DNA of 64,000 bases from Candidatus Solirubrobacter pratensis (GTDB lineage Bacteria > Actinomycetota > Thermoleophilia > Solirubrobacterales > Solirubrobacteraceae), in NCBI RefSeq assembly GCF_000425945.1, contig NZ_AUEK01000014.1:1-64000 (forward strand). The letters are read 5' to 3'. The notes beneath the pieces are model-generated. The model was not told the origin of the DNA. It saw only the letters and a program-made list of their open reading frames with translations, and made no database searches. Made by a program: the position numbers and the translations under genes. This document shows positions 1-64,000 of this stretch, piece by piece (positions within the stretch are counted from its first letter, which is position 1; every line of letters begins with the position of its first letter).

Positions 1-2
1 GT

Positions 3-617
3 CTACTGCTCGGCGCGCCTGAAGTGCAGCACGGCGAGCTCGGTGGGGAAGACCGTGGTGCTCTTCTCGCCTTGGCGTTGGGCGCTTTCGGCGGCGATCG
101 CGAGTGCTTGTTCGTGGGTGCGGGCGAGCAGGCGGTTGAGCTTCTTGAAGGCGCGGTCGTCGAGCTCGAGCGGGGTGCGTTGGACGATCACTTCGGGGTC
201 GTCGAGCTTGCCGGCTTCCGAGGCGGCGCGCATGTCCTCGACGATCTCGGCGAGGCTCTCGCCGGAGAGCTCCTTGCGCAGGCTGGAGGGCAGCGTCTTC
301 CACTGGTCCTCGTCGAGCGTGGGGCGCGCGGTTGCGCGGTAGAAGTGCTGCAGGGCGCCGCGGCGTGGCTCGGTGCGTACGAGCTCGACGCAGTCGTAGT
401 CGCGCAACATTCGGACGTGGTAGCTCACGACGCCCAGTGGGGCGCCGAGCTCCAGGGCGAGATCACCGGGGCTGGCGACGCGCTCGCCCAGTCGCTGCAG
501 GATGCGGGCCCGCAGCGGATGGGCCAGTGCTTTCGCGATTCGTGCCTCCGATGTCTCCCCCGGCGGTCGAGTCCGGTCTTCGCCGGATGAGGACTGCGCA
601 GCGGTGAGCATGGTCAT
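3..617 (-). CDS. ArsR-type winged-helix transcriptional regulator
   Basis: Predicted 204-residue cytoplasmic DNA-binding protein. Residues ~22-90 form a winged helix-turn-helix of the ArsR type (ALAHPLRARILQRL, then LGAPLGVVSYHVRMLRDYD as recognition region). The C-terminal ~110 residues are charged, helical and contain no obvious metal-binding cysteines, so it is probably not a classical metal sensor. I chose ATG 617 because GGAG lies ~11 bases upstream; ATG 611 is an alternative and a longer start at 653 lacks support. It lies 63 bp downstream of a ring-cleaving dioxygenase on the same strand and may regulate it or be co-transcribed. The effector is unknown. Confidence 0.85.
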   Translation of the reverse strand: MTMLTAAQSSSGEDRTRPPGETSEARIAKALAHPLRARILQRLGERVASPGDLALELGAPLGVVSYHVRMLRDYDCVELVRTEPRRGALQHFYRATARPTLDEDQWKTLPSSLRKELSGESLAEIVEDMRAASEAGKLDDPEVIVQRTPLELDDRAFKKLNRLLARTHEQALAIAAESAQRQGEKSTTVFPTELAVLHFRRAEQ

Positions 618-649
618 ACGTAAGCGTACTCCCCGCACGTGATGGCGTT

Positions 650-669
650 CCACCGATTCACGTCGGTGG
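650..669. promoter_or_regulatory. Inverted repeat between dioxygenase and ArsR genes
   Basis: CCACCGA, six-base spacer, TCGGTGG: perfect 7-bp arms in the 63-bp gap between the dioxygenase stop and the ArsR start. No U-run follows, so it may be an ArsR operator or a weak terminator. The role is inferred. Confidence 0.35.
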
Positions 670-680
670 CGCGCTCGGCC

Positions 681-1613
681 TCATGAGAGTGTCGTCGACC
701 AGCCCGCGCGCGGGTCCGGCAGCGGCGTCAGGCGGGCCTCGATCCGTTCGCGCTCGGACTCCAGGAACGGCGGCAGGATCACGCGCCTGCCGAGCTCTTC
801 GACCGGACCGTCGATGAGGAAGCCGGGCTCTTCGGTGGCGAGCTCGTAGAGCACCCCGCCCGGCTCGCGGAAGTACAGCGAGTGGAAGTAGTAGCGGTCC
901 ACGAGCCCGCTGTTGGGGATGCCCGCGCGCGTGACGGCATCGATCCACGCGCTCATCTCGGCGTCGGTCGTCCCCCACGCGATGTGATGCACGGTGCCGG
1001 CGCTCTGACGGGCCCGCTCGGCGGGGGCGGGATCGAACGCGATCCAGCCGCCGCGGCGCTCGCCGCGCAGCTCGAAGGACGCATCGTCGCGCCGCTCGGC
1101 GTTCATGAGACGTTCGAGCACCGTGGCGCTCGCCCGCGGGTTCGCGCTGTAGGCGCGGACGCCCTCGAAGCCCTGCAGCGCGACGGCGGCGGGGATCTCG
1201 GGATGGTCGGCGATCAGCGCCGGATCGCTCGCCGAGGTGACGACGAGCTCGTGGCCGAGGCCCTCGGGATCCGCGAAGCGCAGCGAAGTCGCGTCGCGCT
1301 CGTGCGACACGCCCTCGGCGGTCAGCCGCGCGTCCCAGAAGCCGATCGCCTCAGGCGAGCCGACGCGCCAGACGATGCGGTGGACCATCCCGGCGCCGGC
1401 TCGGCCGGGGATCGCATGCGGGTACTCGAAGAACGTCATGTCGGCGCCGGGGTGCGCGACCTCGTCGCCGTAGAAGAGGTGGTAGACGCTCGGGTCGTCC
1501 TGGTTGACCGACTTGGCGACCAGACGGAGGCCGAGGACGCGCGTATAGAAGTCGACGTTGCGCTGGGCGTCGCCGGTGATCGCGCTGATGTGGTGGATGC
1601 CGTCGAGCTTCAT
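681..1613 (-). CDS. Ring-cleaving dioxygenase, MhqO-like (two VOC domains)
   Basis: 310-residue cytoplasmic non-heme iron/metal dioxygenase of the vicinal-oxygen-chelate fold, of the MhqA/MhqO type that opens hydroquinone- or catechol-like rings. The N-terminal VOC module begins LDGIHHISAITGDAQRNVDFY and carries the first His ligand; the second module begins GTVHHIAWGTTDAE and ends in the family motif FREPGGVLYELATEEPGF with the Glu ligand. ATG 1613 is used because GAGG lies about 13 bases upstream; the longer start has no ribosome site. A consensus-like promoter and a palindromic operator lie immediately upstream, shared with the divergent MBL gene. The true substrate is unknown. Confidence 0.88.
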   Translation of the reverse strand: MKLDGIHHISAITGDAQRNVDFYTRVLGLRLVAKSVNQDDPSVYHLFYGDEVAHPGADMTFFEYPHAIPGRAGAGMVHRIVWRVGSPEAIGFWDARLTAEGVSHERDATSLRFADPEGLGHELVVTSASDPALIADHPEIPAAVALQGFEGVRAYSANPRASATVLERLMNAERRDDASFELRGERRGGWIAFDPAPAERARQSAGTVHHIAWGTTDAEMSAWIDAVTRAGIPNSGLVDRYYFHSLYFREPGGVLYELATEEPGFLIDGPVEELGRRVILPPFLESERERIEARLTPLPDPRAGWSTTLS

Positions 1614-1642
1614 GTCGAGTCCCTCGGGTAGTTGTGTGAGCA

Positions 1643-1671
1643 ATCATATCTCACGCTCGGGCACTTGACAA
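1643..1671 (-). promoter_or_regulatory. Sigma-70-type promoter for the dioxygenase
   Basis: Read on the minus strand: -35 TTGTCA (1666-1671), 17-bp spacer, -10 TATGAT (1643-1648). This is the best consensus match I saw in the window. Transcription would begin near 1636, giving a ~20-base leader before ATG 1613. Confidence 0.7.
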
Positions 1672-1686
1672 CCTAATATCATTAGG
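1672..1686. promoter_or_regulatory. Palindromic operator, site 1
   Basis: CCTAATATCATTAGG: perfect 6-bp arms around ATC, abutting the -35 box of the dioxygenase promoter. A nearly identical site lies 21 bp away. The TetR protein encoded at 2374-2958 is a plausible ligand; an unlinked MarR-type repressor is equally possible. Confidence 0.6.
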
Positions 1687-1692
1687 CAAGGA

Positions 1693-1707
1693 CCTAATGC
1701 GAGTAGG
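1693..1707. promoter_or_regulatory. Palindromic operator, site 2
   Basis: CCTAATGCGAGTAGG repeats site 1 with one arm mismatch. It is exactly 21 bp (two helical turns) downstream of site 1 and overlaps the ribosome-binding region of the MBL gene. The phasing suggests two dimers binding one DNA face. Confidence 0.5.
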
Positions 1708-1714
1708 AGCGACC

Positions 1715-2374
1715 ATGCGCACGACCCAGATCACCGAGAACCTGATCCAGCTCACCCGCACCGGCTTCGTGAACGCGTACCTCGTCCGCGAGGACGACGG
1801 CTTCACGCTCGTGGACACGACGCTCAAGGGCGGCGCCGGCGAGCTGATCGCGGCGGCGCGGCTGGCGGGGGGCGACATCCGCCGGATCGCGCTGACGCAC
1901 GGACACGGCGATCACGTCGGCTCGCTGGATGCGCTCGAGGACGCGCTCGGCGTCGAGGTCCTCATGCCCGAGACCGACGCCCGCATCCACGCCGGCGAGA
2001 CGCCCTACGAGGGCAGGCTCAAGGGCAGCTGGCCGAAGATCGCCACGGTCCCGGACGTGCGGCTGCGCCCGGGGGACATGATCGGGAGCCTCGAGGTCCT
2101 CGCGTCGCGCGGCCACACCCCCGGCCACGTCTCGTTCCTCGACACGCGCGACCGGGCGCTGATCGCCGGCGACGCCTTCTCGACGCTGGGCGGCGTCAGC
2201 TCGGCGGGCAAGATGAACTGGCGCTTCCCGCTCGTCGCCTTCGCCACCTGGGACCGCGCCAAAGCGCACGAGTCGGCCCGCTCGCTGCTCGCCCGCAACC
2301 CGTCGCTGCTCGCCGCCGGACACGGGAAGGTCGTCAAGGACCCGGGCGCGGCGATGGGCAAGGCGCTGCGCTGA
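1715..2374 (+). CDS. MBL-fold metallo-hydrolase
   Basis: 219-residue metallo-beta-lactamase-fold hydrolase. The metal-binding signature THGHGDHVGS is intact, followed by GHTPGHVSFL and IAGDAF, which supply the remaining His and bridging Asp ligands of a dinuclear site; AGHGKVV near the end gives the last His. No signal peptide. ATG 1715 is preferred over 1697 because AGGAG sits just upstream of it. The stop overlaps the TetR start (TGATG), so the two genes are translationally coupled. Such enzymes often hydrolyse thioesters, lactones or glutathione adducts; a role in detoxifying quinone or aromatic intermediates is inferred from the divergent dioxygenase. Confidence 0.85.
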   Translation: MRTTQITENLIQLTRTGFVNAYLVREDDGFTLVDTTLKGGAGELIAAARLAGGDIRRIALTHGHGDHVGSLDALEDALGVEVLMPETDARIHAGETPYEGRLKGSWPKIATVPDVRLRPGDMIGSLEVLASRGHTPGHVSFLDTRDRALIAGDAFSTLGGVSSAGKMNWRFPLVAFATWDRAKAHESARSLLARNPSLLAAGHGKVVKDPGAAMGKALR

Positions 2375-2958
2375 TGGTACGGGCCGGGCTCGATCCCGAC
2401 GCGGTCGTCTCCGCCGCGGCGCGGATCGCCGATGCCGAAGGGCTCGAGGCCGTCACGCTGGCGCGGCTGGCCGGCGAGCTCGGCGTGCGCACGCCTTCGC
2501 TGTACTCGCACGTCGCGGGGCTCGACGATCTCCGGCGCCGGCTGTCGGTCCGCGGCGCGCGGGAGCTGGCGGACGCGATGCAGGAGGCGGCCGCGGGGCG
2601 CTCGCGCCGGGACGCGCTGCACGCCGTCGCGAGCGCGTATCGCGAGTACGCGCGTACGCATCCCGGGACCTACCAGGCGCTGCAGCGGTCGGCCGACCTT
2701 CGCGACGACGACGCCGCCGCCCGTGCGGTGCGGGTCGTCACGGCGATCCTCGCCGGGTACGGCCTCGAGGGCGACGACGCGATCCACGCCACGCGCGCCG
2801 TTCGCGCCGCCCTGCACGGGTTCGCCGCGCTCGCGGCCGGCGGAGGCTTCGGCATCGCGCTCTCGGTCGACGAGACGTTCGAGCGCCTCGTCGACCTGCT
2901 CGACCGCGGGCTTCAGGGCGCGAGCTCGGCGTCCTCAGGCGTCGGCGGCGTGCCGTAG
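2374..2958 (+). CDS. TetR-family regulator (WHG-type C-terminus)
   Basis: 194-residue repressor. The N-terminal helix-turn-helix (residues ~8-50) includes EAVTLARLAGELGVRTPSLY and the typical SLYSHVAGLDDL recognition turn. The ligand-binding half resembles TetR_C_33/WHG proteins (YREYARTHPGTYQAL). It starts inside the MBL stop codon and is the natural candidate to bind the tandem CCTAAT/ATTAGG palindromes upstream of the MBL gene, controlling both divergent units. Its 3' end overlaps the convergent VOC dioxygenase by 46 bp. The ligand is unknown. Confidence 0.87.
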   Translation: MVRAGLDPDAVVSAAARIADAEGLEAVTLARLAGELGVRTPSLYSHVAGLDDLRRRLSVRGARELADAMQEAAAGRSRRDALHAVASAYREYARTHPGTYQALQRSADLRDDDAAARAVRVVTAILAGYGLEGDDAIHATRAVRAALHGFAALAAGGGFGIALSVDETFERLVDLLDRGLQGASSASSGVGGVP

Positions 2959-3833
2959 TAGTGGAAGCTCGGGACGGTCCGCACGCCCCAGAACTGGCCT
3001 CGCGCCCGCTCGGCCTCGCTCCAGATGACCGGCTGCTGCTCGGGGTCGTACACCATGTAGCCGCCGGTCGTGACCTCGATCCGGTTGCCGCCCGGCTCGA
3101 AGCCGTACAGGAAGAACCCCTGCGCGACGCCGTGCTTGGACGGCGCCGCCTCGATCGGTACGCCGGCGTCCACGAACAGATCGGCGGCGCGCAGGCACTC
3201 CTCGCGCGTGTCGACCCAGAACGCGAGGTGGTGCAGGCGCCCGCCGGCCTCGCGCGCGTCGTGCACGTAGATCAGCTCGTGCGCGGCGGTCGTCAGGCTC
3301 AACCAGGCGCCGGTCTCGCGCCCGTCGTCGAGGACGATGCCCTCGTAGTGGCGATAGCCGAGCACGTCGCACGCGAACTCGCGGCACGCGCGCACGTCGC
3401 AGGCCAGCAGGTTCACGTGGTCCAGGCGCTTCACGCACGCGCCGCGGCCCGTATAGCGCTGCGGCTGATTGCGCCAGGACGGCTTCAGGTGCTCGGGCGC
3501 GACGTAGCGCTCGGTCTCGTGGTAGAGCCGGAACTCGTGGCCGTCGGGATCGGCGAAGCGGTACATGCCGTCCTCCCAGCGCCCGCCGGGGATCGCCAGC
3601 GCGTGGCGCTCGAGCGACTCCTGGTCCCACGCGCGCAGGCCCATCCACGCGAGACCGGGCGCGGGCGCCTCGGTGAGGATCAGCGAGTAGCGCTGGTAGT
3701 CGCCCCAGCCGCGCAGGAAGGCCGACTGCCCGGCCTGGCTCTCGATCTCCATCCCGAGGACGTCGTGGAAGAACGCCAGGCTCGCCTCGGGCTTCGGCGT
3801 GAGCAGCTCGACGGGGCCGAGGTGCGCGATCAT
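2913..3833 (-). CDS. Type I extradiol (VOC) dioxygenase, catechol 2,3-dioxygenase-like
   Basis: 306-residue two-domain VOC dioxygenase. Domain 1 (residues ~1-130) begins MIAHLGPVELLTPKPEASL, domain 2 (~140-290) begins VKRLDHVNLLACDVRACREF. The Fe(II) ligands of the active domain are visible as LDHVN, GRLHHLAFW and GGNRIEV (His, His, Glu), the classical 2-His-1-Glu set; the metal-dependent opening of a dihydroxylated ring is the expected reaction. ATG 3833 overlaps the stop of the upstream RraA-like gene (ATGA). It is the last gene of a five-gene operon whose other members resemble meta-cleavage downstream enzymes. Confidence 0.88.
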   Translation of the reverse strand: MIAHLGPVELLTPKPEASLAFFHDVLGMEIESQAGQSAFLRGWGDYQRYSLILTEAPAPGLAWMGLRAWDQESLERHALAIPGGRWEDGMYRFADPDGHEFRLYHETERYVAPEHLKPSWRNQPQRYTGRGACVKRLDHVNLLACDVRACREFACDVLGYRHYEGIVLDDGRETGAWLSLTTAAHELIYVHDAREAGGRLHHLAFWVDTREECLRAADLFVDAGVPIEAAPSKHGVAQGFFLYGFEPGGNRIEVTTGGYMVYDPEQQPVIWSEAERARGQFWGVRTVPSFHYYGTPPTPEDAELAP

Positions 3834-4411
3834 CGCCCGAGCCCGTCCAGGTCGTACGAGAACGCGCCGGCCTGCAGCCGCTCGCGCTTCACACGCTCCT
3901 TCTGTAGCCGCGCCAGCGCCGCCTCGCGCACCGCGTCCGCGCGCTCGGCGGCCACCACGCACGCGCCGTCGCGATCGAGCACGACGACGTCGCCGGGCCG
4001 GATCAGCGCGCCGCCGACCTCCACCGGGACGTCCAGCTCCCCGGGCTCGTCCTTCCCCGCCCCGCGCACGCGCGCCCAGCGCGCCCACACGGGCATGCCG
4101 AGCTCCTCGACGTCGCGCACCGCCGCGTCGACCAGGACGGCGACGGCGCCGTGCACGCGGGCCTGCGTGGCGAGCAGGTCGCCGAGCAGCGCCACCGGCT
4201 CAGGCAGCGGCATCGTGAGGACCAGCACCTCGCCCGGCCGCAGCCGCTTCATCGCCGCGTGCACGGCGAGGTTGTCGCCCTGCCCGCAGCGCACCGTCCG
4301 CGCGGGGCCGGCGACCGGGGCCTCGCCGCGCACCTCGAAGGAGACGTCGATCAGCCCTTCGCGTCCTGCGGCCTCGTACACCGTGGCCACGCCCAGCTCG
4401 GCGAACGTCAC
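3830..4411 (-). CDS. RraA-family aldolase/decarboxylase, CHA aldolase (GalC/LigK)-like
   Basis: 193-residue protein of the RraA-like fold. Family members of this length with the motif LLGDLLATQARVHG followed by DAAVRDVEELG are class II pyruvate aldolases such as 4-carboxy-4-hydroxy-2-oxoadipate aldolase, which make pyruvate plus oxaloacetate; the Asp and the Arg-Asp pair bind the divalent metal and substrate. GQGDNLAVHAA is also typical. GTG 4411 is chosen because it overlaps the stop of the PIG-L gene (GTGA). Its placement next to a GalB-like hydratase and an extradiol dioxygenase supports the aldolase reading over an RNase E inhibitor role. Confidence 0.78.
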   Translation of the reverse strand: MTFAELGVATVYEAAGREGLIDVSFEVRGEAPVAGPARTVRCGQGDNLAVHAAMKRLRPGEVLVLTMPLPEPVALLGDLLATQARVHGAVAVLVDAAVRDVEELGMPVWARWARVRGAGKDEPGELDVPVEVGGALIRPGDVVVLDRDGACVVAAERADAVREAALARLQKERVKRERLQAGAFSYDLDGLGR

Positions 4412-5106
4412 AGCCGGTCCACCACCTGCGGGAGCACGCGCTGGAACGCCTCCGCGTAGCGCACCTCGCTGCGCCCCGACGCCCGCCGCGCGTGGTTGCC
4501 GCGCTGCTCGGCGCGTTGCGCGTAGTAGGTCTGGAGGTACTTCTGCGCCTCCATCGCGGCCATCGCCTCGACCTTCGCGTCGAACACCGACGTGATGTCG
4601 ACGAACGTCGTGGGGGTGAAGTTGCACAGCTCGGGCTGGTGCGGCTCGAACAGGAACAGCTGCGGCGGCGTGATCGACGGGAACGCGCTCGCCACGCCGG
4701 CGCCGGCGGCGAGCGAGCGTGCCCGCTGCACCACCGCGTAGGCGACAGGGTGGTCCGGGTTGAACGGGTCGGTGTCGGTGTGCGTGATCAGCACGGCGGG
4801 CGCGTATTCGCGGATCTCGTCCACGACCTGCACCAGCCGCTCGGGACCGACCTCGAGCGGGTAGTCGCCGAAATCGAGCGCACGGAACTCGGCGCCGAGC
4901 GCCGACGCCGCCTTCTCGGCCTCCGCGTGCCGGACCTGCTTGACGTTCTCGATCGTCTGCCCCTCGGCCTTCCACAGCTCGCCGGACTCGCCGCGCTCGC
5001 CGTAGGACAGGGCGATCACGCGCGCCTCGTCGGCCAGCGCGACCGCGCCGCCGGCGCGCCAGACGAAGTCGGCCGAGTGCGCGCCGATCACGAGCACGCG
5101 GCTCAT
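4408..5106 (-). CDS. PIG-L superfamily protein, possible 4-oxalomesaconate hydratase (GalB-like)
   Basis: 232-residue protein of the PIG-L/LmbE fold. The usual metal motif AHPDDE is replaced by AHSADFVWRAGG, and the second metal region reads FNPDHPVAY. This variant motif is what I associate with GalB-type 4-oxalomesaconate hydratases rather than sugar deacetylases. ATG 5106 overlaps the upstream stop (ATGA) and its own stop overlaps the aldolase start (GTGA). In the gallate/protocatechuate 4,5-pathway, GalB hydrates the product of ring opening before GalC cleaves it, matching the gene order. A sugar or thiol-conjugate deacetylase remains possible. Confidence 0.65.
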   Translation of the reverse strand: MSRVLVIGAHSADFVWRAGGAVALADEARVIALSYGERGESGELWKAEGQTIENVKQVRHAEAEKAASALGAEFRALDFGDYPLEVGPERLVQVVDEIREYAPAVLITHTDTDPFNPDHPVAYAVVQRARSLAAGAGVASAFPSITPPQLFLFEPHQPELCNFTPTTFVDITSVFDAKVEAMAAMEAQKYLQTYYAQRAEQRGNHARRASGRSEVRYAEAFQRVLPQVVDRL

Positions 5107-6005
5107 CCGGCCAGCCTCGTGCTGTTGACCACCGTCATCGTGCGGATCTCCTGTTCGCTGAAGCCGCCCTCGAGCAGCCGGTCGGCGAACAGTGCGAGGC
5201 CGTCCTCGACCGGCGGGTTCGCAGGCTGGCCGAGATCGGTCGAGAGCAGGTTGCGCTTCGCGCCCGTGGCGCGGATCCCGTCGTAGACGACCTCCCACGG
5301 GCACTTCCCGGTATGGGGCGTCGTGAAGCAGCGCTCGAGCCAGGCGCCGCGCTCGGCCAGCGCCACCTGGTCGCCGATCGAGAGCGACTGCGACGGGAAC
5401 TCGGGGTGGGTGATGACGACGTCGTGCACTCCGGCGCCGAGCGCCGCGTCGACCACCGCGAAGATCTCGTCGCGACCGAGGTGGCCGGTGGCGAGCACGA
5501 GGCCGTGCCTGGCCACGACGCCGAGCACGTCCAGCAGCGCGGGCAGCGGAGCGCCCCGCTCGTCGAGCACCGGCACCTTCGGCACCGGCAGTCCGGCCTC
5601 GCGCAGGTCCTCCTGGATCCGCACCCACATCGGCACGTGGGGCCCGTCGTGGCGGCCGGTCTCGTTGACCGCGTCGACCGTGGGCAGCCACACGATACGC
5701 GCGCCTTCGCGGGCGGCGATCTCGACGGCGAGCGGGTTCAGGCCGCCGACCGCCGCGTTCAGGGTGAGCGCGCCGACCGCGCGCACCTCGGGGACGACGC
5801 GTGAGACCACCCGCGCGCGCTCGGCGGTCGACGTGTAGTGCGACTTCAAGCCGAAGCCGGCGAGGCCGAGCGCGCGGAAGCGCTCCGCCAGCGTGACGTC
5901 GTCGACGATCCGGCCGACCACGTCCGGATCGACGTGGATGTGCAGGTCATACGCGCCGCGGACGAGCTCTCTCGCCAGCGCCGAGGGAGTCTGGAGAGGC
6001 GACAA
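5103..6005 (-). CDS. DUF6282 amidohydrolase-like protein
   Basis: About 300 residues with an amidohydrolase-like barrel: YDLHIHVDPD near the N-terminus supplies an HxH metal motif, VLATGHLGRDE and VVITHPEFPSQS further His residues, and LLSTDLGQPANPP the late Asp. It resembles DUF6282 proteins, whose reaction is unknown; amidohydrolase-fold enzymes such as LigJ hydrate ring-cleavage products. The start is uncertain: TTG 6005 has no ribosome site, while an in-frame CTG at 6053 overlaps the upstream TGA (CTGATC). No ATG or GTG exists in this stretch. The 3' end overlaps the PIG-L start by 4 bp. Confidence 0.72.
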   Translation of the reverse strand: MSPLQTPSALARELVRGAYDLHIHVDPDVVGRIVDDVTLAERFRALGLAGFGLKSHYTSTAERARVVSRVVPEVRAVGALTLNAAVGGLNPLAVEIAAREGARIVWLPTVDAVNETGRHDGPHVPMWVRIQEDLREAGLPVPKVPVLDERGAPLPALLDVLGVVARHGLVLATGHLGRDEIFAVVDAALGAGVHDVVITHPEFPSQSLSIGDQVALAERGAWLERCFTTPHTGKCPWEVVYDGIRATGAKRNLLSTDLGQPANPPVEDGLALFADRLLEGGFSEQEIRTMTVVNSTRLAG

Positions 6006-6049
6006 GGTTGTCGACGATACGCGAGCTTCGCGGTCCTCGATGCGTCCGA

Positions 6050-7663
6050 TCAGGGGTCGAAGGTCTCGTCCTGAGCGACCTCGACGGCGAGCAGCAGCGG
6101 CGCGCGGCGGTCGGCGAGCCGCGGCAGATGCGCGTCGAGCTGCTCGAGCAGCGCGTCGTGGCCGGCGACCATGACCGCTTCGCATCCCTGGGCGCGCGCC
6201 ATCGCGGGGATGTCGACGTCGACGCCCGGCCATGGGCCGGGCGCGCCGCTGCGCTCGGCCAGGCGATCCATGATCGCGTAGCCGCCGTTGACGAGCACGA
6301 CGAACAGCGCGCCGACGTCGTAGCGCGCGGCGGTCCAGAGTCCGAGGATCTGGTACAGCGAGGCGCCGTCGCCGAGGACGGCGAGCACCGGCCGGTCGGG
6401 GCGCGCCATCCGCAGCCCGACCGCCGCCGGCAGGCCGAAGCCGAGCAGGCCCATCGCGCTGATGAAGCCCAGCGGCGCGGTCGCGGGGATGCGCGCGTTC
6501 AGCTCGGGGCGGCTCGACGGCGTCTCCTCGACCAGGATCGCGTCGCGCGGGAGCCGGTCGGCGAGCGCCTGCAGGACGTGGCCGGCGCGCAGCGGCTCCC
6601 CCGGGGCCGGCGGCTCGGGGCGCTGGATCGGGGCCGCGGCGAGCTCGCGCGGCTCGACCGCGCCGGCAAGCGCCGCGCACGTCGCCGCCGGGTCGCCGAG
6701 CACGGAGAGCTCCGCCGGGCTGCGATGCGCCTCGCCGGCGTCCTGCGTGATCACGGCGATGCGCGTGCCCTCGCGGACGAGCGGGCCGGCGTCGTACGGG
6801 TACTGGCGCAGTGCGCCGGTCCCGACCACCAGCACGAGGTCGTGCGCGGCGAGCGCCGCGCGCAGCCGGGCGCGGCGGGACGGGAGGTGGCCGGCGAACT
6901 GCGGGTGATCCTGCGGGAAGCCGGCGAAGCCACCGAACGGCTCCTGCCACACCGGGCAGCCCAGGCGCTCGGCCAGCGCGACGAGCGAGGTCCACTCGGC
7001 GCCGGCGCCGGCGACGATCGCCGGCGACTCGGCCTCGTCGATCAGCGCGGACAGCTCGTCCACGGCGCGCGGATCGGCGGCGGCGGAGCGCAGGACGCGC
7101 TGCGGCCCGAACGTCTCGTGCGGCTCGCCGGCGGGCTCGAGCCAGTCGTCCATCGGCACGATCACGACGGCCGGTCCGCGCGCGGTGACCGCCTCGTGGT
7201 AGGCGCGCACGATCGTCCCCGGCACGTCCTGCGCGCGCACCGGCTGGTCGACCCACACGGGGTAGTCGCCCGCGAGCCGCTCGAGCCGGCCGGCGAGGAA
7301 CGGGTCCAGCGCGAGGTGGCGGCGGTCCTGCTGGCCGACCACGACGACCAGCGGCGCGCGGTTCGCGCGTGCGTTGGCGAGCGCCGCGACCGCGTTGCCC
7401 AGGCCGGGCGTCGAGTGCAGCAGCACCAGCGCGGGCTCGCCGCGGCCGAGCGCGTGGCCGGCCGCGACGCCGACCACCGAGCCCTCGTGCAGCGCGAGCA
7501 CGAAGCGGAGGTCCTCGGGGAGCCCGGACAGGAACGGCACCTCGGTCGAGCCGGGGTTGGAGAAGATCGTCGTCATCCCCAGCCGCCGGAGTACGTCGAA
7601 CGTCGCCTCGCGCACGGTCGCGAACCTGCGCGCGGGCCGGGCGGTCGTGTCTTCGAGGGTCAC
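6050..7663 (-). CDS. ThDP-dependent decarboxylase, benzoylformate decarboxylase-like
   Basis: 537-residue thiamine-diphosphate enzyme with the three classical domains: PYR-type (residues ~15-180, FSNPGSTEVPFL and LHEGSVVGVAAG), central (~195-325) and PP-type (~370-520). The ThDP/Mg motif starts GDGASLYQILGLWTA; its distal end reads VNGGYAIMD, so the usual NN is NG. The Ser of NPGS and the His of LHEG match benzoylformate decarboxylase. It should decarboxylate an aromatic 2-oxo acid to an aldehyde, but the substrate is not proven. GTG 7663 starts the operon that continues through DUF6282, PIG-L, RraA and VOC genes. Confidence 0.85.
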   Translation of the reverse strand: MTLEDTTARPARRFATVREATFDVLRRLGMTTIFSNPGSTEVPFLSGLPEDLRFVLALHEGSVVGVAAGHALGRGEPALVLLHSTPGLGNAVAALANARANRAPLVVVVGQQDRRHLALDPFLAGRLERLAGDYPVWVDQPVRAQDVPGTIVRAYHEAVTARGPAVVIVPMDDWLEPAGEPHETFGPQRVLRSAAADPRAVDELSALIDEAESPAIVAGAGAEWTSLVALAERLGCPVWQEPFGGFAGFPQDHPQFAGHLPSRRARLRAALAAHDLVLVVGTGALRQYPYDAGPLVREGTRIAVITQDAGEAHRSPAELSVLGDPAATCAALAGAVEPRELAAAPIQRPEPPAPGEPLRAGHVLQALADRLPRDAILVEETPSSRPELNARIPATAPLGFISAMGLLGFGLPAAVGLRMARPDRPVLAVLGDGASLYQILGLWTAARYDVGALFVVLVNGGYAIMDRLAERSGAPGPWPGVDVDIPAMARAQGCEAVMVAGHDALLEQLDAHLPRLADRRAPLLLAVEVAQDETFDP

Positions 7664-7665
7664 GC

Positions 7666-7678
7666 GGGTAGCCTACCC
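7666..7678. promoter_or_regulatory. Palindrome upstream of the decarboxylase operon
   Basis: GGGTAGCCTACCC has perfect 6-bp arms around one base and ends 3 bp before the GTG start of the five-gene operon. It probably controls initiation or translation, as an operator or a small hairpin over the start. The regulator is unknown. Confidence 0.45.
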
Positions 7679-7728
7679 AGCAAACGTCAGGTCTTTTCCC
7701 GCTCAGCGCGGACGCCTGGACGCGCGGA

Positions 7729-8211
7729 TCATTCCCCCCGGCGCAGCTGCTCGCGCTCGGCGAGCCGGTTCGAGCGCCGCGTCTGGGCCTCGCGCTGCCG
7801 CCGCGCCTCGACCTCGTCCTCGACCAGCAGCGGCGGCACGGGCGCGGGGCGCCCGTGCTCGTCGACGGCGACCATCGTCAGGTACGCGCTGCTCGTGTGG
7901 CGCACCTCGCCGGTCCCCGGGCGCTCCGCCTCGACGCGCACGCCGACCTCCATCGACGTCGTCCAGGCGGCGTTGACCGAGGCGCGGAACGTCACGAGGT
8001 CGCCGATGTTGACGGGCTCGTTGAACGTCATCCGGTCCACGCCCGCCGTCACCACGCGGCTGTGCGAGTGGCGGATCGCGGCGAGACCGGCGGCCTCGTC
8101 GCACAGCTTCATGACGGTGCCGCCGTGCACGAAGCCGACGGTGTTGGCGTCCTCGAGGCCCATCCAGCGGACGAGGACAGAGCGCGAGGCGGACGCGGGA
8201 ACCGGATCCAT
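7729..8211 (-). CDS. Acyl-CoA thioesterase (hot-dog fold, YciA-like)
   Basis: 160-residue hot-dog thioesterase. The family signature is clear: NTVGFVHGGTVMKLCDEAAG, with the Asp/Glu of the catalytic helix, followed by MTFNEPVNIGDLV. It would hydrolyse acyl-CoA esters in the cytoplasm; chain-length preference cannot be read. The last ~30 residues are charged and helical, typical of acyl-CoA hydrolases of this group. ATG 8211 has no clear Shine-Dalgarno and could be leaderless (TAGCTT about 8 bases upstream). It is transcribed away from the tautomerase and toward the decarboxylase operon, 65 bp away. Confidence 0.85.
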   Translation of the reverse strand: MDPVPASASRSVLVRWMGLEDANTVGFVHGGTVMKLCDEAAGLAAIRHSHSRVVTAGVDRMTFNEPVNIGDLVTFRASVNAAWTTSMEVGVRVEAERPGTGEVRHTSSAYLTMVAVDEHGRPAPVPPLLVEDEVEARRQREAQTRRSNRLAEREQLRRGE

Positions 8212-8268
8212 CCGCGGCAAGCTATCGGGCGGCGACGGCGCCGCACCGGCGGTCAGAATGTCTCCTCG

Positions 8269-8640
8269 GTGCCATACCTGCAGATCGACCTCGACCGCGA
8301 GCTCGAGGGGCGCGTGGAGCTCGCCTCGGCGCTCGCGCGCGCGTACGCGACCGTGATGGAGGCCGACGAGCAGCGCATCAGCGTCGCGTTCCGGCGCGCC
8401 GAGGTGCTGCGCTGCTTCCCGTCCGGCCCGCGTCCGGTGATCGTCGTCACGTGCGAGATCCGCTCGGGGCGCGAGCCGGAGCGGTTGCCGCGGCTGGCGG
8501 GCGAGATCGCGCGGCTCGTGTCCGTCGCCGCGGGCGTGTCGCCGGACGAGGTCGTCGTCTACTTCACGCAGCACCGGGGGATCGAGATCTACCGCGACGG
8601 CGCGCCGAGCGCCGACTGGGCGCCGCCGCCCGCCGCGTAG
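8269..8640 (+). CDS. Tautomerase-superfamily protein
   Basis: 123 residues. GTG 8269 is followed directly by a Pro codon (M-P-Y-L-Q-I), and a Pro exposed after Met removal is the catalytic base of 4-oxalocrotonate tautomerase/MIF enzymes; this strongly supports the start. The rest is a beta-alpha-beta repeat compatible with the fold, including SPDEVVVYFTQHRGIEIYRDG near the end. It would isomerise keto-enol acids such as ring-cleavage products, and could act with the neighbouring aromatic operon. The divergent gap to the thioesterase is only 57 bp; CAGAAT just upstream could be a -10 for a leaderless message. Confidence 0.75.
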   Translation: MPYLQIDLDRELEGRVELASALARAYATVMEADEQRISVAFRRAEVLRCFPSGPRPVIVVTCEIRSGREPERLPRLAGEIARLVSVAAGVSPDEVVVYFTQHRGIEIYRDGAPSADWAPPPAA

Positions 8641-8766
8641 GCGCCGGCCGCTCCCCCGCGACGATCAGGTCAGGCACGGTCGTGGAGTGCGACGCCGTGC
8701 GAGACCTCAGGGTGGGCGGCGAACTCGCGGTGATCGGGCAGCGAGGCGATCATCTCTGGAATCGAC

Positions 8767-9381
8767 ATGGTCTCGCTCACGTTCGACAACGGCCCGGATC
8801 CCGCCGTCACCCCGCGCGTCCTCGACCTCCTCGCCGAGCGAGGCCTGAAGGCCACGTTCTTCGTGGTCGGGGAGAAGCTCGCGCGCCACCGCCACCTCGC
8901 CGAGCGCGCGCACGCCGAGGGACACTGGATCGGCAACCACACCTACACCCACGCCGCCCCGCTCGGCACGCAGGACGCCGCGACGGCCCGCGCCGAGATC
9001 GAGCGCACGCAAGAGCTGCTCGACGGCCTCGCGCACCCGGACCGCCTCTTCCGCCCCATGGGCGGGGGCGGCCGCCTGGACCGCCGCCTCTTCAGCCGCG
9101 ACGCGGTCGATCTGCTGACCGCGGGCGGCTACTCGGTGGTGCTGTGGGACCGCCTCCCGCGCGACTGGGAGGACCCCGACGGCTGGGTCGAGCGCGCGCT
9201 CGCCCAGGACGGGAACGTGCTCGTCCTGCACGACGTCGCGACCGGCGCGATGGACCACCTCCAGACGTTCCTGGATCGCGCGCAGGCGGCGGGGATCGAG
9301 TTCGGGCGCGACCTCGGCGCGTGCATGCCGATCCGGCGGGGCGAGGTCGTGGCGCCGCTCGACGGCCTCGTCACCCCGTGA
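8767..9381 (+). CDS. Polysaccharide deacetylase (NodB homology domain)
   Basis: 204-residue protein made almost wholly of a NodB domain. The motifs are in order: LTFDNGPDP, GNHTYTH (metal His pair), FRPMGGGGR, LWDRLPRDW and VLVLHDV. In most family members motif 1 is TFDDGP and its second Asp binds the metal; here it is Asn, so the site may be weaker or altered. There is no signal peptide, so the protein is probably cytoplasmic and may act on a small N-acyl or amide substrate rather than on wall polymer. The next gene begins immediately after its stop. Confidence 0.83.
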   Translation: MVSLTFDNGPDPAVTPRVLDLLAERGLKATFFVVGEKLARHRHLAERAHAEGHWIGNHTYTHAAPLGTQDAATARAEIERTQELLDGLAHPDRLFRPMGGGGRLDRRLFSRDAVDLLTAGGYSVVLWDRLPRDWEDPDGWVERALAQDGNVLVLHDVATGAMDHLQTFLDRAQAAGIEFGRDLGACMPIRRGEVVAPLDGLVTP

Positions 9382-9621
9382 GTGACCCTGCATGGGCGTA
9401 CCGTAGGTCGTGTGCTGACACTCGTCCGGATCTGGCTCCCGGTCGCGATCGCCGTCGCCGGGGTGATCCTGATCGCGACCGGCGCCGACGCCGCGGTCGG
9501 CGCCGGCATCGTCCTGCTCGGCGTCGCGCTGCTCGTCGTGCTCGCGAACCTGTTCATCCGGCTGGCGATCCAGAGTCAGGACGACCGCGAGCGCGAGGCC
9601 GAGCGGCGCCGCCGCCGCTAG
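9382..9621 (+). CDS. Small two-helix membrane protein
   Basis: 69-79 residues. GTG 9382 directly follows the deacetylase stop; a second in-frame GTG at 9412 is equally credible. Two adjacent hydrophobic helices (WLPVAIAVAGVILIATG and GAGIVLLGVALLVVLANLF) are followed by a strongly basic tail ending in a run of Arg. It is probably an inner-membrane protein of unknown function. Confidence 0.6.
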   Translation: MTLHGRTVGRVLTLVRIWLPVAIAVAGVILIATGADAAVGAGIVLLGVALLVVLANLFIRLAIQSQDDREREAERRRRR

Positions 9622-9777
9622 GCCGTGTCTTGAAAGCGAGGCGATCAAGAAGACGCTCAACGGGCAACGCTGAGCAACCGATTCCTTTCTGTGGCGACCG
9701 AGGTCTACACGTGGAGAGCCCGACCCGCCGGACGGGCCGCTTCGATTACACGTGCCGAGAAGAGAAGGCTGATCGCC

Positions 9778-10770
9778 ATGAGCATCCCCGCCACCATGTG
9801 CGCCCTGCAGCAGACCTCCCTGAACGGTCCGCAGGACATGCGCCTGATCACCGATGCCCCGGTGCCGAGCCCTGGCCAGGGCGAGGTCCTGATCCGCGTC
9901 ACGGCCGCCGGCGTCAACTTCGCCGACATCTCGAAGTCCTACGGCACGTTTCTGGGCGGCCCGCGGCCGCCGTACTTGGCGGGTTTCGAGGCCGCCGGCG
10001 AAGTGGTCGCGGTGGGCGACGCGGTGGCCGGCCTGCGACCGGGGACTCGCGTCATCGGCGTCGGCGACGGCGCGTTCGCCGAGTACATGCTCCTGCCGGC
10101 GGCTGCGGCGGTGCCGGTGCCGGTGGGCTGGACCGCACGGCAGGCGCTGGGCCTGGTCGTCAACTGGCCCACCGCGTTGGCCGCGCTCAAGCCGCTGGGC
10201 GGCATCGCCGCAGGGCAGACCGTGCTGGTCCACGCCGCCGCGGGCGGGACCGGACAGGCAGCGGTGAAAATGGCCAAGCACTACGGCGCGACGGTCATCG
10301 CCACCGCCTCGCCGGGCAAGCACGAGACGGTGCTGGCACTCGGCGCCGACCACGTCCTGGACTCCCTCGAAGGCGACCTCGCGCCCGAGGTGCTGCGGCT
10401 GACCGGTGGCGCCGGCGCCGATTTGGTGCTGGAGTCGGCGGGGGGCGCCACCTTCAACGCCAGCCTGACCGCGGCCAAGCGGGTCACCGGCCGGGTCGTC
10501 GTCTACGGCGTGGCAGGTGGCGAAGTCGCAATCACCAACTGGGAGCTGGTGTACAAGCACCAGGTCCACATCATCGGTCTCAACATCGGCGTGCTGATCC
10601 AGGCCGTACCGCAGATCTTCGGCGAGCTCATGGGTGAGCTGTCCGCGCTGATCTCCGCCGGCGTGCTCACCCCCGGCCGGACCACCGGGTACGAACTGGC
10701 CGACGGCCCGAACGCGCTCGCGGAACTGGAAGCCCGGGCGACCGTCGGCAAACTGGCCCTCGTACCTTGA
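9778..10770 (+). CDS. Quinone oxidoreductase (zinc-free MDR family)
   Basis: 330-residue NADPH:quinone reductase-like protein. The GroES-like domain (~1-125) contains VTAAGVNFADISKSYG, the family mark, and lacks the catalytic and structural zinc ligands; the Rossmann domain has VHAAAGGTGQAAVKMAK for NADPH. ATG 9778 has AGAAGG upstream. Its stop overlaps the sigma-factor start (TTGA). GAA for Glu (about six of fifteen) and TTG for Leu are much commoner than in neighbouring genes, which use GAG and CTC/CTG almost exclusively. The pair is therefore probably a recent arrival. Confidence 0.88.
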   Translation: MSIPATMCALQQTSLNGPQDMRLITDAPVPSPGQGEVLIRVTAAGVNFADISKSYGTFLGGPRPPYLAGFEAAGEVVAVGDAVAGLRPGTRVIGVGDGAFAEYMLLPAAAAVPVPVGWTARQALGLVVNWPTALAALKPLGGIAAGQTVLVHAAAGGTGQAAVKMAKHYGATVIATASPGKHETVLALGADHVLDSLEGDLAPEVLRLTGGAGADLVLESAGGATFNASLTAAKRVTGRVVVYGVAGGEVAITNWELVYKHQVHIIGLNIGVLIQAVPQIFGELMGELSALISAGVLTPGRTTGYELADGPNALAELEARATVGKLALVP

Positions 10771-11780
10771 CGACCGGCGGGACCGGTCGCGCGCAGGTGC
10801 GAGAGGCGGCGAACCAGGACCGGTTCGCCGCCGAGACCGCGCGGTTCCGCCGGGAGTTGTTGGCGCACTGTTACCGCATGGTCGGCTCGGCGCACGACGC
10901 CGAGGACCTGGTGCAGGAGACGTATCTTCGGGCCTGGCGTTCCTACGCCGGCTTCGAGGGCCGCGCGTCGATTCGGTCCTGGCTCTACAAGATCGCCACC
11001 AATGTCTGCCTGACGGCGTTGGAGCCGCGCCGGATCCGGGTACTGCCCTCTGGCCTGGCGGGTCCGTACGATGGACCGAATCGCCCGGCGAGTCCCGTTG
11101 CACCGGGCGAGGTCTCGTGGCTGGAGCCATTGCCGGACAGGTGGATCGCCCCGGCCGCCGACGATCCGGCGGCGGTGGTGGTCGCACGCGAGTCGCTGAG
11201 GTTGGCGCTGATCGCGAGTTTGCAGCACCTGCCCGCGCGCCAGCGCGCGATCCTCATCCTGCGCGACGTGCTGGCGTTCTCCGCGGCCGAAGCCGCGGAG
11301 GTCCTCGGTACGAGCGTGGCGGCGGTCAAGAGCGGTCTGCAGCGCGCCCGCGCCCGGCTGGACGAACTGGAGCCGGAGCCCGAGGAACTGCTCGAACCGA
11401 CTGACCAGCGGTCGCGTGCGCTGCTCGACGGCTACATCACTGCCTTCCAACGCTCCGACGCCGGCGTGCTGGAACAGGTGCTGCGCACGGACGCCACGCT
11501 GGAGGCGACGCCGTTCCGCGAATGGCAGGCAGGCCGAATGAAGTGCATCCACATGCTCGACGCGTACGTGCTGGGCACGCCGGGCGACTGGCGGATGATC
11601 GCGACCACGGCCAACGGCCAGCCCGCCGCTGTCGTGTACCACCGCGACGCCGACGGCGCGCTCCTGGCGAACGGCGTGGTGGTGCTGGCTCCGACCGCCA
11701 CCGGCGTCTCGCGCGTGATCGCGTTCCACGACCCGGCGCTGGTCGCGATGTTCGGCTTCCCGGACGTGCTCGCAGAGTGA
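10767..11780 (+). CDS. ECF sigma factor with SnoaL-like C-terminal domain
   Basis: 337-residue sigma-70 family protein of the TIGR02960/SigX5 type. Region 2 is HCYRMVGSAHDAEDLVQETYL and ASIRSWLYKIATN; region 4 is LRDVLAFSAAEAAEVL and TSVAAVKSGLQRARARLDEL. The C-terminal ~120 residues form an NTF2/SnoaL-like domain of the kind that replaces an anti-sigma factor in such proteins. The start is TTG 10767, overlapping the quinone reductase stop. It shares that gene's GAA/TTG-rich codon use, so the two look like one transferred unit with the sigma factor probably controlling the reductase. Confidence 0.88.
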   Translation: MTTGGTGRAQVREAANQDRFAAETARFRRELLAHCYRMVGSAHDAEDLVQETYLRAWRSYAGFEGRASIRSWLYKIATNVCLTALEPRRIRVLPSGLAGPYDGPNRPASPVAPGEVSWLEPLPDRWIAPAADDPAAVVVARESLRLALIASLQHLPARQRAILILRDVLAFSAAEAAEVLGTSVAAVKSGLQRARARLDELEPEPEELLEPTDQRSRALLDGYITAFQRSDAGVLEQVLRTDATLEATPFREWQAGRMKCIHMLDAYVLGTPGDWRMIATTANGQPAAVVYHRDADGALLANGVVVLAPTATGVSRVIAFHDPALVAMFGFPDVLAE

Positions 11781-11889
11781 CTGACCGCGACCGGGTGGGC
11801 CGCCGCATCGTCAGCAGGGGCGACGGCCGCGGCGCGGAGACCTCGATATCCGACGCGCCAAGCCGTCTGTGAACCGTGCCGCCGTTCTA

Positions 11890-11895
11890 TACGAT
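11890..11895 (+). promoter_or_regulatory. Putative -10 element (TACGAT) before the NDMA-ADH gene
   Basis: TACGATC lies 30 bp before the GTG start of the alcohol dehydrogenase. The same heptamer precedes three other genes in the window. No clear -35 is visible. Confidence 0.4.
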
Positions 11896-11924
11896 CGGCC
11901 CGTCGACTGAGGAGGAGAGACCTC

Positions 11925-13037
11925 GTGAAGACCAAGGCCGCGGTTCTGTGGGAGAGCGGGAAGGACTGGGATGTGGTCGAGCTCGAGCTCGACGAGCCCA
12001 AGGCCGGCGAGGTGCTGATCCGATGGGAGGCGGCAGGCTTCTGCCACTCCGACGAGCACCTGCGCCACGGTGACATCGTCCCCCGCTTCCCGATCGTCGG
12101 AGGCCACGAAGGCGCGGGCGTGATCGAGAAGTGCGGGCCCGGCGTCAGCCGCGTGTCCGAGGGCGACCACGTCGTCACGTCGTTCCTGCCGGTCTGCGGG
12201 CATTGCCGCTTCTGCGCCACCGGGCACTCGAACATCTGCGACCTCGGGGCGACGATCCTCGAGGGCTGCATGCCCGACGGCACGTTCCGCTTCCACGGCG
12301 ACGGCGACGACATCGGCGGGATGTGCATGCTCGGCACGTTCAGCCAGTACGCGACGATCTCGGAGACCTCGTGCGTGCGCGTCGACGAGGACCTGCCGCT
12401 CGACGTGGTGGTCCTGGTCGGCTGCGGCGTCCCGACCGGCTGGGGCTCGGCCGTCTACGCGGCCGACGTGATGCCGGGGGAGACGGTGATCGTCTACGGC
12501 ATCGGCGGGATCGGCGCCAACGCGATCCAGGGCGCCGCGCACGCCGGCGCGATGAACCTGATCGCCGTCGACCCGCTGGCCAACAAGCGCGAGGCGGCCG
12601 AGGACCTCGGCGCCACGCACAGCGTCGCGAGCGCCGGCGAGGCGCACGAGCTCGCGAAGGAGCTCACCCGCGGCGTGGGCGCCGACAAGGCGATCATCAC
12701 CGTCGACGTCGTCAGCGAGGAGGTCGTCGGCGCGGCCGTCAACGCGATCCGCAAGGGCGGGACGGCGGTCATCACCGGCCTCGCCGACCCGAACAAGCTG
12801 ACCGTGCAGCTCTCGGGCGCGGGGCTCACGCTCTACGACAAGACGGTCAAGGGCACGCTGTTCGGGTCCGGGAACCCGATGCACGACATCCCCAACCTGA
12901 TCCGCATGTACCAGGCCGGCAAGCTCAAGCTCGACGAGCTGATCACCACGCGCTACACCCTCGATCAGATCAACGACGGCTACAACGACCTGCTGGCCGG
13001 CAAGAACATCAGGGGCGTGATGATCCACGAGCACTGA
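11925..13037 (+). CDS. NDMA-dependent alcohol dehydrogenase (Rxyl_3153 family)
   Basis: 370-residue zinc MDR alcohol dehydrogenase. Catalytic zinc ligands are visible in AAGFCHSDEHL and GGHEGAGVIE, structural zinc Cys in VCGHCRFCATGHSNIC, and the nucleotide fold in YGIGGIGANAIQG. The whole-protein pattern matches the family whose NAD is bound tightly and recycled by mycofactocin or, in vitro, by NDMA; family members occur in genomes carrying mycofactocin genes, none of which are in this window. GTG 11925 has an excellent GGAGGAG site at 11910-11917. It oxidises alcohols or aldehydes; the substrate is unknown. Confidence 0.9.
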   Translation: MKTKAAVLWESGKDWDVVELELDEPKAGEVLIRWEAAGFCHSDEHLRHGDIVPRFPIVGGHEGAGVIEKCGPGVSRVSEGDHVVTSFLPVCGHCRFCATGHSNICDLGATILEGCMPDGTFRFHGDGDDIGGMCMLGTFSQYATISETSCVRVDEDLPLDVVVLVGCGVPTGWGSAVYAADVMPGETVIVYGIGGIGANAIQGAAHAGAMNLIAVDPLANKREAAEDLGATHSVASAGEAHELAKELTRGVGADKAIITVDVVSEEVVGAAVNAIRKGGTAVITGLADPNKLTVQLSGAGLTLYDKTVKGTLFGSGNPMHDIPNLIRMYQAGKLKLDELITTRYTLDQINDGYNDLLAGKNIRGVMIHEH

Positions 13038-13047
13038 TCCGCGTGCA

Positions 13048-13923
13048 CTGCTCGCCGCGATCGACGGCAGGATCGTCGGCCTTCGGCGGGAGGCGGAGGT
13101 CCTCGCGGCCGCGCTGGCCGGCGGCTGCCACGTCGTCCTCGAGGGACCGCCGGGAACCGGGAAGTCGACGCTCCTGCGCGCTGTGGCCGCCGGCGCCGGC
13201 CGCGGCGTGGAGTTCGTGGAGGGCAACGCCGAGCTGACCCCCGCACGGCTCATCGGCCACCACGACCCCGCGCTGGTGCTCGAGGCCGGCTACCGGCCCG
13301 ACACCTTCGTCGACGGCCCGCTGCTGACCGCCGTGCGCGAAGGCGCGCTGCTGTACATCGAGGAGCTCAACCGCGTCCCGGAGGAGACGCTGAACGTGCT
13401 CGTCGGCGTGCTGGCGGAAGGCGAGATCCACGTCCCGCGCCTCGGCCGCGTCCCCGCCGGCGCGCAGTTCCGCCTGATCGCGGCGATGAACCCATTCGAC
13501 GCCGTCGGGACCGCGCGCGTGAGCCAGGCGATCTCCGATCGCATGTGCCGGATCGCGATCGGCTACCAGGACGCGGCGGCCGAGCGGGCGATCGTGGAGC
13601 GCCTGACCGGCCTCGACGACGCGCGCGCGGTCGAGCTCGCGCGCGCATCCCGCGAGCACCCGCAGGTGTGGATGGGCGCCTCGGTGCGCGGCGCGATCGA
13701 CCTCGTGCGGCTCGAGCGCGAGCTCGCCGCCCTGCGCGGGGGCGCCGACGACGGCACGTTCGCCGACGCCGCGATCGCCGCGCTGTCCGGCCGCCTGCGG
13801 CTCGAGGAGGGCTGCGAGAAGACGCCCGAGGCGATCGTCATGGAGCTGATCGCCGGCCTGGGAAAAGCGAGCGCCCCGCGGAGGGGCGCCCCGAGCCGGC
13901 CCGCGGCACCGGGCAATCGCTGA
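13048..13923 (+). CDS. MoxR-type AAA ATPase (non-standard start)
   Basis: About 291 residues. Walker A (LEGPPGTGKSTLLRA, coded near 13138-13180), Walker B (LLYIEELNRVPEE), sensor 1 (LIAAMNPFDAVG) and the MoxR lid region are all present. The open frame runs from just after a TGA at 13021, but no ATG, GTG or TTG occurs before Walker A; the first usual start (GTG in CGC-GCT-GTG) is already beyond it. The best candidate is CTG 13048. MoxR ATPases work with VWA proteins as co-chaperones that insert metals or mature complexes, and the next gene is a VWA protein. The gene overlaps its stop with that gene's possible CTG start. Confidence 0.8.
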   Translation: MLAAIDGRIVGLRREAEVLAAALAGGCHVVLEGPPGTGKSTLLRAVAAGAGRGVEFVEGNAELTPARLIGHHDPALVLEAGYRPDTFVDGPLLTAVREGALLYIEELNRVPEETLNVLVGVLAEGEIHVPRLGRVPAGAQFRLIAAMNPFDAVGTARVSQAISDRMCRIAIGYQDAAAERAIVERLTGLDDARAVELARASREHPQVWMGASVRGAIDLVRLERELAALRGGADDGTFADAAIAALSGRLRLEEGCEKTPEAIVMELIAGLGKASAPRRGAPSRPAAPGNR

Positions 13924-13946
13924 GCGGCGCCGCCGCCCGCGAACGG

Positions 13947-14840
13947 GTGCGCGAGCGCGGCCGCCGGACGCTCGCACGGGCGCAGCTCGCGGCCGCCCAT
14001 GAGAGCCTCGCCCGCGTCTCGCCCGGCGTCGGCGAGCTCGACGAGTCCGCCATCCAGGACCTGCTGCGCAGCGATCCCGATGCGGCCGTCGCGCTGCTCG
14101 CCGACCTGTCCGCCGCCACCGACCCGGCGCTGCGGGCGCAGGCCCGCCGGCTGGCGGCACGCCTGTTCGTCCGCGCCGGCCGGCTCGGCGCCGGGACGGC
14201 CCGCGGCTACCGGCGGCTCGAGCCGGGCGCGGCCGACGAGGGCGACCTCGACGTCGAGCGCACGCTGCAGCGCGCCGAGGGGCGCCCGCGCCGCGCCGAG
14301 GACCTCGTCGCGCGCCGCTGGACGGCGCCGCGGCGCGCCGTCTGCCTGCTCGTCGACCACAGCGGCTCGATGCGCGGGCACGCCGTCGGCCTGGCCGCGA
14401 TGGCGGCCGCCGCGGTCGTGCTCGCCCGCGAGGAGGGCGCGAGCGCGAGCGTCAGCGTGATCGCGTTCGCCGCCGATGCGCTTGTGCTGCAGCCGCAGAC
14501 CGCCGCGCGCGCGCCGGCGCGGCTCGTCGACGACCTGCTCTCGTTGCGCGGCACGGGCCGCACCGATCTCGCGCTCGCCCTGCGGACCGGCGCGCGCGAG
14601 CTCGCCAAGGTGCCCTCCGCCGAGCGGCTCGCGATCATGCTCGGCGACTGCCGCGCGACGGCCGGCGCCGATCCGCTGACGGCACTCGCGGGGCTCGACC
14701 GCGTCGACGTGCTGGGGACGAGCCCCGACGAGGACGCGGTCCGCGCGGGCCGCGCGCTGGCCGCCCGCGGACGCGGTCGCTTCCTCGCAGCCACGCGGTA
14801 CGCCGAATTGCGGAGTGCGTTGGCAACCATCCTCCATTGA
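13947..14840 (+). CDS. VWA-domain protein, MoxR partner
   Basis: About 297 residues. A helical N-terminal half is followed by a von Willebrand A domain with the MIDAS sequence LLVDHSGSMRG (DxSxS), a Thr in GTGRTDLALAL, and an Asp in LGDCRAT. The start is GTG 13947, or CTG 13920, which overlaps the ATPase stop as CTGA and would give tight coupling. The MoxR-VWA pairing supports a joint role in activating an unknown enzyme, conceivably a metal dehydrogenase. Confidence 0.8.
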   Translation: MRERGRRTLARAQLAAAHESLARVSPGVGELDESAIQDLLRSDPDAAVALLADLSAATDPALRAQARRLAARLFVRAGRLGAGTARGYRRLEPGAADEGDLDVERTLQRAEGRPRRAEDLVARRWTAPRRAVCLLVDHSGSMRGHAVGLAAMAAAAVVLAREEGASASVSVIAFAADALVLQPQTAARAPARLVDDLLSLRGTGRTDLALALRTGARELAKVPSAERLAIMLGDCRATAGADPLTALAGLDRVDVLGTSPDEDAVRAGRALAARGRGRFLAATRYAELRSALATILH

Positions 14841-14858
14841 TGAGAGGATGGGCGGTTG

Positions 14859-15311
14859 ATGGGAAGTGCCGTCCTCGAGGAGGTGCTCCAACTCGCGGGC
14901 ATCCCGTACGAGCTGGTCGGGCGTCAGCCCACCGCCCGGACGGTCGTGCTCGTCGACGGCGACCTCGTGCGGCTCGTCGTGATCCCCGCCGGCGACCGCC
15001 TGGACATCGCCCGCGCGCGCCGCGCCCTGCGCGCCGGTCCGCGCCTGCGCGCCGCGACGCCCGCCGAGGTCGCGCAGGACTTCCCGGGCTTCGACCCGCA
15101 GGCGCTGCCGCCGCTCGGCCATGAGGCGGTGCCCGAGGTCGTCTGCCTCAGCCTGCTCTACCTCGACGAGATCGTGCTCGAGGGCGGCGTGCTGATCGAC
15201 CCGCGCGACCTGCTGCGGCTGTGCGAGCCGCGTGTCGCCGACCTGTGCTTCAGTCGCCGTACAGGCGGTCGATCGCCGTGGAGTAGCGGTCGTACACGAC
15301 CGAGCGCTTGA
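14859..15311 (+). CDS. YbaK/EbsC-like aminoacyl-tRNA deacylase domain protein
   Basis: 150 residues at most. The sequence LAGIPYELVGRQPTARTVVL, the RARRALRAGPRLRAATPAEV segment and the closing LIDPRDLLRLCEPRVADLC follow the YbaK/ProX fold, which removes mischarged amino acids from tRNA. ATG 14859 has GAGAGG upstream. The real protein probably ends its fold near LCFSR; the frame then runs ~60 bp into the 3' end of the convergent acyl-CoA ligase, giving a nonconserved tail. The divergence from typical YbaK is noticeable, so the substrate is uncertain. Confidence 0.65.
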   Translation: MGSAVLEEVLQLAGIPYELVGRQPTARTVVLVDGDLVRLVVIPAGDRLDIARARRALRAGPRLRAATPAEVAQDFPGFDPQALPPLGHEAVPEVVCLSLLYLDEIVLEGGVLIDPRDLLRLCEPRVADLCFSRRTGGRSPWSSGRTRPSA

Positions 15312-17031
15312 CCTTCAGCGTCGGGGTCAGCTCGCCGTCGGCCTGCGAGAGGTCACGCGGCAGGATCGCGAAGCGCTTGATCTGCTCGATCGTCGCGAAG
15401 CGCTGGTTGACGGCGGCGATCTCCTTCTCGATCACCGCTCGTACGCGCTCGTCCTGCGCCATCGCCGCCGCGTCCGCCGGCGCGCCGATCTCGGCCGCCA
15501 GCCGCGGCGCCTCGTCGGGGTCGAGCGTGATCAGCGCGACCAGGTAGGAGCGCCGGTCGCCGGCCACGACGGCCTGCGAGATCCACGGGATCTCGCGCAG
15601 CGCGCTCTCGATCTGCTCCGGCGAGACGTTCTTGCCCGAGGACGTGATCACCAGGTCCTTCTTGCGGCCCGTGATGTGCACGTAGCCGTCGGCGTCGACG
15701 TACCCGAGATCGCCTGACGCGAGCCAGCCGCCCTCGCGCACGACCGCCGCGGTGGCCTCCTCGTCGCGGTGGTAGCCGGCGAACACGTGCGGGCCGCGCA
15801 TCAGGATCTCGCCGTCCTGGGCGGTCGCGACCTCGGTGCCTGGCAGCGCGCGCCCGACGCTGCCGACCCGCCACTCCGACGGCGTGTTGAGCGTCGCCGC
15901 GGCGCATGTCTCGGTCATCCCGTAGCCCTCGAGCACGGTCACGCCGCAGGCGGCGAAGAACTCGATCACCTCGGTGCCGATCGGCGCCGCGCCGGTGACG
16001 ACGATCGGCGTGTTGGGCCCGAGCACGGCGCGCACCTTCGACAGCGCCAGGCGGTCGCCGATCGCGTGCCGGACGCGGTCCAGCGGCGAGGGCGAGCGGC
16101 CGGCGCGGCGCGCCTTGGCCACCCGCTCGCCGGTCTTGAGCGCGCGCGCGAAGACCTGTCCCTTCGTGCCCGTCGCCTGGCTGAGCGCGCGCGTCTGGAT
16201 CTTCTCGAGCAGGCGCGGGACGGTCGGCACGTGCGTCGGCGCCGCCTCCGCGATGTCCTCGACGATGCGCTTGGCGTCGCCGCTCCAGAACGCGAGCGTC
16301 CCGCCGGTGTCGATCCCGACGATGGCGACCATGCGCGCGAGCACGTGCGCGAGCGGGAGGTACTGGAAGTAGACGTACGGCTCGTCGCGCAGCCCCAGGC
16401 GGTCGATGTACGCGCCGGCCATCGAGAGCAGGTTCGCGTGCGTGAGGACGCAGCCCTTGGGCGGGCCGGTCGTCCCCGACGTGTAGACGATCGTCGCCGG
16501 GTCGCCCGGGGAGACGGCCGCGACGCGCTCATCCGCGAGCGCTTCGCCGCCCGCCCCCTTGGCGCGCAGCTCCGCCAGGGTCAGCGCGCCCTCGGCGCCG
16601 CCCGTCATCACGATGATCTGCTCGAGCTCGGGCAGGTTCTCGCGCACCTTGGCGATCTTCGCCGCCTGCTTGGCGTCTTCGAGGATCAGCAGCTTCACGC
16701 CGGCGTGCGCGAGCACGTACTCGCACTCCTCGGGCGAGTTCGTGTGGTAGACGGGCACGACCGTCGCGCCCGAGCACAGGGCGCCGAAGTCCGACAGCGT
16801 CCACTCCGGCACGGTGCCGCCGAGGATGCCGACGCGGTCGCCGCTCTCGACGCCGAGCGCCGCGAGCCCGGCCGCGATCTCGCGTACCGCCCGGCCCAGC
16901 TCGCCGTAGGCGACGGGCGCGCGCCCGGGAGCGCGCAGCGCGTCGCCCGTGTGCCGGCGGGCCGCGCCGAGCGCGACCTCGCCCAGCGTGCGGGCGGTCG
17001 TGATGTCTGAGAGGACGGCTGGGGTGCTCAC
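15250..17031 (-). CDS. Long-chain fatty-acid-CoA ligase (FadD15-like)
   Basis: 593-residue ANL-superfamily enzyme that activates fatty acids to acyl-CoA through an acyl-adenylate. The P-loop motif is IVYTSGTTGPPKGCVLTH, the A5 motif GYGMTETCAA, A7 YLASGDLGYV-like (WLASGDLGYVDADGYVHITG) and A8 GRKKDLVITSSGKNVSPEQ. It is cytoplasmic or membrane-associated. GTG 17031 begins MSTPAVLSD and is followed by the usual N-terminal acceptor region. It is monocistronic, converging on the YbaK-like gene. Confidence 0.92.
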   Translation of the reverse strand: MSTPAVLSDITTARTLGEVALGAARRHTGDALRAPGRAPVAYGELGRAVREIAAGLAALGVESGDRVGILGGTVPEWTLSDFGALCSGATVVPVYHTNSPEECEYVLAHAGVKLLILEDAKQAAKIAKVRENLPELEQIIVMTGGAEGALTLAELRAKGAGGEALADERVAAVSPGDPATIVYTSGTTGPPKGCVLTHANLLSMAGAYIDRLGLRDEPYVYFQYLPLAHVLARMVAIVGIDTGGTLAFWSGDAKRIVEDIAEAAPTHVPTVPRLLEKIQTRALSQATGTKGQVFARALKTGERVAKARRAGRSPSPLDRVRHAIGDRLALSKVRAVLGPNTPIVVTGAAPIGTEVIEFFAACGVTVLEGYGMTETCAAATLNTPSEWRVGSVGRALPGTEVATAQDGEILMRGPHVFAGYHRDEEATAAVVREGGWLASGDLGYVDADGYVHITGRKKDLVITSSGKNVSPEQIESALREIPWISQAVVAGDRRSYLVALITLDPDEAPRLAAEIGAPADAAAMAQDERVRAVIEKEIAAVNQRFATIEQIKRFAILPRDLSQADGELTPTLKVKRSVVYDRYSTAIDRLYGD

Positions 17032-17092
17032 GCGCGCACCGTACTACGGCTGACGCCGGAAGCCGATCCTCTTCCTTTGGACGGACGGAGAC

Positions 17093-17122
17093 TTGACCTG
17101 CGCTTGCGCCGACAAGTACCGT
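17093..17122 (+). promoter_or_regulatory. Promoter of the secreted-protein cluster
   Basis: -35 TTGACC (17093-17098), 18-bp spacer, -10 TACCGT (17117-17122). Transcription would start near 17129, leaving a ~70-base leader before the first gene at 17201. Confidence 0.5.
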
Positions 17123-17200
17123 CGATGGCCGATTACGGGGCGTCTGCGCCCTCGCCGGGGTCGTCTTGGGTCGAACGGAATTGCAGGAGGGAGAAGGGCA

Positions 17201-18502
17201 ATGATGCCTTCACGCGGAGGGCTGCGGCTCTCTGTTTTCGCTATGACGTGCGCGGCGGGCCTGGCGGCGGCGAGCTCTGCTTCCGCCAACGACGTCGTGC
17301 TCTGGGCCTGTCACGGGCCGACGGGCAAGGCGCTCGGCGCCGGGCCGTTCGGCGGCGCGGCCGAGTACGGCACGGGCTGCGGGGTGGACGGGACGGCGCT
17401 CGCAGCCGGCGGCGTCTTCTCGCAGAGCTTCGGCCTGGTCGTGCGTCCCGGCGTCGTGCTCAAGCGCGTGTCGCTGCTGCGCGGCGCGTCCGGCCTCGAC
17501 ACCGAGAACCGCTACTCCGCGACGTACGAGGGCGCCGAGTTCGACGGCTCCTCCACCGACGTCAGCGGTGCAGTGTCCGCGCCGATCGCGGACACCGGCA
17601 ACCTCAAGGGCGGCTTCGTCAAGTTCGCCACCACCCGCGCCGGCACCGGCGTCTCGGTCCAGCGCGTCGGACTCACGGTCGCCGACACCACGCCGCCCGC
17701 CGGGACGGGCGGCATCGCGAACCACACGAACGGCAGCGTCGCCGTGGCCGTGTGGATCAACGACACCGGCGTCGGGCTCGACCACGCCGACCTGTACGTC
17801 GACGACGCGTATTACGACGGCATCCGGTTCAGCGACAACTGCGCCGACATGACGCCCGGCGACGGCGTCGTCGACCTGCCGATCGAGAACTCCTGCCCCG
17901 CCCACGTCGAGAGGTCCATCGATCTCGACACGAGCCGGTTCGCCGACGGCGAGCATCGGGTGACGGTCAAGGTCTACGACGCCGCCGGCAACGCGACCGA
18001 CTACATCAGGAACGCCGTGACCGAGATCGGCAACCACCCGAACCTCGGGAGCAACACGGCGACCCTGAGCATCGGCAGCGGCAACGCCGCTGGGCAGAAC
18101 GGCTCGGCCGGCTCCGGCGGCGGCACCGGTGGCGTGGCCGGAGCTTCGGCGACGTCGTGCGCCTCTCCGAAGCTCTCGATGGAGCTCTCGCAGAAGCCGT
18201 TGAAGATCTCCAAGGGCGTGCCGGTGCTCAAGTACGGCAAGCGCTACCGCTTCCGCGGCCACCTGACCTGCGTGGTCAAGGGCAAGCGGCACTCGGCGCC
18301 CGTCAAGACGCCGATCGAGTTGTTCAACACGATCGGCAAGAAGACCTACCGCAAGAGCGGCGCGACCGTCCGCAGCAAGGGCGCGATCACGCTGGTGCTG
18401 GCGTACAAGTCCTCGCGGACGCTCGTGTTCCGCTACACGAACGCGGACGGCAGGCGCTCGCAGGTCAAGCTCAAGGTCAAGGTCACCAGGAGGTCGCGAT
18501 GA
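17201..18502 (+). CDS. Secreted Ig-like repeat protein A1
   Basis: 433 residues. ATG 17201 has AGGAGG upstream (17185-17190). An N-terminal signal peptide (FAMTCAAGLAAASSASA) is followed by a lectin/jelly-roll-like region, a DTTPPAG-linked Ig-like domain with YVDDAYYDG and FADGEHRVTVKVYDAAGN, a Gly/Ser-rich linker (~residues 300-320), then a ~115-residue basic C-terminal domain starting ATSCASPKLSMELSQKPL and containing VLKYGKRYRFRGHLTC. That domain is repeated almost intact in the protein at 19381-20241. The stop overlaps the next start (ATGA). No LPXTG or C-terminal anchor. Function unknown; cell-surface or matrix protein inferred. Confidence 0.82.
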   Translation: MMPSRGGLRLSVFAMTCAAGLAAASSASANDVVLWACHGPTGKALGAGPFGGAAEYGTGCGVDGTALAAGGVFSQSFGLVVRPGVVLKRVSLLRGASGLDTENRYSATYEGAEFDGSSTDVSGAVSAPIADTGNLKGGFVKFATTRAGTGVSVQRVGLTVADTTPPAGTGGIANHTNGSVAVAVWINDTGVGLDHADLYVDDAYYDGIRFSDNCADMTPGDGVVDLPIENSCPAHVERSIDLDTSRFADGEHRVTVKVYDAAGNATDYIRNAVTEIGNHPNLGSNTATLSIGSGNAAGQNGSAGSGGGTGGVAGASATSCASPKLSMELSQKPLKISKGVPVLKYGKRYRFRGHLTCVVKGKRHSAPVKTPIELFNTIGKKTYRKSGATVRSKGAITLVLAYKSSRTLVFRYTNADGRRSQVKLKVKVTRRSR

Positions 18503-19257
18503 GACGATGGGTCGCCGCCGCGGCCGTGCCGGCGGCGCTGCTCGCCGGCGGCGCCGCGCTCGCCTCCGGCCACACGGCGCGGGCCACGCAGACGGGCGGT
18601 CTCGCGCTCTCGCCCACGGTGCTGCAGGCGGCGCCGGTGCCCGGCCGGCTCGGCACGCTGACGATCGCCAACCGCTCCGCCGCGGCGCTCGCCGTCACGG
18701 TCACGCCGCGTCCGTGGACCGAGTCGGCGGCCGGGGCGTTCGCGCCCGACCGCCGGTCGGCGCTCTCGCAGGTGAAGGTCGACGCCGGCTCCTTCACGCT
18801 CGCGGCGGGCGCCGAGCAGACGGTGGCGGTCACGCTGACCGGCGCGCCCGCGGGTGGCTCGCTCTACGGTGCGCTCGACGTGACCGGCCTGCCGGTCGAC
18901 GCCGCCAAGCGCCGCGGCGTGGTGCTCGGCTACCGGCTCGTGGGCACGCTCCGCCTCCCGCCGGCGCAGAAGCGGTACGGACTGACCGCCGGGCAGGTCA
19001 AGCGCTCGGGCAAGGCCGTCGTATTGCCGCTGACCAGTACAGGGAACACGATCGACGCGATCTCCGGCCATGTGTCGGTCAAGGGCGCCCGCGGCACGCT
19101 CAACGACAACGTCGCGGGCCTGCGGGTCCTTCCGGGCAGGAAGGTGAACCTCGTGTTGGCGACATCGGTCCGGAAGGGCTCCTACAGCGCTACGGTGACG
19201 TTGAAGCAGGGTGGGGCCAAGCTCCTGACGGCGAAGCGGAAGTTCAGTGTGCGATGA
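18499..19257 (+). CDS. Secreted WxL-interacting-like (DUF916-like) protein B1
   Basis: 252 residues, signal peptide then LSPTVLQAAPVPGRLGTLTI, a beta-sandwich with TPRPW, ADRRS-type loop and VTLTGAPAGGSLYGALDVTG, then a second beta domain. The layout (N-terminal 'variable sandwich' with a tail region FTLAAGAEQTVAVTL followed by G-rich strand) resembles the DUF916 half of WxL-interacting proteins of Gram-positive surfaces. A close paralogue lies at 20803-21600. ATG 18499 follows AGGAGG and overlaps the A1 stop. Unlike DUF916 proteins, no C-terminal transmembrane helix is visible. Assignment is by pattern only. Confidence 0.75.
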   Translation: MRRWVAAAAVPAALLAGGAALASGHTARATQTGGLALSPTVLQAAPVPGRLGTLTIANRSAAALAVTVTPRPWTESAAGAFAPDRRSALSQVKVDAGSFTLAAGAEQTVAVTLTGAPAGGSLYGALDVTGLPVDAAKRRGVVLGYRLVGTLRLPPAQKRYGLTAGQVKRSGKAVVLPLTSTGNTIDAISGHVSVKGARGTLNDNVAGLRVLPGRKVNLVLATSVRKGSYSATVTLKQGGAKLLTAKRKFSVR

Positions 19258-19380
19258 CTGGCTTCGCTCGCGTCGGATTCAGGAGACGGTCGACTAGGAT
19301 CGGCGGGGTGCGTGGAGCAATGCCCATGGTCAAGGGCGCTCCGATCGCGTGGCCCGCGTGTTAGCCGCGGTGGGGTGGTC

Positions 19381-20241
19381 ATGAAGCGAGTCCTTCTTAG
19401 AGGAACAACGGCCCTTGTCGGGGCATTTGCGATCGCGGTCGGCGCGGCATCCGTCGCGGCCGCCGACGAGCCGGTGTCCGGAGCCGTAGGCGGCTATCGC
19501 AGCCCCGCGGCGGGCACGCTGCAGCTCGACGTCACCGGTCGCGCCACGCAGGACCCGTTGCTCGACGCCTCGGCGGCGGTTGACGGTGCGCAGGTCGCGA
19601 GCGCGACCTACTGCACGGGCTGCAGCTTCGCGACGGTGACGCTCAAGGTCGACACGACGGCGTATCCCGACGGCCCCCATCACCTCACGGTCACGATCCG
19701 CGACACGGCCCACCGGTCGTACGCGATCGAGAAGGACCTCGAGGTCTGGAACCATCCGCCGACGGGCTCGCCGACCGCGATCATGAACATCGGCAGCGAC
19801 TCTGGGGGCGCCGTGCCGCAGGGCGGGGGCAACGCGCCCGGCGGCGGGCGGGGCGGCGCGCCGGGCGGCGGCGTGGAGGGCGCGTCCGCGACGTCGTGCA
19901 TGTCGCCGCGCCTCTCGATGTTCCTCGCCCAGAAGCCGCTGCGCGTGTCCAAGGGCGTGCCGGTGCTGCTCAAGAACAAGCGCTACCGCTTCACCGGGCG
20001 GCTCACGTGCCTGGTCAGCGGCAAGCGCAAGTCGGCGGCCGAGGGCACGAAGATCTCGCTGCGCAACACGGTCGGCCGTAAGACGGTCACCAAGCCGGGG
20101 ACGAAGGTGGGCACCTCGGGCAAGATCACGCTGCTCCTGAAGTACCCCAGCTCGCGCACGATCGAGTTCCGCTTCACCGCCGGCGACGGCAAGACGTCCA
20201 AGGTCCGCATCAAGGTGCGCATCGCACAGAGGAAGGGTTAG
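19381..20241 (+). CDS. Secreted Ig-like repeat protein A2
   Basis: 286 residues with a signal peptide (ALVGAFAIAVGAASVAAA). An Ig-like domain (SAAVDGAQVASATYCTGC, DTTAYPDGPHHLTVTIRDTA) is followed by a Gly/Pro-rich linker and a C-terminal domain that matches protein A1 over its whole length (ATSCMSPRLSMFLAQKPL, VSKGVPVLLKNKRYRF). It lacks the first domain of A1. A 123-bp gap with TAGGAT at 19295-19300 precedes it, so it may have its own promoter. Paired Cys in both domains suggest disulphides outside the cell. Confidence 0.8.
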   Translation: MKRVLLRGTTALVGAFAIAVGAASVAAADEPVSGAVGGYRSPAAGTLQLDVTGRATQDPLLDASAAVDGAQVASATYCTGCSFATVTLKVDTTAYPDGPHHLTVTIRDTAHRSYAIEKDLEVWNHPPTGSPTAIMNIGSDSGGAVPQGGGNAPGGGRGGAPGGGVEGASATSCMSPRLSMFLAQKPLRVSKGVPVLLKNKRYRFTGRLTCLVSGKRKSAAEGTKISLRNTVGRKTVTKPGTKVGTSGKITLLLKYPSSRTIEFRFTAGDGKTSKVRIKVRIAQRKG

Positions 20242-20250
20242 ACAAAGAAA

Positions 20251-20754
20251 ATGCGCGCGATCCGTGCAGGGATCCTCACGCTCGGTGTGCTCGCGGTCGC
20301 GGCCGTGCCGGCACGCGCCCAGGTGGCGCCGGTCGACGGCGGGACGAACGTCGGCGGCTTCGTCGACAGCTACATGGAGCTGAGCCTCACGCAACCGTCG
20401 GGCCTGTCGAAGTTCAAGAAGGCCGGCACGTACTCGACCTCGTTCACCGCGTCGGCGACCGCCACGCTGGAGGGCACGCAGCTGAGCCTCGCCGACGGCG
20501 AGGTCGCCTCGGGCTCGAAGGTCGGGTTCATGGCCGCCGGCTCCAAGCGCCTCAAGGACCCGCTCGAGGCCCGGGTGGGAAGCGCCGCCTTCCAGCCGCT
20601 CGACGCGTCCGTCGATCCGCTGCTGATGCGCTGGAACAAGATCCTCGCGCACGAGGACGCGAAGGTGACGCTGCGCCAGAAGGTCCGCGGCAAGCCGTCG
20701 ACGAAGCCCTACCGCAAGGTGCTGTGGGCCACGTTGTCCTCTGAGATGCCCTGA
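20251..20754 (+). CDS. Small secreted WxL-like domain protein
   Basis: 167 residues: signal peptide (GVLAVAAVPARAQ), then a single beta domain running MELSLTQPSGLSKFKKAG, YSTSFTASATATLEG, and ending VTLRQKV...YRKVLWATLSSEMP. The same order of strands and closing sequence occurs in the last ~120 residues of the M6-type protease at 62631 (LSLTLGAPARFGVFTPG, YAASTTATVTS, AISFKQAI...YSRTLTFTLSTTTP). The pattern (P/FG start, closing G-T/S-Y-x-x-x-L-x-x-T-L-S) recalls WxL domains, which bind the wall. It starts 9 bp after A2. The role is inferred. Confidence 0.75.
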   Translation: MRAIRAGILTLGVLAVAAVPARAQVAPVDGGTNVGGFVDSYMELSLTQPSGLSKFKKAGTYSTSFTASATATLEGTQLSLADGEVASGSKVGFMAAGSKRLKDPLEARVGSAAFQPLDASVDPLLMRWNKILAHEDAKVTLRQKVRGKPSTKPYRKVLWATLSSEMP

Positions 20755-20802
20755 TCCCGGCATCTCGCACCGAATCACCAGTAACCGAAAAGGAGTCACG
20801 GA

Positions 20803-21600
20803 GTGAAGCTCGGAAGGAGTCGGCACCTGGCCGGCGCTGTCGCCCTCGCGGCCGCAGGGCTGGCGTCGGGTGGTGTGATCGCGCAGGCCGATGAAGCTGC
20901 GCCCCAGGCGAAGGCGGCCGCGGGCGGAGTGTCGCTGACGCCTGAGACGGTCGAGCACACCGCCCGCAAGGGCAAGCTGGGGTCGGTCACGGTCAAGAAC
21001 ACGACGAGCGACACGCTGAAGGTCACCGTGCGCGTCCGCCCGTGGGCCCAGAACCGCACCACCGGCGTCGTCCAGGCGAACCTGAAGGTCTCGCTGAGCA
21101 AGTACGTCGCGGCGACGTCGTCGTCGTTCAATCTCGCGGCCGGCGCCAGCCGCGCCGTCACGCTCAACCAGCGCCGCACGCCGCCCGGCGGCTCGCTGTA
21201 CGGCGCGATCGAGGTCTTCGGCAAGCCGCGCAACGCGAAGGCGCGCAACGGGATCATCCCGAACTACCGCGTCGTCGGGCGTCTGCGCGCGAACCCGTCG
21301 AAGAAGCGGGTCGCGCTGCGCGCGGGCACGATCGGCTTCGTCGGCAAGGGCGCCGGCCGCCAGCTGGTGCTGCCGATCCGCAACACCGGCAACACGCTGG
21401 ACCCGATCGGGGGCAGCGTCACGTTCACCGGCCCGACCGGCAAGACGAACCCGCTGAAGGCGATCACGCCGATCCCCGGCCAGGTCGTCAACCTCGTCGG
21501 CGGCCACGTCTCGGGCTTCAAGAAGGGCCGCTACACCGCGACCTTCTCGATCACGCAGGGCACCAAGCGCTACACGGCCAAGCGGACGTTCAGCCTCTGA
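20803..21600 (+). CDS. Secreted WxL-interacting-like (DUF916-like) protein B2
   Basis: 265 residues, paralogue of the protein at 18499-19257: the signal peptide is followed by VSLTPETVEHTARKGKLGSV, VRVRPWAQNRTTG, SSFNLAAGASRAVTLNQR, PPGGSLYGAIEVFG, YRVVGRLRANPSKKR and a second beta domain ending TKRYTAKRTFSL. GTG 20803 has AAGGAG at 20790-20795. It closes the five-gene secreted cluster. In firmicutes, DUF916 proteins bridge WxL proteins and peptidoglycan; a similar partnership with the preceding small protein is suggested here. Confidence 0.76.
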   Translation: MKLGRSRHLAGAVALAAAGLASGGVIAQADEAAPQAKAAAGGVSLTPETVEHTARKGKLGSVTVKNTTSDTLKVTVRVRPWAQNRTTGVVQANLKVSLSKYVAATSSSFNLAAGASRAVTLNQRRTPPGGSLYGAIEVFGKPRNAKARNGIIPNYRVVGRLRANPSKKRVALRAGTIGFVGKGAGRQLVLPIRNTGNTLDPIGGSVTFTGPTGKTNPLKAITPIPGQVVNLVGGHVSGFKKGRYTATFSITQGTKRYTAKRTFSL

Positions 21601-21614
21601 ACAGGCTTGCGGGC

Positions 21615-21653
21615 GCTGTCGTCTGACAGCGTCCGCCGCCCTCACAGTACGAT
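21615..21653 (+). promoter_or_regulatory. Promoter and dyad operator of the BlaI/M56 pair
   Basis: The dyad GCTGTCGTCTGACAGC (21615-21630, 6-bp arms) overlaps a -35-like CTGACA (21623-21628); -10 TACGAT follows at 21648-21653 and the GTG start at 21660, so the message is probably leaderless. The dyad may be the BlaI autoregulatory operator, or may end the preceding operon. Confidence 0.55.
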
Positions 21654-21659
21654 CTCGGC

Positions 21660-22043
21660 GTGAGCAACTCCGCGCCACCTCCGCTGCACGAGCTGGAGAG
21701 CGAGGTCATGGACGAGGTCTGGGCGCGTGGCGAGGCGACCGTCCGCGACGTGCAGGAGGCGCTCAACCGCCGCAGCGAGAAGTCGCGCGCGTACACGACG
21801 CTGCTGACCGTGATGACGCGGCTCGACGGCAAGGGCATGCTCGTGCGCCGGCGCGCGGGGCGGCTGGACGTCTACGCGCCGGCGCTCTCGCGCGAGGACT
21901 ACCTCGAGCGGCGGGCCGAGGCGGAGGTCTCGGCCGTGGTGGAGGACTTCGGCGATCTCGCGCTGGCGCACTTCGCCCGCCATGTGGGCAGGCTGGACCC
22001 AGAGCGGCGCGCGCGGCTCAGGCGGCTGGCCGAGGGTGACTAG
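21660..22043 (+). CDS. BlaI/MecI-family transcriptional repressor
   Basis: 127 residues with the typical BlaI winged helix: PLHELESEVMDEVWARGEAT, VRDVQEALNRRSEKSRAYTT and TVMTRLDGKGMLVRRRAGRL. The C-terminal helix forms the dimer and usually contains the cleavage site. GTG 21660 lies 6 bases after a -10 element. The last 8 bp overlap the M56 peptidase start. In BlaI-BlaR systems the membrane peptidase inactivates the repressor on a signal; here the same pairing is seen. Confidence 0.9.
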   Translation: MSNSAPPPLHELESEVMDEVWARGEATVRDVQEALNRRSEKSRAYTTLLTVMTRLDGKGMLVRRRAGRLDVYAPALSREDYLERRAEAEVSAVVEDFGDLALAHFARHVGRLDPERRARLRRLAEGD

Positions 22044-22914
22044 GACCGAAGCGGGGCGTTTGCGCCGGGCCGAGTTCGCGGTCGCCGCGTTCGGCTCGAC
22101 CGCGTTCCTGTTGTCGCTCGTCTTCGTCCTGGACGCGGTCCGCTTCCACCACGACGTGCTGCTCGACGGCGTCGAGGGACTCGGGCGCGGTGAGCCGCAC
22201 ACGGTCCCCGTGCTGCTGGTCCTCCTGGCGCTGTTCGACGTGATCGCGCTCGTGCGCGTGGCGTTCTCGCTCTCGCGCGGGCTCACGGCCCACCGCCGCT
22301 TCGCCGCGCGGCTGCCGCTGCGGGGCGAGCGCGACGTCGCCGGCCGGCGCGTGACGGTCGTCGCCGGGGCGCGCGCGATGGCGTTCTGCGGCGGGCTGCT
22401 GCGCCCGCGCATCTACATGTCCGAGGGCGCGCTGACGCGGCTGGCGGCGCCGGAGCTGGAGGCGATCGTCGCGCACGAGGCGCACCATGCCGCGCGCCGC
22501 GACCCGCTGCGCATCCTCGTCGCGCGGGCGATCGGCAGCGCGTTCGGGCGGCGCGAGCAGACGCTGGCCGAGCTCTCGGCCGACGCCGCCGCCGCGCGGC
22601 GCGTCGGCGACGCGCCGCTCGCCTCGGCGCTGCTGGCGTTCGACGCCGACGCGGCCGGCATCGCCGCCGTGCGCGTCGATCACCTGACGGGCTGCGCGCC
22701 GGGTGCCGAGGTGTCGCGCACGATGGCGATCGCCGCCGGCGTGGTCGTCTGCGCGCTCGTCGCCGAGCTCGTGTGGACGCTGGCGGTTCCGGGGCATCCG
22801 AGGATCTGCGTGCCACTGTCGTCCGCGCCCGCCGTCGCGCTGCTCGCCCGCCTGCTGGTCATGATGCCGGCGTGGCTGGGGCTGCGCCGCGCGACGGCGC
22901 TCCTGTCCGCCTAG
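22036..22914 (+). CDS. M56-family membrane metallopeptidase (BlaR1/HtpX-like)
   Basis: 292 residues. Transmembrane helices are predicted near residues 12-35, 55-78, 225-245 and 255-280. HEAHH at residue 147 gives the HExxH zinc site, facing the cytoplasm, with ELSADAAAARRV supplying the downstream Glu/Asp. It lacks the extracellular penicillin-binding sensor domain of BlaR1, so its signal is probably not a beta-lactam. GTG 22036 overlaps the BlaI stop. It should cleave BlaI-type repressor directly or through another protease. Its 3' end overlaps the convergent RTX gene by 4 bp. Confidence 0.88.
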   Translation: MTRTEAGRLRRAEFAVAAFGSTAFLLSLVFVLDAVRFHHDVLLDGVEGLGRGEPHTVPVLLVLLALFDVIALVRVAFSLSRGLTAHRRFAARLPLRGERDVAGRRVTVVAGARAMAFCGGLLRPRIYMSEGALTRLAAPELEAIVAHEAHHAARRDPLRILVARAIGSAFGRREQTLAELSADAAAARRVGDAPLASALLAFDADAAGIAAVRVDHLTGCAPGAEVSRTMAIAAGVVVCALVAELVWTLAVPGHPRICVPLSSAPAVALLARLLVMMPAWLGLRRATALLSA

Positions 22915-24104
22915 CCTCTCTTGCGGGTTTCGCAGTCCGCCGCGATCTTCGTGCGCCTGCGGTTGCCGGCGAAGCGCGAGACGACGACGGTGTCGTTGCC
23001 GGGGCCGCACGAGATGCGCGCGCTGCCCTTGCCGATGATCGCGGTGATCGAGTCGGCGCCGGCGCCCGCGACGACGCGCGTGGCGCCGCCCGCGGTGACG
23101 CGGATCGTGTCGTTGCCGCCGCCGCCGAAGATCGTGCTCGAGACGCCGTTGCCCTGCAGGAAGTCGTCGCCGTCGCCGCCCATCAGCGTGTTGCGGCCGC
23201 GGCCGCCGTAGATCGTGTCGGCGCCGAAGCCGCCGCTGATGAAGTCCCGCTGGCCGCCGCCCTTCGCGCCTGTGTGGCGCGCGTCGCCCCACAGGACGTC
23301 GTCGCCGCCCTCGCCATAGAGCTTGTTGGAGCCGCCCTGCCCGTTGAGCCGGTCGTTGCGCGTGCCGCCGTGCTTGGTCCCGTCGCCCGACCAGGTGATG
23401 CCGCGCGTCGGGTCCGCCTCCGGCGCCTGCTCGACCACCGTCTCGCAGTTGACGATCCTGCCCTCGCGTAGGGCCTGCTGGTTGGAGACGCCGCCCGGCC
23501 GTTTGCGCGGGTTGATGAAGAGGGTGTCGGCGCCGTCGCCGCAGTCGACGCTCGTCACGGCGCTGCCGGAGTTGACGAAGACCTGGTCGTTCCCCGGGCC
23601 GGCATCGATCCGGTCCGGGCCGGTGCCGGAGTGGATCGTGTCGTCGCCGTTGCCGCCGAACAGGTCGTCGCCGCCCGAGCCGCCGTCGATCGCGTCGTTG
23701 CCGTCGCCGCCGATGATGCGGTCGGGGGCCTCGTTGCCGCTCAGCGAGTCGTCGCCCGTGCCGCCCGCGAGCGTGTCGTGGCCGACGCCGCCGAGCAGGA
23801 TGTCGTTGCCGTTCCCGCCGTCGGCGTCGTCGTCGCCAGAGCCGCCGTTGATCGTGTCGTTGCCGTCGCCGCCGTCGAGCTCGTCGGGGCCGGTGTCGCC
23901 CGTCAGGGTGTCGTCGCCGCCGAGACCGCGGATCATGTCGTGGCCGCCGAGGCCTGAGATGTTGTCGGTGGCGGCCGTTCCCGTCAGCGTCTGTGCGGCG
24001 TTGGAGCCCACGATCGTCTTGGCGGTGGCGGTGGCGGTGGCGGTGTACGTCGAAGCCGCGGCAAGAGTGAGCAGCAGCGCGGAGCGGATGTGTTGATTGG
24101 ACAC
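22911..24104 (-). CDS. Secreted RTX-like calcium-binding repeat protein
   Basis: 397 residues with an N-terminal signal peptide (SALLLTLAAASTYTATATATA). Most of the length is nonapeptide repeats of the GGxGxDxL type (GGDGNDTINGGSGDD, GGNGDDTIHSGTGPD and others) in two blocks, residues ~45-180 and ~235-350, which form calcium-loaded beta rolls. Between and after are non-repeat beta segments, including a Cys-rich strand VTSVDCGDGADTL. No catalytic domain is visible. It is probably a calcium-binding surface or matrix protein; secretion is by signal peptide, not by type I export as in classical RTX toxins. Confidence 0.85.
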   Translation of the reverse strand: MSNQHIRSALLLTLAAASTYTATATATAKTIVGSNAAQTLTGTAATDNISGLGGHDMIRGLGGDDTLTGDTGPDELDGGDGNDTINGGSGDDDADGGNGNDILLGGVGHDTLAGGTGDDSLSGNEAPDRIIGGDGNDAIDGGSGGDDLFGGNGDDTIHSGTGPDRIDAGPGNDQVFVNSGSAVTSVDCGDGADTLFINPRKRPGGVSNQQALREGRIVNCETVVEQAPEADPTRGITWSGDGTKHGGTRNDRLNGQGGSNKLYGEGGDDVLWGDARHTGAKGGGQRDFISGGFGADTIYGGRGRNTLMGGDGDDFLQGNGVSSTIFGGGGNDTIRVTAGGATRVVAGAGADSITAIIGKGSARISCGPGNDTVVVSRFAGNRRRTKIAADCETRKRG

Positions 24105-24127
24105 CCCCGGTACTTTGGCGAACGCCC

Positions 24128-25345
24128 TCAGGCGGGCGTCGGGGCACCGAGCCCCGCGTCGCGCGCGATCGCGCCGGCCTCGCCGCGTGAGCCCGCGCCG
24201 AGCTTGGAGAGCACGTTGGCGACGTGGAACTTGACGGTGTTCTCGGAGATCGAGAGCTCCCCGGCGATCTGCCGGTTGCGGCGCCCGCGGGCGAGGTGCT
24301 CGAGCACCTCGAGCTCGCGCGGGTTGAGCGCCGCGAGCGGACCCGCCGGGCGCCCCGGCAGCGCCGGGCCGAGCGGCAGCCGCGCCTGCACGTGCGTCCC
24401 CCAGCCGGGCACGCTGTCGATCTCCAGGTCGCCGTCGAGCGCGCGGGCGCGGTCGGCCAGGCCATGCATCGCGAGGCCCTGGCGCGCGAGCTCGCCCGGC
24501 CCGTCGTCGCGGACGCTGACGCGGAGCTCCTCGCCGAGCTCCCAGCCGACGCGGATGCGGCGGACGCCCTCCTGCTCGAGCATCGTCAGCACGGCCCCGC
24601 GCACGATCGCGCGGCCGGCCTGGGCGACGGTGCTCGGCAGCCGGCCGTCCGAGCCGGGTCCGGCAAGCTCGATCTCGGTCGAGCCGTAGCGGACGAGCGG
24701 GCGCAGCTCGTCGCGCAGCAGCGCGAACGCCTGCTCGGCCGGCTCGTCCGACAGCTCGCGTTCGCGCTCGCCCGTGGCGCGCAGCTCGACGAGCGCGGAG
24801 GCCGCGAGGTCGGTCGCCGCGCGGCGGGCCGCGCCGTCGTCGAGGTCGCGCGCCCGCAGCGTGCCGAGCAGGGCGGAGAGGGCGGCGCCGTGGGCGTCGG
24901 CAAGCTCGGCGGTCACGCGGGCGCGCTCGCTCGCCGCGTGGCGCGAGGCGGCGAGGTCGACCGGCTCGGCGTCCTCGAGCCGCTGGTCCAGCGTCGCGGC
25001 GACGAGCGCCCAGACGCCCTTGAGGATGCGCAGCGCCGTGTCATCGAGTGGCGCGGCGCTTTCGCGCACGAGCACGAGAAGCGAGCCGTTGCCGCCCGCG
25101 ACGGCCGCGATGGCGATCACCGGCCGGCGCTCGCCTCCGACCGGCGCGCTGCCCTGCCACACGTCGCCGACCGGGATGGTGGCGGCGAGCTGCGCCAGCT
25201 CGCCGGTCGTGATCCGGCCCGCGACGTCCGCGTCGCCGTGCGCGAGCATCGGCGAGCGCGCGCAGGCGCCGGCGAGCACGGCGGCGGCACGGTGGGGGAC
25301 CACGGGGGCCAGGGCGGCCGAGAGCTGCGGTGTAAGGTCGTCCAC
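24128..25345 (-). CDS. LuxR-family regulator fused to a degenerate histidine-kinase core
   Basis: 405 residues. The N-terminal ~140 residues resemble a GAF-like sensor. Then comes a HisKA_3/HATPase-like unit: ERARVTAELADAHG sits where the dimerisation helix should read ERxRIARELHD, so the phospho-accepting His is Ala; the N-box is also lost, but VRDDGPGELARQG and GLADRARALDGDLEI keep the ATP-lid region. The last ~70 residues are a LuxR helix-turn-helix (LNPRELEVLEHLARGRRNRQ, ISENTVKFHVANVLSKLGAG). GTG 25345 is chosen; GTG 25369 is possible. It is divergent from the YceI gene by ~100 bp. Likely a one-component regulator. Confidence 0.83.
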   Translation of the reverse strand: MDDLTPQLSAALAPVVPHRAAAVLAGACARSPMLAHGDADVAGRITTGELAQLAATIPVGDVWQGSAPVGGERRPVIAIAAVAGGNGSLLVLVRESAAPLDDTALRILKGVWALVAATLDQRLEDAEPVDLAASRHAASERARVTAELADAHGAALSALLGTLRARDLDDGAARRAATDLAASALVELRATGERERELSDEPAEQAFALLRDELRPLVRYGSTEIELAGPGSDGRLPSTVAQAGRAIVRGAVLTMLEQEGVRRIRVGWELGEELRVSVRDDGPGELARQGLAMHGLADRARALDGDLEIDSVPGWGTHVQARLPLGPALPGRPAGPLAALNPRELEVLEHLARGRRNRQIAGELSISENTVKFHVANVLSKLGAGSRGEAGAIARDAGLGAPTPA

Positions 25346-25410
25346 ATCAGAAAGGATAGCTCGAACCACCCGAAGTGATGGCTGTAAGTCGGCGCCACCT
25401 ACCCGAGTAT

Positions 25411-25424
25411 GTTGTGCAAGCAAC
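25411..25424. promoter_or_regulatory. Putative MarR-type operator before YceI
   Basis: GTTGTGCAAGCAAC has 4-bp arms around six bases and overlaps a -10-like TATGTT (25408-25413), 21 bp before the YceI start. Similar TTGTGCAAGCAA-like dyads are used by MarR/DUF24 repressors of electrophile-stress genes; the assignment here is a guess. Confidence 0.35.
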
Positions 25425-25444
25425 TACTTCACGGGGAGCATCCA

Positions 25445-25999
25445 ATGACCGCCATCAACACCACGACCAGCGTTCCGACCGGTACCTGGACCGTCGATCC
25501 GGCGCATTCGCGCGTCGAGTTCGCCGTCAAGCACATGGGCATCGCCACCGTGCGCGGGAACTTCGGCGCCTTCGACGGCAAGCTCGTGATCGGCGAGGAC
25601 GGCGCGCACGCGTCCGGCACGGTCGAGACCGCGTCGATCAACACCGACGAGCCGCAGCGCGACGACCACCTGCGTTCGGCCGACTTCTTCGACGCCGAGG
25701 CCAACCCGCAGATCACGTTCGCGTCGACCAGCATCACGCCCGTCGACGACGAGACGTTCCGCATCACGGGCGACCTGATCATGCACGGGATCACGCGCCC
25801 GATCACGCTGCACGCGGAGGTCCAAGGCACCGACATCGACCCGTGGGGCAACGAGCGCGTCGGCCTCGAGATCACCGGCCAGCTGAGCCGCGGCGACTGG
25901 GAGATGAAGTTCAACCAGGCGCTCGGCAGTGGCAACATGCTGGTCTCCGACAAGGTCAAGCTCGCGCTCGACATCTCCGCGATCAAGCAGGCCGCCTAA
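25445..25999 (+). CDS. YceI-family lipid-binding protein
   Basis: 184-residue lipocalin-like beta-barrel. The family marks are WTVDPAHSRVEFAVKHMGIA, VRGNFGAFDG, DDHLRSADFFDAEANPQITF and GDLIMHGITRPITL. It lacks a signal peptide, as is usual for the actinobacterial form, and binds polyisoprenoid or other amphiphilic molecules. ATG 25445 is preceded by a GGGGAG-like site. It is followed after 3 bp by two VOC genes, so the three form an operon; quinone or catechol stress is a plausible theme. Confidence 0.92.
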   Translation: MTAINTTTSVPTGTWTVDPAHSRVEFAVKHMGIATVRGNFGAFDGKLVIGEDGAHASGTVETASINTDEPQRDDHLRSADFFDAEANPQITFASTSITPVDDETFRITGDLIMHGITRPITLHAEVQGTDIDPWGNERVGLEITGQLSRGDWEMKFNQALGSGNMLVSDKVKLALDISAIKQAA

Positions 26000-26002
26000 G
26001 CC

Positions 26003-26848
26003 ATGACCAGTCCCGCCACCACGCCCGCGCTGGCCGCCACGACGCGGCTCCGCGCCACCCACCTCACGGTCTCCGACCTCGATCGCTCGCTGGGCTTCTA
26101 CCAGGACGCCATCGGGCTCCGGGTCCACGCGCACGAGGACGGCGTCGCGAGGCTCGGGGCGGGTGGCGAGGACGTGCTGGCGCTGCACGAGGACGTGGCG
26201 GCCCGGCCTGCGGGCCGCCACGCAGGCCTCTACCACGTCGCGCTGCTGTATCCCTCGCGCGAGGAGCTCGCGTTCGCCGTCGACCGGCTGGTGCGCACGC
26301 GCACGCCGGTCGAGGGCATGTCCGACCACCAGACGCACGAGGCGATCTACCTCCCGGATCCCGACGGCAACGGGCTCGAGCTGGCGGCCGACCGGCCGCG
26401 GTCGGCGTGGCCGGCTGGGCTCGGCTACTCCGGCGGTCCGGCGCCGCTGGACGTCGAGGGCCTGTATTCGCTGGCGCGCGGCGCCGAGGTGCCGCGGTTC
26501 GTCGGGCCGGGCTTCAAGACCGGGCACCTGCACCTGCACGTCTCGGACCTCGCGGCCGCGCGCGACTTCTATCGCGACGTGATCGGCTTCGAGGTCCAGT
26601 TCGAGATGCCGACCGCGGCGTTCCTGTCTGCCGGCGGCTATCACCATCACATCGCCGTCAACACCTGGCGCGGCCCCGGCGTCCCGCCGGTGCCCGGCGG
26701 GGGCGTCGCCGGCATGCGCCACTGGACCGTCGTCGTCACGCCTGAGGACCTGGCGGCGGTCGCCGAGCGCGCCGGAGCCGCGCCGGCCGGTGGCGCACTC
26801 GAGCTGCCCGATCCGTCCGGCAACGTCATCCGCCTGGAGGCCTCGTGA
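26003..26848 (+). CDS. VOC-family dioxygenase, CatE-like
   Basis: 281 residues with two VOC modules (residues ~17-135 and ~170-275). Ligand-bearing segments: RLRATHLTVSDLDRSLGFY, HAGLYHVALLYPSREE, DPDGNGLELAADRP, and in the second half GHLHLHVSDLAAARDFY and GGYHHHIAVNTWRG, DPSGNVIRLEAS. This is the CatE/YfiE pattern of catechol 2,3-dioxygenases, in which His, His, Glu bind iron. Its stop overlaps the next VOC start (GTGA). Substrate unknown; the family includes catechol detoxification enzymes. Confidence 0.85.
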   Translation: MTSPATTPALAATTRLRATHLTVSDLDRSLGFYQDAIGLRVHAHEDGVARLGAGGEDVLALHEDVAARPAGRHAGLYHVALLYPSREELAFAVDRLVRTRTPVEGMSDHQTHEAIYLPDPDGNGLELAADRPRSAWPAGLGYSGGPAPLDVEGLYSLARGAEVPRFVGPGFKTGHLHLHVSDLAAARDFYRDVIGFEVQFEMPTAAFLSAGGYHHHIAVNTWRGPGVPPVPGGGVAGMRHWTVVVTPEDLAAVAERAGAAPAGGALELPDPSGNVIRLEAS

Positions 26849-27369
26849 GCATCACGCCGAGCGCGCCCGCGCCGAACCCGATCGATCCGCGCACGACGAT
26901 CGGCCACGTTCACCTGCGCACGTCGGACATCGACCGCGTGCGCGGGTTCTACGTCGACGTGCTCGGCTTCGACGTCGTCTTCGAGGCCCGCGACGTGCCG
27001 GGGTGGGGGACGACCGGCGACGTCCTGTTCCTGTCGGCCGGCGGCTACCACCACCACCTCGGCTTCAACACCTGGAAGTCGGCCGGCGGTCCGCCGCAGC
27101 CGGACGGCGTCGCCGGGTTGCACCACGTCGCGATCCTGTACCCGTCGCGGGCGGCGCTCGCCGACGCGGTGCGGCGGCTGCAGGCGGTCGACTGGCCGCT
27201 GCGTCAGCTCGCCGACCACGGCACGCACGAGGCGGTCTATGTGACCGATCCCGACGGCAACGACGTCGAGCTCTACTGGGATCGCCCGGCCGACCAGTGG
27301 CCGGTCGACGCCGAGGGCAGGCTCGCGTTCGCGGGCGGCCAGCTGGATCTGGAGGACCTGCTCCGCTGA
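26845..27369 (+). CDS. VOC-family protein
   Basis: 174 residues with repeated VOC half-motifs, TIGHVHLRTSDIDRVRGFY, GGYHHHLGFNTWKS, GLHHVAILYPSRAALADAV and DPDGNDVELYWDRP. It resembles the second module of the preceding protein and may act on the same class of compound. The N-terminal sequence SAPAPNPIDPRTTIGHVHLR is standard for this small family. Coupled translation by GTGA overlap. Confidence 0.8.
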   Translation: MSITPSAPAPNPIDPRTTIGHVHLRTSDIDRVRGFYVDVLGFDVVFEARDVPGWGTTGDVLFLSAGGYHHHLGFNTWKSAGGPPQPDGVAGLHHVAILYPSRAALADAVRRLQAVDWPLRQLADHGTHEAVYVTDPDGNDVELYWDRPADQWPVDAEGRLAFAGGQLDLEDLLR

Positions 27370-27409
27370 AGGGGTCACAAACGGCGGCCGTTCCTGTAGT
27401 AGAGGGGCG

Positions 27410-27967
27410 GTGAGGTCGTATGCGGACGCGAGCGATGACGCGCTGCTTGGTTGGACGCCCGGGGACCCCGATGCGTTCGGCGCGTTCTATCGCCGCCACG
27501 AGGACTCGGTGCTGCGCTACATGGTCGCGCGCGTCCGCGACGGCGAGCTGGCCGCCGACCTGACGGCGGAGACCTTCGCCGCGGCGCTGATCAGCGCGCC
27601 GCGCTTCCGCCCGCGCCCCGAGCCTGCGACGGCGTGGCTGTTCGGGATCGCCCGCAACGTGCTCCGCTCCAGCCTCGAGCGCCGCCGCGTCGACGACCGC
27701 GCGCGGCGCCGGCTGGGGATGCCGCCGCTCGAGTTGAGCGACGAGGACGTCTCGGGGATCGAGGCGCTGCTGGCGGACGTGACGGCGCGCCAGATGCTCG
27801 AGGGGCTGCCGGTCGATCAGGCGGGGGCGATCCAGGCGCGCTTCCTCGAGGACGCCTCCTACGAGGACATCGCCCGCCGGCTGAGCTGCTCGGAGGCGGT
27901 CGTGCGCAAGCGCGTCAGCCGCGGGCTCGCGACGCTGCGGGCGCGCTACAAGGGGAGCGGCGCGTGA
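27410..27967 (+). CDS. ECF-type sigma-70 factor
   Basis: 185 residues. Region 2: GDPDAFGAFYRRHEDSVLRY and ATAWLFGIARNVLRSSLERR; region 4: DASYEDIARRLSCSEAVVRK followed by RVSRGLATLRARYKG. GTG 27410 has GAGGGG upstream. The stop overlaps the next start (GTGA), whose product is a single-pass membrane protein placed as a cognate anti-sigma factor. Confidence 0.88.
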   Translation: MRSYADASDDALLGWTPGDPDAFGAFYRRHEDSVLRYMVARVRDGELAADLTAETFAAALISAPRFRPRPEPATAWLFGIARNVLRSSLERRRVDDRARRRLGMPPLELSDEDVSGIEALLADVTARQMLEGLPVDQAGAIQARFLEDASYEDIARRLSCSEAVVRKRVSRGLATLRARYKGSGA

Positions 27968-28602
27968 GCCGGCTGCCGATGCTCGAGGCGCAGCTGGTGG
28001 CCGCGGCAGCCCGGCAGCGGCCGCGGGCTCGGGCTCGGGCGCGCGGACCGCGGCGGATCGCCATCGGGCTCGTCGCCGTCGCGGCGGCCGCGGCGGCGCT
28101 GCTGCTGTTCGTCCCGCGGCGCGAGCAGGTCCCGGCGACGCCGCCCGTGAAGGGCGTCCCCGCGGCGACGCTCGTCCTGTCGCATGCGCTGACGACGGCG
28201 CCGAAGCCTCCCCGCGCCCCGTACGGCCGCGTCCGCCACGAAGCGCTGCCCGCCGTCGCGGCGGGCATCGAGGCGCGGACGCCGTATCCGCCCGGGATGC
28301 GCGACCACTTCGACTGGGCCGCCAGGCCTGCAGACCCCAGCGCCATGTCCTCGATCAACTTCCGCGCGGACGTGCAGGCGCTCGTCGAGTACCGCGCGTA
28401 CTGCCTCTGGTTGAAGTACTGGCTGAGGGGCGCCGACATGGCCGGCGCGGCGTCCGTGATCGCCGACATCCCGAGCTGGCCGACACGGCGCCAGACCGAC
28501 GCCTACGAGCTGCGCGTCCAGGGAGCGATCCAGACGGCGGTCCGCAGCGGCGACGCCGCGCCCGTGCGGCGCGAGGTCGAGCTGAACTGCCGCGGGGTCT
28601 AG
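27964..28602 (+). CDS. Single-pass membrane protein, putative anti-sigma partner
   Basis: 212 residues: a short basic N-terminus, one transmembrane helix (IAIGLVAVAAAAAALLLFV, ~residues 36-54) and an extracellular domain with two Cys (YRAYCLWLKYW and ELNCRGV). No zinc-finger (HxxxCxxC) is present, so it is not a ZAS anti-sigma factor. Its overlap with an ECF sigma gene suggests it controls that sigma; many ECF genes are also followed by unrelated membrane sensors. I do not recognise the extracellular domain. Confidence 0.65.
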   Translation: MSRLPMLEAQLVAAAARQRPRARARARGPRRIAIGLVAVAAAAAALLLFVPRREQVPATPPVKGVPAATLVLSHALTTAPKPPRAPYGRVRHEALPAVAAGIEARTPYPPGMRDHFDWAARPADPSAMSSINFRADVQALVEYRAYCLWLKYWLRGADMAGAASVIADIPSWPTRRQTDAYELRVQGAIQTAVRSGDAAPVRREVELNCRGV

Positions 28603-28933
28603 GCGCGGGCGCGGGGCTCCGCGGTTCGAGGCGATTCGCGCGGCGTGGCCGCGCGGCGGGCTCGCGCCGCCTGCGGCCCTTCGACGTCGCGGTCGCGCGG
28701 CGGGCTCGCCGCCTGCGGCCGTTCGACGTCGCGGTCGCGCGGCGGGCTCTCGCCGCCCGCGGCCGTTCGACGTCGCGGTCGCGCGGCAGGCTCGCCGCCT
28801 GCGGCCGTTCGACGTCGCGGTCGCGCGGCGGGCTCTCGCCGCCCGCGGCCCTTCGCCGCGCGTTCGCGTCGCACTCGCGCGCCTTTACGCGCGGGCTCTG
28901 ACCGCCGGCGGTTTGCGCAGCGCGGTCGCGCGG
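28603..28933. other. 331-bp gap with tandem repeats, no gene
   Basis: Between the anti-sigma-like gene and paaX. It holds a 42/44-bp tandem repeat (28680-28850) in extremely GC-rich DNA. Open frames exist on both strands, but they give low-complexity Arg/Pro/Ala peptides with no start site. I see no gene. Confidence 0.6.
28680..28850. repeat. Tandem repeat, 42/44-bp units, four copies
   Basis: The block TTCGACGTCGCGGTCGCG recurs at 28680, 28722, 28766 and 28808 (spacings 42, 44, 42), separated by alternating CTCGCCGCCTGCGG and CTCTCGCCGCCCGC segments. The higher-order unit is therefore about 86 bp. Copies differ by few bases. Confidence 0.85.
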
Positions 28934-29749
28934 TCAGCCTCCGCCGCCCGCGAGCGAGTCGAAGTGGGCCTGCGCGGCGGGCGCCCAGCTGTCGTGGCGG
29001 GCGCGGAACAGCTCGTAGGCGCGCGGGCGCGGCCAGTCGGCGGGGAGCAGGTCGTCCGGCAGGTCCGGGTCGATGAATGGGAACCGCCGCCACGCGTGCA
29101 CGAGCGCGGTCTGGGCGGCGAAGATCGCGGGCGCCTCGCCGGGCGAGGGTTCGGCGAAGTCGGCCAGGAACTGGTCGTAGTGCTCGCGCAGCTCCGGCAG
29201 GTCCCATGCCTCCTCGATCACCTTGGCGGTGTCGCCCAGCCCGCCCATCTCGGCTCGGAACGAGAGCAGCTGGGCGGGCGGCTCCGGCTTGATGAGCGTC
29301 TCGCGGTCCACGTGCGGGGTGATCCAGAGGCCGCCGCCGAGCGAGCCGAACCCCGCCCACGCCAGCTGGGTCGTGAGGCGGTGCCGGAGCTCCCGCCGCT
29401 GCTCGGGCACCCGCAGGACCAGCAGCAGCCAGCGTCCGTCCCAGCTGACGGGGCGCCCGAACCCGTAGATGCGCCGGGCGCCGTCGCGGAGCAGCTCGGC
29501 GGACGCCGGCGTGAGCTTCATCCGCGACCGCCGCCCGATCCGCTCACCCTCCAACCACCCCTCGCGAGTGCTGCGCACGACCGCCTGCCGAGCGGCGGAG
29601 GGCGTGAACCCGAGCAGCCGCAACGAGCTGATCAGCGCCTCCTGCCACACCCCTTCAGGCCGGGGAAGCAGGTACTCGCCGAGCACCGTCAGCAACGTCG
29701 ACCGAGCCGCGGGGGCCCCGACCGAGCGGCGGCGCAACACGTCGTTCAC
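28934..29749 (-). CDS. PaaX-family transcriptional regulator
   Basis: 271 residues. The PaaX N-terminal helix-turn-helix is seen in ARSTLLTVLGEYLLPRPEGV and LRLLGFTPSAARQAVVRSTR with GWLEGERIGRRSRMKLTPAS; the PaaX C-terminal domain follows (WDGRWLLLVLRVPEQRRELR, LAWAGFGSLGGGLWITP). The family represses phenylacetate genes and binds phenylacetyl-CoA or a related acyl-CoA. No paa genes are near, so the target may be the aromatic-acid operon 3.7 kb away. GTG 29749. Repeat arrays lie on both sides. Confidence 0.9.
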   Translation of the reverse strand: MNDVLRRRSVGAPAARSTLLTVLGEYLLPRPEGVWQEALISSLRLLGFTPSAARQAVVRSTREGWLEGERIGRRSRMKLTPASAELLRDGARRIYGFGRPVSWDGRWLLLVLRVPEQRRELRHRLTTQLAWAGFGSLGGGLWITPHVDRETLIKPEPPAQLLSFRAEMGGLGDTAKVIEEAWDLPELREHYDQFLADFAEPSPGEAPAIFAAQTALVHAWRRFPFIDPDLPDDLLPADWPRPRAYELFRARHDSWAPAAQAHFDSLAGGGG

Positions 29750-30029
29750 GAGCTGGGAAGCTATTCGCCGGACCGGTCGGAGCGACGAGTCGCGTCCCGA
29801 GCGCTGCCGACGGCGGGCAGAGCGAGGGCCGCGCGCGTTGACTGCTGGAGCGGGGGCGATGCCGGCGATGACGCGGTGCGCGGCGCGGTGATCGTCGTGG
29901 CGCGGCGGTTGCGCGGTGCGAGCCGTCGTTGCCGCGGCGGGATCGGCAAACGGCGGGCAGTAACGAGGTGGGGCGGGTCGCCATGCCGGCGCGCGAGGCC
30001 GCGTGATCGTTTTTTCGCGGGCCGCCGAA

Positions 30030-30079
30030 GGGGTGCGTCACGTTTATCGATACATAGCTTGAGAAACGTGACGCACCCC
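30030..30079. repeat. Perfect 16-bp inverted repeat with 18-base loop
   Basis: GGGGTGCGTCACGTTT (30030-30045) and AAACGTGACGCACCCC (30064-30079) are exact reverse complements. The 18-base spacer is AT-rich (ATCGATACATAGCTTGAG) in an otherwise very GC-rich region. It lies ~280 bp upstream of paaX and ~1.2 kb from HxlR. Could be a strong hairpin (terminator or small RNA), a dyad binding site, or a mobile REP/MITE-like unit. Not assignable by sequence alone. Confidence 0.75.
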
Positions 30080-30265
30080 CCACACGGCGCGAGCGAGAGT
30101 GATCGAACATGCGCGTTCACCGGGTCCCAGTGAGAGAACGTGGTCGATCGTCACGGCGCGGTCCGACACTCGCGGAGATCGAGCGGGGCGGCCGCACCGC
30201 GCGTCCGCGTCACCGCCCCGGCGCGGGTCGGCCGCGCTCATGTCGCCGGCCGGCGGATACGGCGC

Positions 30266-30560
30266 GGTCGTCCTCCTGAGCGGCCAAAGGCGGGACAGAC
30301 GCTCTCCTTAGTGCGCAGTTGCGAGCCCGGGGAGCCCCGACGCGGCGGTCTCGACGCATGGCCGGTTCTCGCGGCGGTCGTCCTCCTAAGCGGCCGGAGG
30401 CAAGACAGCCGCTCGCCGTCGTGTGCAGTTCCGAGCCCGGGGAGCCCCGACGCGGCGGTCTCGACGCATGGCCGGTTCTCGCTGCGGTCGTCCTCCCCGA
30501 GCGGCCGGAGGCAAGACAGCCGCCTCTCCTCATTGCGCAGTTTCGAGCCCGGCGGGCGGC
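30266..30560. repeat. Tandem repeat, 110-bp units, ~2.6 copies
   Basis: Units begin GGTCGTCCTCC at 30266, 30376 and 30486. Each contains AGCGGCC, GACAG, then CGAGCCCGG and, in the first two copies, GACGCGGCGGTCTCGACGCA. The third copy breaks off in GAGCCCGGCGGG near 30560. Copies differ mainly in the middle 20 bases. Confidence 0.85.
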
Positions 30561-30644
30561 CGCGCGGGCAAGCCTTGCGCACCGGGCAGGAGGCGCGCGG
30601 AGATCGCCGGTGGATTGCGGCGCAGGCCGCGGAGGGTCATGCGG

Positions 30645-31110
30645 GCCGCGGGGCGCCGGCCGCCGAGGGAGGGCGCGCGGCGATCGCCGGTCGGGTCCCC
30701 GCGCGGGCCGGCCCGCTGACACGGCCCGAGTCGCCGGCCGCCGAGGGACGGCGCGCGGCGACCGCCGGTGGGGTCGCCGCGCGGGCCGGCCCGCTGAACA
30801 CGGCGCGAGTCGCCGGCCGCCGCGCGACGGCGCGCGGCGACCGCCGGTGGGGTCGCCGCGCGGGCCGGCCCGCTGAACACGGCGCGCGTCGCCGGCCGCC
30901 GAGGGACGAGCGCGGCGATCGCCGGTGGGGTCCACGCGCGGGCCGGCCCGCTGGCACGGCGCGAGTCGCCGGCCGCCGCGCGACGGCGCGCGGCGATCGC
31001 CGGTCGGGTCGCCGCGCGGGCCGGCCCGCTGACACGGCGCGAGTCGCCAGCGGCCGCAGGGACGAGCGCGGCGATCGCCGGTGGGATCGCCGCGCGGACT
31101 GGCCCGCGGA
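30645..31110. repeat. Tandem repeat, 78-bp units, about six copies
   Basis: The block GGGCCGGCCCGCT recurs at 30706, 30784, 30863, 30941 and 31019, with a degenerate copy near 31097 (spacings 78-79 bp). Each unit also has GAGTCGCCGGCCGCC and GCGCGGCGATCGCCGGT with minor changes. Contains nested palindromes such as CCGGCC and CGCGCG. Borders are approximate. Confidence 0.85.
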
Positions 31111-31216
31111 GCTCGCGCCCCGCCGGCCGCCCGCGGAGATCGCGCCCCGCCGGCCGCCCGCGGAGATCGCGCCCCGCCGGCCGCTCGCGGAGATCGCGCC
31201 CCGCTGCCCGCTCGCG
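31110..31216. repeat. Tandem repeat, 27-bp units, four copies
   Basis: GAGATCGCGCCCCGCCGGCC recurs with GCGCC at 31116, 31143, 31170 and 31197 (27-bp period). It follows directly on the 78-bp array and ends about 70 bp before the HxlR start. Confidence 0.85.
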
Positions 31217-31284
31217 GCGACGCGCGGCCCGGACCTCGCCGCGCGCCAAGCGCCAGTCCCGAACCAGGACTATCCTCCTGCGCC

Positions 31285-31731
31285 ATGAAGCACCGTGCGC
31301 TGGACGAGGTCTACTGCTCGGTCGCGCGGACGTGGTCGGTGCTCGGCGACCGCTGGACGATGCTCATCCTGCGCGAGGCGTTCCGCGGCACGTCGCGGTT
31401 CGATGCGTTCCAGGCGCGGCTGGACGTCGGGCGCACGCTGCTGTCGGACCGGCTCGCCCGGCTCGTGGAGGAGGGCGTCTTCGAGCGTGCGCTCTACCGC
31501 TCAAAGCCCGAGCGCTACGAGTACAGGCTCACGCAGAAGGGCCTGGACCTCTATCCCGTCCTGCTCTCACTGATGGAGTGGGGCGACCGCTACAAGGTCG
31601 ACGACCCGCCCGTCAGGCTGATCCACAAGGCGTGCGGTGAGGAGGCCGAGCCGCAGCTGGTCTGCCGTCATTGCTCGGAGCCGGTCGGCTACTTCGACCT
31701 GCGCGCCGAGTACGCCCCGGGCGCCTGGTGA
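31285..31731 (+). CDS. HxlR-family transcriptional regulator
   Basis: 148 residues with the DUF24/HxlR fold: CSVARTWSVLGDRWTMLIL, FRGTSRFDAFQARL, LSDRLARLVEEGVFER and YRLTQKGLDLYPVLLSLMEW. Cys near the N-terminus (VYCSVA) is the position used for redox sensing in some members; two more Cys form CRHC near the C-terminus, where a zinc-ribbon-like end is common. ATG 31285 follows -10-like TATCCT closely, so translation is probably leaderless. The stop overlaps the next gene (GTGA). Confidence 0.88.
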   Translation: MKHRALDEVYCSVARTWSVLGDRWTMLILREAFRGTSRFDAFQARLDVGRTLLSDRLARLVEEGVFERALYRSKPERYEYRLTQKGLDLYPVLLSLMEWGDRYKVDDPPVRLIHKACGEEAEPQLVCRHCSEPVGYFDLRAEYAPGAW

Positions 31732-33362
31732 CGGATCTCGTCATCCCCGGTGGGACGGTCGCCGACGTCTACACGGGCGAGTGGATCGAGGCCAACGTCG
31801 AGATCGCCGGCGGCCGCATCGCATACGTCGGCCCGCGCGCGCCCGACCCCGAAGCCGAGACGATCGACGCCCGCGGCAAGCTCGTAGTGCCCGGCTACAT
31901 CGAGCCGCACGCGCATCCGTGGTGCCTGTACTCGCCCGCGACCCTGCTCGAGGTGGCGGTGCCCGACGGGACGACGACGATCGTCTACGACAACCTCTTC
32001 TTCTTCATGGCGCACGGTGCGCCCGGACTGCGCCGGATCGTCGACGCGATGAACGACGCGCCGGCGCACGTGCACTGGGTCGCCCGGATCGCGCCGCAGT
32101 CGGCCTACGAGCACGACGCCTTCCCGCCCGAGGCGGTCGCGGAGATGCTGCGCTGGCCGGAGGTCGTAGCCAGCGGCGAGATCACCAACTGGTTCGCCGT
32201 CACGCAGGGCCACCCGGACCTGCTCGCCGGCATCGCCGCCGCCAAGGCCGCCGGCCGCCGCGTCGAAGGCCACAACGCGGGCGCGTCGTACGAGCGCCTG
32301 AACGCGCTCTCCGCCGCCGGGATCTCGGCCGACCACGAGGCCATCACCGGGGAGGAGGCGCTGAGCCGGCTGCGGCTCGGGATGTGGACGATGCTGCGCC
32401 AGTCCTCGCTGCGGCCTGACCTGCACGCGATGCTCGAGGCCCTCGCGCCGGTCGTCGGGGCCGCCCGCCGCCTGATGCTCACCACCGACGGCGCGACGCC
32501 GGGCTTCTACGCCGAGCGCGGCATGATCGGCGGTGCGCTGCGCGTCGCGCTCGACGCCGGGCTCGAGCCGATGCGCGCACTGCAGATGGCGACGATCGAT
32601 CCCGCGACGTTCCTCGGCCTCGACGAGGAGCTCGGCGGGATCGCGCCCGGCCGCCGCGCGACGCTGAACATCCTGCCCGGCGAGGGACTGCCCGCCCCGG
32701 AGACCGTCCTCGTGGACGGCAACGTCGCCGCCCGCGACGGCCGGCTCGTCGCCCCGCTCCCGCACATCGACTGGCCGGCCGGCCCGCGCTTCGCCGCGCC
32801 CTCCTACTTCGCCGACCGCTCGCTCTACGGCCAGACCGGCTCGATCCCGGTGATGCGCCACGAGAGCGCGGTGATCAACCGCCGCGCCGACACCCACATC
32901 GGCGACCTGCTCCCGCCTGGCCACGTCCACGCGGCACTGCTCGGGCGTGACGGCACCTGGATCACGCGCGGCGTCATCGCCGGCCTGTTCGACGACCTGC
33001 CCGGCTTCGCCACCACGCTGACGACCTCGCTCGAGCTGCTCGTGCTCGGGCGCGACCCCGCGGCGATGGGCCGCGCCGCCGCGACCGTGGCCGAGATGAA
33101 CGGCGGGATCGCGTTCGACGGCGGCTGGTCCGCGCCGCTGGCGATCGACGGCCTGATCCACGCCGGCACGTTCGCCGAGACGGTGCGGCTCGAGCAGGAG
33201 CTCGAGCGCCACGCGCGCGCCGCCGGCTACCCGTTCCACGACATCGTGTACAGCCTCCTGTTCGCCTCCGGCGACTTCCTGCCCGAGCTCCGGCTCACCC
33301 CCAGGGGTCTGTTGGAGGTCAAGTCGCGCGCGGTGCTCGAGCCCGCGCAGCGACTGGCTTAG
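31728..33362 (+). CDS. Adenine deaminase-like amidohydrolase
   Basis: 544 residues. It starts with the amidohydrolase beta-sandwich (DLVIPGGTVADVYTGEW), has the metal motif PGYIEPHAHPW, a His region VEGHNAGASYERLNAL and ADHEAITGEEAL, an Asp in LTTDGATPGFYAE, and the C-terminal AdeC domain (FAGLF-like ITRGVIAGLFDDLPGFATTL, GGIAFDGGWSAPLAIDGLIH). AdeC enzymes convert adenine to hypoxanthine; many relatives use other cyclic amides. GTG 31728 overlaps the HxlR stop, so HxlR probably regulates it. Substrate not certain. Confidence 0.82.
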   Translation: MTDLVIPGGTVADVYTGEWIEANVEIAGGRIAYVGPRAPDPEAETIDARGKLVVPGYIEPHAHPWCLYSPATLLEVAVPDGTTTIVYDNLFFFMAHGAPGLRRIVDAMNDAPAHVHWVARIAPQSAYEHDAFPPEAVAEMLRWPEVVASGEITNWFAVTQGHPDLLAGIAAAKAAGRRVEGHNAGASYERLNALSAAGISADHEAITGEEALSRLRLGMWTMLRQSSLRPDLHAMLEALAPVVGAARRLMLTTDGATPGFYAERGMIGGALRVALDAGLEPMRALQMATIDPATFLGLDEELGGIAPGRRATLNILPGEGLPAPETVLVDGNVAARDGRLVAPLPHIDWPAGPRFAAPSYFADRSLYGQTGSIPVMRHESAVINRRADTHIGDLLPPGHVHAALLGRDGTWITRGVIAGLFDDLPGFATTLTTSLELLVLGRDPAAMGRAAATVAEMNGGIAFDGGWSAPLAIDGLIHAGTFAETVRLEQELERHARAAGYPFHDIVYSLLFASGDFLPELRLTPRGLLEVKSRAVLEPAQRLA

Positions 33363-33381
33363 CGAGTAAGTCCCGTTTTGG

Positions 33382-33387
33382 TACGAT
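33382..33387 (+). promoter_or_regulatory. Putative -10 (TACGAT) of the aromatic-acid operon
   Basis: TACGATC lies 27 bp before the ATG of the CoA ligase and follows GTTTTGG. The same heptamer is found before three other genes. A strong GGAGGAG ribosome site follows at 33404-33412. Confidence 0.45.
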
Positions 33388-33413
33388 CGCGCCGCTGTCG
33401 AGCCGGAGGAGCG

Positions 33414-34892
33414 ATGTTCGAGGTCCCGGAGCGGTTCAACGCGGGCACCCTGGTTGACCGCAACCTGGAGGCCGGGCGCGGAGCCAAGGTCGCGATCCGC
33501 TGTGCCGGCGAGGAGCTGACCTACGCCCAGTTGCACGAGCGCGTCTGCGCCGCGGGCAGCGCGCTCCGGCAACGAGGCGTCGGCCGCGAGGACCGCGTGC
33601 TGATGATCCTCGACGACTCGCCGACCTTCGTCGCCACCTTCCTCGGCGCGATGCGGATCGGCGCCGTCCCCGCGCCGGTCTCCTTCCTCGACACGACCGA
33701 GAACTTCCATCACTACGCGCGCGACAGCTACGCGAAGGTGGTGATCGTCGAGGACGCGCTGGTCGAGCGCGTACCGGACGCGATCGCGCGCAGCGACTTC
33801 GAGGCGAGCTTCGTGGCAGGGGAGACCGACCCCGTCGACACGCATCGCGACGACATGGCCTTCTGGCTCTTCAGCGGCGGCTCGACCGGGTTCCCGAAGG
33901 GCGTCGTGCACCTGCACCACGACATCCCCTACACGTGCGAGACGTTCGCCCGCGAGATCCTCCGGATCGCCGAGGAGGACGTCACGCTCTCCTCGACCAA
34001 GCTCTACCACGCGTACGGATTGGGCAACAACCTCACGTTCCCGTACTGGGTCGGCGCGACCACCGTCCTGCGCCCGGGAAGGCCCGACCCGCGCGGCCTG
34101 CTCGAGACCGCCGAACTCCACAGGCCGAGCCTCTTCTTCAGCGTCCCCACGCTCTACGGCGCGATGGTCAACCTTCCCGACGCCGGCGGGCACGACCTGT
34201 CGAGCGTGCGCATGTGCGTCTCCGCCGCCGAGCCGCTCGCGCCCGAGGTGCTCAGACGCTGGCAGTCCACGTTCGGGCTGGACATCGTCGACGGCATCGG
34301 CTCGACGGAGATGCTCCACATCTATTGCTCCAACCGCCCCGGCGACGTCCGCCCCGGCAGCTCCGGCAGGCCCGTCCCGGGCTACGAGCTGCACCTGCTC
34401 GACGAGCACCGCCAGCCGGTCGCGAAGGGCGAGGTCGGCAATCTCTACGTCAAGGGCGACAGCGCGCTCGCGTACTACTGGCACCAGCACGAGAAGACCA
34501 AGCGCGCTGTCCACGGCGACCTGTTCTTCACCGGCGACCGCTACCGGGAGACCGACGACGGCTACTTCGTCTACGAAGGCCGCGCCGACGACATGATCAA
34601 GGTCGGGGGCCTGTGGGCGAGCCCGATCGAGATCGAGAACGTGCTCGTCGAGCACCCGCGCGTGCTCGAGGCGGCCGCGATCGGCGTCGACGCCGACTAC
34701 ACGACGCGCGTGAAGGCGTTCGTCGTCTGCCGCGGCGACGCCGGCGACGACACGCTCGCCGCCGACCTGCAGGAGTGGTGCAAGAGCCGCCTGCGGCGCT
34801 ACGAGTACCCGCACTTCATCGCGTTCGTCGAGGAGCTGCCGAAGACGCCGACCGGCAAGATCCAGCGCTACAAGCTGCGGGAGCCCGTGTGA
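33414..34892 (+). CDS. Benzoate-CoA ligase family protein
   Basis: 492-residue ANL enzyme of the TIGR02262 (benzoate-CoA ligase) type. P-loop FWLFSGGSTGFPKGVVHLHH, the AYGLGNNLTFPYW region, A5 DGIGSTEMLHIYCSNRPG, A7 LFFTGDRYRETDDGYFVYEG, A8 GRADDMIKVGGLWASPIEIE and final PTGKIQRYKL with the catalytic Lys are all present. It would activate benzoate or a substituted aromatic acid to its CoA ester in the cytoplasm. It leads a six-gene operon with overlapping or close genes up to 39307. Confidence 0.9.
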   Translation: MFEVPERFNAGTLVDRNLEAGRGAKVAIRCAGEELTYAQLHERVCAAGSALRQRGVGREDRVLMILDDSPTFVATFLGAMRIGAVPAPVSFLDTTENFHHYARDSYAKVVIVEDALVERVPDAIARSDFEASFVAGETDPVDTHRDDMAFWLFSGGSTGFPKGVVHLHHDIPYTCETFAREILRIAEEDVTLSSTKLYHAYGLGNNLTFPYWVGATTVLRPGRPDPRGLLETAELHRPSLFFSVPTLYGAMVNLPDAGGHDLSSVRMCVSAAEPLAPEVLRRWQSTFGLDIVDGIGSTEMLHIYCSNRPGDVRPGSSGRPVPGYELHLLDEHRQPVAKGEVGNLYVKGDSALAYYWHQHEKTKRAVHGDLFFTGDRYRETDDGYFVYEGRADDMIKVGGLWASPIEIENVLVEHPRVLEAAAIGVDADYTTRVKAFVVCRGDAGDDTLAADLQEWCKSRLRRYEYPHFIAFVEELPKTPTGKIQRYKLREPV

Positions 34893-35239
34893 TCCTCCAT
34901 CAACCGGAGGCGCCGGCCGGCTTCGCGGCCGTCGAAGCCGCGCTGCTCGACGCCTTCCATCGCAGCCAGCAGGCGGCGCGCGACGGCGAGCCGATCGTCT
35001 ACGTGCTCCGGCAGCGCGACCTGCTCGGCCAGGACACCGTGCTCGGCGCCATCCTCGCCAACGCGCTGCTGAGCGCCGTCCGCACGCTCGCCGCCGAGGG
35101 CAACGTGGCCAACGCGATCGCCGTCGGCGACGACCCGCGGCACACCGATCACTGGATCGCGATCCTGCACGACCAGTCCGACATCAGCGGCGAGCTGATC
35201 CGCCTCGGCCCAGGCCACGTCGGGAAGGCACTCACGTGA
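34889..35239 (+). CDS. SDR-like small protein of unknown function
   Basis: 116 residues. GTG 34889 overlaps the ligase stop and its own 3' end overlaps the SDR gene. There is no catalytic Tyr-Lys pair or nucleotide-binding Gly motif. The order ILANALLSAVRTLAAEGNVA, NAIAVGDD, WIAILHD, ISGELIRLGPGHVGKAL resembles the C-terminal half of SDR enzymes (long helix, VNAIAP, ITGQ, GG). It may be a noncatalytic SDR subunit that dimerises with the following SDR, or a remnant. I do not recognise a family. Confidence 0.6.
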   Translation: MILHQPEAPAGFAAVEAALLDAFHRSQQAARDGEPIVYVLRQRDLLGQDTVLGAILANALLSAVRTLAAEGNVANAIAVGDDPRHTDHWIAILHDQSDISGELIRLGPGHVGKALT

Positions 35240-35895
35240 CGGCGATCGTCACGGGCGCCGCCCGCGGCATCGGCAGGGCGATCGCCGAGCGGCTCGAGCG
35301 CGACCACGACGTCCTGCGCGTCGACCTCGACCCGTCCGTCGACGGGATCGTCGCCGACATCACCAAGCCCGAGGACCGTGCGAGGATCCTCGACGCGGTG
35401 GACCGCGTCGACGTGCTCGTCAACAACGCCGGCATCACGCGCGACGCCCGCGCGGTGAAGATGACCGAGGACGACTTCCTGGCGGTGATCCGCGTCAACC
35501 TGGGCGCCGCCTACGAGCTCACGACGGCGCTGACCGACCGCTTCGGCGACGGCGCGTCGATCGTCAGCCTCGCGAGCCGCGCGTATCTCGGCAACTTCGG
35601 CCAGCTCAACTACTCCGCCTCCAAGGGCGGGCTCGTCGGCATGACCCGCGCGCTCGCGCTCCAGCTCGCCCCGCGCGTGCGCGTCAACGCGATCGCGCCG
35701 AGCCTGACCGCGAGCGAGATGACGATGGCGATGCCGGAGAAGGTGCTGGCGAAGATGGTCGCGAGCATCCCGATGGGCAGGATGGGGGAGCCGAGCGAGA
35801 TCGCCGAGACGGTCGCCGCGCTCGCCTCTCCCGCGATGGCGTATGTGACGGGCCAGGTGGTGGTCGCCTGCGGCGGCCGGAGCCTGGCGCCTTGA
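35236..35895 (+). CDS. Short-chain dehydrogenase/reductase
   Basis: 219 residues, slightly short. TGAARGIGRAIAERL binds NAD(P), VNNAGITRDARAVKMTEDDF is the NNAG region, SLASRAYLGNFGQLNYSASKGG gives Ser, Tyr and Lys of the catalytic set, and VNAIAPSLTASEMTM follows. It resembles 3-oxoacyl reductases and 2-hydroxycyclohexane-carboxyl-CoA dehydrogenase (BadH). In this operon it probably oxidises a 3-hydroxyacyl-CoA or related intermediate. GTG 35236. Confidence 0.87.
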   Translation: MTAIVTGAARGIGRAIAERLERDHDVLRVDLDPSVDGIVADITKPEDRARILDAVDRVDVLVNNAGITRDARAVKMTEDDFLAVIRVNLGAAYELTTALTDRFGDGASIVSLASRAYLGNFGQLNYSASKGGLVGMTRALALQLAPRVRVNAIAPSLTASEMTMAMPEKVLAKMVASIPMGRMGEPSEIAETVAALASPAMAYVTGQVVVACGGRSLAP

Positions 35896-35908
35896 AAAGG
35901 AGAGCAAG

Positions 35909-37354
35909 ATGGTTGAGATGCTGATCGCAGGCGAGCGCACCGCCGGTGAGGCGGGCGAGGCGATCCCGGTCGTCGATCCCGCGACCGGACAGACGCTGGC
36001 CGAGGTCCCGCGCGGCACGGTGCAGGACGTCGACCGCGCGGTGAACTCCGCCCACGAGGCGTTCGCCGACTGGCAGCGGACCGACGCCGAGGACCGCGCG
36101 AACCTGCTGCGCAAGGCGATCGCGCTGATCGAGCGCGACCGCAAGGCGCTGACCGAGTCGCTCGTGCACGAGCAGGGCAAGCCGGTGACCGAAGCCGCAG
36201 GCGAGATCCACCACCTGCTCCACGGCCTCAACTACTACGCCGACCTCGCGACCAAGGTCCGCGGCACGCACCAGGCGCTCCCGTCGGCGCTCTCAAAGGC
36301 CTACGGCATGGTGCTGCGCCGCCCGATGGGCGTCGTCGCCGCGATCGTCCCGAACAACTTCCCGCTCACCCTGCTCGGCACCAAGCTCGGGCCGGCGCTG
36401 ATGGCGGGCAACACGGTCGTCGTCAAGCCGGCCGCCACGACGCCGCTGACGACGCTCAAGATCGCCGAGCTGCTGCTCGAGGCCGAGATCCCGCCGGGCG
36501 TCGTTAACGTCGTCACCGGCCGCGGCTCGGAGGTCGGCGACGCGCTCGTGACCCACGACAAGGTCCGCCGCGTCGCGTTCACCGGCTCGACCGCCGTCGG
36601 CCGCCACATCATGGGCCTGGCCGCGCCGAAGCTCAAGCGCATGACGATGGAGCTCGGCGGCTCGGATCCGGTGATCGTCGCTCCCGACGCGAACATCAAG
36701 GCGGCGGCCCGCGGCATCGCGATCGGCCGCTTTTGGAACTGCGGTCAGATGTGCCTCGGCGGAAAGCGCCTGTACGTCTTCGAGGAGGTCTACGACGAGC
36801 TGATGGAGCAACTCGTCAGGACCGTCGGCAAGTACGAGCCGGGCCTCGGCTGGGAGAAGGCGGAGAAGCCGGCGATCCGCGTCGGGCCGCTGCACACGTC
36901 CTCGGGCCGCGACGAGATCCTCGAGCAGCTCCAGGACGCGCTCGACACCGGCGGCGAGCTGCTGCTCGGCGGCGAGGCGCCGGACGGCGACGGCTACTTC
37001 ATGCAGCCGACGATCGTCGCCGACCCGGCGACCGACTCGCGCGTCGCGCGCGAGGAGACCTTCGGCCCGGTCCTGCCGGTGTGGAAGGTATCCGACCTCG
37101 ACGAGGCGATCCAGCTCTCCAACGACTCCGAGTACGGGCTCGGCGCGTCGGTGTGGACGAACGACATCCGCGTCATCAACCGCGTCGCCAACGAGGTCGA
37201 GGCCGGGATGAAGTGGGTCAACCAGTTCCACTACGGCTACGACGAGCTGCCGTTCGGCGGCGTCAAGCAGTCCGGCTACGGCAAGGAGCACGGGCAGGAG
37301 GGGCTGGACTACTACCTCGAGGACATCTCGGTCGTCATCGGAGGGCTGGAGTAG
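35909..37354 (+). CDS. Aldehyde dehydrogenase family protein
   Basis: 481-residue NAD(P)-dependent aldehyde dehydrogenase. Catalytic Cys282 in FWNCGQMCLGGKR, general-base Glu in MELGGSDPVIV, cofactor residues VPNNFPLTLLGTKLGPAL and FTGSTAVGR, and the closing LPFGGVKQSGYGKEHG are intact. ATG 35909 follows AAGGAG. Together with the CoA ligase and enoyl-CoA hydratase this resembles routes that shorten phenylpropanoids (ligase, hydratase/lyase, aldehyde dehydrogenase), but the specific aldehyde is unknown. Confidence 0.92.
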   Translation: MVEMLIAGERTAGEAGEAIPVVDPATGQTLAEVPRGTVQDVDRAVNSAHEAFADWQRTDAEDRANLLRKAIALIERDRKALTESLVHEQGKPVTEAAGEIHHLLHGLNYYADLATKVRGTHQALPSALSKAYGMVLRRPMGVVAAIVPNNFPLTLLGTKLGPALMAGNTVVVKPAATTPLTTLKIAELLLEAEIPPGVVNVVTGRGSEVGDALVTHDKVRRVAFTGSTAVGRHIMGLAAPKLKRMTMELGGSDPVIVAPDANIKAAARGIAIGRFWNCGQMCLGGKRLYVFEEVYDELMEQLVRTVGKYEPGLGWEKAEKPAIRVGPLHTSSGRDEILEQLQDALDTGGELLLGGEAPDGDGYFMQPTIVADPATDSRVAREETFGPVLPVWKVSDLDEAIQLSNDSEYGLGASVWTNDIRVINRVANEVEAGMKWVNQFHYGYDELPFGGVKQSGYGKEHGQEGLDYYLEDISVVIGGLE

Positions 37355-38127
37355 TGGCCGTCGCGTACGCCGCCGAGGGCGCGGTCGGCTACATCACGCT
37401 CGACAAGCCGCCCGCGAACTCGTACGACAAGGCGTTCATGGAGGAGCTGTCGGACGCGGTCGACGCCGCGGCCTCCGATGCCGAGGCCAAGGCCGTGATC
37501 GTCCGCAGCGCCTCTAAGCGGTTCTTCTGCGCGGGCGCCGACATCAAGGCGTTCCTCGCCAACGACACTGCCGGCAACATGGCGATGATCGAGCTCGGGC
37601 ACGAGGTGCTCGCGCGCATCGCGACGATCCCGAAGGTCTTCATCGCGCAGATCGAAGGCCACGCGCTCGGCGGCGGGCTGGAGATCTCGCTCGCCTGCGA
37701 CCTGCGCTTCGGCGCGCGCGGGAGCTACCGGCTCGGCGTCCCCGAGGTCACCCTCGGCCTGCTGCCCGGGAACGGCGGGACGCAGCGCCTGCCGCGCCTG
37801 ATCGGCACGGCGAAGGCGCTCGACCTGATGGTCACCGGCCGTCAGGTCAGTCCCGGCGAGGCGCACGGCCTCGGCATCCTCAACCGCCTGTTCGCCGCCG
37901 GCGAGACGGCCGACCGCACGCGCGCGTACGCCGAGAGCCTCGCCGCCGGCGCGACCGCCGCGATCGGCGAGATCAAGCTCGCCACCTACCAAGGCGTCGA
38001 CGCGCCGCTCGCCGACGCGCTGGCGCGCGAGCGCGCGGGGATCAAGCGGCTGTTCGAGACGGCCGACGCGCACGAGGGCCTCGGGGCGTTCGCCGAGAAA
38101 CGGAAGGCGGAGTTCACGGGTGCCTGA
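37354..38127 (+). CDS. Enoyl-CoA hydratase/isomerase
   Basis: 257-residue crotonase-fold enzyme. The oxyanion-hole segments are [11 protein letters not shown] and [20 protein letters not shown]; the Glu-bearing helix [20 protein letters not shown] keeps the Glu of classical hydratases and the GGTQRL motif. GTG 37354 shares its first base with the TAG stop of the preceding gene, giving tight coupling. It would hydrate an aromatic or alicyclic enoyl-CoA, possibly followed by retro-aldol cleavage in a phenylpropanoid pathway. Confidence 0.9.
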
Positions 38128-39307
38128 GTACGTGATCGTCGGCGGCGGTCCTGCGGGCCACAGCGCCGCCAAGACGCTCGTCGAGGAGGGGGCGCACGAC
38201 ATCCTCCTGCTCTCGCGCGACCCCGACCCGCCGTACGACCGCACCGCGGTCACGAAGAGCTACCTGCACGGCGACATCACGCACGAGCAGGCGCTGCTCG
38301 ACGCGCCCGAGTGGTACGCCCAGAACGGGGTCGAGCTGCGCGTGCGCACGAGCGCGACCAAGCTCGACACGGCCGCCAGGACGCTCACGCTCGCCGACCG
38401 AAGCACGGTCGACTACGGCAGGCTGCTGCTCGCCACCGGCGCCAACGTGCACCGGCTGCGGATCGACGGCGCGGCGCTGTCGGGCATCCACTACCTGCGC
38501 ACGCTGCGCACGGCCGACGAGGTCCGCGAGGACGTCGAGGACGCCGGCCACGTCGTGCTCGTGGGCGGCTCCTACATCGCGACCGAGGTCGCGGCGACCC
38601 TGACCTCGCTCGGCAAGCGCTGCACGATCGTGATGCAGGAGGACGTCACGCTCGAGCGCGCCTTCGGCAAGCGGGCCGGGGGCTTCTTCCAGCGCGTGCT
38701 CGAGGAGCACCAGGTGCAGGTCCACGGCGGCCAGGACGTCGCGCGCTTCGAGGGCGAGGGGCGCGTGAGCACGGTCGTGACGAAGGCCGGCGACCGCTAC
38801 GAGGCCGACGCGGTGGTCGTCGGCGCTGGCGTGCACCCGGACGTGACGCTGGCGCGCGCCGCCGGCCTGGAGCTCGGCGAGCGCGGCGGCGTCCTGGTGG
38901 ACTCGCGCCTGCGCGCCTCCGCGCCCGGCATCTGGGCCGCCGGCGACGTCGCCGAGTACGAGAGCGTGGTCCACGGCGGCGCGCGGATGCGGATCGAGCA
39001 CTGGGACGTCGCCGAGCAGCAGGGCCGCAGCGCGGCGCTGTCGATGCTCGGCCGCGACCACGTCCACGACGCGGTCCCGTACTTCTTCTCCGACCTCGCC
39101 GACTGGGTCTCGATGGAGTACGTCGGCCCGGCGTACTCGTGGACCGAGGAGCTCGTGCGCGGCTCGCTCGACGACGGCGAGTTCACCGTGTACTACCTCG
39201 ACGGCGACCGGCTCGCGGCGGCGCTGACCGTCGGGCGCTCCGGCGACCTCGATCGCGCGCGCGAGCTGATCGCGTCGGGCGAGCCGGTGGATCGCGCGGC
39301 CCTCTAG
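38120..39307 (+). CDS. FAD-dependent NAD(P)H/ferredoxin reductase-like oxidoreductase
   Basis: 395 residues with FAD (VIVGGGPAGHSAAKTL), NAD(P) (VVLVGGSYIATEVAATL) and second FAD motif (APGIWAAGDVAEYES) as in rubredoxin/ferredoxin reductases of Rieske dioxygenases and AIF-like proteins. A C-terminal domain (DWVSMEYVGPAYSW) completes it. It may pass electrons to a Rieske or P450 system encoded elsewhere. GTG 38120 overlaps the hydratase by 8 bp; last gene of the operon, overlapping the convergent glucanase by 4 bp. Confidence 0.88.
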   Translation: MPEYVIVGGGPAGHSAAKTLVEEGAHDILLLSRDPDPPYDRTAVTKSYLHGDITHEQALLDAPEWYAQNGVELRVRTSATKLDTAARTLTLADRSTVDYGRLLLATGANVHRLRIDGAALSGIHYLRTLRTADEVREDVEDAGHVVLVGGSYIATEVAATLTSLGKRCTIVMQEDVTLERAFGKRAGGFFQRVLEEHQVQVHGGQDVARFEGEGRVSTVVTKAGDRYEADAVVVGAGVHPDVTLARAAGLELGERGGVLVDSRLRASAPGIWAAGDVAEYESVVHGGARMRIEHWDVAEQQGRSAALSMLGRDHVHDAVPYFFSDLADWVSMEYVGPAYSWTEELVRGSLDDGEFTVYYLDGDRLAAALTVGRSGDLDRARELIASGEPVDRAAL

Positions 39308-40977
39308 TCCTGGGACTCCACGTTGAAGCCGCGGCCGCCGTCGAGGCGGTCGCTGCCGGCGTCGCCGTAGAGCGTGTCGTCGCCCTCGCCGCCGCTGAGC
39401 CGGTCGTCGCCCGCGTCGCCGAAGATCACGTCGTCGCCGCCGCGGCCGTCGACCGTGTCGTCGCCGGCACCCGCGCAGATCACGTCGTCCCCCGGCGTGC
39501 CCTTGATGCGATCGTCGCCCGGCGTGCCGGTGATCGTGCAGCCGCGCGGGTCGGCGCCGAACTCCTCGACGCCGATCACGGGGCGCAGCGCGCGCTCCAT
39601 GTCCGGCGTCGCGAACGCGCGCCGCAGGACGTCGCGGTCGAGCGCGTTGCCGAGCGCGGCCATGATCATGCCCTGGTCGAGCGAGAGATAGGCGCCCGAG
39701 ACGTGCCCGGTCCCGACGTTGACGCTGTCGCGGAAGCCCCACTTGCCGTAGATGTCCGGGAAGTCGCGCTGGAGCTTGGCCAGGTCGGCCTGGGCGGCGT
39801 CCGGCGCGTAGCGCAGCGCGAGGAAGGCCGCGTGCGGAGTGACGACGCCGTCCGGATAGGACGCCGCGTCCGGCTTGCCGTCGCGGCAGCCGGCGAAGCC
39901 GTGGTCGACGCCCGTGTGCGCCTCGTTGGAGTACCCGCCGTCCGGGTTCATCCCGATCCCGTCGACGCCGTACGCGTCGTAGCCGCCTTCGGGGATGTTC
40001 GCCGGCGAGAAGCCCCAGTAGCCGTAGCCCGCCTCCTGGAGCCCGTGGTGGATCTGCGCCTTGACCGTGAGCGGGTGGTTCACGCCCCAGCTGCCCGGAG
40101 CCCAGCGCTCCTCGGGCACGAACAGCGACGGCATCAGCGCCTCGAACATGCTGCCGCCCCATGACGGCGTGACCTTGAACCCGTCGTAGGGATACGCGCC
40201 CTCGAACACGTCCACGCCGAAGTACGAGCGCGAGACGCCGAGCGGCTTGGTCTCCTGCCAGCTCCAGTCGCACGTGTCCGGGAAGCTGCGCCAGCGCCCG
40301 TAGTACTCCTTCTGCGGCAGCTCGCCCTTCGCGATGCCGATGTAGTCGGCGATCCGGCTCTCGCTGACGACGGTGTCGTAGCAGCACGGCCCCGTGCCGG
40401 TGTCGGGCACGTAATGGAACAGGATCCGGTTGACGTCGGGCTGGTAGTAGAAGCCGAAGTCCATGCTCTGGTAGAGCGCGTCGGCGCGGCTCGACAGCTC
40501 CGGGACGCTGCTCGCGACGATCTTCAGCCCCGTCGCGAGCCACGCGTTGTCGACGGACGAGAGGATCGGCGTCAGCGGCTCGCCCGTCGGCGGCCAGGCC
40601 GTGAGCTTCGCCCCCGTGTGGTGGTCGTACCAGTTGTAGAACTGGCCGCTGGGCGCGTGGCGCTCCATATGCTCGAGCGTGCCGAGCGTCGTCTGCAGGC
40701 GCGAGACGAGCTCGCCGCGCGGGATGAACCCCAGCCGCTGCGCGACGACCGCGCTCCACATGTACGCGCCGATGTTCGTCGTCGACGTCTGCACGCTCGT
40801 CGTGCCGTCCGCGTTGAGGATGTCGGCCGGCAGCCCGGAGGCGGGATCGGTCATCGCCGCGAACGACGCCCAGGTATCGCGCGCGTAGCGCTGCAGGGTG
40901 CCGTCGCGCGCCTCGGCAGGCGGCACGGCAAGGGCGAACGACAACGTCGCGACGAGCGCGATGAGACGGATGCGCAT
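39304..40977 (-). CDS. Secreted glycoamylase-domain (GH144-like) glucanase with RTX tail
   Basis: 557 residues. Signal peptide (LIALVATLSFALAVPPAEA), then an (alpha/alpha)6 toroid of the glycoamylase domain (residues ~28-455): SVDNAWLATGLKIVA, PSWGGSMFEALMPSLFV, GYWGFSPANIPEGGY, YGVDGIGMNPDGGY, VVTPHAAFLALRYAP. This domain is that of GH144 endo-beta-1,2-glucanases. The last ~80 residues are RTX-like calcium repeats (GTPGDDRIKGTPGDDVI, GGEGDDTLYGDAGSD), an uncommon combination. It is divergent from a GH3 glucosidase. The upstream ribosome site GGGAGGAACCTGTC supports ATG 40977. Confidence 0.82.
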   Translation of the reverse strand: MRIRLIALVATLSFALAVPPAEARDGTLQRYARDTWASFAAMTDPASGLPADILNADGTTSVQTSTTNIGAYMWSAVVAQRLGFIPRGELVSRLQTTLGTLEHMERHAPSGQFYNWYDHHTGAKLTAWPPTGEPLTPILSSVDNAWLATGLKIVASSVPELSSRADALYQSMDFGFYYQPDVNRILFHYVPDTGTGPCCYDTVVSESRIADYIGIAKGELPQKEYYGRWRSFPDTCDWSWQETKPLGVSRSYFGVDVFEGAYPYDGFKVTPSWGGSMFEALMPSLFVPEERWAPGSWGVNHPLTVKAQIHHGLQEAGYGYWGFSPANIPEGGYDAYGVDGIGMNPDGGYSNEAHTGVDHGFAGCRDGKPDAASYPDGVVTPHAAFLALRYAPDAAQADLAKLQRDFPDIYGKWGFRDSVNVGTGHVSGAYLSLDQGMIMAALGNALDRDVLRRAFATPDMERALRPVIGVEEFGADPRGCTITGTPGDDRIKGTPGDDVICAGAGDDTVDGRGGDDVIFGDAGDDRLSGGEGDDTLYGDAGSDRLDGGRGFNVESQD

Positions 40978-41090
40978 GACAGGTTCCTCCCGCTGGACCG
41001 CTTGCTCGCCTACCCGGCACTCGCGAGTTTGAACCCGACGCGTTCATGGAAGGGAGTGAAGCGGCGGAATTCCAGTCGGGGGGAGTACTA

Positions 41091-43394
41091 ATGAGACGTA
41101 GGGCACGTGTGGTCGCGCTGGCAGCGGGGGTGGCCGCCTTGGGGTCGGCAGGCGGGGTTGTCGCCGCGACGCGCGCGGGAGACGACGGGGCGCTGAAGCC
41201 CACGCGAGGTCCCGCGGACCGCAACATCGAGCGGCGAGTCGACGCGCTCTTGAGCAAGATGACCGTCGACGAGAAGCTCCAGCAGGTGCAGCTGCTGTCG
41301 GACGGGCAGATCACCGACGCGGACGCGAAGGCGGGCGTCGGCGGCGTGTTCAGCCTCGTCGACCCGGACAAGATCAACCACTTCCAGCACATCGCCGTCG
41401 AGCAGTCGCGACTGCATATCCCGATCCTCTTCGCCTACGACACGATCCACGGCTACCGGACGATCTTCCCGATCCCGCTCGGCGCCGCCAGCGCGTTCGA
41501 CCCGGGCGTCGCGACCGCCGACGACACGATCGGCGCGCGCGAGTCGGCGACCGTCGGCATCAAGCAGATCTACAGCCCGATGGTCGACGTCTCGCACGAG
41601 CCGCGCTGGGGCCGCATCTCCGAAGGCGGGGGAGAGGACCCGTATCTCGGCTCGGTCCTGGCCGCCGCGCGCGTCCATGCCGCGCAGGGCGCCGACTACA
41701 GCGCGCCGGACAAGGTCGTGACGAGCGTCAAGCACTTCGCCGCCTACGGCCAGCCGGAGGGCGGGCGCGAGTACAACGCGACCGACGTCTCCGAGGCTCG
41801 GCTGCGCAACGAGTTCCTGCCGCCGTTCAAGGCGGCGATCGACGCCGGCTCGGACACCGTGATGTGCTCGTTCAACGCGATCAGCGGCGTGCCCGGCTGC
41901 GCGAACGAGGAGACCGAGACGGAGATCCTCAAGAAGGAGTGGGGCTTCGACGGGTTCGTCGAGAGCGACTACACGGCGGTCGCCGAGCTGCGCGCCTGCC
42001 CGCCCAAGAACCCGGACACCGGCCCCTGCGGCCATGGCGTCGCCGCCGACGGCCCTGACGCGGCGCAGCTGGCGCTCAACGCCGGCACGGACTCCGAGAT
42101 GGTCTCGACCAACATCCGCGACTACGGCAAGCAGCTGCTGCAGCAGCACCGCATCTCGATGAGCCGGCTCGACGACGCGGTGCGCCGCATCCTGCGGATC
42201 AAGTTCCGCGCCGGGCTGTTCGAGCACCCGTACGTCGACGTCGCCAAGGCCAAGGACCCCGCGAGCTTCGTCACGGCGTCCGACCGCGCCGCCGCGCGCA
42301 ACGCGGCTTCGCGCTCGATGGTCCTGCTCAAGAACGACGGCAACGTGCTGCCGCTGGACCCGAAGAAGTCGACCGTCGTGATCGGCCCGCTGGGCGACGA
42401 CCAGCACGACATGCTCGGCCCGTGGTGGGGGCAGGGGCAGGATGCCGACGCCGTCTCGGTGCTGACCGGGATGAAGGCGCAGGACCCGGACACCACGTTC
42501 GTGAAGGCCTGCGATCTGCCGAACACCGAGCCGCCCCAGTACGACCCGGCACAGGACTGCCCGGACACGGGCTTCGCCGACGCGGTGGCGGCGGCCAAGT
42601 CGGCCGATCAGATCGTCCTCGCGCTCGGCGAGACGCGGGAGATGAGCGGCGAGGCGACGTCGCGCTCGGACATCACGCTCCCCGGCAAGCAGCAGGAGCT
42701 GATCGACCAGATCAAGGCGCTCGGCAAGCCGTTCGCGGTCGTGCTGTTCAACGGCCGCCCGTTGGACCTCTCGGACGTCGCGGCGAGCTCGCCCGCGATC
42801 CTCGAGGCGTGGTTCGGAGGTGTCGAGGCCGGGAACGCCGTCGCCGACGTGCTGTTCGGCAAGGTCAACCCCGGCGGCAAGCTGCCCGCGACGTTCCCGC
42901 GCTCGGTCGGGCAGGTGCCGATCTACTACAACCACGAGCCCACCGGGCGGCCGTGCGACGCCAGCTCGAAGTACAACTCGCGCTACCGCGACATCCCGAC
43001 CTGCGACCCGCTGTTCCCGTTCGGCTACGGCCTCAGCTACACGTCGTTCTCGGTCTCCAACCTGCGCCTGAGCTCGGCGCAGGTCCCGCGCAACGGGCGC
43101 GTGACGGCGACCGTCGACGTCCAGAACACCGGCAGCCGGGCGGGCGACGAGGTCGTCCAGCTCTACCTGCACGACCCGGTCGCGAGCATCTCGCAGCCGG
43201 TCCGCAGGCTGCGCGGCTTCGAGCGGGTGACGCTGCAGCCGGGCGAGAAGACGCAGGTCAGCTTCACGCTCGACGCGAGCGACTGGGGCTTCTACGACAA
43301 CCGGGGCAAGTTCCGCGTCGAGCCGGGGCAGATCGACCTCTACGCGGGTGACAGCTCCACGGCCGACCTGACCAGGTCGTTCACCGTGCACTAG
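41091..43394 (+). CDS. Secreted GH3 beta-glucosidase (BglX-like)
   Basis: 767 residues. A signal-anchor-like N-terminus (VVALAAGVAALGSAGGVVAA) is followed by the GH3 TIM barrel (residues ~50-350) with nucleophile Asp293 in FDGFVESDYTAV, the alpha/beta sandwich (~390-600, QIVLALGETREMSGEATSRS with a candidate acid/base Glu), and a fibronectin-III-like C-terminal domain (VTATVDVQNTGSRAGDEVVQ, LQPGEKTQVSFTL). ATG 41091 follows GGGGGGAG. With the divergent glucanase it could finish breakdown of beta-glucan to glucose outside the cell. Confidence 0.92.
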   Translation: MRRRARVVALAAGVAALGSAGGVVAATRAGDDGALKPTRGPADRNIERRVDALLSKMTVDEKLQQVQLLSDGQITDADAKAGVGGVFSLVDPDKINHFQHIAVEQSRLHIPILFAYDTIHGYRTIFPIPLGAASAFDPGVATADDTIGARESATVGIKQIYSPMVDVSHEPRWGRISEGGGEDPYLGSVLAAARVHAAQGADYSAPDKVVTSVKHFAAYGQPEGGREYNATDVSEARLRNEFLPPFKAAIDAGSDTVMCSFNAISGVPGCANEETETEILKKEWGFDGFVESDYTAVAELRACPPKNPDTGPCGHGVAADGPDAAQLALNAGTDSEMVSTNIRDYGKQLLQQHRISMSRLDDAVRRILRIKFRAGLFEHPYVDVAKAKDPASFVTASDRAAARNAASRSMVLLKNDGNVLPLDPKKSTVVIGPLGDDQHDMLGPWWGQGQDADAVSVLTGMKAQDPDTTFVKACDLPNTEPPQYDPAQDCPDTGFADAVAAAKSADQIVLALGETREMSGEATSRSDITLPGKQQELIDQIKALGKPFAVVLFNGRPLDLSDVAASSPAILEAWFGGVEAGNAVADVLFGKVNPGGKLPATFPRSVGQVPIYYNHEPTGRPCDASSKYNSRYRDIPTCDPLFPFGYGLSYTSFSVSNLRLSSAQVPRNGRVTATVDVQNTGSRAGDEVVQLYLHDPVASISQPVRRLRGFERVTLQPGEKTQVSFTLDASDWGFYDNRGKFRVEPGQIDLYAGDSSTADLTRSFTVH

Positions 43395-43408
43395 GCGCAG
43401 TGATGGAC

Positions 43409-43444
43409 GCCCGGCGCGCGCGGCTCACGCAGCGCGCGCCGGGC
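43409..43444 (+). terminator. Strong hairpin after the GH3 gene
   Basis: GCCCGGCGCGCGC and GCGCGCGCCGGGC are exact 13-bp arms around a 10-base loop, 14 bp after the GH3 stop. No U-run follows, typical of high-GC terminators. It separates the GH3 gene from the convergent thioesterase. Confidence 0.65.
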
Positions 43445-43543
43445 GCGCGCCGGCGCGATGCGCCAGATCGTCGCCGACGATCACGGCGTCGACCTGCTGT
43501 CGCTGCGCACCGTCATGCGCGCGAGTTCGACGGCTCGAGCTGC

Positions 43544-43951
43544 TCAGCTGCGAGCCGGCCGGCCGGCCGGCCTGACCGCGATCACCACGGTCGCCTGCGC
43601 GGCGAGCGTCTCTCCCGCGCGGATCTCGACATCCCAGAGCCACTCGCCCTCGCCGCGCGCGCGGCACGTGGCCGCCGCCTCCAGCACGCCCTCGGCGACC
43701 TGCGCGAGCACGTACGTGGCGTTCGAGAGGCCGGAGACGATGAAGCCCTGCGACAGCATCTCGACCGCCGTGCCGGTCGACGCGATCGTCTCGGCGATCG
43801 CGGCGTAGACCCCGCTGTGCACGGCGCCGTGGGCGCCCAGGAGGTGCGGGGCGACCGGCACGCGGGCATGCGTGGCGTCGACGTACTCGTGGCCGTAGAC
43901 GGCGTTGAAGCTGCGCTCGAGCGGGACGACGAACAGGTCTTCGAGGCTCAC
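43544..43951 (-). CDS. PaaI-type thioesterase (hot-dog fold)
   Basis: 135 residues. The hot-dog pattern is VAPHLLGAHGAVHSGVYAAI followed by AETIASTGTAVEM and YVLAQVAEGVLEA, resembling PaaI/ComA thioesterases with the HG-x-V-HSG motif. GTG 43951 overlaps the alpha/beta-hydrolase stop (GTGA). It probably releases acyl or aromatic acids from CoA. Third gene of a three-gene operon. Confidence 0.8.
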   Translation of the reverse strand: MSLEDLFVVPLERSFNAVYGHEYVDATHARVPVAPHLLGAHGAVHSGVYAAIAETIASTGTAVEMLSQGFIVSGLSNATYVLAQVAEGVLEAAATCRARGEGEWLWDVEIRAGETLAAQATVVIAVRPAGRPARS

Positions 43952-44670
43952 GGCAGGCTCCGGATGAAGCCGGAGGCGGCGGTCAGCGTCTCCTCCGGCG
44001 CCTCCAGGTGCGGCGAGTGGCGGGCGTCGAGCACGACGCGCTCGAACGGTCCGCTCACGCCGGCCTCGATCGCGTCGATCTGGGCCAGCGTGCCGTACTG
44101 GTCGTGCGCGCCCTGGATCGCGAGCACGGGCGCGGCGATGCCCGCCAGGACGTCCTCGATGTTCCAGTCGCGGAACTCCGGCGCGAGCCAGATGTCGTTC
44201 CAGAGCCGGAACGTCGCCTCGGCGTCGCGGTGGTGGCGCCCCATGCGCTCGCGCAGGTCGGTCGCCTCGAACGTGTCGCGCGCCTCGGCGATGCTCGCGA
44301 CCGACACGTCCTCCACAAACACGTGCGGCGCGAGCACGACGAGCGCCGTGACCGGGTGCCGCGCAGCATGGATCAGCGCGATCGAGCCGCCGTCGCTGTG
44401 GCCGACCAGGATCGGGCGCTCGATGCCGTGCTGCGCCAGCAGGTCGGGCAGCACCTCGAGCGCCTCCTCGTGCATGAAGCGCGGCGTGCGGGGCGCGTCG
44501 GGGACGTCGGAGTCGCCGTGGCCGGCGCGCGAGTACAGCAGAGCGCGGCGGCCCGTGGCGGCCGTGAGCCGCTCCGGGAACTCGCGCCACAGCCGCACCG
44601 ATCCGAGGCCCTCATGCAGGAACACGAGGGCCGGCTCCTCGCCGGGCAGCTCCTTGGTCTCCAGGTTCAT
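43948..44670 (-). CDS. Alpha/beta-fold hydrolase
   Basis: 240 residues. Nucleophile Ser in LVGHSDGGSIALIHA, oxyanion segment FLHEGLGSVRLWREF, Asp in IQGAHDQYGTLAQ and His in LDARHSPHLEAPEE complete the triad. Cytoplasmic. Similar small hydrolases cleave esters or ring-fission products (MhpC-like). It overlaps genes on both sides by 4 bp and is co-transcribed with the diiron protein and thioesterase. Confidence 0.87.
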   Translation of the reverse strand: MNLETKELPGEEPALVFLHEGLGSVRLWREFPERLTAATGRRALLYSRAGHGDSDVPDAPRTPRFMHEEALEVLPDLLAQHGIERPILVGHSDGGSIALIHAARHPVTALVVLAPHVFVEDVSVASIAEARDTFEATDLRERMGRHHRDAEATFRLWNDIWLAPEFRDWNIEDVLAGIAAPVLAIQGAHDQYGTLAQIDAIEAGVSGPFERVVLDARHSPHLEAPEETLTAASGFIRSLP

Positions 44671-45248
44671 CGCAGTGCGGAGAGGACCTCGCGCTCCGGC
44701 ACGCCCAGGTCCGACAGCACTCGCACGCCGAACCCGATGTGCCAGCGCTCGTCGCGCAGCACCAGCTCGGCGCCCGCGACGCCGGCGGCGACGAGCGTGT
44801 GCAGCGCGCGCTTGAGCACGACCGCCTCGAGCACCATGTGGTAGAGGCCGACGGCCTCACGCAGCGAGCCCGAGCGCGCCGCCGCCGGCAGGCGCTCCTC
44901 GAAGAGCTCGCGCCACTCCTCGTCCGGCTCGCCGGTGCCGACCTCGGCCGCGTAGCGGGCGAAGAAGCGGGCATGGCGCTCCTCGTCGCGCTGCTGGGCG
45001 GCGAAGCACGCCTGCGCCTGCGGGGGTGCCAGCGCGATGATCGGATCGAGCTCCGCCGCGACCGCGGTCTCCGCGAGCAGGAAGCTCGCGACGAGCGTTC
45101 CCAGGCGCTCGCGCTCGCCCGGCGCGAGCCCGCCGCCGGTGACCGGCGCCCGCCAGCGGCGTGCATCCTCGCGCAGGTCCACGTCCTCCTCGTCCCACTG
45201 CGCCCGCTCCGCGAGCGCGAGGAAGTGTGCGTAGCCGGCGACCCCCAC
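44667..45248 (-). CDS. Ferritin-like diiron protein (ribonucleotide-reductase R2-like)
   Basis: 193 residues, mostly helical. Metal ligands fall in order LLAETAVAAELD, QRDEERHARFF (ExxH), VLEAVVLKRALH and RDERWHIGFGVRVL (ExxH), the two-motif pattern of R2-like diiron proteins. It is shorter than true R2 subunits and lacks visible radical-transfer residues, so an oxygenase or ligand-binding oxidase role is likelier. GTG 45248; the divergent enoyl-CoA hydratase starts only 29 bp away. Confidence 0.72.
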   Translation of the reverse strand: MGVAGYAHFLALAERAQWDEEDVDLREDARRWRAPVTGGGLAPGERERLGTLVASFLLAETAVAAELDPIIALAPPQAQACFAAQQRDEERHARFFARYAAEVGTGEPDEEWRELFEERLPAAARSGSLREAVGLYHMVLEAVVLKRALHTLVAAGVAGAELVLRDERWHIGFGVRVLSDLGVPEREVLSALR

Positions 45249-45277
45249 GGCTTCGACCGTACCATCGTTGCCTTCCC

Positions 45278-46033
45278 ATGCCCGTCACCCGCACCCTCGC
45301 CGAAGACGGCGTGCTCACCCTCGCCCTCGCCCGCCCGGAGCGCCGTAACGCGATCGACGCGGAGCTCGCCGGCGCGCTGCGCGACGCCTTCGAGGCCGCG
45401 GCGGACGACTCCGCCGTGCGCGCCGTGATCCTCACGGGCGAGGGCAGGGCGTTCAGCGCCGGCGGCGACCTGTCGCGCTTCGAGCGCGACTGGGACCCGC
45501 GCGAGTTCCGCCACGACTCGCACCGCCTCACCCAGCTGGTCACGCTCGTCGAGCGGCTCGAGAAGCCGACGGTCGCCGCGATCAACGGCGTCTCCACCGG
45601 CGCCGGCACGCAGCTCGCGCTCGCGTGCGACGTGCGCCTCATCGCCGCCGGCGCGCGGCTCGTCTACCGCGAAGGGCGGCTCGGGATCATCCCGAGCCAC
45701 GGCGGCGTCACGCGGCTGGTGAAGCTGATCGGGCTCGGCCGCGCGCGCGACGTGCTGCTCGGCGGCGAGGGGGTCTCCGCGCGCGAGGCGCACGCGCTCG
45801 GGCTCGTCACCGCCGTGGTCGAGGACGAGCGCCTGCTGGAGGCCGCCCGCGAGCGGGTCGCGCTGATGCTCGCGCGCTCGCCGCAGGCCTACGCGGCGGC
45901 CAAGCGGCTGCTGTGGCTGGCCGCGAACGTGGATCTGGAGAGCGGGATGGTCGCCGAGGGGCTGGTCCAGAGCCAGCTGATCGGCACCGAGGAGCACAAG
46001 CGAGCGGTCGAGGAGGCCCGATGGCGACGGTGA
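45278..46033 (+). CDS. Enoyl-CoA hydratase/isomerase
   Basis: 251-residue crotonase-fold protein. Oxyanion segments GRAFSAGGDLSRFER and INGVSTGAGTQLALACDVRL are present; the region GRLGIIPSHGGVTRLVKLIG lacks the usual catalytic Glu before GxxPxxG, having Arg-Leu-Gly there, so it may be an isomerase or hydrolase rather than a standard hydratase. ATG 45278 follows -10-like TACCAT (45260-45265). Its 3' end overlaps the next gene by 13 bp. Confidence 0.85.
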   Translation: MPVTRTLAEDGVLTLALARPERRNAIDAELAGALRDAFEAAADDSAVRAVILTGEGRAFSAGGDLSRFERDWDPREFRHDSHRLTQLVTLVERLEKPTVAAINGVSTGAGTQLALACDVRLIAAGARLVYREGRLGIIPSHGGVTRLVKLIGLGRARDVLLGGEGVSAREAHALGLVTAVVEDERLLEAARERVALMLARSPQAYAAAKRLLWLAANVDLESGMVAEGLVQSQLIGTEEHKRAVEEARWRR

Positions 46034-46545
46034 TCGAGCTGGAGGGCGTCGCGCCGCGGATCGCGGACGACGCGTACGTCGCGCCCACGGCGGTGCTGAT
46101 CGGCGACGTGGTGGTCGAGGCCGGCGCCTCGATCTGGTTCGGCGCCGTCCTGCGCGGCGACAATTCCCGCATCCGCGTCGGCGCCGGCTCCTGCGTGCAG
46201 GACAACTGCGTGATCCACTGCGCCAAGGATCTGCCGACGGTGATCGGGGAGAACGTGACCGTCGGGCACATGGCGATGCTCGAAGGCTGCGAGATCGGCG
46301 ACGGCGCGCTGATCGGCATGGGCGCGATCGTGCTCCAGCGCGCGAAGGTCGGCATCCGCTCGCTGATCGCCGCCGGCGCGGTCGTCGGCGAGCGGATGGA
46401 GATCCCGCCCGGCGTGCTCGCCGCCGGCGCCCCGGCCGTCGTCAAGAAGGAGCTCGCCGGCTCCTCGCAGCGCTGGGTCGAGACCGCGGCGGTCGAGTAC
46501 CAGGCGCAGCGGCTGCGCTACATGCACGGCGCGGTCGCGCGTTAG
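46021..46545 (+). CDS. Gamma-carbonic anhydrase-like protein
   Basis: 174-residue left-handed beta-helix with hexapeptide repeats. The first zinc ligands are seen at His66 (CVIHCAKDLP) and His83 (TVGHMAMLEGC), but the third, five residues later in canonical enzymes, is Glu88 here. Zinc binding and carbonic anhydrase activity are therefore doubtful. Family members of the YrdA/PaaY type often lie next to acyl-CoA genes; this one overlaps an enoyl-CoA hydratase. A CoA-thioester hydrolase role, as in PaaY, is possible. Confidence 0.85.
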   Translation: MATVIELEGVAPRIADDAYVAPTAVLIGDVVVEAGASIWFGAVLRGDNSRIRVGAGSCVQDNCVIHCAKDLPTVIGENVTVGHMAMLEGCEIGDGALIGMGAIVLQRAKVGIRSLIAAGAVVGERMEIPPGVLAAGAPAVVKKELAGSSQRWVETAAVEYQAQRLRYMHGAVAR

Positions 46546-46958
46546 CGCTTCTGCGCGGCGTGCGGGGACGCCTCCCAGAAGTCGTCGAGCTTGACCGCGT
46601 CGCCCCGTCCCAGCCGGCGTGAGACGGCCCAGATCTCGACCGGCTCGTCGCCCTCGTTGCGATGCGACCGCGCCGTGTTCGGCGCCACGCGCACGACCGA
46701 CCCGGCGCCGACCCGGTGGACGTCGTCGCCGAGGCGCATCGTCAGCGTCCCGGTCGCCACGACGTAGAGCTCCTCGATCTCCTCGTGATAGTGGCCGGTG
46801 CCCTGCTCGAAGTCCGAGTGCGGCGGCACGCGGATCAGCGTCAGCGCGACCTGCTCGGCGCCGAGCGCCTGCGTGAAGCTGCGGAACTCCCCTGGAACGT
46901 CGCTGCCCGCGTAGACGTCCTCGACGTCGTCCGCGGCCACGATCTCGTAGTCGCTCAT
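46542..46958 (-). CDS. Cupin-domain protein
   Basis: 138 residues with one cupin barrel. Motif 1 is FEQGTGHYHEEIEELYVV (two His, Glu), motif 2 is VVRVAPNTARSHRNEGDEPV with a His, so a metal site is likely. No signal peptide. The N-terminal half ends in RVPPHSD. The role could be small-molecule binding or dioxygenase. It ends in a 4-bp overlap with the convergent carbonic anhydrase. Confidence 0.78.
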   Translation of the reverse strand: MSDYEIVAADDVEDVYAGSDVPGEFRSFTQALGAEQVALTLIRVPPHSDFEQGTGHYHEEIEELYVVATGTLTMRLGDDVHRVGAGSVVRVAPNTARSHRNEGDEPVEIWAVSRRLGRGDAVKLDDFWEASPHAAQKR

Positions 46959-47033
46959 GCGGCCCGATGCTGGCAGACCCCCGCGATCCCGGTGATCGCC
47001 CTGACGATGCCGTCCGCCATAGAGTCCCCTTCC

Positions 47034-47762
47034 ATGTTGCTGGTGCGCGGCGAGCCCGCGGAGTCCGCCGCTCACGAGATCTCGCTCTCCCACGCCCTCA
47101 TGCTGCGCGTCGCCGCGGGCGAGCTGCCCTCGTCGCTGCGGCTCTACCGGCCGGCGCCGACGGTGGCCTTCGGCAAGCTCGACACACTGAGGGCGGGGTA
47201 CGCGGAGGCGGCGGAGGCGGCGCGCCGCCACGGCTACGAGCCGGTTCTGCGCATGCCGGGCGGCCACGCCGCCGCCTACCACCACCAGTCGCTCGGGATC
47301 GACATCGTCTACGCCGCCGCCGATCCCATCCCGGGCACGCACGAGCGCTTCCGTGACGCCGGCGAGCGGCTCGCCGGCGCGCTCGCCGACCTGGGGGTCG
47401 ACGCGCGCCTGGGGGAGGTCCCCGGCGAGTACTGCCCGGGCGCCTACAGCGTCAACGCGCGCGGGAAGGTCAAGCTGATCGGCACGGCGCAGCGGCTCGT
47501 GCGCGGCGCCGCGCTGCTCGGCGCGACGATCGTCGTGCGCGACGGCGCGGGCGTGCGCGACGTGCTGCGCGACGTCTACGAGAAGCTCGAGATCGGCTTC
47601 GACGACAGCACCGCGGGGTCGGTCGCCGAGGAGGTCCCCGGCGTCGGCGTCAACGACGTCGAGCGCGCGGTGCTCGCGGCGTACGCGGACCTCGAGTACG
47701 GGCGCGTCGACGGCGACACGCTCGCGCTGGCGCGGACGCTGGTGCCCGAGCACCGGCTGTGA
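47034..47762 (+). CDS. Lipoate-protein ligase A family protein
   Basis: 242-residue LplA/BirA-fold enzyme. Marks are RLYRPAPTVAFGKLDTLRAG, VLRMPGGHAAAYHHQSLGID (R-x-x-GGxA motif, lipoyl binding) and ARGKVKLIGTAQRLVRGAAL with the catalytic Lys. It lacks the C-terminal accessory domain of E. coli LplA, like LipM/LplJ-type octanoyltransferases. TAGAGT (47020-47025) may be a -10 for a leaderless message. It would attach octanoate or lipoate to dehydrogenase complexes. Confidence 0.85.
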   Translation: MLLVRGEPAESAAHEISLSHALMLRVAAGELPSSLRLYRPAPTVAFGKLDTLRAGYAEAAEAARRHGYEPVLRMPGGHAAAYHHQSLGIDIVYAAADPIPGTHERFRDAGERLAGALADLGVDARLGEVPGEYCPGAYSVNARGKVKLIGTAQRLVRGAALLGATIVVRDGAGVRDVLRDVYEKLEIGFDDSTAGSVAEEVPGVGVNDVERAVLAAYADLEYGRVDGDTLALARTLVPEHRL

Positions 47763-47780
47763 GCCCGGGCACCGCGCCGC

Positions 47781-48290
47781 TCATCGGGAGGCCGCCTCCT
47801 GCGCCTGCTCCTTGGCGGTCTCGCGCAGCTGCTCGCCGTGGCCCTGGGCGCTCTGCTTGGCCGTCTCTGCCGCGTCCTGCGCGACCTGCTTGCCGCGCTC
47901 CAGCGCCTCCTGGCCGGTCTGCTTGGCGCGATCCTTGACGTCGTCCGCGATCGGGCCGAGGCGCTCGTCCTCGACGCGCGTCGACGGGACCAGCATGCCG
48001 GCGAGGAAGCCGGCGGCGAGCGCCCCGATCGCGAGCCCGAGCGGATTCTCCTCGGCGACGCTCTTCGCCTGGCGCGCCTGGCGCTTGACCTGCTCGGCGT
48101 CCGGCGTCGCGTCCTGGCCGGCTCCGACGACGCGGTCCTTGAGGCCCACGACCGCCTCCTTCCTCTCCCGCAGGGAGTCCTTGGCGCGGCTCTTGACGTC
48201 CGCCTTGTAGCTGAGCGCGTCGACGGTCTCGCCCATCTCCTCGCGCGTGTGCTCTATCTCGAGCCGGATCCGGTCCGGGTCTTCGCCCAC
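47781..48290 (-). CDS. DUF3618 stress protein
   Basis: 169 residues, start GTG 48290 after GGAGGACATC. The N-terminal DUF3618 region is PDRIRLEIEHTREEMGETVD followed by ALSYKADVKSRAKDS; one transmembrane helix (PLGLAIGALAAGFLAGMLVP, ~residues 90-109) and a long charged coiled coil (QEALERGKQVAQDAAETAKQ) follow. These proteins usually sit beside holin-like genes in actinobacteria and probably help with membrane stress. It overlaps the holin-type gene by 37 bp. Confidence 0.85.
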   Translation of the reverse strand: MGEDPDRIRLEIEHTREEMGETVDALSYKADVKSRAKDSLRERKEAVVGLKDRVVGAGQDATPDAEQVKRQARQAKSVAEENPLGLAIGALAAGFLAGMLVPSTRVEDERLGPIADDVKDRAKQTGQEALERGKQVAQDAAETAKQSAQGHGEQLRETAKEQAQEAASR

Positions 48291-48664
48291 TGGATGTCCT
48301 CCTTCACGGTTTCGACGGTCTGGGGTGCAGGTCGTGCCGAGGCCTGCAGCGAGTCGCGGCCCCTCTGGGCCAGGACGGCGGCGACGATGCCCCACAGCAC
48401 CGTCACGATCAGGATCGCCAGCCACAGCGCGAGCGCCGAGTCGAGCGCGACGACGATCAGCGCCGTCAGCGCACCGAGCATCAGCAGCGTGGCGGCGCCC
48501 GCGCCGGCCATCATGCCGGCGCCGCGGCCGGCGACCCTGCCCTTCTCGGTCATCTCGGCCTGCGCGAGCTTGATCTCCTGCCGCACGAGCGTGGACGTCT
48601 GGCCGGCGAGCTCCTTGACGAGCTCGGCGATGCCCTTCTCGCGCGGGTCGTGATCGACGCTCAT
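48254..48664 (-). CDS. Actinobacterial holin-X-like membrane protein
   Basis: 136 residues. An amphipathic N-terminus (GIAELVKELAGQTSTLVRQE) leads to two transmembrane helices (GAATLLMLGALTALIVVALD, and ALWLAILIVTVLWGIVAAVL). This is the Phage_holin_3_6-type family found next to DUF3618 genes in actinobacteria, not a lysis gene. ATG 48664 overlaps the preceding stop and the 3' end overlaps DUF3618. Confidence 0.82.
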   Translation of the reverse strand: MSVDHDPREKGIAELVKELAGQTSTLVRQEIKLAQAEMTEKGRVAGRGAGMMAGAGAATLLMLGALTALIVVALDSALALWLAILIVTVLWGIVAAVLAQRGRDSLQASARPAPQTVETVKEDIQWAKTRTGSGSR

Positions 48665-49227
48665 CGGTCCAGCGGGGAGCCGCCGAGGTTCCCCGCCGAG
48701 AGCTCGCCGCCCGCGAGCGGAGCGGGGCCGGCAGGCGGGGGCGGGGTCACGTCCTGGCGCCGGGCCGGAAGGCGATCCGAGCTCTCCCAGCGGGACTCGT
48801 AGCGGCGGCTGCTCGACGCCTTCAGGAAGCGCGAGGCGGCGAACCCGAGCGCGAGGCCGCCCGCGATCACGGCCCACGGCCGCCGGCGGCCGAAGTCCTC
48901 GACGTCGCGCAGGATCGTGTCGCCGTCTGAGCGCTGGAGGTAGTCGCCGAGCGACTCCGCGCGCTGCGCCGCCTGCTCGGCGAGCCTCGCCGGCTGGTCC
49001 TTGCCCTGCCCGCGCAGGTGGCCCGCGACGTCGCGGATGTCGTGCGCCATGCCGCCGACGCGCTCGCCGGCCTGCGTGGAACGCTGGTCGACCTGGTCGC
49101 GGACGCCGCGGCGGGCCTGGCCGGCCGCCTCCTGCGCCTTGTCCTTGGCCTGCTGCGCCGTCGAGTCGGGGGGCGCATTGGTGGTCGCCGACGGCCCTGT
49201 GGGCGTCGCGGTCTGGTACGTGCTCAA
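48661..49227 (-). CDS. Helical membrane-associated stress protein
   Basis: 188 residues from TTG 49227, chosen because GGAGG lies 6-10 bases upstream. The N-terminal half is a long Gln/Ala/Asp-rich helix (AQQAKDKAQEAAGQARRGVR, RDVAGHLRGQGKDQ), then one hydrophobic segment (PWAVIAGGLALGFAASRFLK, ~residues 115-134) and a Pro-rich tail. It heads the three-gene DUF3618/holin operon. The function is unknown; membrane stabilisation is inferred from the neighbours. Confidence 0.75.
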   Translation of the reverse strand: MSTYQTATPTGPSATTNAPPDSTAQQAKDKAQEAAGQARRGVRDQVDQRSTQAGERVGGMAHDIRDVAGHLRGQGKDQPARLAEQAAQRAESLGDYLQRSDGDTILRDVEDFGRRRPWAVIAGGLALGFAASRFLKASSSRRYESRWESSDRLPARRQDVTPPPPAGPAPLAGGELSAGNLGGSPLDR

Positions 49228-49418
49228 GAGAGTTCCTCCGAGGGTGGGGAGCGGCAGTGGCGAGGGGACTCGCCACACTCACGGGTCGCCCATCCCGGAG
49301 CCGGTGCGGGTTGTGACCTCGGCCGCTAGATCCCTGACCGGCACGTGACCGCGCCGCTCGGGTCAGGCAATTGACGGGGCCCGTCTGGCGCGCGACGACG
49401 CGGGGAAGCGCCGCCAAC

Positions 49419-50399
49419 ATGATCCTCCGGATAGACCGGCTCCAGACGGAGCTGCCCCCTCCCTCGGACCCCGATCCCAACGGGGCCTCAGCCGTCCAGG
49501 AGCTCATGGGCGGCAAGTTCGGCGAGATGTCGACGCTGATGAACTACACGTTCCAGTCGTTCAACTTCCGCAACCGCCAGGGCGCTCGTCCCTTCTATGA
49601 CCTGATCGCGAACATCGCGGCCGAGGAGTACGGGCACATCGAGCTGGTCGCGGCGACGATCAACACGATGCTGACCGGCGCTTCAGGCAGCGGGAACGGC
49701 GGGCCGCCGGCGGCGCCGCTCGAGGGCGTCAAGGACGCGCGCTACCACTACCACTTCCTCGCGGGCGGCAAGGGCGCGATCCCCGCGGACTCGCACGGCG
49801 CGCCGTGGAACGGCACCTACGTGTTCTCCTCGGGCGACCTGATCGAGGACCTCACGCACAACTACTTCCTCGAGACCGGCGCACGCAGCGGCAAGCTGCG
49901 CGTGTACGAGATGTGCGACCACCCCGCGGCGCGCGCGCTCACCGGCTACCTGCTCGTGCGCGGCGGCGTCCACCAGCTCGCCTATGCGCGGGCGCTCGAG
50001 AACCTGACCGGGGCGGACATGTCCAAGCTGTTCCCCTCGCCGCGGATCCCGACTTCCAAGATCCCCGAGTGCCAGCCGCACCTCGAGCGCGGCGAGCACC
50101 TCAAGCTCTACCGCTTCTCGCCGGAGGACTACAAGGAGATCGTCGCCGTCTTCAACGGGACGCATCCGGAGACGGGCGAGGATCTGACGGTCGTCGACAA
50201 CGCGCCGGAGGGCTTCCCGCCGAACGACCTGCCGGCGCAGACGGACGTCTTCGCGCCGGACTACGCGCCAGAGGAGATCAAGGAGATCGCGCAGAAGCTG
50301 CGCAAGAAGGCCGGCCTGCCCGACGAGCCGCTCGGGGTCGTCGCGAACCCGGGCAACGGCGGCAGCATGATGGACAAGGTCAAGGACAAGCTCACCTAG
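49419..50399 (+). CDS. Manganese catalase
   Basis: 326 residues. The family signature begins MILRIDRLQTELPPPSDPDP; Glu/His ligands of the dimanganese site are in VQELMGGKFGEMSTLMNYTF, NIAAEEYGHIELVAATI and LETGARSGKLRVYEMCDHP with VRGGVHQLAYARALE. It breaks hydrogen peroxide to water and oxygen. ATG 49419 is used because the family starts with this sequence; the longer start is unlikely. TTGACG at 49372 may be a -35. It lies opposite the stress operon and converges on an SDR gene (4-bp overlap). Confidence 0.92.
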   Translation: MILRIDRLQTELPPPSDPDPNGASAVQELMGGKFGEMSTLMNYTFQSFNFRNRQGARPFYDLIANIAAEEYGHIELVAATINTMLTGASGSGNGGPPAAPLEGVKDARYHYHFLAGGKGAIPADSHGAPWNGTYVFSSGDLIEDLTHNYFLETGARSGKLRVYEMCDHPAARALTGYLLVRGGVHQLAYARALENLTGADMSKLFPSPRIPTSKIPECQPHLERGEHLKLYRFSPEDYKEIVAVFNGTHPETGEDLTVVDNAPEGFPPNDLPAQTDVFAPDYAPEEIKEIAQKLRKKAGLPDEPLGVVANPGNGGSMMDKVKDKLT

Positions 50400-51259
50400 A
50401 GTGGAGCGCCGAGCGGGCCGAACCGCTGCTGCAGCGATTCGGCCCAGTAGGCCTCGAAGTCAGGCCGTGTGCCGTCGGCGTCGGTGAAGCCGTACTCGCG
50501 CGCGAGCGGCGCCGTCGCGAGCGCCCGGCCGGACTTCTCCAGCACGTCCGGATCGGTGGCCAGCGCCACGACCGCCCGGCCGAGGTAGGCGGGGCTCTCC
50601 GAGCGCGCGAAGTGCGGGTCGGCGGCGCTCCGCCACGTCGCCTCGGTGACGCCGAAGTGCTCCAGCACCGCCTCCGAGCGCAGAAAGCCGGGGGTGAGCG
50701 CGACGGCGGCGATGCCGTGCGGGTCCAGCTCCGCCGCCTGCGCCTGCGCGAGCCGGATGACCGAGTGCTTGGCGAGGTCGTAGAAGAACGAGCCGCGGTA
50801 GCGGGCGGTGTTGCCGTCGGTGACCTCGACCACGAGCCCGCTGCCCTGGGCGACCATGCGCGGCAGCAGCGCGTGGCTCGTGATGACGTGGGTCTCGACG
50901 GCGTTGCGCACGAGCGCGAGCCCGGTCTGCAGGTCCTGCTCCCACAGCGGGTGCTCCCAGTCGGTGGACGGATCGCCGCCCCAGACGCCGTTGACGAGCA
51001 GGTCCAGGCGGTCGAGCCGTGCGGCCAGCCCGGCGACCTGCTCCGGATCGTTGTGGTCGACGCGCACCGGGATGCCCGTGCCCCCGGCCGCCGTCACGAG
51101 CTCCGCGGTCTCGTCGATCGTCTCCGGGCGGTCCAGCGGCGAGCGCCCCGTCGCCCGGCTGCTGCGGCCGGTGACGTAGACGGTGGCGCCGGCGGCGCCC
51201 AGCTCGACGGCGATCCCGCGTCCGCCCCCGCGGGTCGCTCCGGTCACGACGGCGATCAT
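50396..51259 (-). CDS. Short-chain dehydrogenase/reductase
   Basis: 287 residues, extended SDR of the type with VTGATRGGGRGIAVELGAAG (TGxxxGxG), NGVWGGD in place of NNAG and active residues VTDGNTARYRGSFFYDLAKH (Tyr, Lys). It is related to proteins near DHRS1. The start ATG 51259 is divergent from a TetR gene across a 31-bp gap containing a perfect palindrome. The ligand of that TetR is probably the SDR substrate or a relative. Confidence 0.87.
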   Translation of the reverse strand: MIAVVTGATRGGGRGIAVELGAAGATVYVTGRSSRATGRSPLDRPETIDETAELVTAAGGTGIPVRVDHNDPEQVAGLAARLDRLDLLVNGVWGGDPSTDWEHPLWEQDLQTGLALVRNAVETHVITSHALLPRMVAQGSGLVVEVTDGNTARYRGSFFYDLAKHSVIRLAQAQAAELDPHGIAAVALTPGFLRSEAVLEHFGVTEATWRSAADPHFARSESPAYLGRAVVALATDPDVLEKSGRALATAPLAREYGFTDADGTRPDFEAYWAESLQQRFGPLGAPL

Positions 51260-51272
51260 GCGCGATACATTA

Positions 51273-51288
51273 CCGAATGGACATTCGG
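51273..51288. promoter_or_regulatory. Operator shared by the SDR and TetR genes
   Basis: CCGAATGGACATTCGG has perfect 7-bp arms around GA, 2 bp before the TetR ATG and 13 bp from the SDR start. On each strand an extended -10 region overlaps it (TACATT plus-strand, TAATGT minus-strand), so binding would block both genes. Confidence 0.65.
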
Positions 51289-51290
51289 AA

Positions 51291-51851
51291 ATGGCGAGGC
51301 CGAGAAGCAAGAGCGACGAGGAGGTGCTGGCGGCGGCGCTGCGGGCGGTCGGCGAGCACGGCGTGGCCAAGCTCACGCTCGCCGACGTCGCCCGCGAGGC
51401 CGGACTGGCCCCGTCGACGCTCGCCGAGCGCTACGGGTCCAAGCGCGCGCTGCTGCTGGCGGCCGCGAAGAGCGCCGCGGGCGGCGTCGAGCGCGCGTTC
51501 GCGGCGGCCGGCGGTGACGCCGCGCGGTCGCCGCGCGGGGCCGCGGTCGAGTTCCTCGTCGCGCTCGCCGCGCCCGTCTCGGACCGCCGGGCCTTCGCGC
51601 ATCACCTCGCGTTGCTCGAGCTCGACGTCGCCGACCCCGAGTTCCGCGCCGCGGCCGCCGCGCACGTCGCCGCCGTGCTCGAACGACTCGGCGCGCTCGG
51701 CCTCACGCCCGCCGAGGCGCGCCGCCTCTACGTCGCCTACAACGGCGCGCTCGTGCTCTGGGCGCTCACCGGCGAGGGGTCGCCTGCCGACGCCCTGCGC
51801 GCCGATCTATCAGGAGTCGAAGCCGAGGCCGAGCCGGTCGAGCAGTCCTAG
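51291..51851 (+). CDS. TetR-family regulator
   Basis: 186 residues. Helix-turn-helix: SDEEVLAAALRAVGEHGVAK, LTLADVAREAGLAPSTLAERYGSKRALL. C-terminal domain YVAYNGALVLWALTGEGSP forms the ligand/dimer part (TetR_C-like). ATG 51291 lies right after the palindrome it probably binds, giving autoregulation together with control of the divergent SDR. The signal is unknown. Confidence 0.88.
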   Translation: MARPRSKSDEEVLAAALRAVGEHGVAKLTLADVAREAGLAPSTLAERYGSKRALLLAAAKSAAGGVERAFAAAGGDAARSPRGAAVEFLVALAAPVSDRRAFAHHLALLELDVADPEFRAAAAAHVAAVLERLGALGLTPAEARRLYVAYNGALVLWALTGEGSPADALRADLSGVEAEAEPVEQS

Positions 51852-51897
51852 CCAGAGCCCGCGGCGCCCCTCGCGCTCGTCGGCCGCCGCAAGACGG

Positions 51898-52420
51898 TTG
51901 CGGGTCAGCTGTGAAGAAGTGCTGCGAGAGCGTGGCGAACGTCGCGTCGTGCTCGTCCCAGCGCGGTCCGACCGGCCCCCCGGAAGCGGTAGACGGCGTC
52001 GTAGCCGCCGAAGAGGATGCGGCCGTCCGCGGTCAGGCGGTAGTAGTGGAAGCGGTTGCCGCCGTCTCCGATGCCCTGGCGCCGCTCCCAGCCGATCGAG
52101 GCGCGGTAAGTGGGGGAGTGGACCTCCGCGCGCATCGCGACCGCGTCGAGCAGCTCGACGTCGTGGCCCCAGCGGCGCAGCAGCTCGCCGCTCTCCTCGA
52201 GCCACGCGTCCTGGTAGGGCTCGAGCAGGACCGTCAGCTCGCCGGTCGGCTCGAAGTCGCAGTCGATCCTGCCGCCGACGATGCACAGGTCGGCCTCGAC
52301 CGTTCCGCTCAGCGCCGGCGAGACGTCGCGCGCGCCGGCCACCCAGAACGGCCACCGCTCCGCGTCCGCGTACGCGGCGCGGTGCGCGCGCTCGGGGGGG
52401 TCGGCGGGCCAGACCGTCAC
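51898..52420 (-). pseudogene. FAD-dependent oxidoreductase remnant (DadA-like)
   Basis: From GTG 52420 the frame reads an N-terminal end of a glycine-oxidase-like protein (YADAERWPFWVAGARDVSPA, ADLCIVGG), then jumps to IDCDFEPTGELTVLL and EVHSPTYRA, then to SIGWERRQGIGDGGNRFHYY and FGGYDAVYRFRG. About 70-80 residues after the first Gly and ~180 residues before the third part are missing. At a C6 tract (51974-51979) the frame then shifts by one base; in the other frame it continues RWDEHDATFATLSQHFF. Intact homologues are ~450 residues. It overlaps the amidase stop (GTGA). Confidence 0.85.
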
Positions 52421-53781
52421 AGCTGCGGCCGTCGCCGGCCGAGCCCCGTTGCCGCCTCGAGCGCCGCCGCCATCCGCAGCAGCCCGAGCTCGCCGCGATA
52501 GCGGCCGACGAGCTGCAGCCCGACCGGCAGCCCGCGCCCGGTGAACCCGGCCGGGACCGAGACCGCGGGGTGCGCGGTGACCGTGATGCGCGAGCAGGAA
52601 CGGAACCAGTCGGTATAGGTGGTCATCTCGACGCCGGCGACCGTGCGTGGCCACGGCGTCTCGACCTCGAACGGCGCGACCTGCGTCACCGGGCCGGCGA
52701 GGAAGTCGTAGCGCTCCAGCAGCCCCCGCATCCGCGTGAACAGCTCGCCGCGCAGCGCCAGCGCCCGCGCGATCTGGGCGGCGCTGAGCGCGAGCCCCCG
52801 GCGCGCGTTCTCCGCGATGTCCGGCTTGACGCGGTCGGCGATCTCCCCGAACGCGCCCGCGAAGGCGAGCGCCCGCAGGGTGTCGAACGCCTCGTCGGCA
52901 GCGGCGAGGTCGGGCTCCACGTCCTCCACGACGCAGCCGAGTTCCTCGAAGGTCGCGCGCTGCGCGTCGAGCACCGCCGTGATCTCCGGCTCGACCGGCA
53001 GCCCGCCGAGCGTGCGGCTCCACGCGATCCGCAGTCCGCGCACGTCGCCGTCCAGGGTCCCGCCGAACGCTTCCGGCAGCGCCAGCGGATCGCGCGGGTC
53101 TGGGCCGGCGAGCACCGAGAGCGCCAGCAGCGCGTCCTCGGCGGTGAGCGCCAGCGCGCCCAGCACGCCGAACGGGTTCCACGCGTCGCCCGGGCCGGCG
53201 TCCGCCACGCGGCCGGGCGAAGGCCGCAGCCCGACGAGGTTGCAGAACGCCGACGGGTTGCGGATGCTCGCGCCCAGGTCGGAGCCGTCGGCCAGCGGCA
53301 CCATCCCCGACGCCACCGCGACGGCCGCGCCGCCGCTCGAGCCGCCCGGCGTGTACGCCGTGCCGTACGGGTTGCGCGTGACGCCGAAGACCTCGTTGAA
53401 CGTCTGCGAGCCGGCCCCGAACTCGGGCGTGTTGGTCTTGCCGATGACGATCGCCCCCGCGCGCCGCCAGCGCTCGACCAGCACCGAGTCGGCGGCGGGC
53501 ACGTGCGACGCGAACAGGCGCGAGCCGTACGTCGTCCGCATGCCCGCGGTGTCCTCGAGGTCCTTGACCGCCACCGGGACGCCGTGCAGCGGTCCCGCGG
53601 CCGGCCGCCGGTCGGCGGCGCCGGCGGCCGCCAGCGCGCCCTCGGCGTCGAGCGTCACGATCGCGTTCAGGCGCGGGTTCACCGCCTCAATGCGGCCCAG
53701 GTGCGACTCCATCACCTCACGCGCCGAGAACCGGCGCGCCCGGATACCCGCAGCAAGCTCGGACGCGCTCAGACCCCACAT
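52417..53781 (-). CDS. Amidase signature family protein
   Basis: 454 residues. The Ser-Ser-Lys triad is visible: VPVAVKDLEDTAGMRTTYGS (Lys), TPGGSSGGAAVAVASGMVPL (second Ser) and DGSDLGASIRNPSAF (nucleophile region). It hydrolyses amide bonds in the cytoplasm; substrate unknown. ATG 53781 starts WGLSASELAAGIRARRFSAR, the usual amidase N-terminus. The downstream oxidoreductase is broken, so a former amidase/amine-oxidase pathway has probably lost its second step. Confidence 0.9.
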   Translation of the reverse strand: MWGLSASELAAGIRARRFSAREVMESHLGRIEAVNPRLNAIVTLDAEGALAAAGAADRRPAAGPLHGVPVAVKDLEDTAGMRTTYGSRLFASHVPAADSVLVERWRRAGAIVIGKTNTPEFGAGSQTFNEVFGVTRNPYGTAYTPGGSSGGAAVAVASGMVPLADGSDLGASIRNPSAFCNLVGLRPSPGRVADAGPGDAWNPFGVLGALALTAEDALLALSVLAGPDPRDPLALPEAFGGTLDGDVRGLRIAWSRTLGGLPVEPEITAVLDAQRATFEELGCVVEDVEPDLAAADEAFDTLRALAFAGAFGEIADRVKPDIAENARRGLALSAAQIARALALRGELFTRMRGLLERYDFLAGPVTQVAPFEVETPWPRTVAGVEMTTYTDWFRSCSRITVTAHPAVSVPAGFTGRGLPVGLQLVGRYRGELGLLRMAAALEAATGLGRRRPQL

Positions 53782-53789
53782 GCAGCCCG

Positions 53790-53799
53790 ATCGTATTAG
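53790..53799. promoter_or_regulatory. Overlapping divergent -10 elements
   Basis: On the minus strand TACGAT (53790-53795) precedes the amidase ATG by 8 bases; on the plus strand TATTAG (53794-53799) precedes the Vps62-like GTG by 11. The whole intergenic gap is 29 bp, so both transcripts would be leaderless or nearly so. Confidence 0.4.
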
Positions 53800-53810
53800 C
53801 GTCCGCGCCC

Positions 53811-54938
53811 GTGACCGACGCCAAGCTCCTGCTCGAGCGCCATAAGCCGCGGCTGGTCTACGACTCGCTGGAGGCGTACTTCGCGGGCTCGGCGGCGATC
53901 TGGACCGACTTCCCGTACACGCGGCTGCGCCGCGCCGACGGCACGGTGCTGGCCGCCGCGCCGCAGCTCTCGCTCGCGTTCCTCGGCCCGCACGCCTACG
54001 GCGACGGCCGGCCGGTGCGCGCCGGCGACGTGATCGGCGAGACGTCGCGCGACTACAAGCAGCACGCGGCCGAGGCGCACGCGAATGTCCGCTACCGCAA
54101 CCGCGTCCACGGGCGCGCGCGGCGCGACGACCAGCAGCGCCTGTGGCTGCAGTACTGGTGCTTCTACTACTACAACGACTTCCAGCTCGCCGGGCCGCTG
54201 CTGAGCGGCGGCAAGCACGAGGGCGACTGGGAGATGGTCCAGCTCCGGCTCGATGCCGCCGAGCGCCCCGTGGTCGCCGTCTACACGCAGCACAAGGCCG
54301 CCGAGTCGCGGCCATGGAGCGCGGTCGAGAAGGCGCCGGGCTCACAGGACACGCCGCTGGTCTACGTCGCGCGCGGCTCGCACGCGAACTACTTCACGCC
54401 GGGCGCGCACTGGACCGGCGTGTGGTTCGACAATGCCGACGGCCGCGGCCCGCGGATCGATCCCGCCGTCGTGGTGCTCGGCGACAACTCGCCGGCCTGG
54501 GCGGTGTGGCCGGGCTGGTGGGGTGACACGAAGGCGACCTCGTCGCCGATCGACGCCAACAGCCCGCGCGGGCCCGGCGGCCACAGGCAATGGGGCAACC
54601 CGGCGTTGCTCGCGGGCGTCGCCGCGCGCACCGCCGCGGCCGCCGCAGCACGGCCTGCCGCGCCTGCCTCGCCGCCGCCGCCCGTGATCGCGGTCCGGCG
54701 CGATGGCGACCGCGCCGTGGTCGCATTCGACGCGCCGGACGCCAAGGGGCTCGTCGTCGCGGTCCGCCCGGCGGGCTCCGACGAGCCCGCGCGCACGATC
54801 TCGGTCCCGGTGTCGGGGACGAAGGGTGAGGTCGAGGTAGAGCTCGGCGACGACCGGGCCTTCGAGCTGCACGCCAGCGCCGCGGATGGCAATGGCGCGG
54901 CGTCCGCGGGCGCCGCCGCCGTCGTGCCCGAGCGGTAG
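53811..54938 (+). CDS. Vps62-related protein
   Basis: 375 residues. The Vps62 region (~1-260) shows LLLERHKPRLVYDSLEAYFA, WLQYWCFYYYNDFQ, GKHEGDWEMVQLRL, VYVARGSHANYFTPGAHW and WAVWPGWWGDTKA, a pattern shared with fungal vacuolar sorting proteins and with many bacterial secreted or surface proteins. An Ala/Pro linker and a beta domain of ~90 residues (VIAVRRDGDRAVVAFDAPDA) follow. There is no signal peptide. Function unknown. GTG 53811; 29 bp from the divergent amidase. Confidence 0.78.
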   Translation: MTDAKLLLERHKPRLVYDSLEAYFAGSAAIWTDFPYTRLRRADGTVLAAAPQLSLAFLGPHAYGDGRPVRAGDVIGETSRDYKQHAAEAHANVRYRNRVHGRARRDDQQRLWLQYWCFYYYNDFQLAGPLLSGGKHEGDWEMVQLRLDAAERPVVAVYTQHKAAESRPWSAVEKAPGSQDTPLVYVARGSHANYFTPGAHWTGVWFDNADGRGPRIDPAVVVLGDNSPAWAVWPGWWGDTKATSSPIDANSPRGPGGHRQWGNPALLAGVAARTAAAAAARPAAPASPPPPVIAVRRDGDRAVVAFDAPDAKGLVVAVRPAGSDEPARTISVPVSGTKGEVEVELGDDRAFELHASAADGNGAASAGAAAVVPER

Positions 54939-54944
54939 CAGAAT

Positions 54945-57900
54945 ATGGGCGTGCCTGAGCCCGGCTCTCTTCCCGGCGGCGAGATGGGGCGCCTGACGCG
55001 GTCGCTGGACTGGTCGCGCACGCCCGCCGGCCCGGTCGAGGGCTGGCCGGAGAGCCTGCGCACGTCGGTGTCGATCTGCCTCGGCTCGCGCCTCCCCGTG
55101 GTCGTGCTCTGGGGACCGGAGCTGGTGCTCTTCTACAACGACGCGTACCGGCCGATGCTCGGCGGCGGCCATCCGGAGGCGCTCGGGCGCCCGGCGCGCG
55201 ACGTGTGGCGCGAGATCTGGGACGTGATCGGCCCGATGCTGCAGGGCGTGCTGGAGCGCGGCGAGGCGGCGAGGGCGGAGGATCAGCCGCTGCCGCTGGA
55301 CCGCGAGGAGGCCTACTTCACGCACTCCTTCAGCCCGATCCACGACGATGCCGGCGCCGTCATCGGCATCTTCACGGCCGTGACCGAGACGACGGAGCGC
55401 GTGCTGAGCGAGCGCCGGCTGCGCACGATCGCGACGCTGGCCGAGCGCACCGCCGGTGCGCGCACGGTCGCCGAGGTCGTCGAGCGCGCGCGGGCCGCCC
55501 TCGCCACCAATCCCGACGACCTGCCGTTCGCCGAGATCCGCGTCGGCGAGCGCGCTCCGGCCGCGCCCGCCGGCGCCGTCGTGCTGCCGGCCGGCGCCGA
55601 GGCGGCGCTGATCGCCGGCGTCAACCCGCGCCACGCGCTCGACGAGCGCTACCGCGAGTTCCTCGACCTGCTCGCCGAGCAGCTGGCCGGCGCGATCGCC
55701 ACCGCGCGCGGCTTGGAGGTGCCGGCCGAGCTCGACCGCGCCAAGTCCGAGCTCTTCTCCAACGTCTCGCACGAGTTCCGCACGCCGCTGACGCTGCTGC
55801 TCGGACCGCTCGCCGACGCGCTGGCGGACGCCGAGGAGCCGCTCGGCGACGCGCAGCGCGAGCGCGTGGAGACCGCGCAGCGCGCGGCGCTGCGCCTGCT
55901 GCGGCTCGTCAATGCGCTGCTGGACGTCTCGCGCCTGGAGGCCGGGAGCTTCGAGCCTGCGCTCGAGCCGGTGGATCTCGGCGGCCTGGCGACGGATGCC
56001 GCCGACGCGTTCCGCTCGCTCGTCGAGGGCGCCGGGCTGAGCCTCGCCGTCGAGCTGCCGCCCGAGCCGGTGATCGTCGAGGCCGACCCGGAGCTGCTCG
56101 GGAACGTGCTGCTCAACCTGCTCTCGAACGCGTTCAGGTTCACGTTCGAGGGCGGCATCCGCATCGCGGTGTGGCCGGACGGCAGCTGCGAGATCGCCGA
56201 CAGCGGGGTGGGCGTCGCCGAGGAGGACGCGGCGCACCTCTTCGAGCGCTTCCACCGCGTGCGCGGGGCGCGTGCGCGCAGCCACGAGGGGACCGGCATC
56301 GGGCTCGCGCTCGTGCGCGAGCTGGTGCAGGCGCAGGGCGGCCGGGTCGACGTGCAGAGCCGGCTCGGCGAGGGCTCGGCGTTCACCGTCACGCTCGCGC
56401 TCGCGGAGCCGGGGGCCAAGCCGCGCCGCCGCGATCCGCGCGCCGACGACGGCCTGCTGGCCGACGCGGCCCGCTGGGGCGCGCCGGCAGTGACAGGCTC
56501 CGGCGGTGCGGGCGCGCGCGTGCTGGTGGCCGACGACAACGCCGACATGCGCGACTACCTCGTCCGCCTGCTCGGCCGCCATTTCGACGTCACAGCGGCC
56601 GCCGACGGAGTGCAGGCGCTCGAGCTCGCGCGCGGCGGCGGCTTCGACCTCGTGCTCGCCGACGTGATGATGCCGGGCCTCGACGGCCTCGAGCTCCTGC
56701 GCACGCTGCGCGAGGAGCCCGGCACCGAGCGGCTTCCGCTGATCATGCTCTCGGCCCGCGCGGGCGAGGAGATGGCGATCGAAGGGCTCGAGGCCGGCGC
56801 CGACGACTACCTCGTGAAGCCGTTCTCGGCCAACGAGCTCGTCGCCCGCGTACGCTCCGCGCTCGAACTGGCGCGCCTGCGCGAGGAGCGCGCCCGCGAG
56901 GCCGAACGCGTCGCCGAGACCCTCCAGCGCAGCCTGCTGCCGGCCCAGCTCCCCGAACTGCCCGAGCTCGCGCTCGCGGGCCGCTACGTGCCGGCTGGGC
57001 ACGGGCTCAAGGTCGGCGGCGACTGGTACGACGCCGTGCCGCTGATGGACGGGAGCGTGGTGCTGGCGATCGGCGACGTGGCCGGCCACGGCCTGCGCGC
57101 CGCCGCGACCATGGGGCAGGTGAGCCATGCGCTGCGCGCCTACGCGCGCGAGGACCTCGCGCCTGCGGAGCTGATGCGGCGGCTCGACGCGCTCGTGCAG
57201 GCCGGCGACCTCGGCATGACGACCTGCGTGTGCGCGCAGCTCGCGCCGGCCACCGGCGAGCTGCGCTGGGCCAACGCCGGGCACCTGCCGCCGCTGGTGC
57301 TCTCCGGCGACGGCTCGGTGCGGCCGCTCGCCGGGCCGCTGGCGAACCCGCTCGGCGTCGTGCCGGGCACGGTGTTCCGCGAGGGCGCGGACGTGCTCGG
57401 CGACGGCGAGTCGCTCGTGCTCTACACCGACGGGCTCGTCGAGCGCCGCGGCCCGCTGATCGACGAGGGCATCGCGCGGCTGGAACGCGCGCTGGCGACC
57501 GACCCCGATCCCGATGCGCTGCTCGCGGCGCTGCTGGGCGGGGAGGAGCCGGCGGACGACGTCGCGCTGCTGATCGCCCGCCGCGCGACGATCGCGGAGC
57601 CGGAGGCGGAGCTCTCGCTGCCCGCCCGTCCGACGCGCCTGCGCGACGTGCGCCGCTGGGCGGAGGCGTGGCTGCGCGGCAACGGACTTGCCGGCCCGCG
57701 CGGGCCCGATCTCGTGCTCGCGATCCACGAGGCGGCCATGAACGCGGTCGAGCACGCCTACGGGCTCGCGGAAGGCACGGTCGAGGTGCGGCTGCGGCGC
57801 GAGGGGCGCCGCGTCGAGGCGCGCGTGGCCGACCACGGCCGCTGGCGCGAGCGCGGCGACCGGCGCGGCGACCGCGGGCGCGGCCAGACGCTGATGCGTA

Positions 57901-57971
57901 ACCTTGTGGACGAGGTGGAGATCGAGCGCCGTGAAGGCGGGACGGTCGTCACGCTGCGGGTGGAGCTGTGA
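54945..57971 (+). CDS. Hybrid histidine kinase-receiver-PP2C phosphatase-RsbW-like kinase
   Basis: 1008 residues. Order: PAS (~40-150, LFYNDAYRPMLGGGHPEALG), a GAF-like remnant (~155-255), HisKA with His276 (FSNVSHEFRTPLTLLLGP), HATPase (~365-490, LNLLSNAFRFT and GTGIGLALVRELV), receiver with Asp573 (LVLADVMMPGLDGLELL), SpoIIE/PP2C phosphatase (~680-870, KVGGDWYDAVPL and GHGLRAAATMG, WANAGHLPPLVL), and an RsbW/SpoIIAB-like ATPase (~880-1008, LAIHEAAMNAVEHAYGLAEG). Both halves of a partner switch thus sit in one chain behind a two-component sensor. The stop overlaps a STAS gene (GTGA). Confidence 0.9.
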   Translation: MGVPEPGSLPGGEMGRLTRSLDWSRTPAGPVEGWPESLRTSVSICLGSRLPVVVLWGPELVLFYNDAYRPMLGGGHPEALGRPARDVWREIWDVIGPMLQGVLERGEAARAEDQPLPLDREEAYFTHSFSPIHDDAGAVIGIFTAVTETTERVLSERRLRTIATLAERTAGARTVAEVVERARAALATNPDDLPFAEIRVGERAPAAPAGAVVLPAGAEAALIAGVNPRHALDERYREFLDLLAEQLAGAIATARGLEVPAELDRAKSELFSNVSHEFRTPLTLLLGPLADALADAEEPLGDAQRERVETAQRAALRLLRLVNALLDVSRLEAGSFEPALEPVDLGGLATDAADAFRSLVEGAGLSLAVELPPEPVIVEADPELLGNVLLNLLSNAFRFTFEGGIRIAVWPDGSCEIADSGVGVAEEDAAHLFERFHRVRGARARSHEGTGIGLALVRELVQAQGGRVDVQSRLGEGSAFTVTLALAEPGAKPRRRDPRADDGLLADAARWGAPAVTGSGGAGARVLVADDNADMRDYLVRLLGRHFDVTAAADGVQALELARGGGFDLVLADVMMPGLDGLELLRTLREEPGTERLPLIMLSARAGEEMAIEGLEAGADDYLVKPFSANELVARVRSALELARLREERAREAERVAETLQRSLLPAQLPELPELALAGRYVPAGHGLKVGGDWYDAVPLMDGSVVLAIGDVAGHGLRAAATMGQVSHALRAYAREDLAPAELMRRLDALVQAGDLGMTTCVCAQLAPATGELRWANAGHLPPLVLSGDGSVRPLAGPLANPLGVVPGTVFREGADVLGDGESLVLYTDGLVERRGPLIDEGIARLERALATDPDPDALLAALLGGEEPADDVALLIARRATIAEPEAELSLPARPTRLRDVRRWAEAWLRGNGLAGPRGPDLVLAIHEAAMNAVEHAYGLAEGTVEVRLRREGRRVEARVADHGRWRERGDRRGDRGRGQTLMRNLVDEVEIERREGGTVVTLRVEL

Positions 57972-58321
57972 ACGAGCTGGCGAATCTCTTCGTCTGGCGC
58001 CGGGAGGACGTCGTCGTGGTGGCGCTCACCGGCGAGCTCGACGTCTCCAACGCGGAGCGGCTCGAGCAGGCGATCGTGCTCGAGGTCGGCAACGACGCGG
58101 CCGGGCTCGTGCTCGACCTCGCGGGCCTGGAGTTCATGGACAGCTCGGGGGTCCACCTGCTCTTCCACCTTGCGGACCGGCTGACGATGACCGGGCGGCG
58201 GCTGGCGGTGATCGCGCCCGAGGGCGGCTCGCCGCGGCGGGTGCTCGAGCTGAGCGGCCCTGAGACGCGGGGCTGGATCCACGGGGGCGAGGACGCGGCG
58301 CTCGCGGCCGTCCTGACCTGA
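57968..58321 (+). CDS. STAS-domain anti-anti-sigma factor
   Basis: 117 residues with the SpoIIAA/RsbV fold: [40 protein letters not shown]. Ser59 or Ser60 in DSSG is the site phosphorylated by RsbW-type kinases and dephosphorylated by PP2C phosphatases. Its start overlaps the hybrid kinase/phosphatase, which provides both activities, so they form one switch. The sigma factor it frees is not adjacent. Confidence 0.9.
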
Positions 58322-58337
58322 CCGGGCACGCGTCACA

Positions 58338-58637
58338 ATGGGGGCGATGCCCACCGCGGTGCCCACCGAGGTCGACCTCCCGGCCGGCGATACCAGCTCC
58401 GTGCCCGACCGGCCGTGGGTGGTGATCGTCTGGAACGACCCGATCAACCTCATGAGCTACGTGGTGCTCGTGCTCCAGAAGCTGTTCGGCTACAACCGCG
58501 CCAAGGCGACCGAGCTGATGCTCGACGTCCACCACAAGGGCCGCGCGGTGGTCTCCAACGGCACGCGCGAGAAGGCCGAGCTGGACGTGTTCCGGCTGCA
58601 TGAGCACGGCCTGTGGGCGACCATGCAGCGGGACTAG
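58338..58637 (+). CDS. clpS: ClpS adaptor protein
   Basis: About 96-99 residues. The conserved ClpS core is present: [56 protein letters not shown]. It hands N-degron substrates to ClpAP/ClpCP; the Asn-Asp and Met of [10 protein letters not shown] form the N-end pocket. Either ATG 58338 or ATG 58347 ([10 protein letters not shown], with GGGGG just upstream) may be used. The next gene, DUF2017, is its usual neighbour in actinobacteria. Confidence 0.92.
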
Positions 58638-58641
58638 GCCG

Positions 58642-59121
58642 ATGGCGTTCGGACGTGATCGCCGGCGCGTGGTCGAGCGCCGAGGGCGGTACCTGCTGCG
58701 GCTGCCGGCCGGAGAGCGCGACCTCGTCCGCGGCCTGCTCAACGAGCTCCGCACGCTGCTCGCCCTCGGCCCCGACGACCCGCGCCTACGGCGGCTCTAT
58801 CCCGCCGCGTACGGCGAGGATCGGGAGTCCAACGAGGAGTACCGGCGCATGACGCACGAGGATCTCGCGACGGGGCGGCTGGCGGCGGTCGAGACGGTCG
58901 AGACGACGCTGACCGCCGACGAGCTCACCCCGGAGCAGCTGACCGCGTGGATGCAGGCCCTCAACTCGCTCCGGCTCGTCCTCGGGACGATGCTCGACGT
59001 CGACGAGGGCGATCCGTTCGACGTCGACCCCGATGACCCCGACGCCCAGCAGTACATGCTCTACGGCTACCTCGGGATGCTGCTCGAGGAGATCGTCCAG
59101 GCCCAGCTCGGCGGCTACTAG
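58642..59121 (+). CDS. DUF2017 family protein
   Basis: 159 residues, mostly helical, with ERDLVRGLLNELRTLLALGP, DPRLRRLYPAAYGEDRESNE, EYRRMTHEDLATGRLAAVET, WMQALNSLRLVLGTMLDVDE and YGYLGMLLEEIVQAQL. It matches the family found next to clpS in actinobacteria and is likely to work with it, but no activity is known. ATG 58642 is 5 bases after the ClpS stop. Confidence 0.88.
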   Translation: MAFGRDRRRVVERRGRYLLRLPAGERDLVRGLLNELRTLLALGPDDPRLRRLYPAAYGEDRESNEEYRRMTHEDLATGRLAAVETVETTLTADELTPEQLTAWMQALNSLRLVLGTMLDVDEGDPFDVDPDDPDAQQYMLYGYLGMLLEEIVQAQLGGY

Positions 59122-59347
59122 CCGCGGGCGCGAGGGCCGCGGGCGAGCACTGCTCCTCGCGTGCGTTCTCCGCGCACCCGTTTGCGCGGGCCGTGCGAAC
59201 CGGTGGATTTCCCCGCGCGGCTCGCGGTCGTTCGTGAGCGTGGCGCCGCGGCGTTGATCGCTCGGGGCCGCGGTCGAGAGGATCAGCGGGGCGCGGGCGC
59301 GCGGGATCGCCGGCAGCTCGGCGTAACGCCGGGCGCCCCGGGCGCCG
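59122..59347. other. Convergent gap with palindrome, no gene
   Basis: 226 bp of GC-rich DNA between DUF2017 and the PEP carboxylase stop. CGGCGTAACGCCG (59319-59331) is a 6-bp-arm dyad that could end transcription from the left. GGGCGCCCCGGGCGCC-like hairpins lie next to it. No frame looks coding. Confidence 0.5.
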
Positions 59348-62008
59348 TCAGCCCGTGTTGCGCATGCCGGCGGCGATCCCCGTGATCGTCGCCAGCAGCG
59401 GCGTGCGGGCGTCGTCGCGCCCGGCGCGCAGGCGGCCGAGCAGCTCGACCTGCAGGTGCGAAAGCGGGTCGACCCACGGGTTGCGGTGCTCCAGGCGCCG
59501 CTGCAGCGCGGGCGTCTCGTCAAGCAGCCCGCTCTGCCCGGTGATCGCCAGCACGCGCTCGACGACGAGGTCGTACTCCTCGCGCATGCCGGGCCAGAAC
59601 CGCTCCACGAGGTCGTCGTCGACGAGCCGCAGGTAGCGCTCGGCGACGCCGAGGTCGGTCTTGAACAGCGCCATCTCGAGCGTGCCGATGAGGCCGCGGA
59701 AGAACGGCCAGTCGCGCCACATCTCCCGCTGGCAGTCGAGGTCGCCGTCGTCCAGCGCGGCGCCCGCGCCGTACCAGGACGGCAGCAGCAGCCGGTTCTG
59801 CGTCCACGCGAACACCCACGGGATCGCGCGCAGCGCCTCGACGCCGCGGCGCCTGTTGCGCGACGGTGGCCGGGAGCCGATGTTGAGCTCGCTCAGCTCG
59901 GCGATCGGCGCGATCTGGGCGAAGAAGCGCTCGAAGTCCGGATCGTCGTAGACCAGGCCGCGGTAGCGCTCGCGCGAGCGCTCGGAGAGGCGGTCCATCT
60001 CGGCGCGCCATTCCGGCCGGATCGGCGGGTTGGGCAGCGCCGTGGCCAGCAGCACGGCGGAGACGGTCTGCTCGAGCGAGCGCACGGCGAGCTCCGGGTC
60101 GCTGTAGCGCGCCGACACGGTCTCGCCCTGCTCGGTGATGCGGATGCGGCCCTGCACCGAGCCCTCCGGCTGGGCGAGGATCGCCCGGTAGGTGCGCCCG
60201 CCGCCGCGCGACGGGGAGCCGCCGCGGCCGTGGAAGAGCTCGAGCACGACGCCCGCGTCGCCGGCCTGCGCCGACAGCCGCTCCTGCGCGACGTAGAGCG
60301 AGTACTGGCTGGCGACGTAGCCGGAGTCCTTGCCGGAGTCCGAGTAGCCGACCATCACCGTCTGGCGGTTGGCGTGCGCGCGCAGGTGGTTGCGGTAGGC
60401 CTCGTTGTCGTACAGCACGCCCATCGTGCCGGGCGCGGCGTCGAGGTCCCCGCGCGTCTCGAACAGCGGGACCATGCGCAGCGACGTGGCCCCGGCGCGC
60501 GCCGCGAGCCAGCAGGCGGCGAGCACGTCCGACGGCTGCTCGGTCATCGAGATCACCATCGCCGGGACGGCCTGCGGCCCGTACGCCTCGCCGGCCAGCG
60601 CGACCGTGTCGAGCACGCGCAGCAGCTCCCCGGCCTCGCCGCCCGGGTCGTGTTCGATGCCGCGGCGGCCGGAGGCCAGCGCCTCGGTCAGCAGCGCCAT
60701 CCGGCGCGGCTCGTCGGCGTCGGCGAAGCCGGGCAGCAGGGACGAGGCCGCCTGGCGGACGACCGTCGCGCCCTGACGGATGTCGATCCCCGCCAGGTGG
60801 AAGCCGAACACGTCGACCTGCCACAGCAGGCGCCGGATCGAGCCGAGCGCGACGTGGCGCGAGCCGAGGTGCGCGAGCACCATCTCGAGGTCGCGCCGCA
60901 GCTGCTGGGCGTCGGCGTAGCCGGGCTCGCGCCCGCGCGGGCGGCCGGTGTTGACGAGCCGGTGGCGGATGAAGCCGAGCTTGGTCCGCAGGGGCTCCCA
61001 CTCGCGGTGCGCGCGGCGCAGCACCTCGGCCGACGGCAGCTCGCGCTCGTCGTTCTCCAGCGACGCGGCCAGCTCCTCCGACAGCGGGATCCGCAGCGAG
61101 GAGTGCGAGAACGCGCGCGCCAGCCGGTCGACGCGCTCGCGCAGCAGCCGCAGCGCGCTCGCGCGGTGCAGGGCGAGCGCGCCGGCGAGCGTGTCGGCGC
61201 CGACCTCCGGATGACCGTCCATGTCGCCGCCGGTCCAGCTGCCGTAGGAGAGCACCGGCTGCACGAGCCGCGTGTCGAGCGCGCGCTCCATCTCCTCCAG
61301 CGCCGCCGGGACGGCGTCGAACAGCACCGCCTCGATGAAGAACAGGTTCCGCCGCACCTCGTCCTCGACGCGCGGGCGCACGCGGCGGACCTCGTCGGTC
61401 TGCCACCAGATCGTCAGCGTCTCGCGCAGCTGATCCAGCAGCCGTCGGCGGCTCGAGACGCCCGTCCGCGGGTCGTCGAGCTTGTCGAGCAGCGCGGCGA
61501 CGTCCCACTGGTGGTCGAGCACCGATCGCCGCGTCGCCTCGGTCGGGTGCGCCGTGAGCACGTGCTCGATCTGCAGCTGGGCGACGAGCGCGGGGATGTC
61601 GGCCTCGTTGGAGCGCAGGATGCGCGCCGTCTCGGCCAGCGACTCGCGCTGGATCGCGCCGGTCGCGTCGTACTGGCGGCGCCGGCGCACGCGCTCGCGC
61701 TCCTCGGCGATGTTCGCGAGCTGCAGCTCGAGCGAGCACGCGCGGATGATCGGCTCGACCGAGTCGTCGGGGACGCCTTCGAGGTAGGCGACGAGCCGCG
61801 CGGCGGCCGCCGCGTCGCCGCCGCGCACGACCTCGGCGGTGCGGAACAGCCACTGCAGGCGGCTGGCGAACACGCGCCCGGCCTGCTCCTCGAGCACGTC
61901 GTTGAGGGCCGCCGAGAGCAGCTCGGTGTCACGGCCGAGGCCGTGGGTGGCCGTCTCCGCGGCGGGGATGGGGGGAGCGTCGAGTCGCGTCATGTGAGCG
62001 CCAGACAT
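59348..62008 (-). CDS. ppc: Phosphoenolpyruvate carboxylase
   Basis: 886 residues, normal for the family. It carboxylates PEP to oxaloacetate to refill the TCA cycle. Active-site motifs: VLTAHPTEATRRSVLDHQWD (catalytic His), VMVGYSDSGKDSGYVASQYS, FHGRGGSPSRGGG (usually GRGGxxGRGGG, mobile loop; the second Gly is Ser), and the C-terminal ITGIAAGMRNTG ending. ATG 62008 begins MSGAHMTRLDAPP; ATG 61993 is an alternative. The divergent region holds a TTGGAC/GTCCAA dyad. Confidence 0.95.
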   Translation of the reverse strand: MSGAHMTRLDAPPIPAAETATHGLGRDTELLSAALNDVLEEQAGRVFASRLQWLFRTAEVVRGGDAAAAARLVAYLEGVPDDSVEPIIRACSLELQLANIAEERERVRRRRQYDATGAIQRESLAETARILRSNEADIPALVAQLQIEHVLTAHPTEATRRSVLDHQWDVAALLDKLDDPRTGVSSRRRLLDQLRETLTIWWQTDEVRRVRPRVEDEVRRNLFFIEAVLFDAVPAALEEMERALDTRLVQPVLSYGSWTGGDMDGHPEVGADTLAGALALHRASALRLLRERVDRLARAFSHSSLRIPLSEELAASLENDERELPSAEVLRRAHREWEPLRTKLGFIRHRLVNTGRPRGREPGYADAQQLRRDLEMVLAHLGSRHVALGSIRRLLWQVDVFGFHLAGIDIRQGATVVRQAASSLLPGFADADEPRRMALLTEALASGRRGIEHDPGGEAGELLRVLDTVALAGEAYGPQAVPAMVISMTEQPSDVLAACWLAARAGATSLRMVPLFETRGDLDAAPGTMGVLYDNEAYRNHLRAHANRQTVMVGYSDSGKDSGYVASQYSLYVAQERLSAQAGDAGVVLELFHGRGGSPSRGGGRTYRAILAQPEGSVQGRIRITEQGETVSARYSDPELAVRSLEQTVSAVLLATALPNPPIRPEWRAEMDRLSERSRERYRGLVYDDPDFERFFAQIAPIAELSELNIGSRPPSRNRRRGVEALRAIPWVFAWTQNRLLLPSWYGAGAALDDGDLDCQREMWRDWPFFRGLIGTLEMALFKTDLGVAERYLRLVDDDLVERFWPGMREEYDLVVERVLAITGQSGLLDETPALQRRLEHRNPWVDPLSHLQVELLGRLRAGRDDARTPLLATITGIAAGMRNTG

Positions 62009-62028
62009 GATGACGGGCCCGCGTGAGG

Positions 62029-62045
62029 TTGGACTTGCTGTCCAA
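62029..62045. promoter_or_regulatory. Dyad between ppc and MaoC genes
   Basis: TTGGAC, TTGCT, GTCCAA: perfect 6-bp arms around five bases, 20 bp upstream of the ppc start. Possibly a regulator site for ppc; ligand unknown. Confidence 0.35.
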
Positions 62046-62102
62046 GCGCCCGAACGTGCCGCGCGCCGGCGGCGCCCGCGCCGGACGCATTAAGGTCGGG
62101 TC

Positions 62103-62609
62103 ATGACGACCACGGTGCGCCCGGGCTGGGACGGGCGGTATTTCGAGGACTTCGCGGCCGGCGACGTGTACGAGCACCCGCTCGGCCGGACGGTCCTGTC
62201 GACCGACAACGCCTGGTTCACGCTGCTGACGCAGAACACCGCGCCGCTGCACTTCGACCACCACTACGCGAGCCAGACGAGCTGGGGCAGGCCGCTCGTG
62301 GACTCGACGTTCACGCTCGCGCTCGTCACCGGCCAGAGCGTCACGGACGTCTCGCAGCACGTGTTCGCCAACCTCGGCTGGGACAAGGTCACGCTTCCGC
62401 ACCCCGTGTTCGAGGGCGACACGCTGTACAGCCGCTCGACCGTCCTGACGGCGCGCCCGTCCGGCTCGCGGCCCGACGTCGGGATCGTCACGGTGCGGAC
62501 CGAGGGCTACAACCAGGACGGCGACGTCGTGATCCGCTTCGAGCGCACGCTGATGGTGTACCGCCGCGGCCACGGCCCCGTGCACGCCAAGCCGGTGGTG
62601 AAGGGATGA
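62103..62609 (+). CDS. MaoC-family dehydratase
   Basis: 168-residue hot-dog hydratase. It shows the R-hydratase pattern YFEDFAAGDVYEHPLGRTVL, TQNTAPLHFDHHYASQTSWG (D/H motif, normally Asp-x-x-x-x-His) and GRPLVDSTFTLALVTGQSV. It resembles mesaconyl-CoA hydratase and MaoC dehydratases of itaconate or glyoxylate routes. GCATTAAGG just upstream could be a -10 for a leaderless message (ATG 62103). It converges on the M6-type gene. Confidence 0.85.
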   Translation: MTTTVRPGWDGRYFEDFAAGDVYEHPLGRTVLSTDNAWFTLLTQNTAPLHFDHHYASQTSWGRPLVDSTFTLALVTGQSVTDVSQHVFANLGWDKVTLPHPVFEGDTLYSRSTVLTARPSGSRPDVGIVTVRTEGYNQDGDVVIRFERTLMVYRRGHGPVHAKPVVKG

Positions 62610-62630
62610 CCAGCAGGCGGGCACGCTGCA

Positions 62631-64000
62631 TCAGGGGGTGGTGGTCGAGAGCGTGAACGTGAGCGTGCGCGAGTAGCTGCCCGTCCGCAGTGCGTCGTTG
62701 GCGCCGATGGCCTGCTTGAACGAGATCGCGACGGCGTCGTTGGAGACCGGCGCCGTCCACGCGGCCTTCGAGAGCGAGACCTGGAGCGGCTCAGGCAGCG
62801 CGAACGACCCGTTGGAGAGGTGCCCGGGGTCGGAGACGCTCAGCGCCGCCTCGCCCGCGGTGGAGGTCACGGTCGCGGTCGTCGAGGCGGCGTACTCGTT
62901 CGCGACGCCCGGCGTGAACACGCCGAAGCGCGCCGGCGCGCCCAGCGTCAGCGAGAGCGTCGCCGGCACCGTGCCGCCGACATCTGCCAGCTGCGGCGTG
63001 ACGGCGATCGGGGCGCTCGCGGCGAAGTAGTAGAACGCCTTCGTCGCCAGCTCGAGCCCCTGCGCCGACGCGGCGGTCGGGAACGTGCCGGCCGGGATCG
63101 CGATGTCGAGCGAGTCCGGATTGATCGTCACGCCGGAGACCGGGACGGCCGAGCCGTCGGCGCGCGTGAGCGCGATGTCGGACGGCTTGACCGGCGACTC
63201 CTCGCGCACGTAGACGTAGTGGCCGTTGTTGATCGAGTTGGAGTCGGCGATCCGGCGCTGCAGCTCGACGCTCGTGTCGACGTGCAGCGTCGTCGGGCTC
63301 GTGAGCTTCGCGCCGCTGAGCGCGACCGGCACGCTCAGCGCCGAGGCGCCGGCCTTCGTGACGCTGATCGTCGCGGTGTCGTCGGCCGTGTAGGGCGAGT
63401 TGGCCGGGTTGGCCGCGTCGTAGTGCGAGATCGCGCCGAAGTCGATCTTCACGCCCGTCGCCGGGTCCTCGAACGTGTCGCCCGGGCCCCACAGCGCGCC
63501 CTGCGTGTCGAGACCGGTGAGCGAGTTGTTGACCGGGCGCCAGACGCCGGTCTTGTTCAGCGGGCCGCCGACCGCCGGGTCGTCGTAGTACTGCTTGGAG
63601 ATGATCTGCAGGTCGCTGTTCGTGCCGATCTGCTCCCACTGCGACGCGTCGATCTTGTAGAGCAGCACGCCCTGGTACTTGGCCCGCCCATCGAGCCCGT
63701 CGACCCCGAGCTTGGTGCGGAACTCGGCCACGTAGGCGGTCGAGACGCCGGTGCGGACGACGACGAGCTTGCTGGCGCCGGGCGTCTCCAGCGGTGTGAT
63801 CGCGTGCGTCGTCGTGCCCGGCTGGGAGACGACGTCGACCTGGTCGTCGCGCAGCCAGCGCAGCTTGTACTTCTCGTAGCCCGAGTAGTCGTTGGCGTGG
63901 CCGCCGATGTTGCCCATGATGTTCCAGCCGCCGGCCCAGAAGAACTGGTTCACGCGCGTGCCGTTGACCGTCAGCGGCGAGTAGATGTAGAGGTCGGGCA
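62631..64000 (-). CDS. Secreted M6-type metalloprotease, 3' part (5' end beyond window)
   Basis: At least 455 residues; the frame remains open at the right edge, so the N-terminus, including the catalytic HExxH region, is missing. The first visible part, PDLYIYSPLTV then NQFFWAGGWNIMGNIGGHAN and YSGYEKYKLRWL, matches the segment after the zinc motif in M6/immune-inhibitor-A-like proteases (GLPDLYD, SWDLM). A middle beta domain (~residues 180-320) and a C-terminal domain follow (LSLTLGAPARFGVFTPG to YSRTLTFTLSTTTP). That domain matches the small secreted protein at 20251-20754, a WxL-like module. Probably an extracellular wall-associated protease. Confidence 0.75.
   Translation of the reverse strand, partial: PDLYIYSPLTVNGTRVNQFFWAGGWNIMGNIGGHANDYSGYEKYKLRWLRDDQVDVVSQPGTTTHAITPLETPGASKLVVVRTGVSTAYVAEFRTKLGVDGLDGRAKYQGVLLYKIDASQWEQIGTNSDLQIISKQYYDDPAVGGPLNKTGVWRPVNNSLTGLDTQGALWGPGDTFEDPATGVKIDFGAISHYDAANPANSPYTADDTATISVTKAGASALSVPVALSGAKLTSPTTLHVDTSVELQRRIADSNSINNGHYVYVREESPVKPSDIALTRADGSAVPVSGVTINPDSLDIAIPAGTFPTAASAQGLELATKAFYYFAASAPIAVTPQLADVGGTVPATLSLTLGAPARFGVFTPGVANEYAASTTATVTSTAGEAALSVSDPGHLSNGSFALPEPLQVSLSKAAWTAPVSNDAVAISFKQAIGANDALRTGSYSRTLTFTLSTTTP

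What the first reader, a model, noticed from the sequence alone, without database searches (positions are those of the whole stretch)
17201..21600. A WxL-like secreted surface system in an actinobacterium
Five adjacent secreted proteins form a duplicated set: A1 and A2 share a ~115-residue C-terminal domain, B1 and B2 are full-length paralogues resembling the DUF916 half of WxL-interacting proteins, and a small protein between them ends like a WxL domain. In Gram-positive bacteria such pairs attach proteins to the wall. No LPXTG or membrane anchor is visible, so anchoring would depend on complexes.
Basis: partly seen in the sequence, partly recalled or inferred. Interest (0 to 1): 0.75.

Follow-up and report, generated by a model that had tools for sequence, protein, structure and literature searches.

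The report
WxL-like surface display system, Solirubrobacter
A Solirubrobacter-type actinobacterium carries a five-gene cluster that looks like a distant, tryptophan-poor cousin of the WxL wall-attachment system, and the same small tail domain closes dozens of its secreted enzymes, so this may be how it keeps an enzyme coat on its surface.

Summary
Observation confirmed; interpretation partly supported. B1 and B2 are remote homologues of the whole WxL-interacting protein (DUF916 plus DUF3324): profile probability 69%, or 91% with intermediates, over about 230 columns. The B2 model's best PDB match is the solved WxLIP, with pilus chaperones close behind. B1/B2 lack the WxLIP transmembrane helix; six of six distant homologues examined have one. 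C is no Pfam WxL domain and its tryptophans do not fit, but it behaves like one: a stand-alone small copy, and the same domain at the extreme C-terminus of long secreted proteins. It ends 62 of 62 own-genome loci read, all with proline. Of 55 long carriers, 35 have hydrolase domains. All 15 of 146 family genomes with C also have B; in the 8 outside Solirubrobacter a C gene lies upstream of B, same strand, within 3 kb. Four of five small C-like proteins beside membrane-anchored B homologues carry Trp-x-Leu. Best reading: a divergent WxL-type docking system displaying exoenzymes. Wall binding and the B-C interface are inferred.

The parts
17201..18502 (+). A1: secreted protein, 433 aa, sub-threshold bacterial Ig-like middle, C-terminal domain shared with A2 (two Cys conserved in the 11 rows aligned)
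   Evidence: (Big_3_2, 21.0 bits, below the 23.3 cut-off); homologues found in 13 of 15 B-C clusters examined
18499..19257 (+). B1: secreted two-Ig-domain protein, remote WxLIP (DUF916+DUF3324) homologue without TM helix
19381..20241 (+). A2: shorter A paralogue, not found at this place in five congener clusters
20251..20754 (+). C: small protein, signal peptide plus one WxL-like C-terminal domain
   Evidence: (model pLDDT 83.4)
20803..21600 (+). B2: secreted two-Ig-domain protein, remote WxLIP homologue without TM helix; model pLDDT 89.3
62634..63998 (-). C-terminal 455 aa of a long protein (stop-to-stop frame of 1198 aa running off the window to C12:66227) that ends with the C domain
   Evidence: no Pfam match at E 1e-8 (L185)

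Best explanation
The cluster encodes the docking part of a divergent WxL-type surface display system. The C domain is a C-terminal, Ig-like attachment module that needs its free C-terminal strand. One stand-alone copy (C) and about 60 long secreted proteins of this genome carry it. B1 and B2 are WxLIP-type two-Ig proteins that hold C domains at the wall, probably by strand complementation, as was predicted for WxL and WxLIP. A1 and A2 are Ig-like partners of the same complex. The system keeps peptidases, glycosidases and phosphatases on the cell surface. Shown by computation: the genes and their signal-peptide-like starts, the remote B-WxLIP homology, the strict C-terminal placement of C, conserved B-C(-A) linkage, and the enzyme domains of the carriers. 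Inferred: wall binding, the B-C interface, strand complementation, and the role of A.
For: B versus WxLIP by profile: probability 68.9%, E 4.5e-5, 230 columns over both domains. With six distant B homologues added and no Pfam DUF916 member, 91.3%, E 9.5e-7, 236 columns. 100 column shuffles reached at most 0.9%. B2 model: rank 1 in PDB is 9i25_C, WxLIP bound to long WxL, E 2.2e-9. C domain: 62 of 62 own-genome loci read end with the domain and with Pro; 60 of 62 match Y...[LIV]T[FW].L....P at the end, close to the published distal WxL motif YXXX(L/I/V)TWXLXXXP (PMC5817068, passages); among 5677 other ORFs 11 have that ending and all 11 prove to be C-domain proteins missed by the single-sequence search. 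35 of 55 long carriers have a hydrolase Pfam domain. Co-occurrence: 15 of 15 C-positive genomes among 146 of the family are B-positive (19 B-positive); a C gene lies upstream of a B gene, same strand, within 3 kb in 8 of 8 such genomes outside Solirubrobacter. A WxL gene also lies upstream of the WxLIP gene in 7 of 7 annotated Bacillota loci (the eighth has no annotation). Six of six distant B homologues examined end in a strong TM helix, and 4 of 5 small C-like proteins beside such B genes carry W-T-L in register.
Against: None of 32 C domains matches PF13731 at E 1, and PF13731 finds nothing in the genome at E 10. C versus WxL by profile stays at 0.4-5.7%, and the widened C profiles score as well against WxLIP (3.2% and 2.9%), so this similarity is not specific. 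A global C-WxL alignment scored 5.7 against up to 15.6 for circularly shifted controls. The C model's 50 best PDB rows are mostly pilus subunits plus TasA; WxL chain 9i25_A is not among them, and no match reaches E 1e-3. B2 matches pilus chaperones almost as well as WxLIP. The B-WxLIP score depends on direction and members: 56.4% with the roles exchanged, 36.2% over 90 columns for the six distant homologues alone; B versus the genuine PF06030 protein of this genome gave 40.3% and 14.8%. B1 and B2 lack the TM helix and the NQIDKxxxYFDLK motif. In the stretches fetched, own B3 and the G135 B3 and B4 have no C gene within 2 kb. There is no wall-binding evidence.
Confidence: 0.6

Rival explanations
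1. B is a soluble PapD-like chaperone and C a pilin-like subunit: the cluster builds a donor-strand fibre (archaic Csu- or TasA-like) without an usher, and the long C-tailed proteins are decorated onto that fibre.
For: C model: top PDB matches CsuA/B (E 1.6e-3), TasA fibre, CfaB and Caf1. B2: many pilus chaperones at E 7e-9 to 3e-6. B1 and B2 have no membrane anchor.
Against: B2's best match is WxLIP and its profile links to WxLIP, while six distant B homologues are membrane anchored. Each own-genome carrier has one C domain, at its end, not repeated subunits. Usher genes were not searched for.
Confidence: 0.21
2. C is a C-terminal export or sorting signal that is recognised and possibly removed, unrelated to WxL; B only helps folding.
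For: Strict C-terminal placement with a final proline in 62 of 62 loci; no significant WxL profile match.
Against: The stand-alone C protein is little more than this domain after its signal peptide; distant C proteins keep a Trp-x-Leu motif next to membrane-anchored WxLIP-like proteins.
Confidence: 0.1
3. The C domain is an ordinary Ig-like spacer with no anchoring role, spread by gene conversion.
For: Beta-sandwich-like model; near-identical copies at contig starts share up to 301 bp exactly.
Against: Terminal in 62 of 62 loci read, three weak matches not followed; linked to B in 8 of 8 C genomes outside Solirubrobacter.
Confidence: 0.08

Closest known systems
WxL-interacting protein, WxLIP (DUF916 PF06030 + DUF3324), Bacillota
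   Same: Two tandem Ig-like domains aligned over about 230 columns; best fold match; encoded just downstream of the small attachment-domain gene
   Different: B1/B2 have no Pfam match, no NQIDKxxxYFDLK motif and no C-terminal TM helix; several paralogues per Solirubrobacter genome (3 or 4)
WxL domain (PF13731), small and large WxL proteins
   Same: Stand-alone small protein plus the same domain at the very C-terminus of long secreted proteins; distal YxxxLT-aromatic-xL...P motif
   Different: No Pfam match; in the alignment with distant members Ala stands where they have Trp in the first motif, and Phe in the second; one extra residue before the final Pro; about 60 carriers in this genome, at least 35 with enzyme domains
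Archaic chaperone-usher pili (CsuC, CsuA/B) and TasA fibre
   Same: Similar predicted folds of B (chaperone) and C (donor-strand subunit)
   Different: Single C domains at the ends of long proteins; membrane-anchored relatives of B; usher not searched for

Membership tests
WxLIP (DUF916-DUF3324) | Pfam PF06030 match | tested here: not met
   B1/B2 no PF06030 hit at E 10; the one genome locus over the cut-off is another gene
WxLIP (DUF916-DUF3324) | Homology over both Ig domains by profile comparison | tested here: met
   68.9% (56.4% with roles exchanged), 91.3% with intermediates; shuffles at most 0.9%
WxLIP (DUF916-DUF3324) | Fold of solved WxLIP | tested here: met
   9i25_C rank 1, E 2.2e-9, TM 0.58; pilus chaperones close behind
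WxLIP (DUF916-DUF3324) | C-terminal transmembrane helix | tested here: not met
   Absent in B1/B2; present in six of six distant homologues examined
WxLIP (DUF916-DUF3324) | NQIDKxxxYFDLK motif | tested here: not met
   Gap in B at that place of the profile alignment
WxL domain | Pfam PF13731 match | tested here: not met
   0 of 32 C domains at E 1; genome search none at E 10
WxL domain | Two Trp-x-Leu motifs | tested here: not met
   Not in register in the Solirubrobacter C domains aligned; first motif W-T-L in 4 of 5 distant C proteins, W-G-V in the fifth
WxL domain | Always C-terminal; small and large forms | tested here: met
   62 of 62 loci read
WxL domain | Profile similarity over the domain | tested here: inconclusive
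   0.4-5.7%; above 60 of 60 shuffles only with distant members added, 2 of 60 shuffles reach the score without them; similar scores against WxLIP
WxL domain | Binds peptidoglycan | not testable with these tools
   needs a binding assay
Chaperone-usher pilus | PapD-like chaperone fold of B | tested here: met
   Many chaperones at E 7e-9 to 3e-6, ranked below WxLIP 9i25_C
Chaperone-usher pilus | Donor-strand subunit fold of C | tested here: inconclusive
   Best E 1.6e-3, none at or below 1e-3
Chaperone-usher pilus | Outer-membrane usher | not tested
   not searched

The most novel reading that the evidence does not exclude
Solirubrobacter has evolved a WxL-type tail without the tryptophans that displays about 60 secreted proteins, most of them enzymes, through one small set of soluble WxLIP-like docking proteins, with membrane-anchored, Trp-x-Leu-bearing forms surviving in related genera; WxL/WxLIP and pilus subunit/chaperone would then be variants of the same strand-capture theme.
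Probability: 0.43. Interest if true: 0.82.

Novelty: new variant of a known kind. Interest (0 to 1): 0.68.

Why it matters
[quoted passage not shown] An actinobacterium with dozens of C-tailed enzymes and a compact docking cluster would show that the scheme is wider and can serve enzyme display rather than host contact. Distant B homologues with a domain behind the TM helix bear on an open point: the 2023 WxLIP paper (PMC10599100, discussion section) proposed that the helix enters the host membrane, which fits poorly with these relatives. That Solirubrobacter lives in soil is recalled, not from a call.

Tried and rejected
Direct Pfam and NCBIfam scans of the five proteins gave no WxL or DUF916 match; scans of 32 C domains found no WxL either. 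C versus WxL by local, global and deeper profiles stayed weak; one shuffle gave an odd score of 127.7 that I did not explain, so that null was set aside and redone on match columns only. The genuine PF06030 protein beside a C-tailed metallophosphatase looked like a perfect WxLIP-WxL pair, but PF06030 occurs in 1 of 7 Solirubrobacter genomes and metallophosphatase and DUF916 genes are reported together near Ang-2 genes (PMC12537917, passages), so it is not used as support. PDB sequence searches with the C and B profiles found no relative. Rows dropped: from the C alignment A1, three of the 35 rows (one unrelated G118 protein, two contig-edge pieces); from the 70 matches, three second pieces of the same locus, two contig-edge pieces and three weak ones (E 1.4e-7 to 1.6e-5, 28 to 46 profile positions each, not followed up), leaving 62 loci. 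Literature: no paper tying WxL to Solirubrobacter or Thermoleophilia surface proteins was found (0 papers; 2; 1, an endophyte survey; 1, honeybee gut bacteria; 5) listed none by title; these are listings only, except that I read passages of PMC5817068. A search for WxL with donor strand gave one review by listing.
Full report
Observation. The five genes are real, co-directional and tightly packed. B1 and B2 are 40% identical over 227 aligned positions, A1 and A2 50% over 200. All start with signal-peptide-like segments and have no later TM-like segment. The genome (G000, 6.64 Mb, 28 contigs, 96.15% complete, 5.91% contamination) is of the genus of Solirubrobacter soli: G137, 'same genus', has a contig of 736579 bases, the length of the S. 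soli contig found by name. S. soli is an actinobacterium of class Thermoleophilia.

B proteins. Pfam and NCBIfam give no DUF916 match. A 30-row B profile aligns with seven annotated DUF916-DUF3324 proteins over 230 columns at 68.9% probability, E 4.5e-5, or 56.4% with the roles exchanged; 100 column shuffles gave at most 0.9% and the reversed alignment 0.3%; cross-comparisons with WxL or C gave under 1%. Adding six longer distant B homologues (one already present as a piece), without any Pfam DUF916 member, raises this to 91.3%, E 9.5e-7; adding also the one genuine PF06030 protein gives 95.0%. The six distant ones alone reach 36.2% over 90 columns. B against that PF06030 protein gave 40.3% over 184 columns and 14.8% with the wider profile. 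The B2 model (pLDDT 89.3, 14-row alignment) has the solved WxLIP 9i25_C as its first PDB match, E 2.2e-9, with pilus chaperones from 6.9e-9 and WxLIP 9i1y at ranks 5 and 8. So B is a WxLIP relative by sequence profile and fold, with the reservation that the fold alone hardly separates WxLIP from PapD-like chaperones. B1 and B2 end after the second Ig domain. Six of six distant homologues examined (G002, G004, G056, G012, G115, G008 second copy) continue into a strong TM helix.

C domain. A single-sequence search found C-like domains at the end of long proteins. A 32-row profile finds 70 matches in the own genome. They make 67 loci; two contig-edge pieces and three weak matches were left out, and 62 were read. 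In all 62 the domain ends the protein and the last residue is Pro. 60 match Y...[LIV]T[FW].L....P at the end; the window's C and one long protein do not. Of 5677 other ORFs of 100 aa or more from the same and congener stretches, 11 have this ending, and all 11 are C-domain proteins by profile (E 2e-36 or better), so none of the remaining 5666 has it. A crude signal-peptide rule accepted 49 of the 65 rows. Of 55 carriers with frames of 350 aa or more scanned with Pfam at E 1e-8, 45 had a named domain and 35, by my count, a hydrolase-type one: peptidases M1, M14, M28, S8, S9, S15 and reprolysin, glycoside hydrolases 2, 3, 92 and 95, amidases, phosphatases, an esterase, phosphodiester glycosidases and 3-keto-disaccharide hydrolases. 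All seven Solirubrobacter genomes have at least 27 matches, the number of candidates the search scored. C is found in 12 of 399 genomes of the class and 4 of 396 of the phylum, all in the same family; at most 10 candidates per genome were scored there.

Is C a WxL domain? Not by Pfam and not convincingly by profile: 0.4%, 1.4%, and 3.2% and 5.7% with distant members added, the last two above 60 of 60 shuffles each, whereas the profile without them was reached by 2 of 60. The 3.2% and 5.7% matches fall on the first and on the last WxL motif region. But the same widened profiles score 3.2% and 2.9% against WxLIP, and a global alignment was no better than shifted controls. Distant C proteins next to TM-bearing B genes carry W-T-L in 4 of 5 cases and W-G-V in the fifth; they align with A-T-L of Solirubrobacter C, and their profile matches the C profile at 98.4%. 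The C model (pLDDT 83.4, eight rows) matches archaic pilus subunits and TasA best, with no match at E 1e-3. WxL chain 9i25_A is in the PDB but not among the 50 rows shown of 895. So C works like a WxL domain by architecture and setting; membership is not established.

Linkage. In the 146 genomes of the family searched, C is found in 15 and B in 19 at E 1e-5, and all 15 C genomes are B genomes. In the eight C genomes outside Solirubrobacter a C gene lies upstream of a B gene on the same strand, from about 60 bp to just under 3 kb, in several with A between or before; G011 has a further C gene without B nearby in these lists. A homologues were found in 13 of 15 B-C clusters looked at (own, five congeners, G111, G140, G017, two of G011, G008, G114; not G002, G004). 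After iteration of the profile, C-like genes also appeared upstream of B in G115 and of the second B of G008, but not in the short G056 and G012 contigs. The G135 B3 and B4 and the own B3 have no C gene within 2 kb in the stretches fetched. A WxL gene lies upstream of WxLIP in 7 of 7 annotated Bacillota loci.

History. In the B tree the own B2 groups with five congener B2 (99/94) and the own B1 with five congener B1 (92/81, below the star line), so the B1-B2 duplication is older than these species; the place of own B3 is unresolved, and a fourth group, B4, was found in five congeners but not among the three own B matches. A2 is peculiar to this genome among the six clusters compared.

Mechanism. 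Shown by computation: signal-peptide-like starts, homology of B, terminal placement of C, linkage, enzyme domains. Inferred from the WxL-WxLIP literature (PMC10599100: abstract, results part 1 and discussion; strand insertion is predicted there by AlphaFold2): B captures C domains by strand complementation and holds them at the wall. The free C-terminus and the chaperone-like B fold suit this. That chaperones bind the subunit's terminal carboxylate is recalled, not from a call.

Verdict. A divergent WxL-type display system is the best reading (0.60); a chaperone-pilin fibre is the main rival (0.21). On checking, these odds were moved by 0.02 and 0.01, and the novel case by 0.02, because the weak C-WxL profile similarity proved not specific.

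Noticed in passing
L255:6886-8649, L261:4911-6674, L262:2819-4930: TM-bearing B homologues in three genomes carry a helix-hairpin-helix domain (HHH_3, E 9.3e-20, 1.5e-17, 1.3e-16) behind the TM helix, which suggests that the helix sits in the bacterium's own membrane.
   Followed up: partly
L176 (G000:C1:214000-226000): A metallophosphatase ending in the C domain lies directly upstream of a genuine PF06030 protein with, by eye, a TM tail; further upstream a protein that by eye looks HupE-like with a His just after its signal peptide. Recalls the Ang-2 neighbourhood of PMC12537917 (passages).
   Followed up: partly
G000 contig starts C1, C11, C14 (L039, L035, L038): Three contigs begin inside C-domain DNA; C14 and C11 share 301 bp exactly, so near-identical copies probably broke the assembly.
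   Followed up: partly
window 22911-24104 (-): Secreted protein rich in GGxGxD-like repeats, calcium-binding type by eye.
   Followed up: no
window 21660-22914 (+): Small BlaI/MecI-like regulator and a membrane metallopeptidase-like protein, BlaR1-like by eye.
   Followed up: no
L257 (G114:C3:97000-110000): An extended cluster with three C-like, one B and two A homologues, all on the same strand.
   Followed up: no
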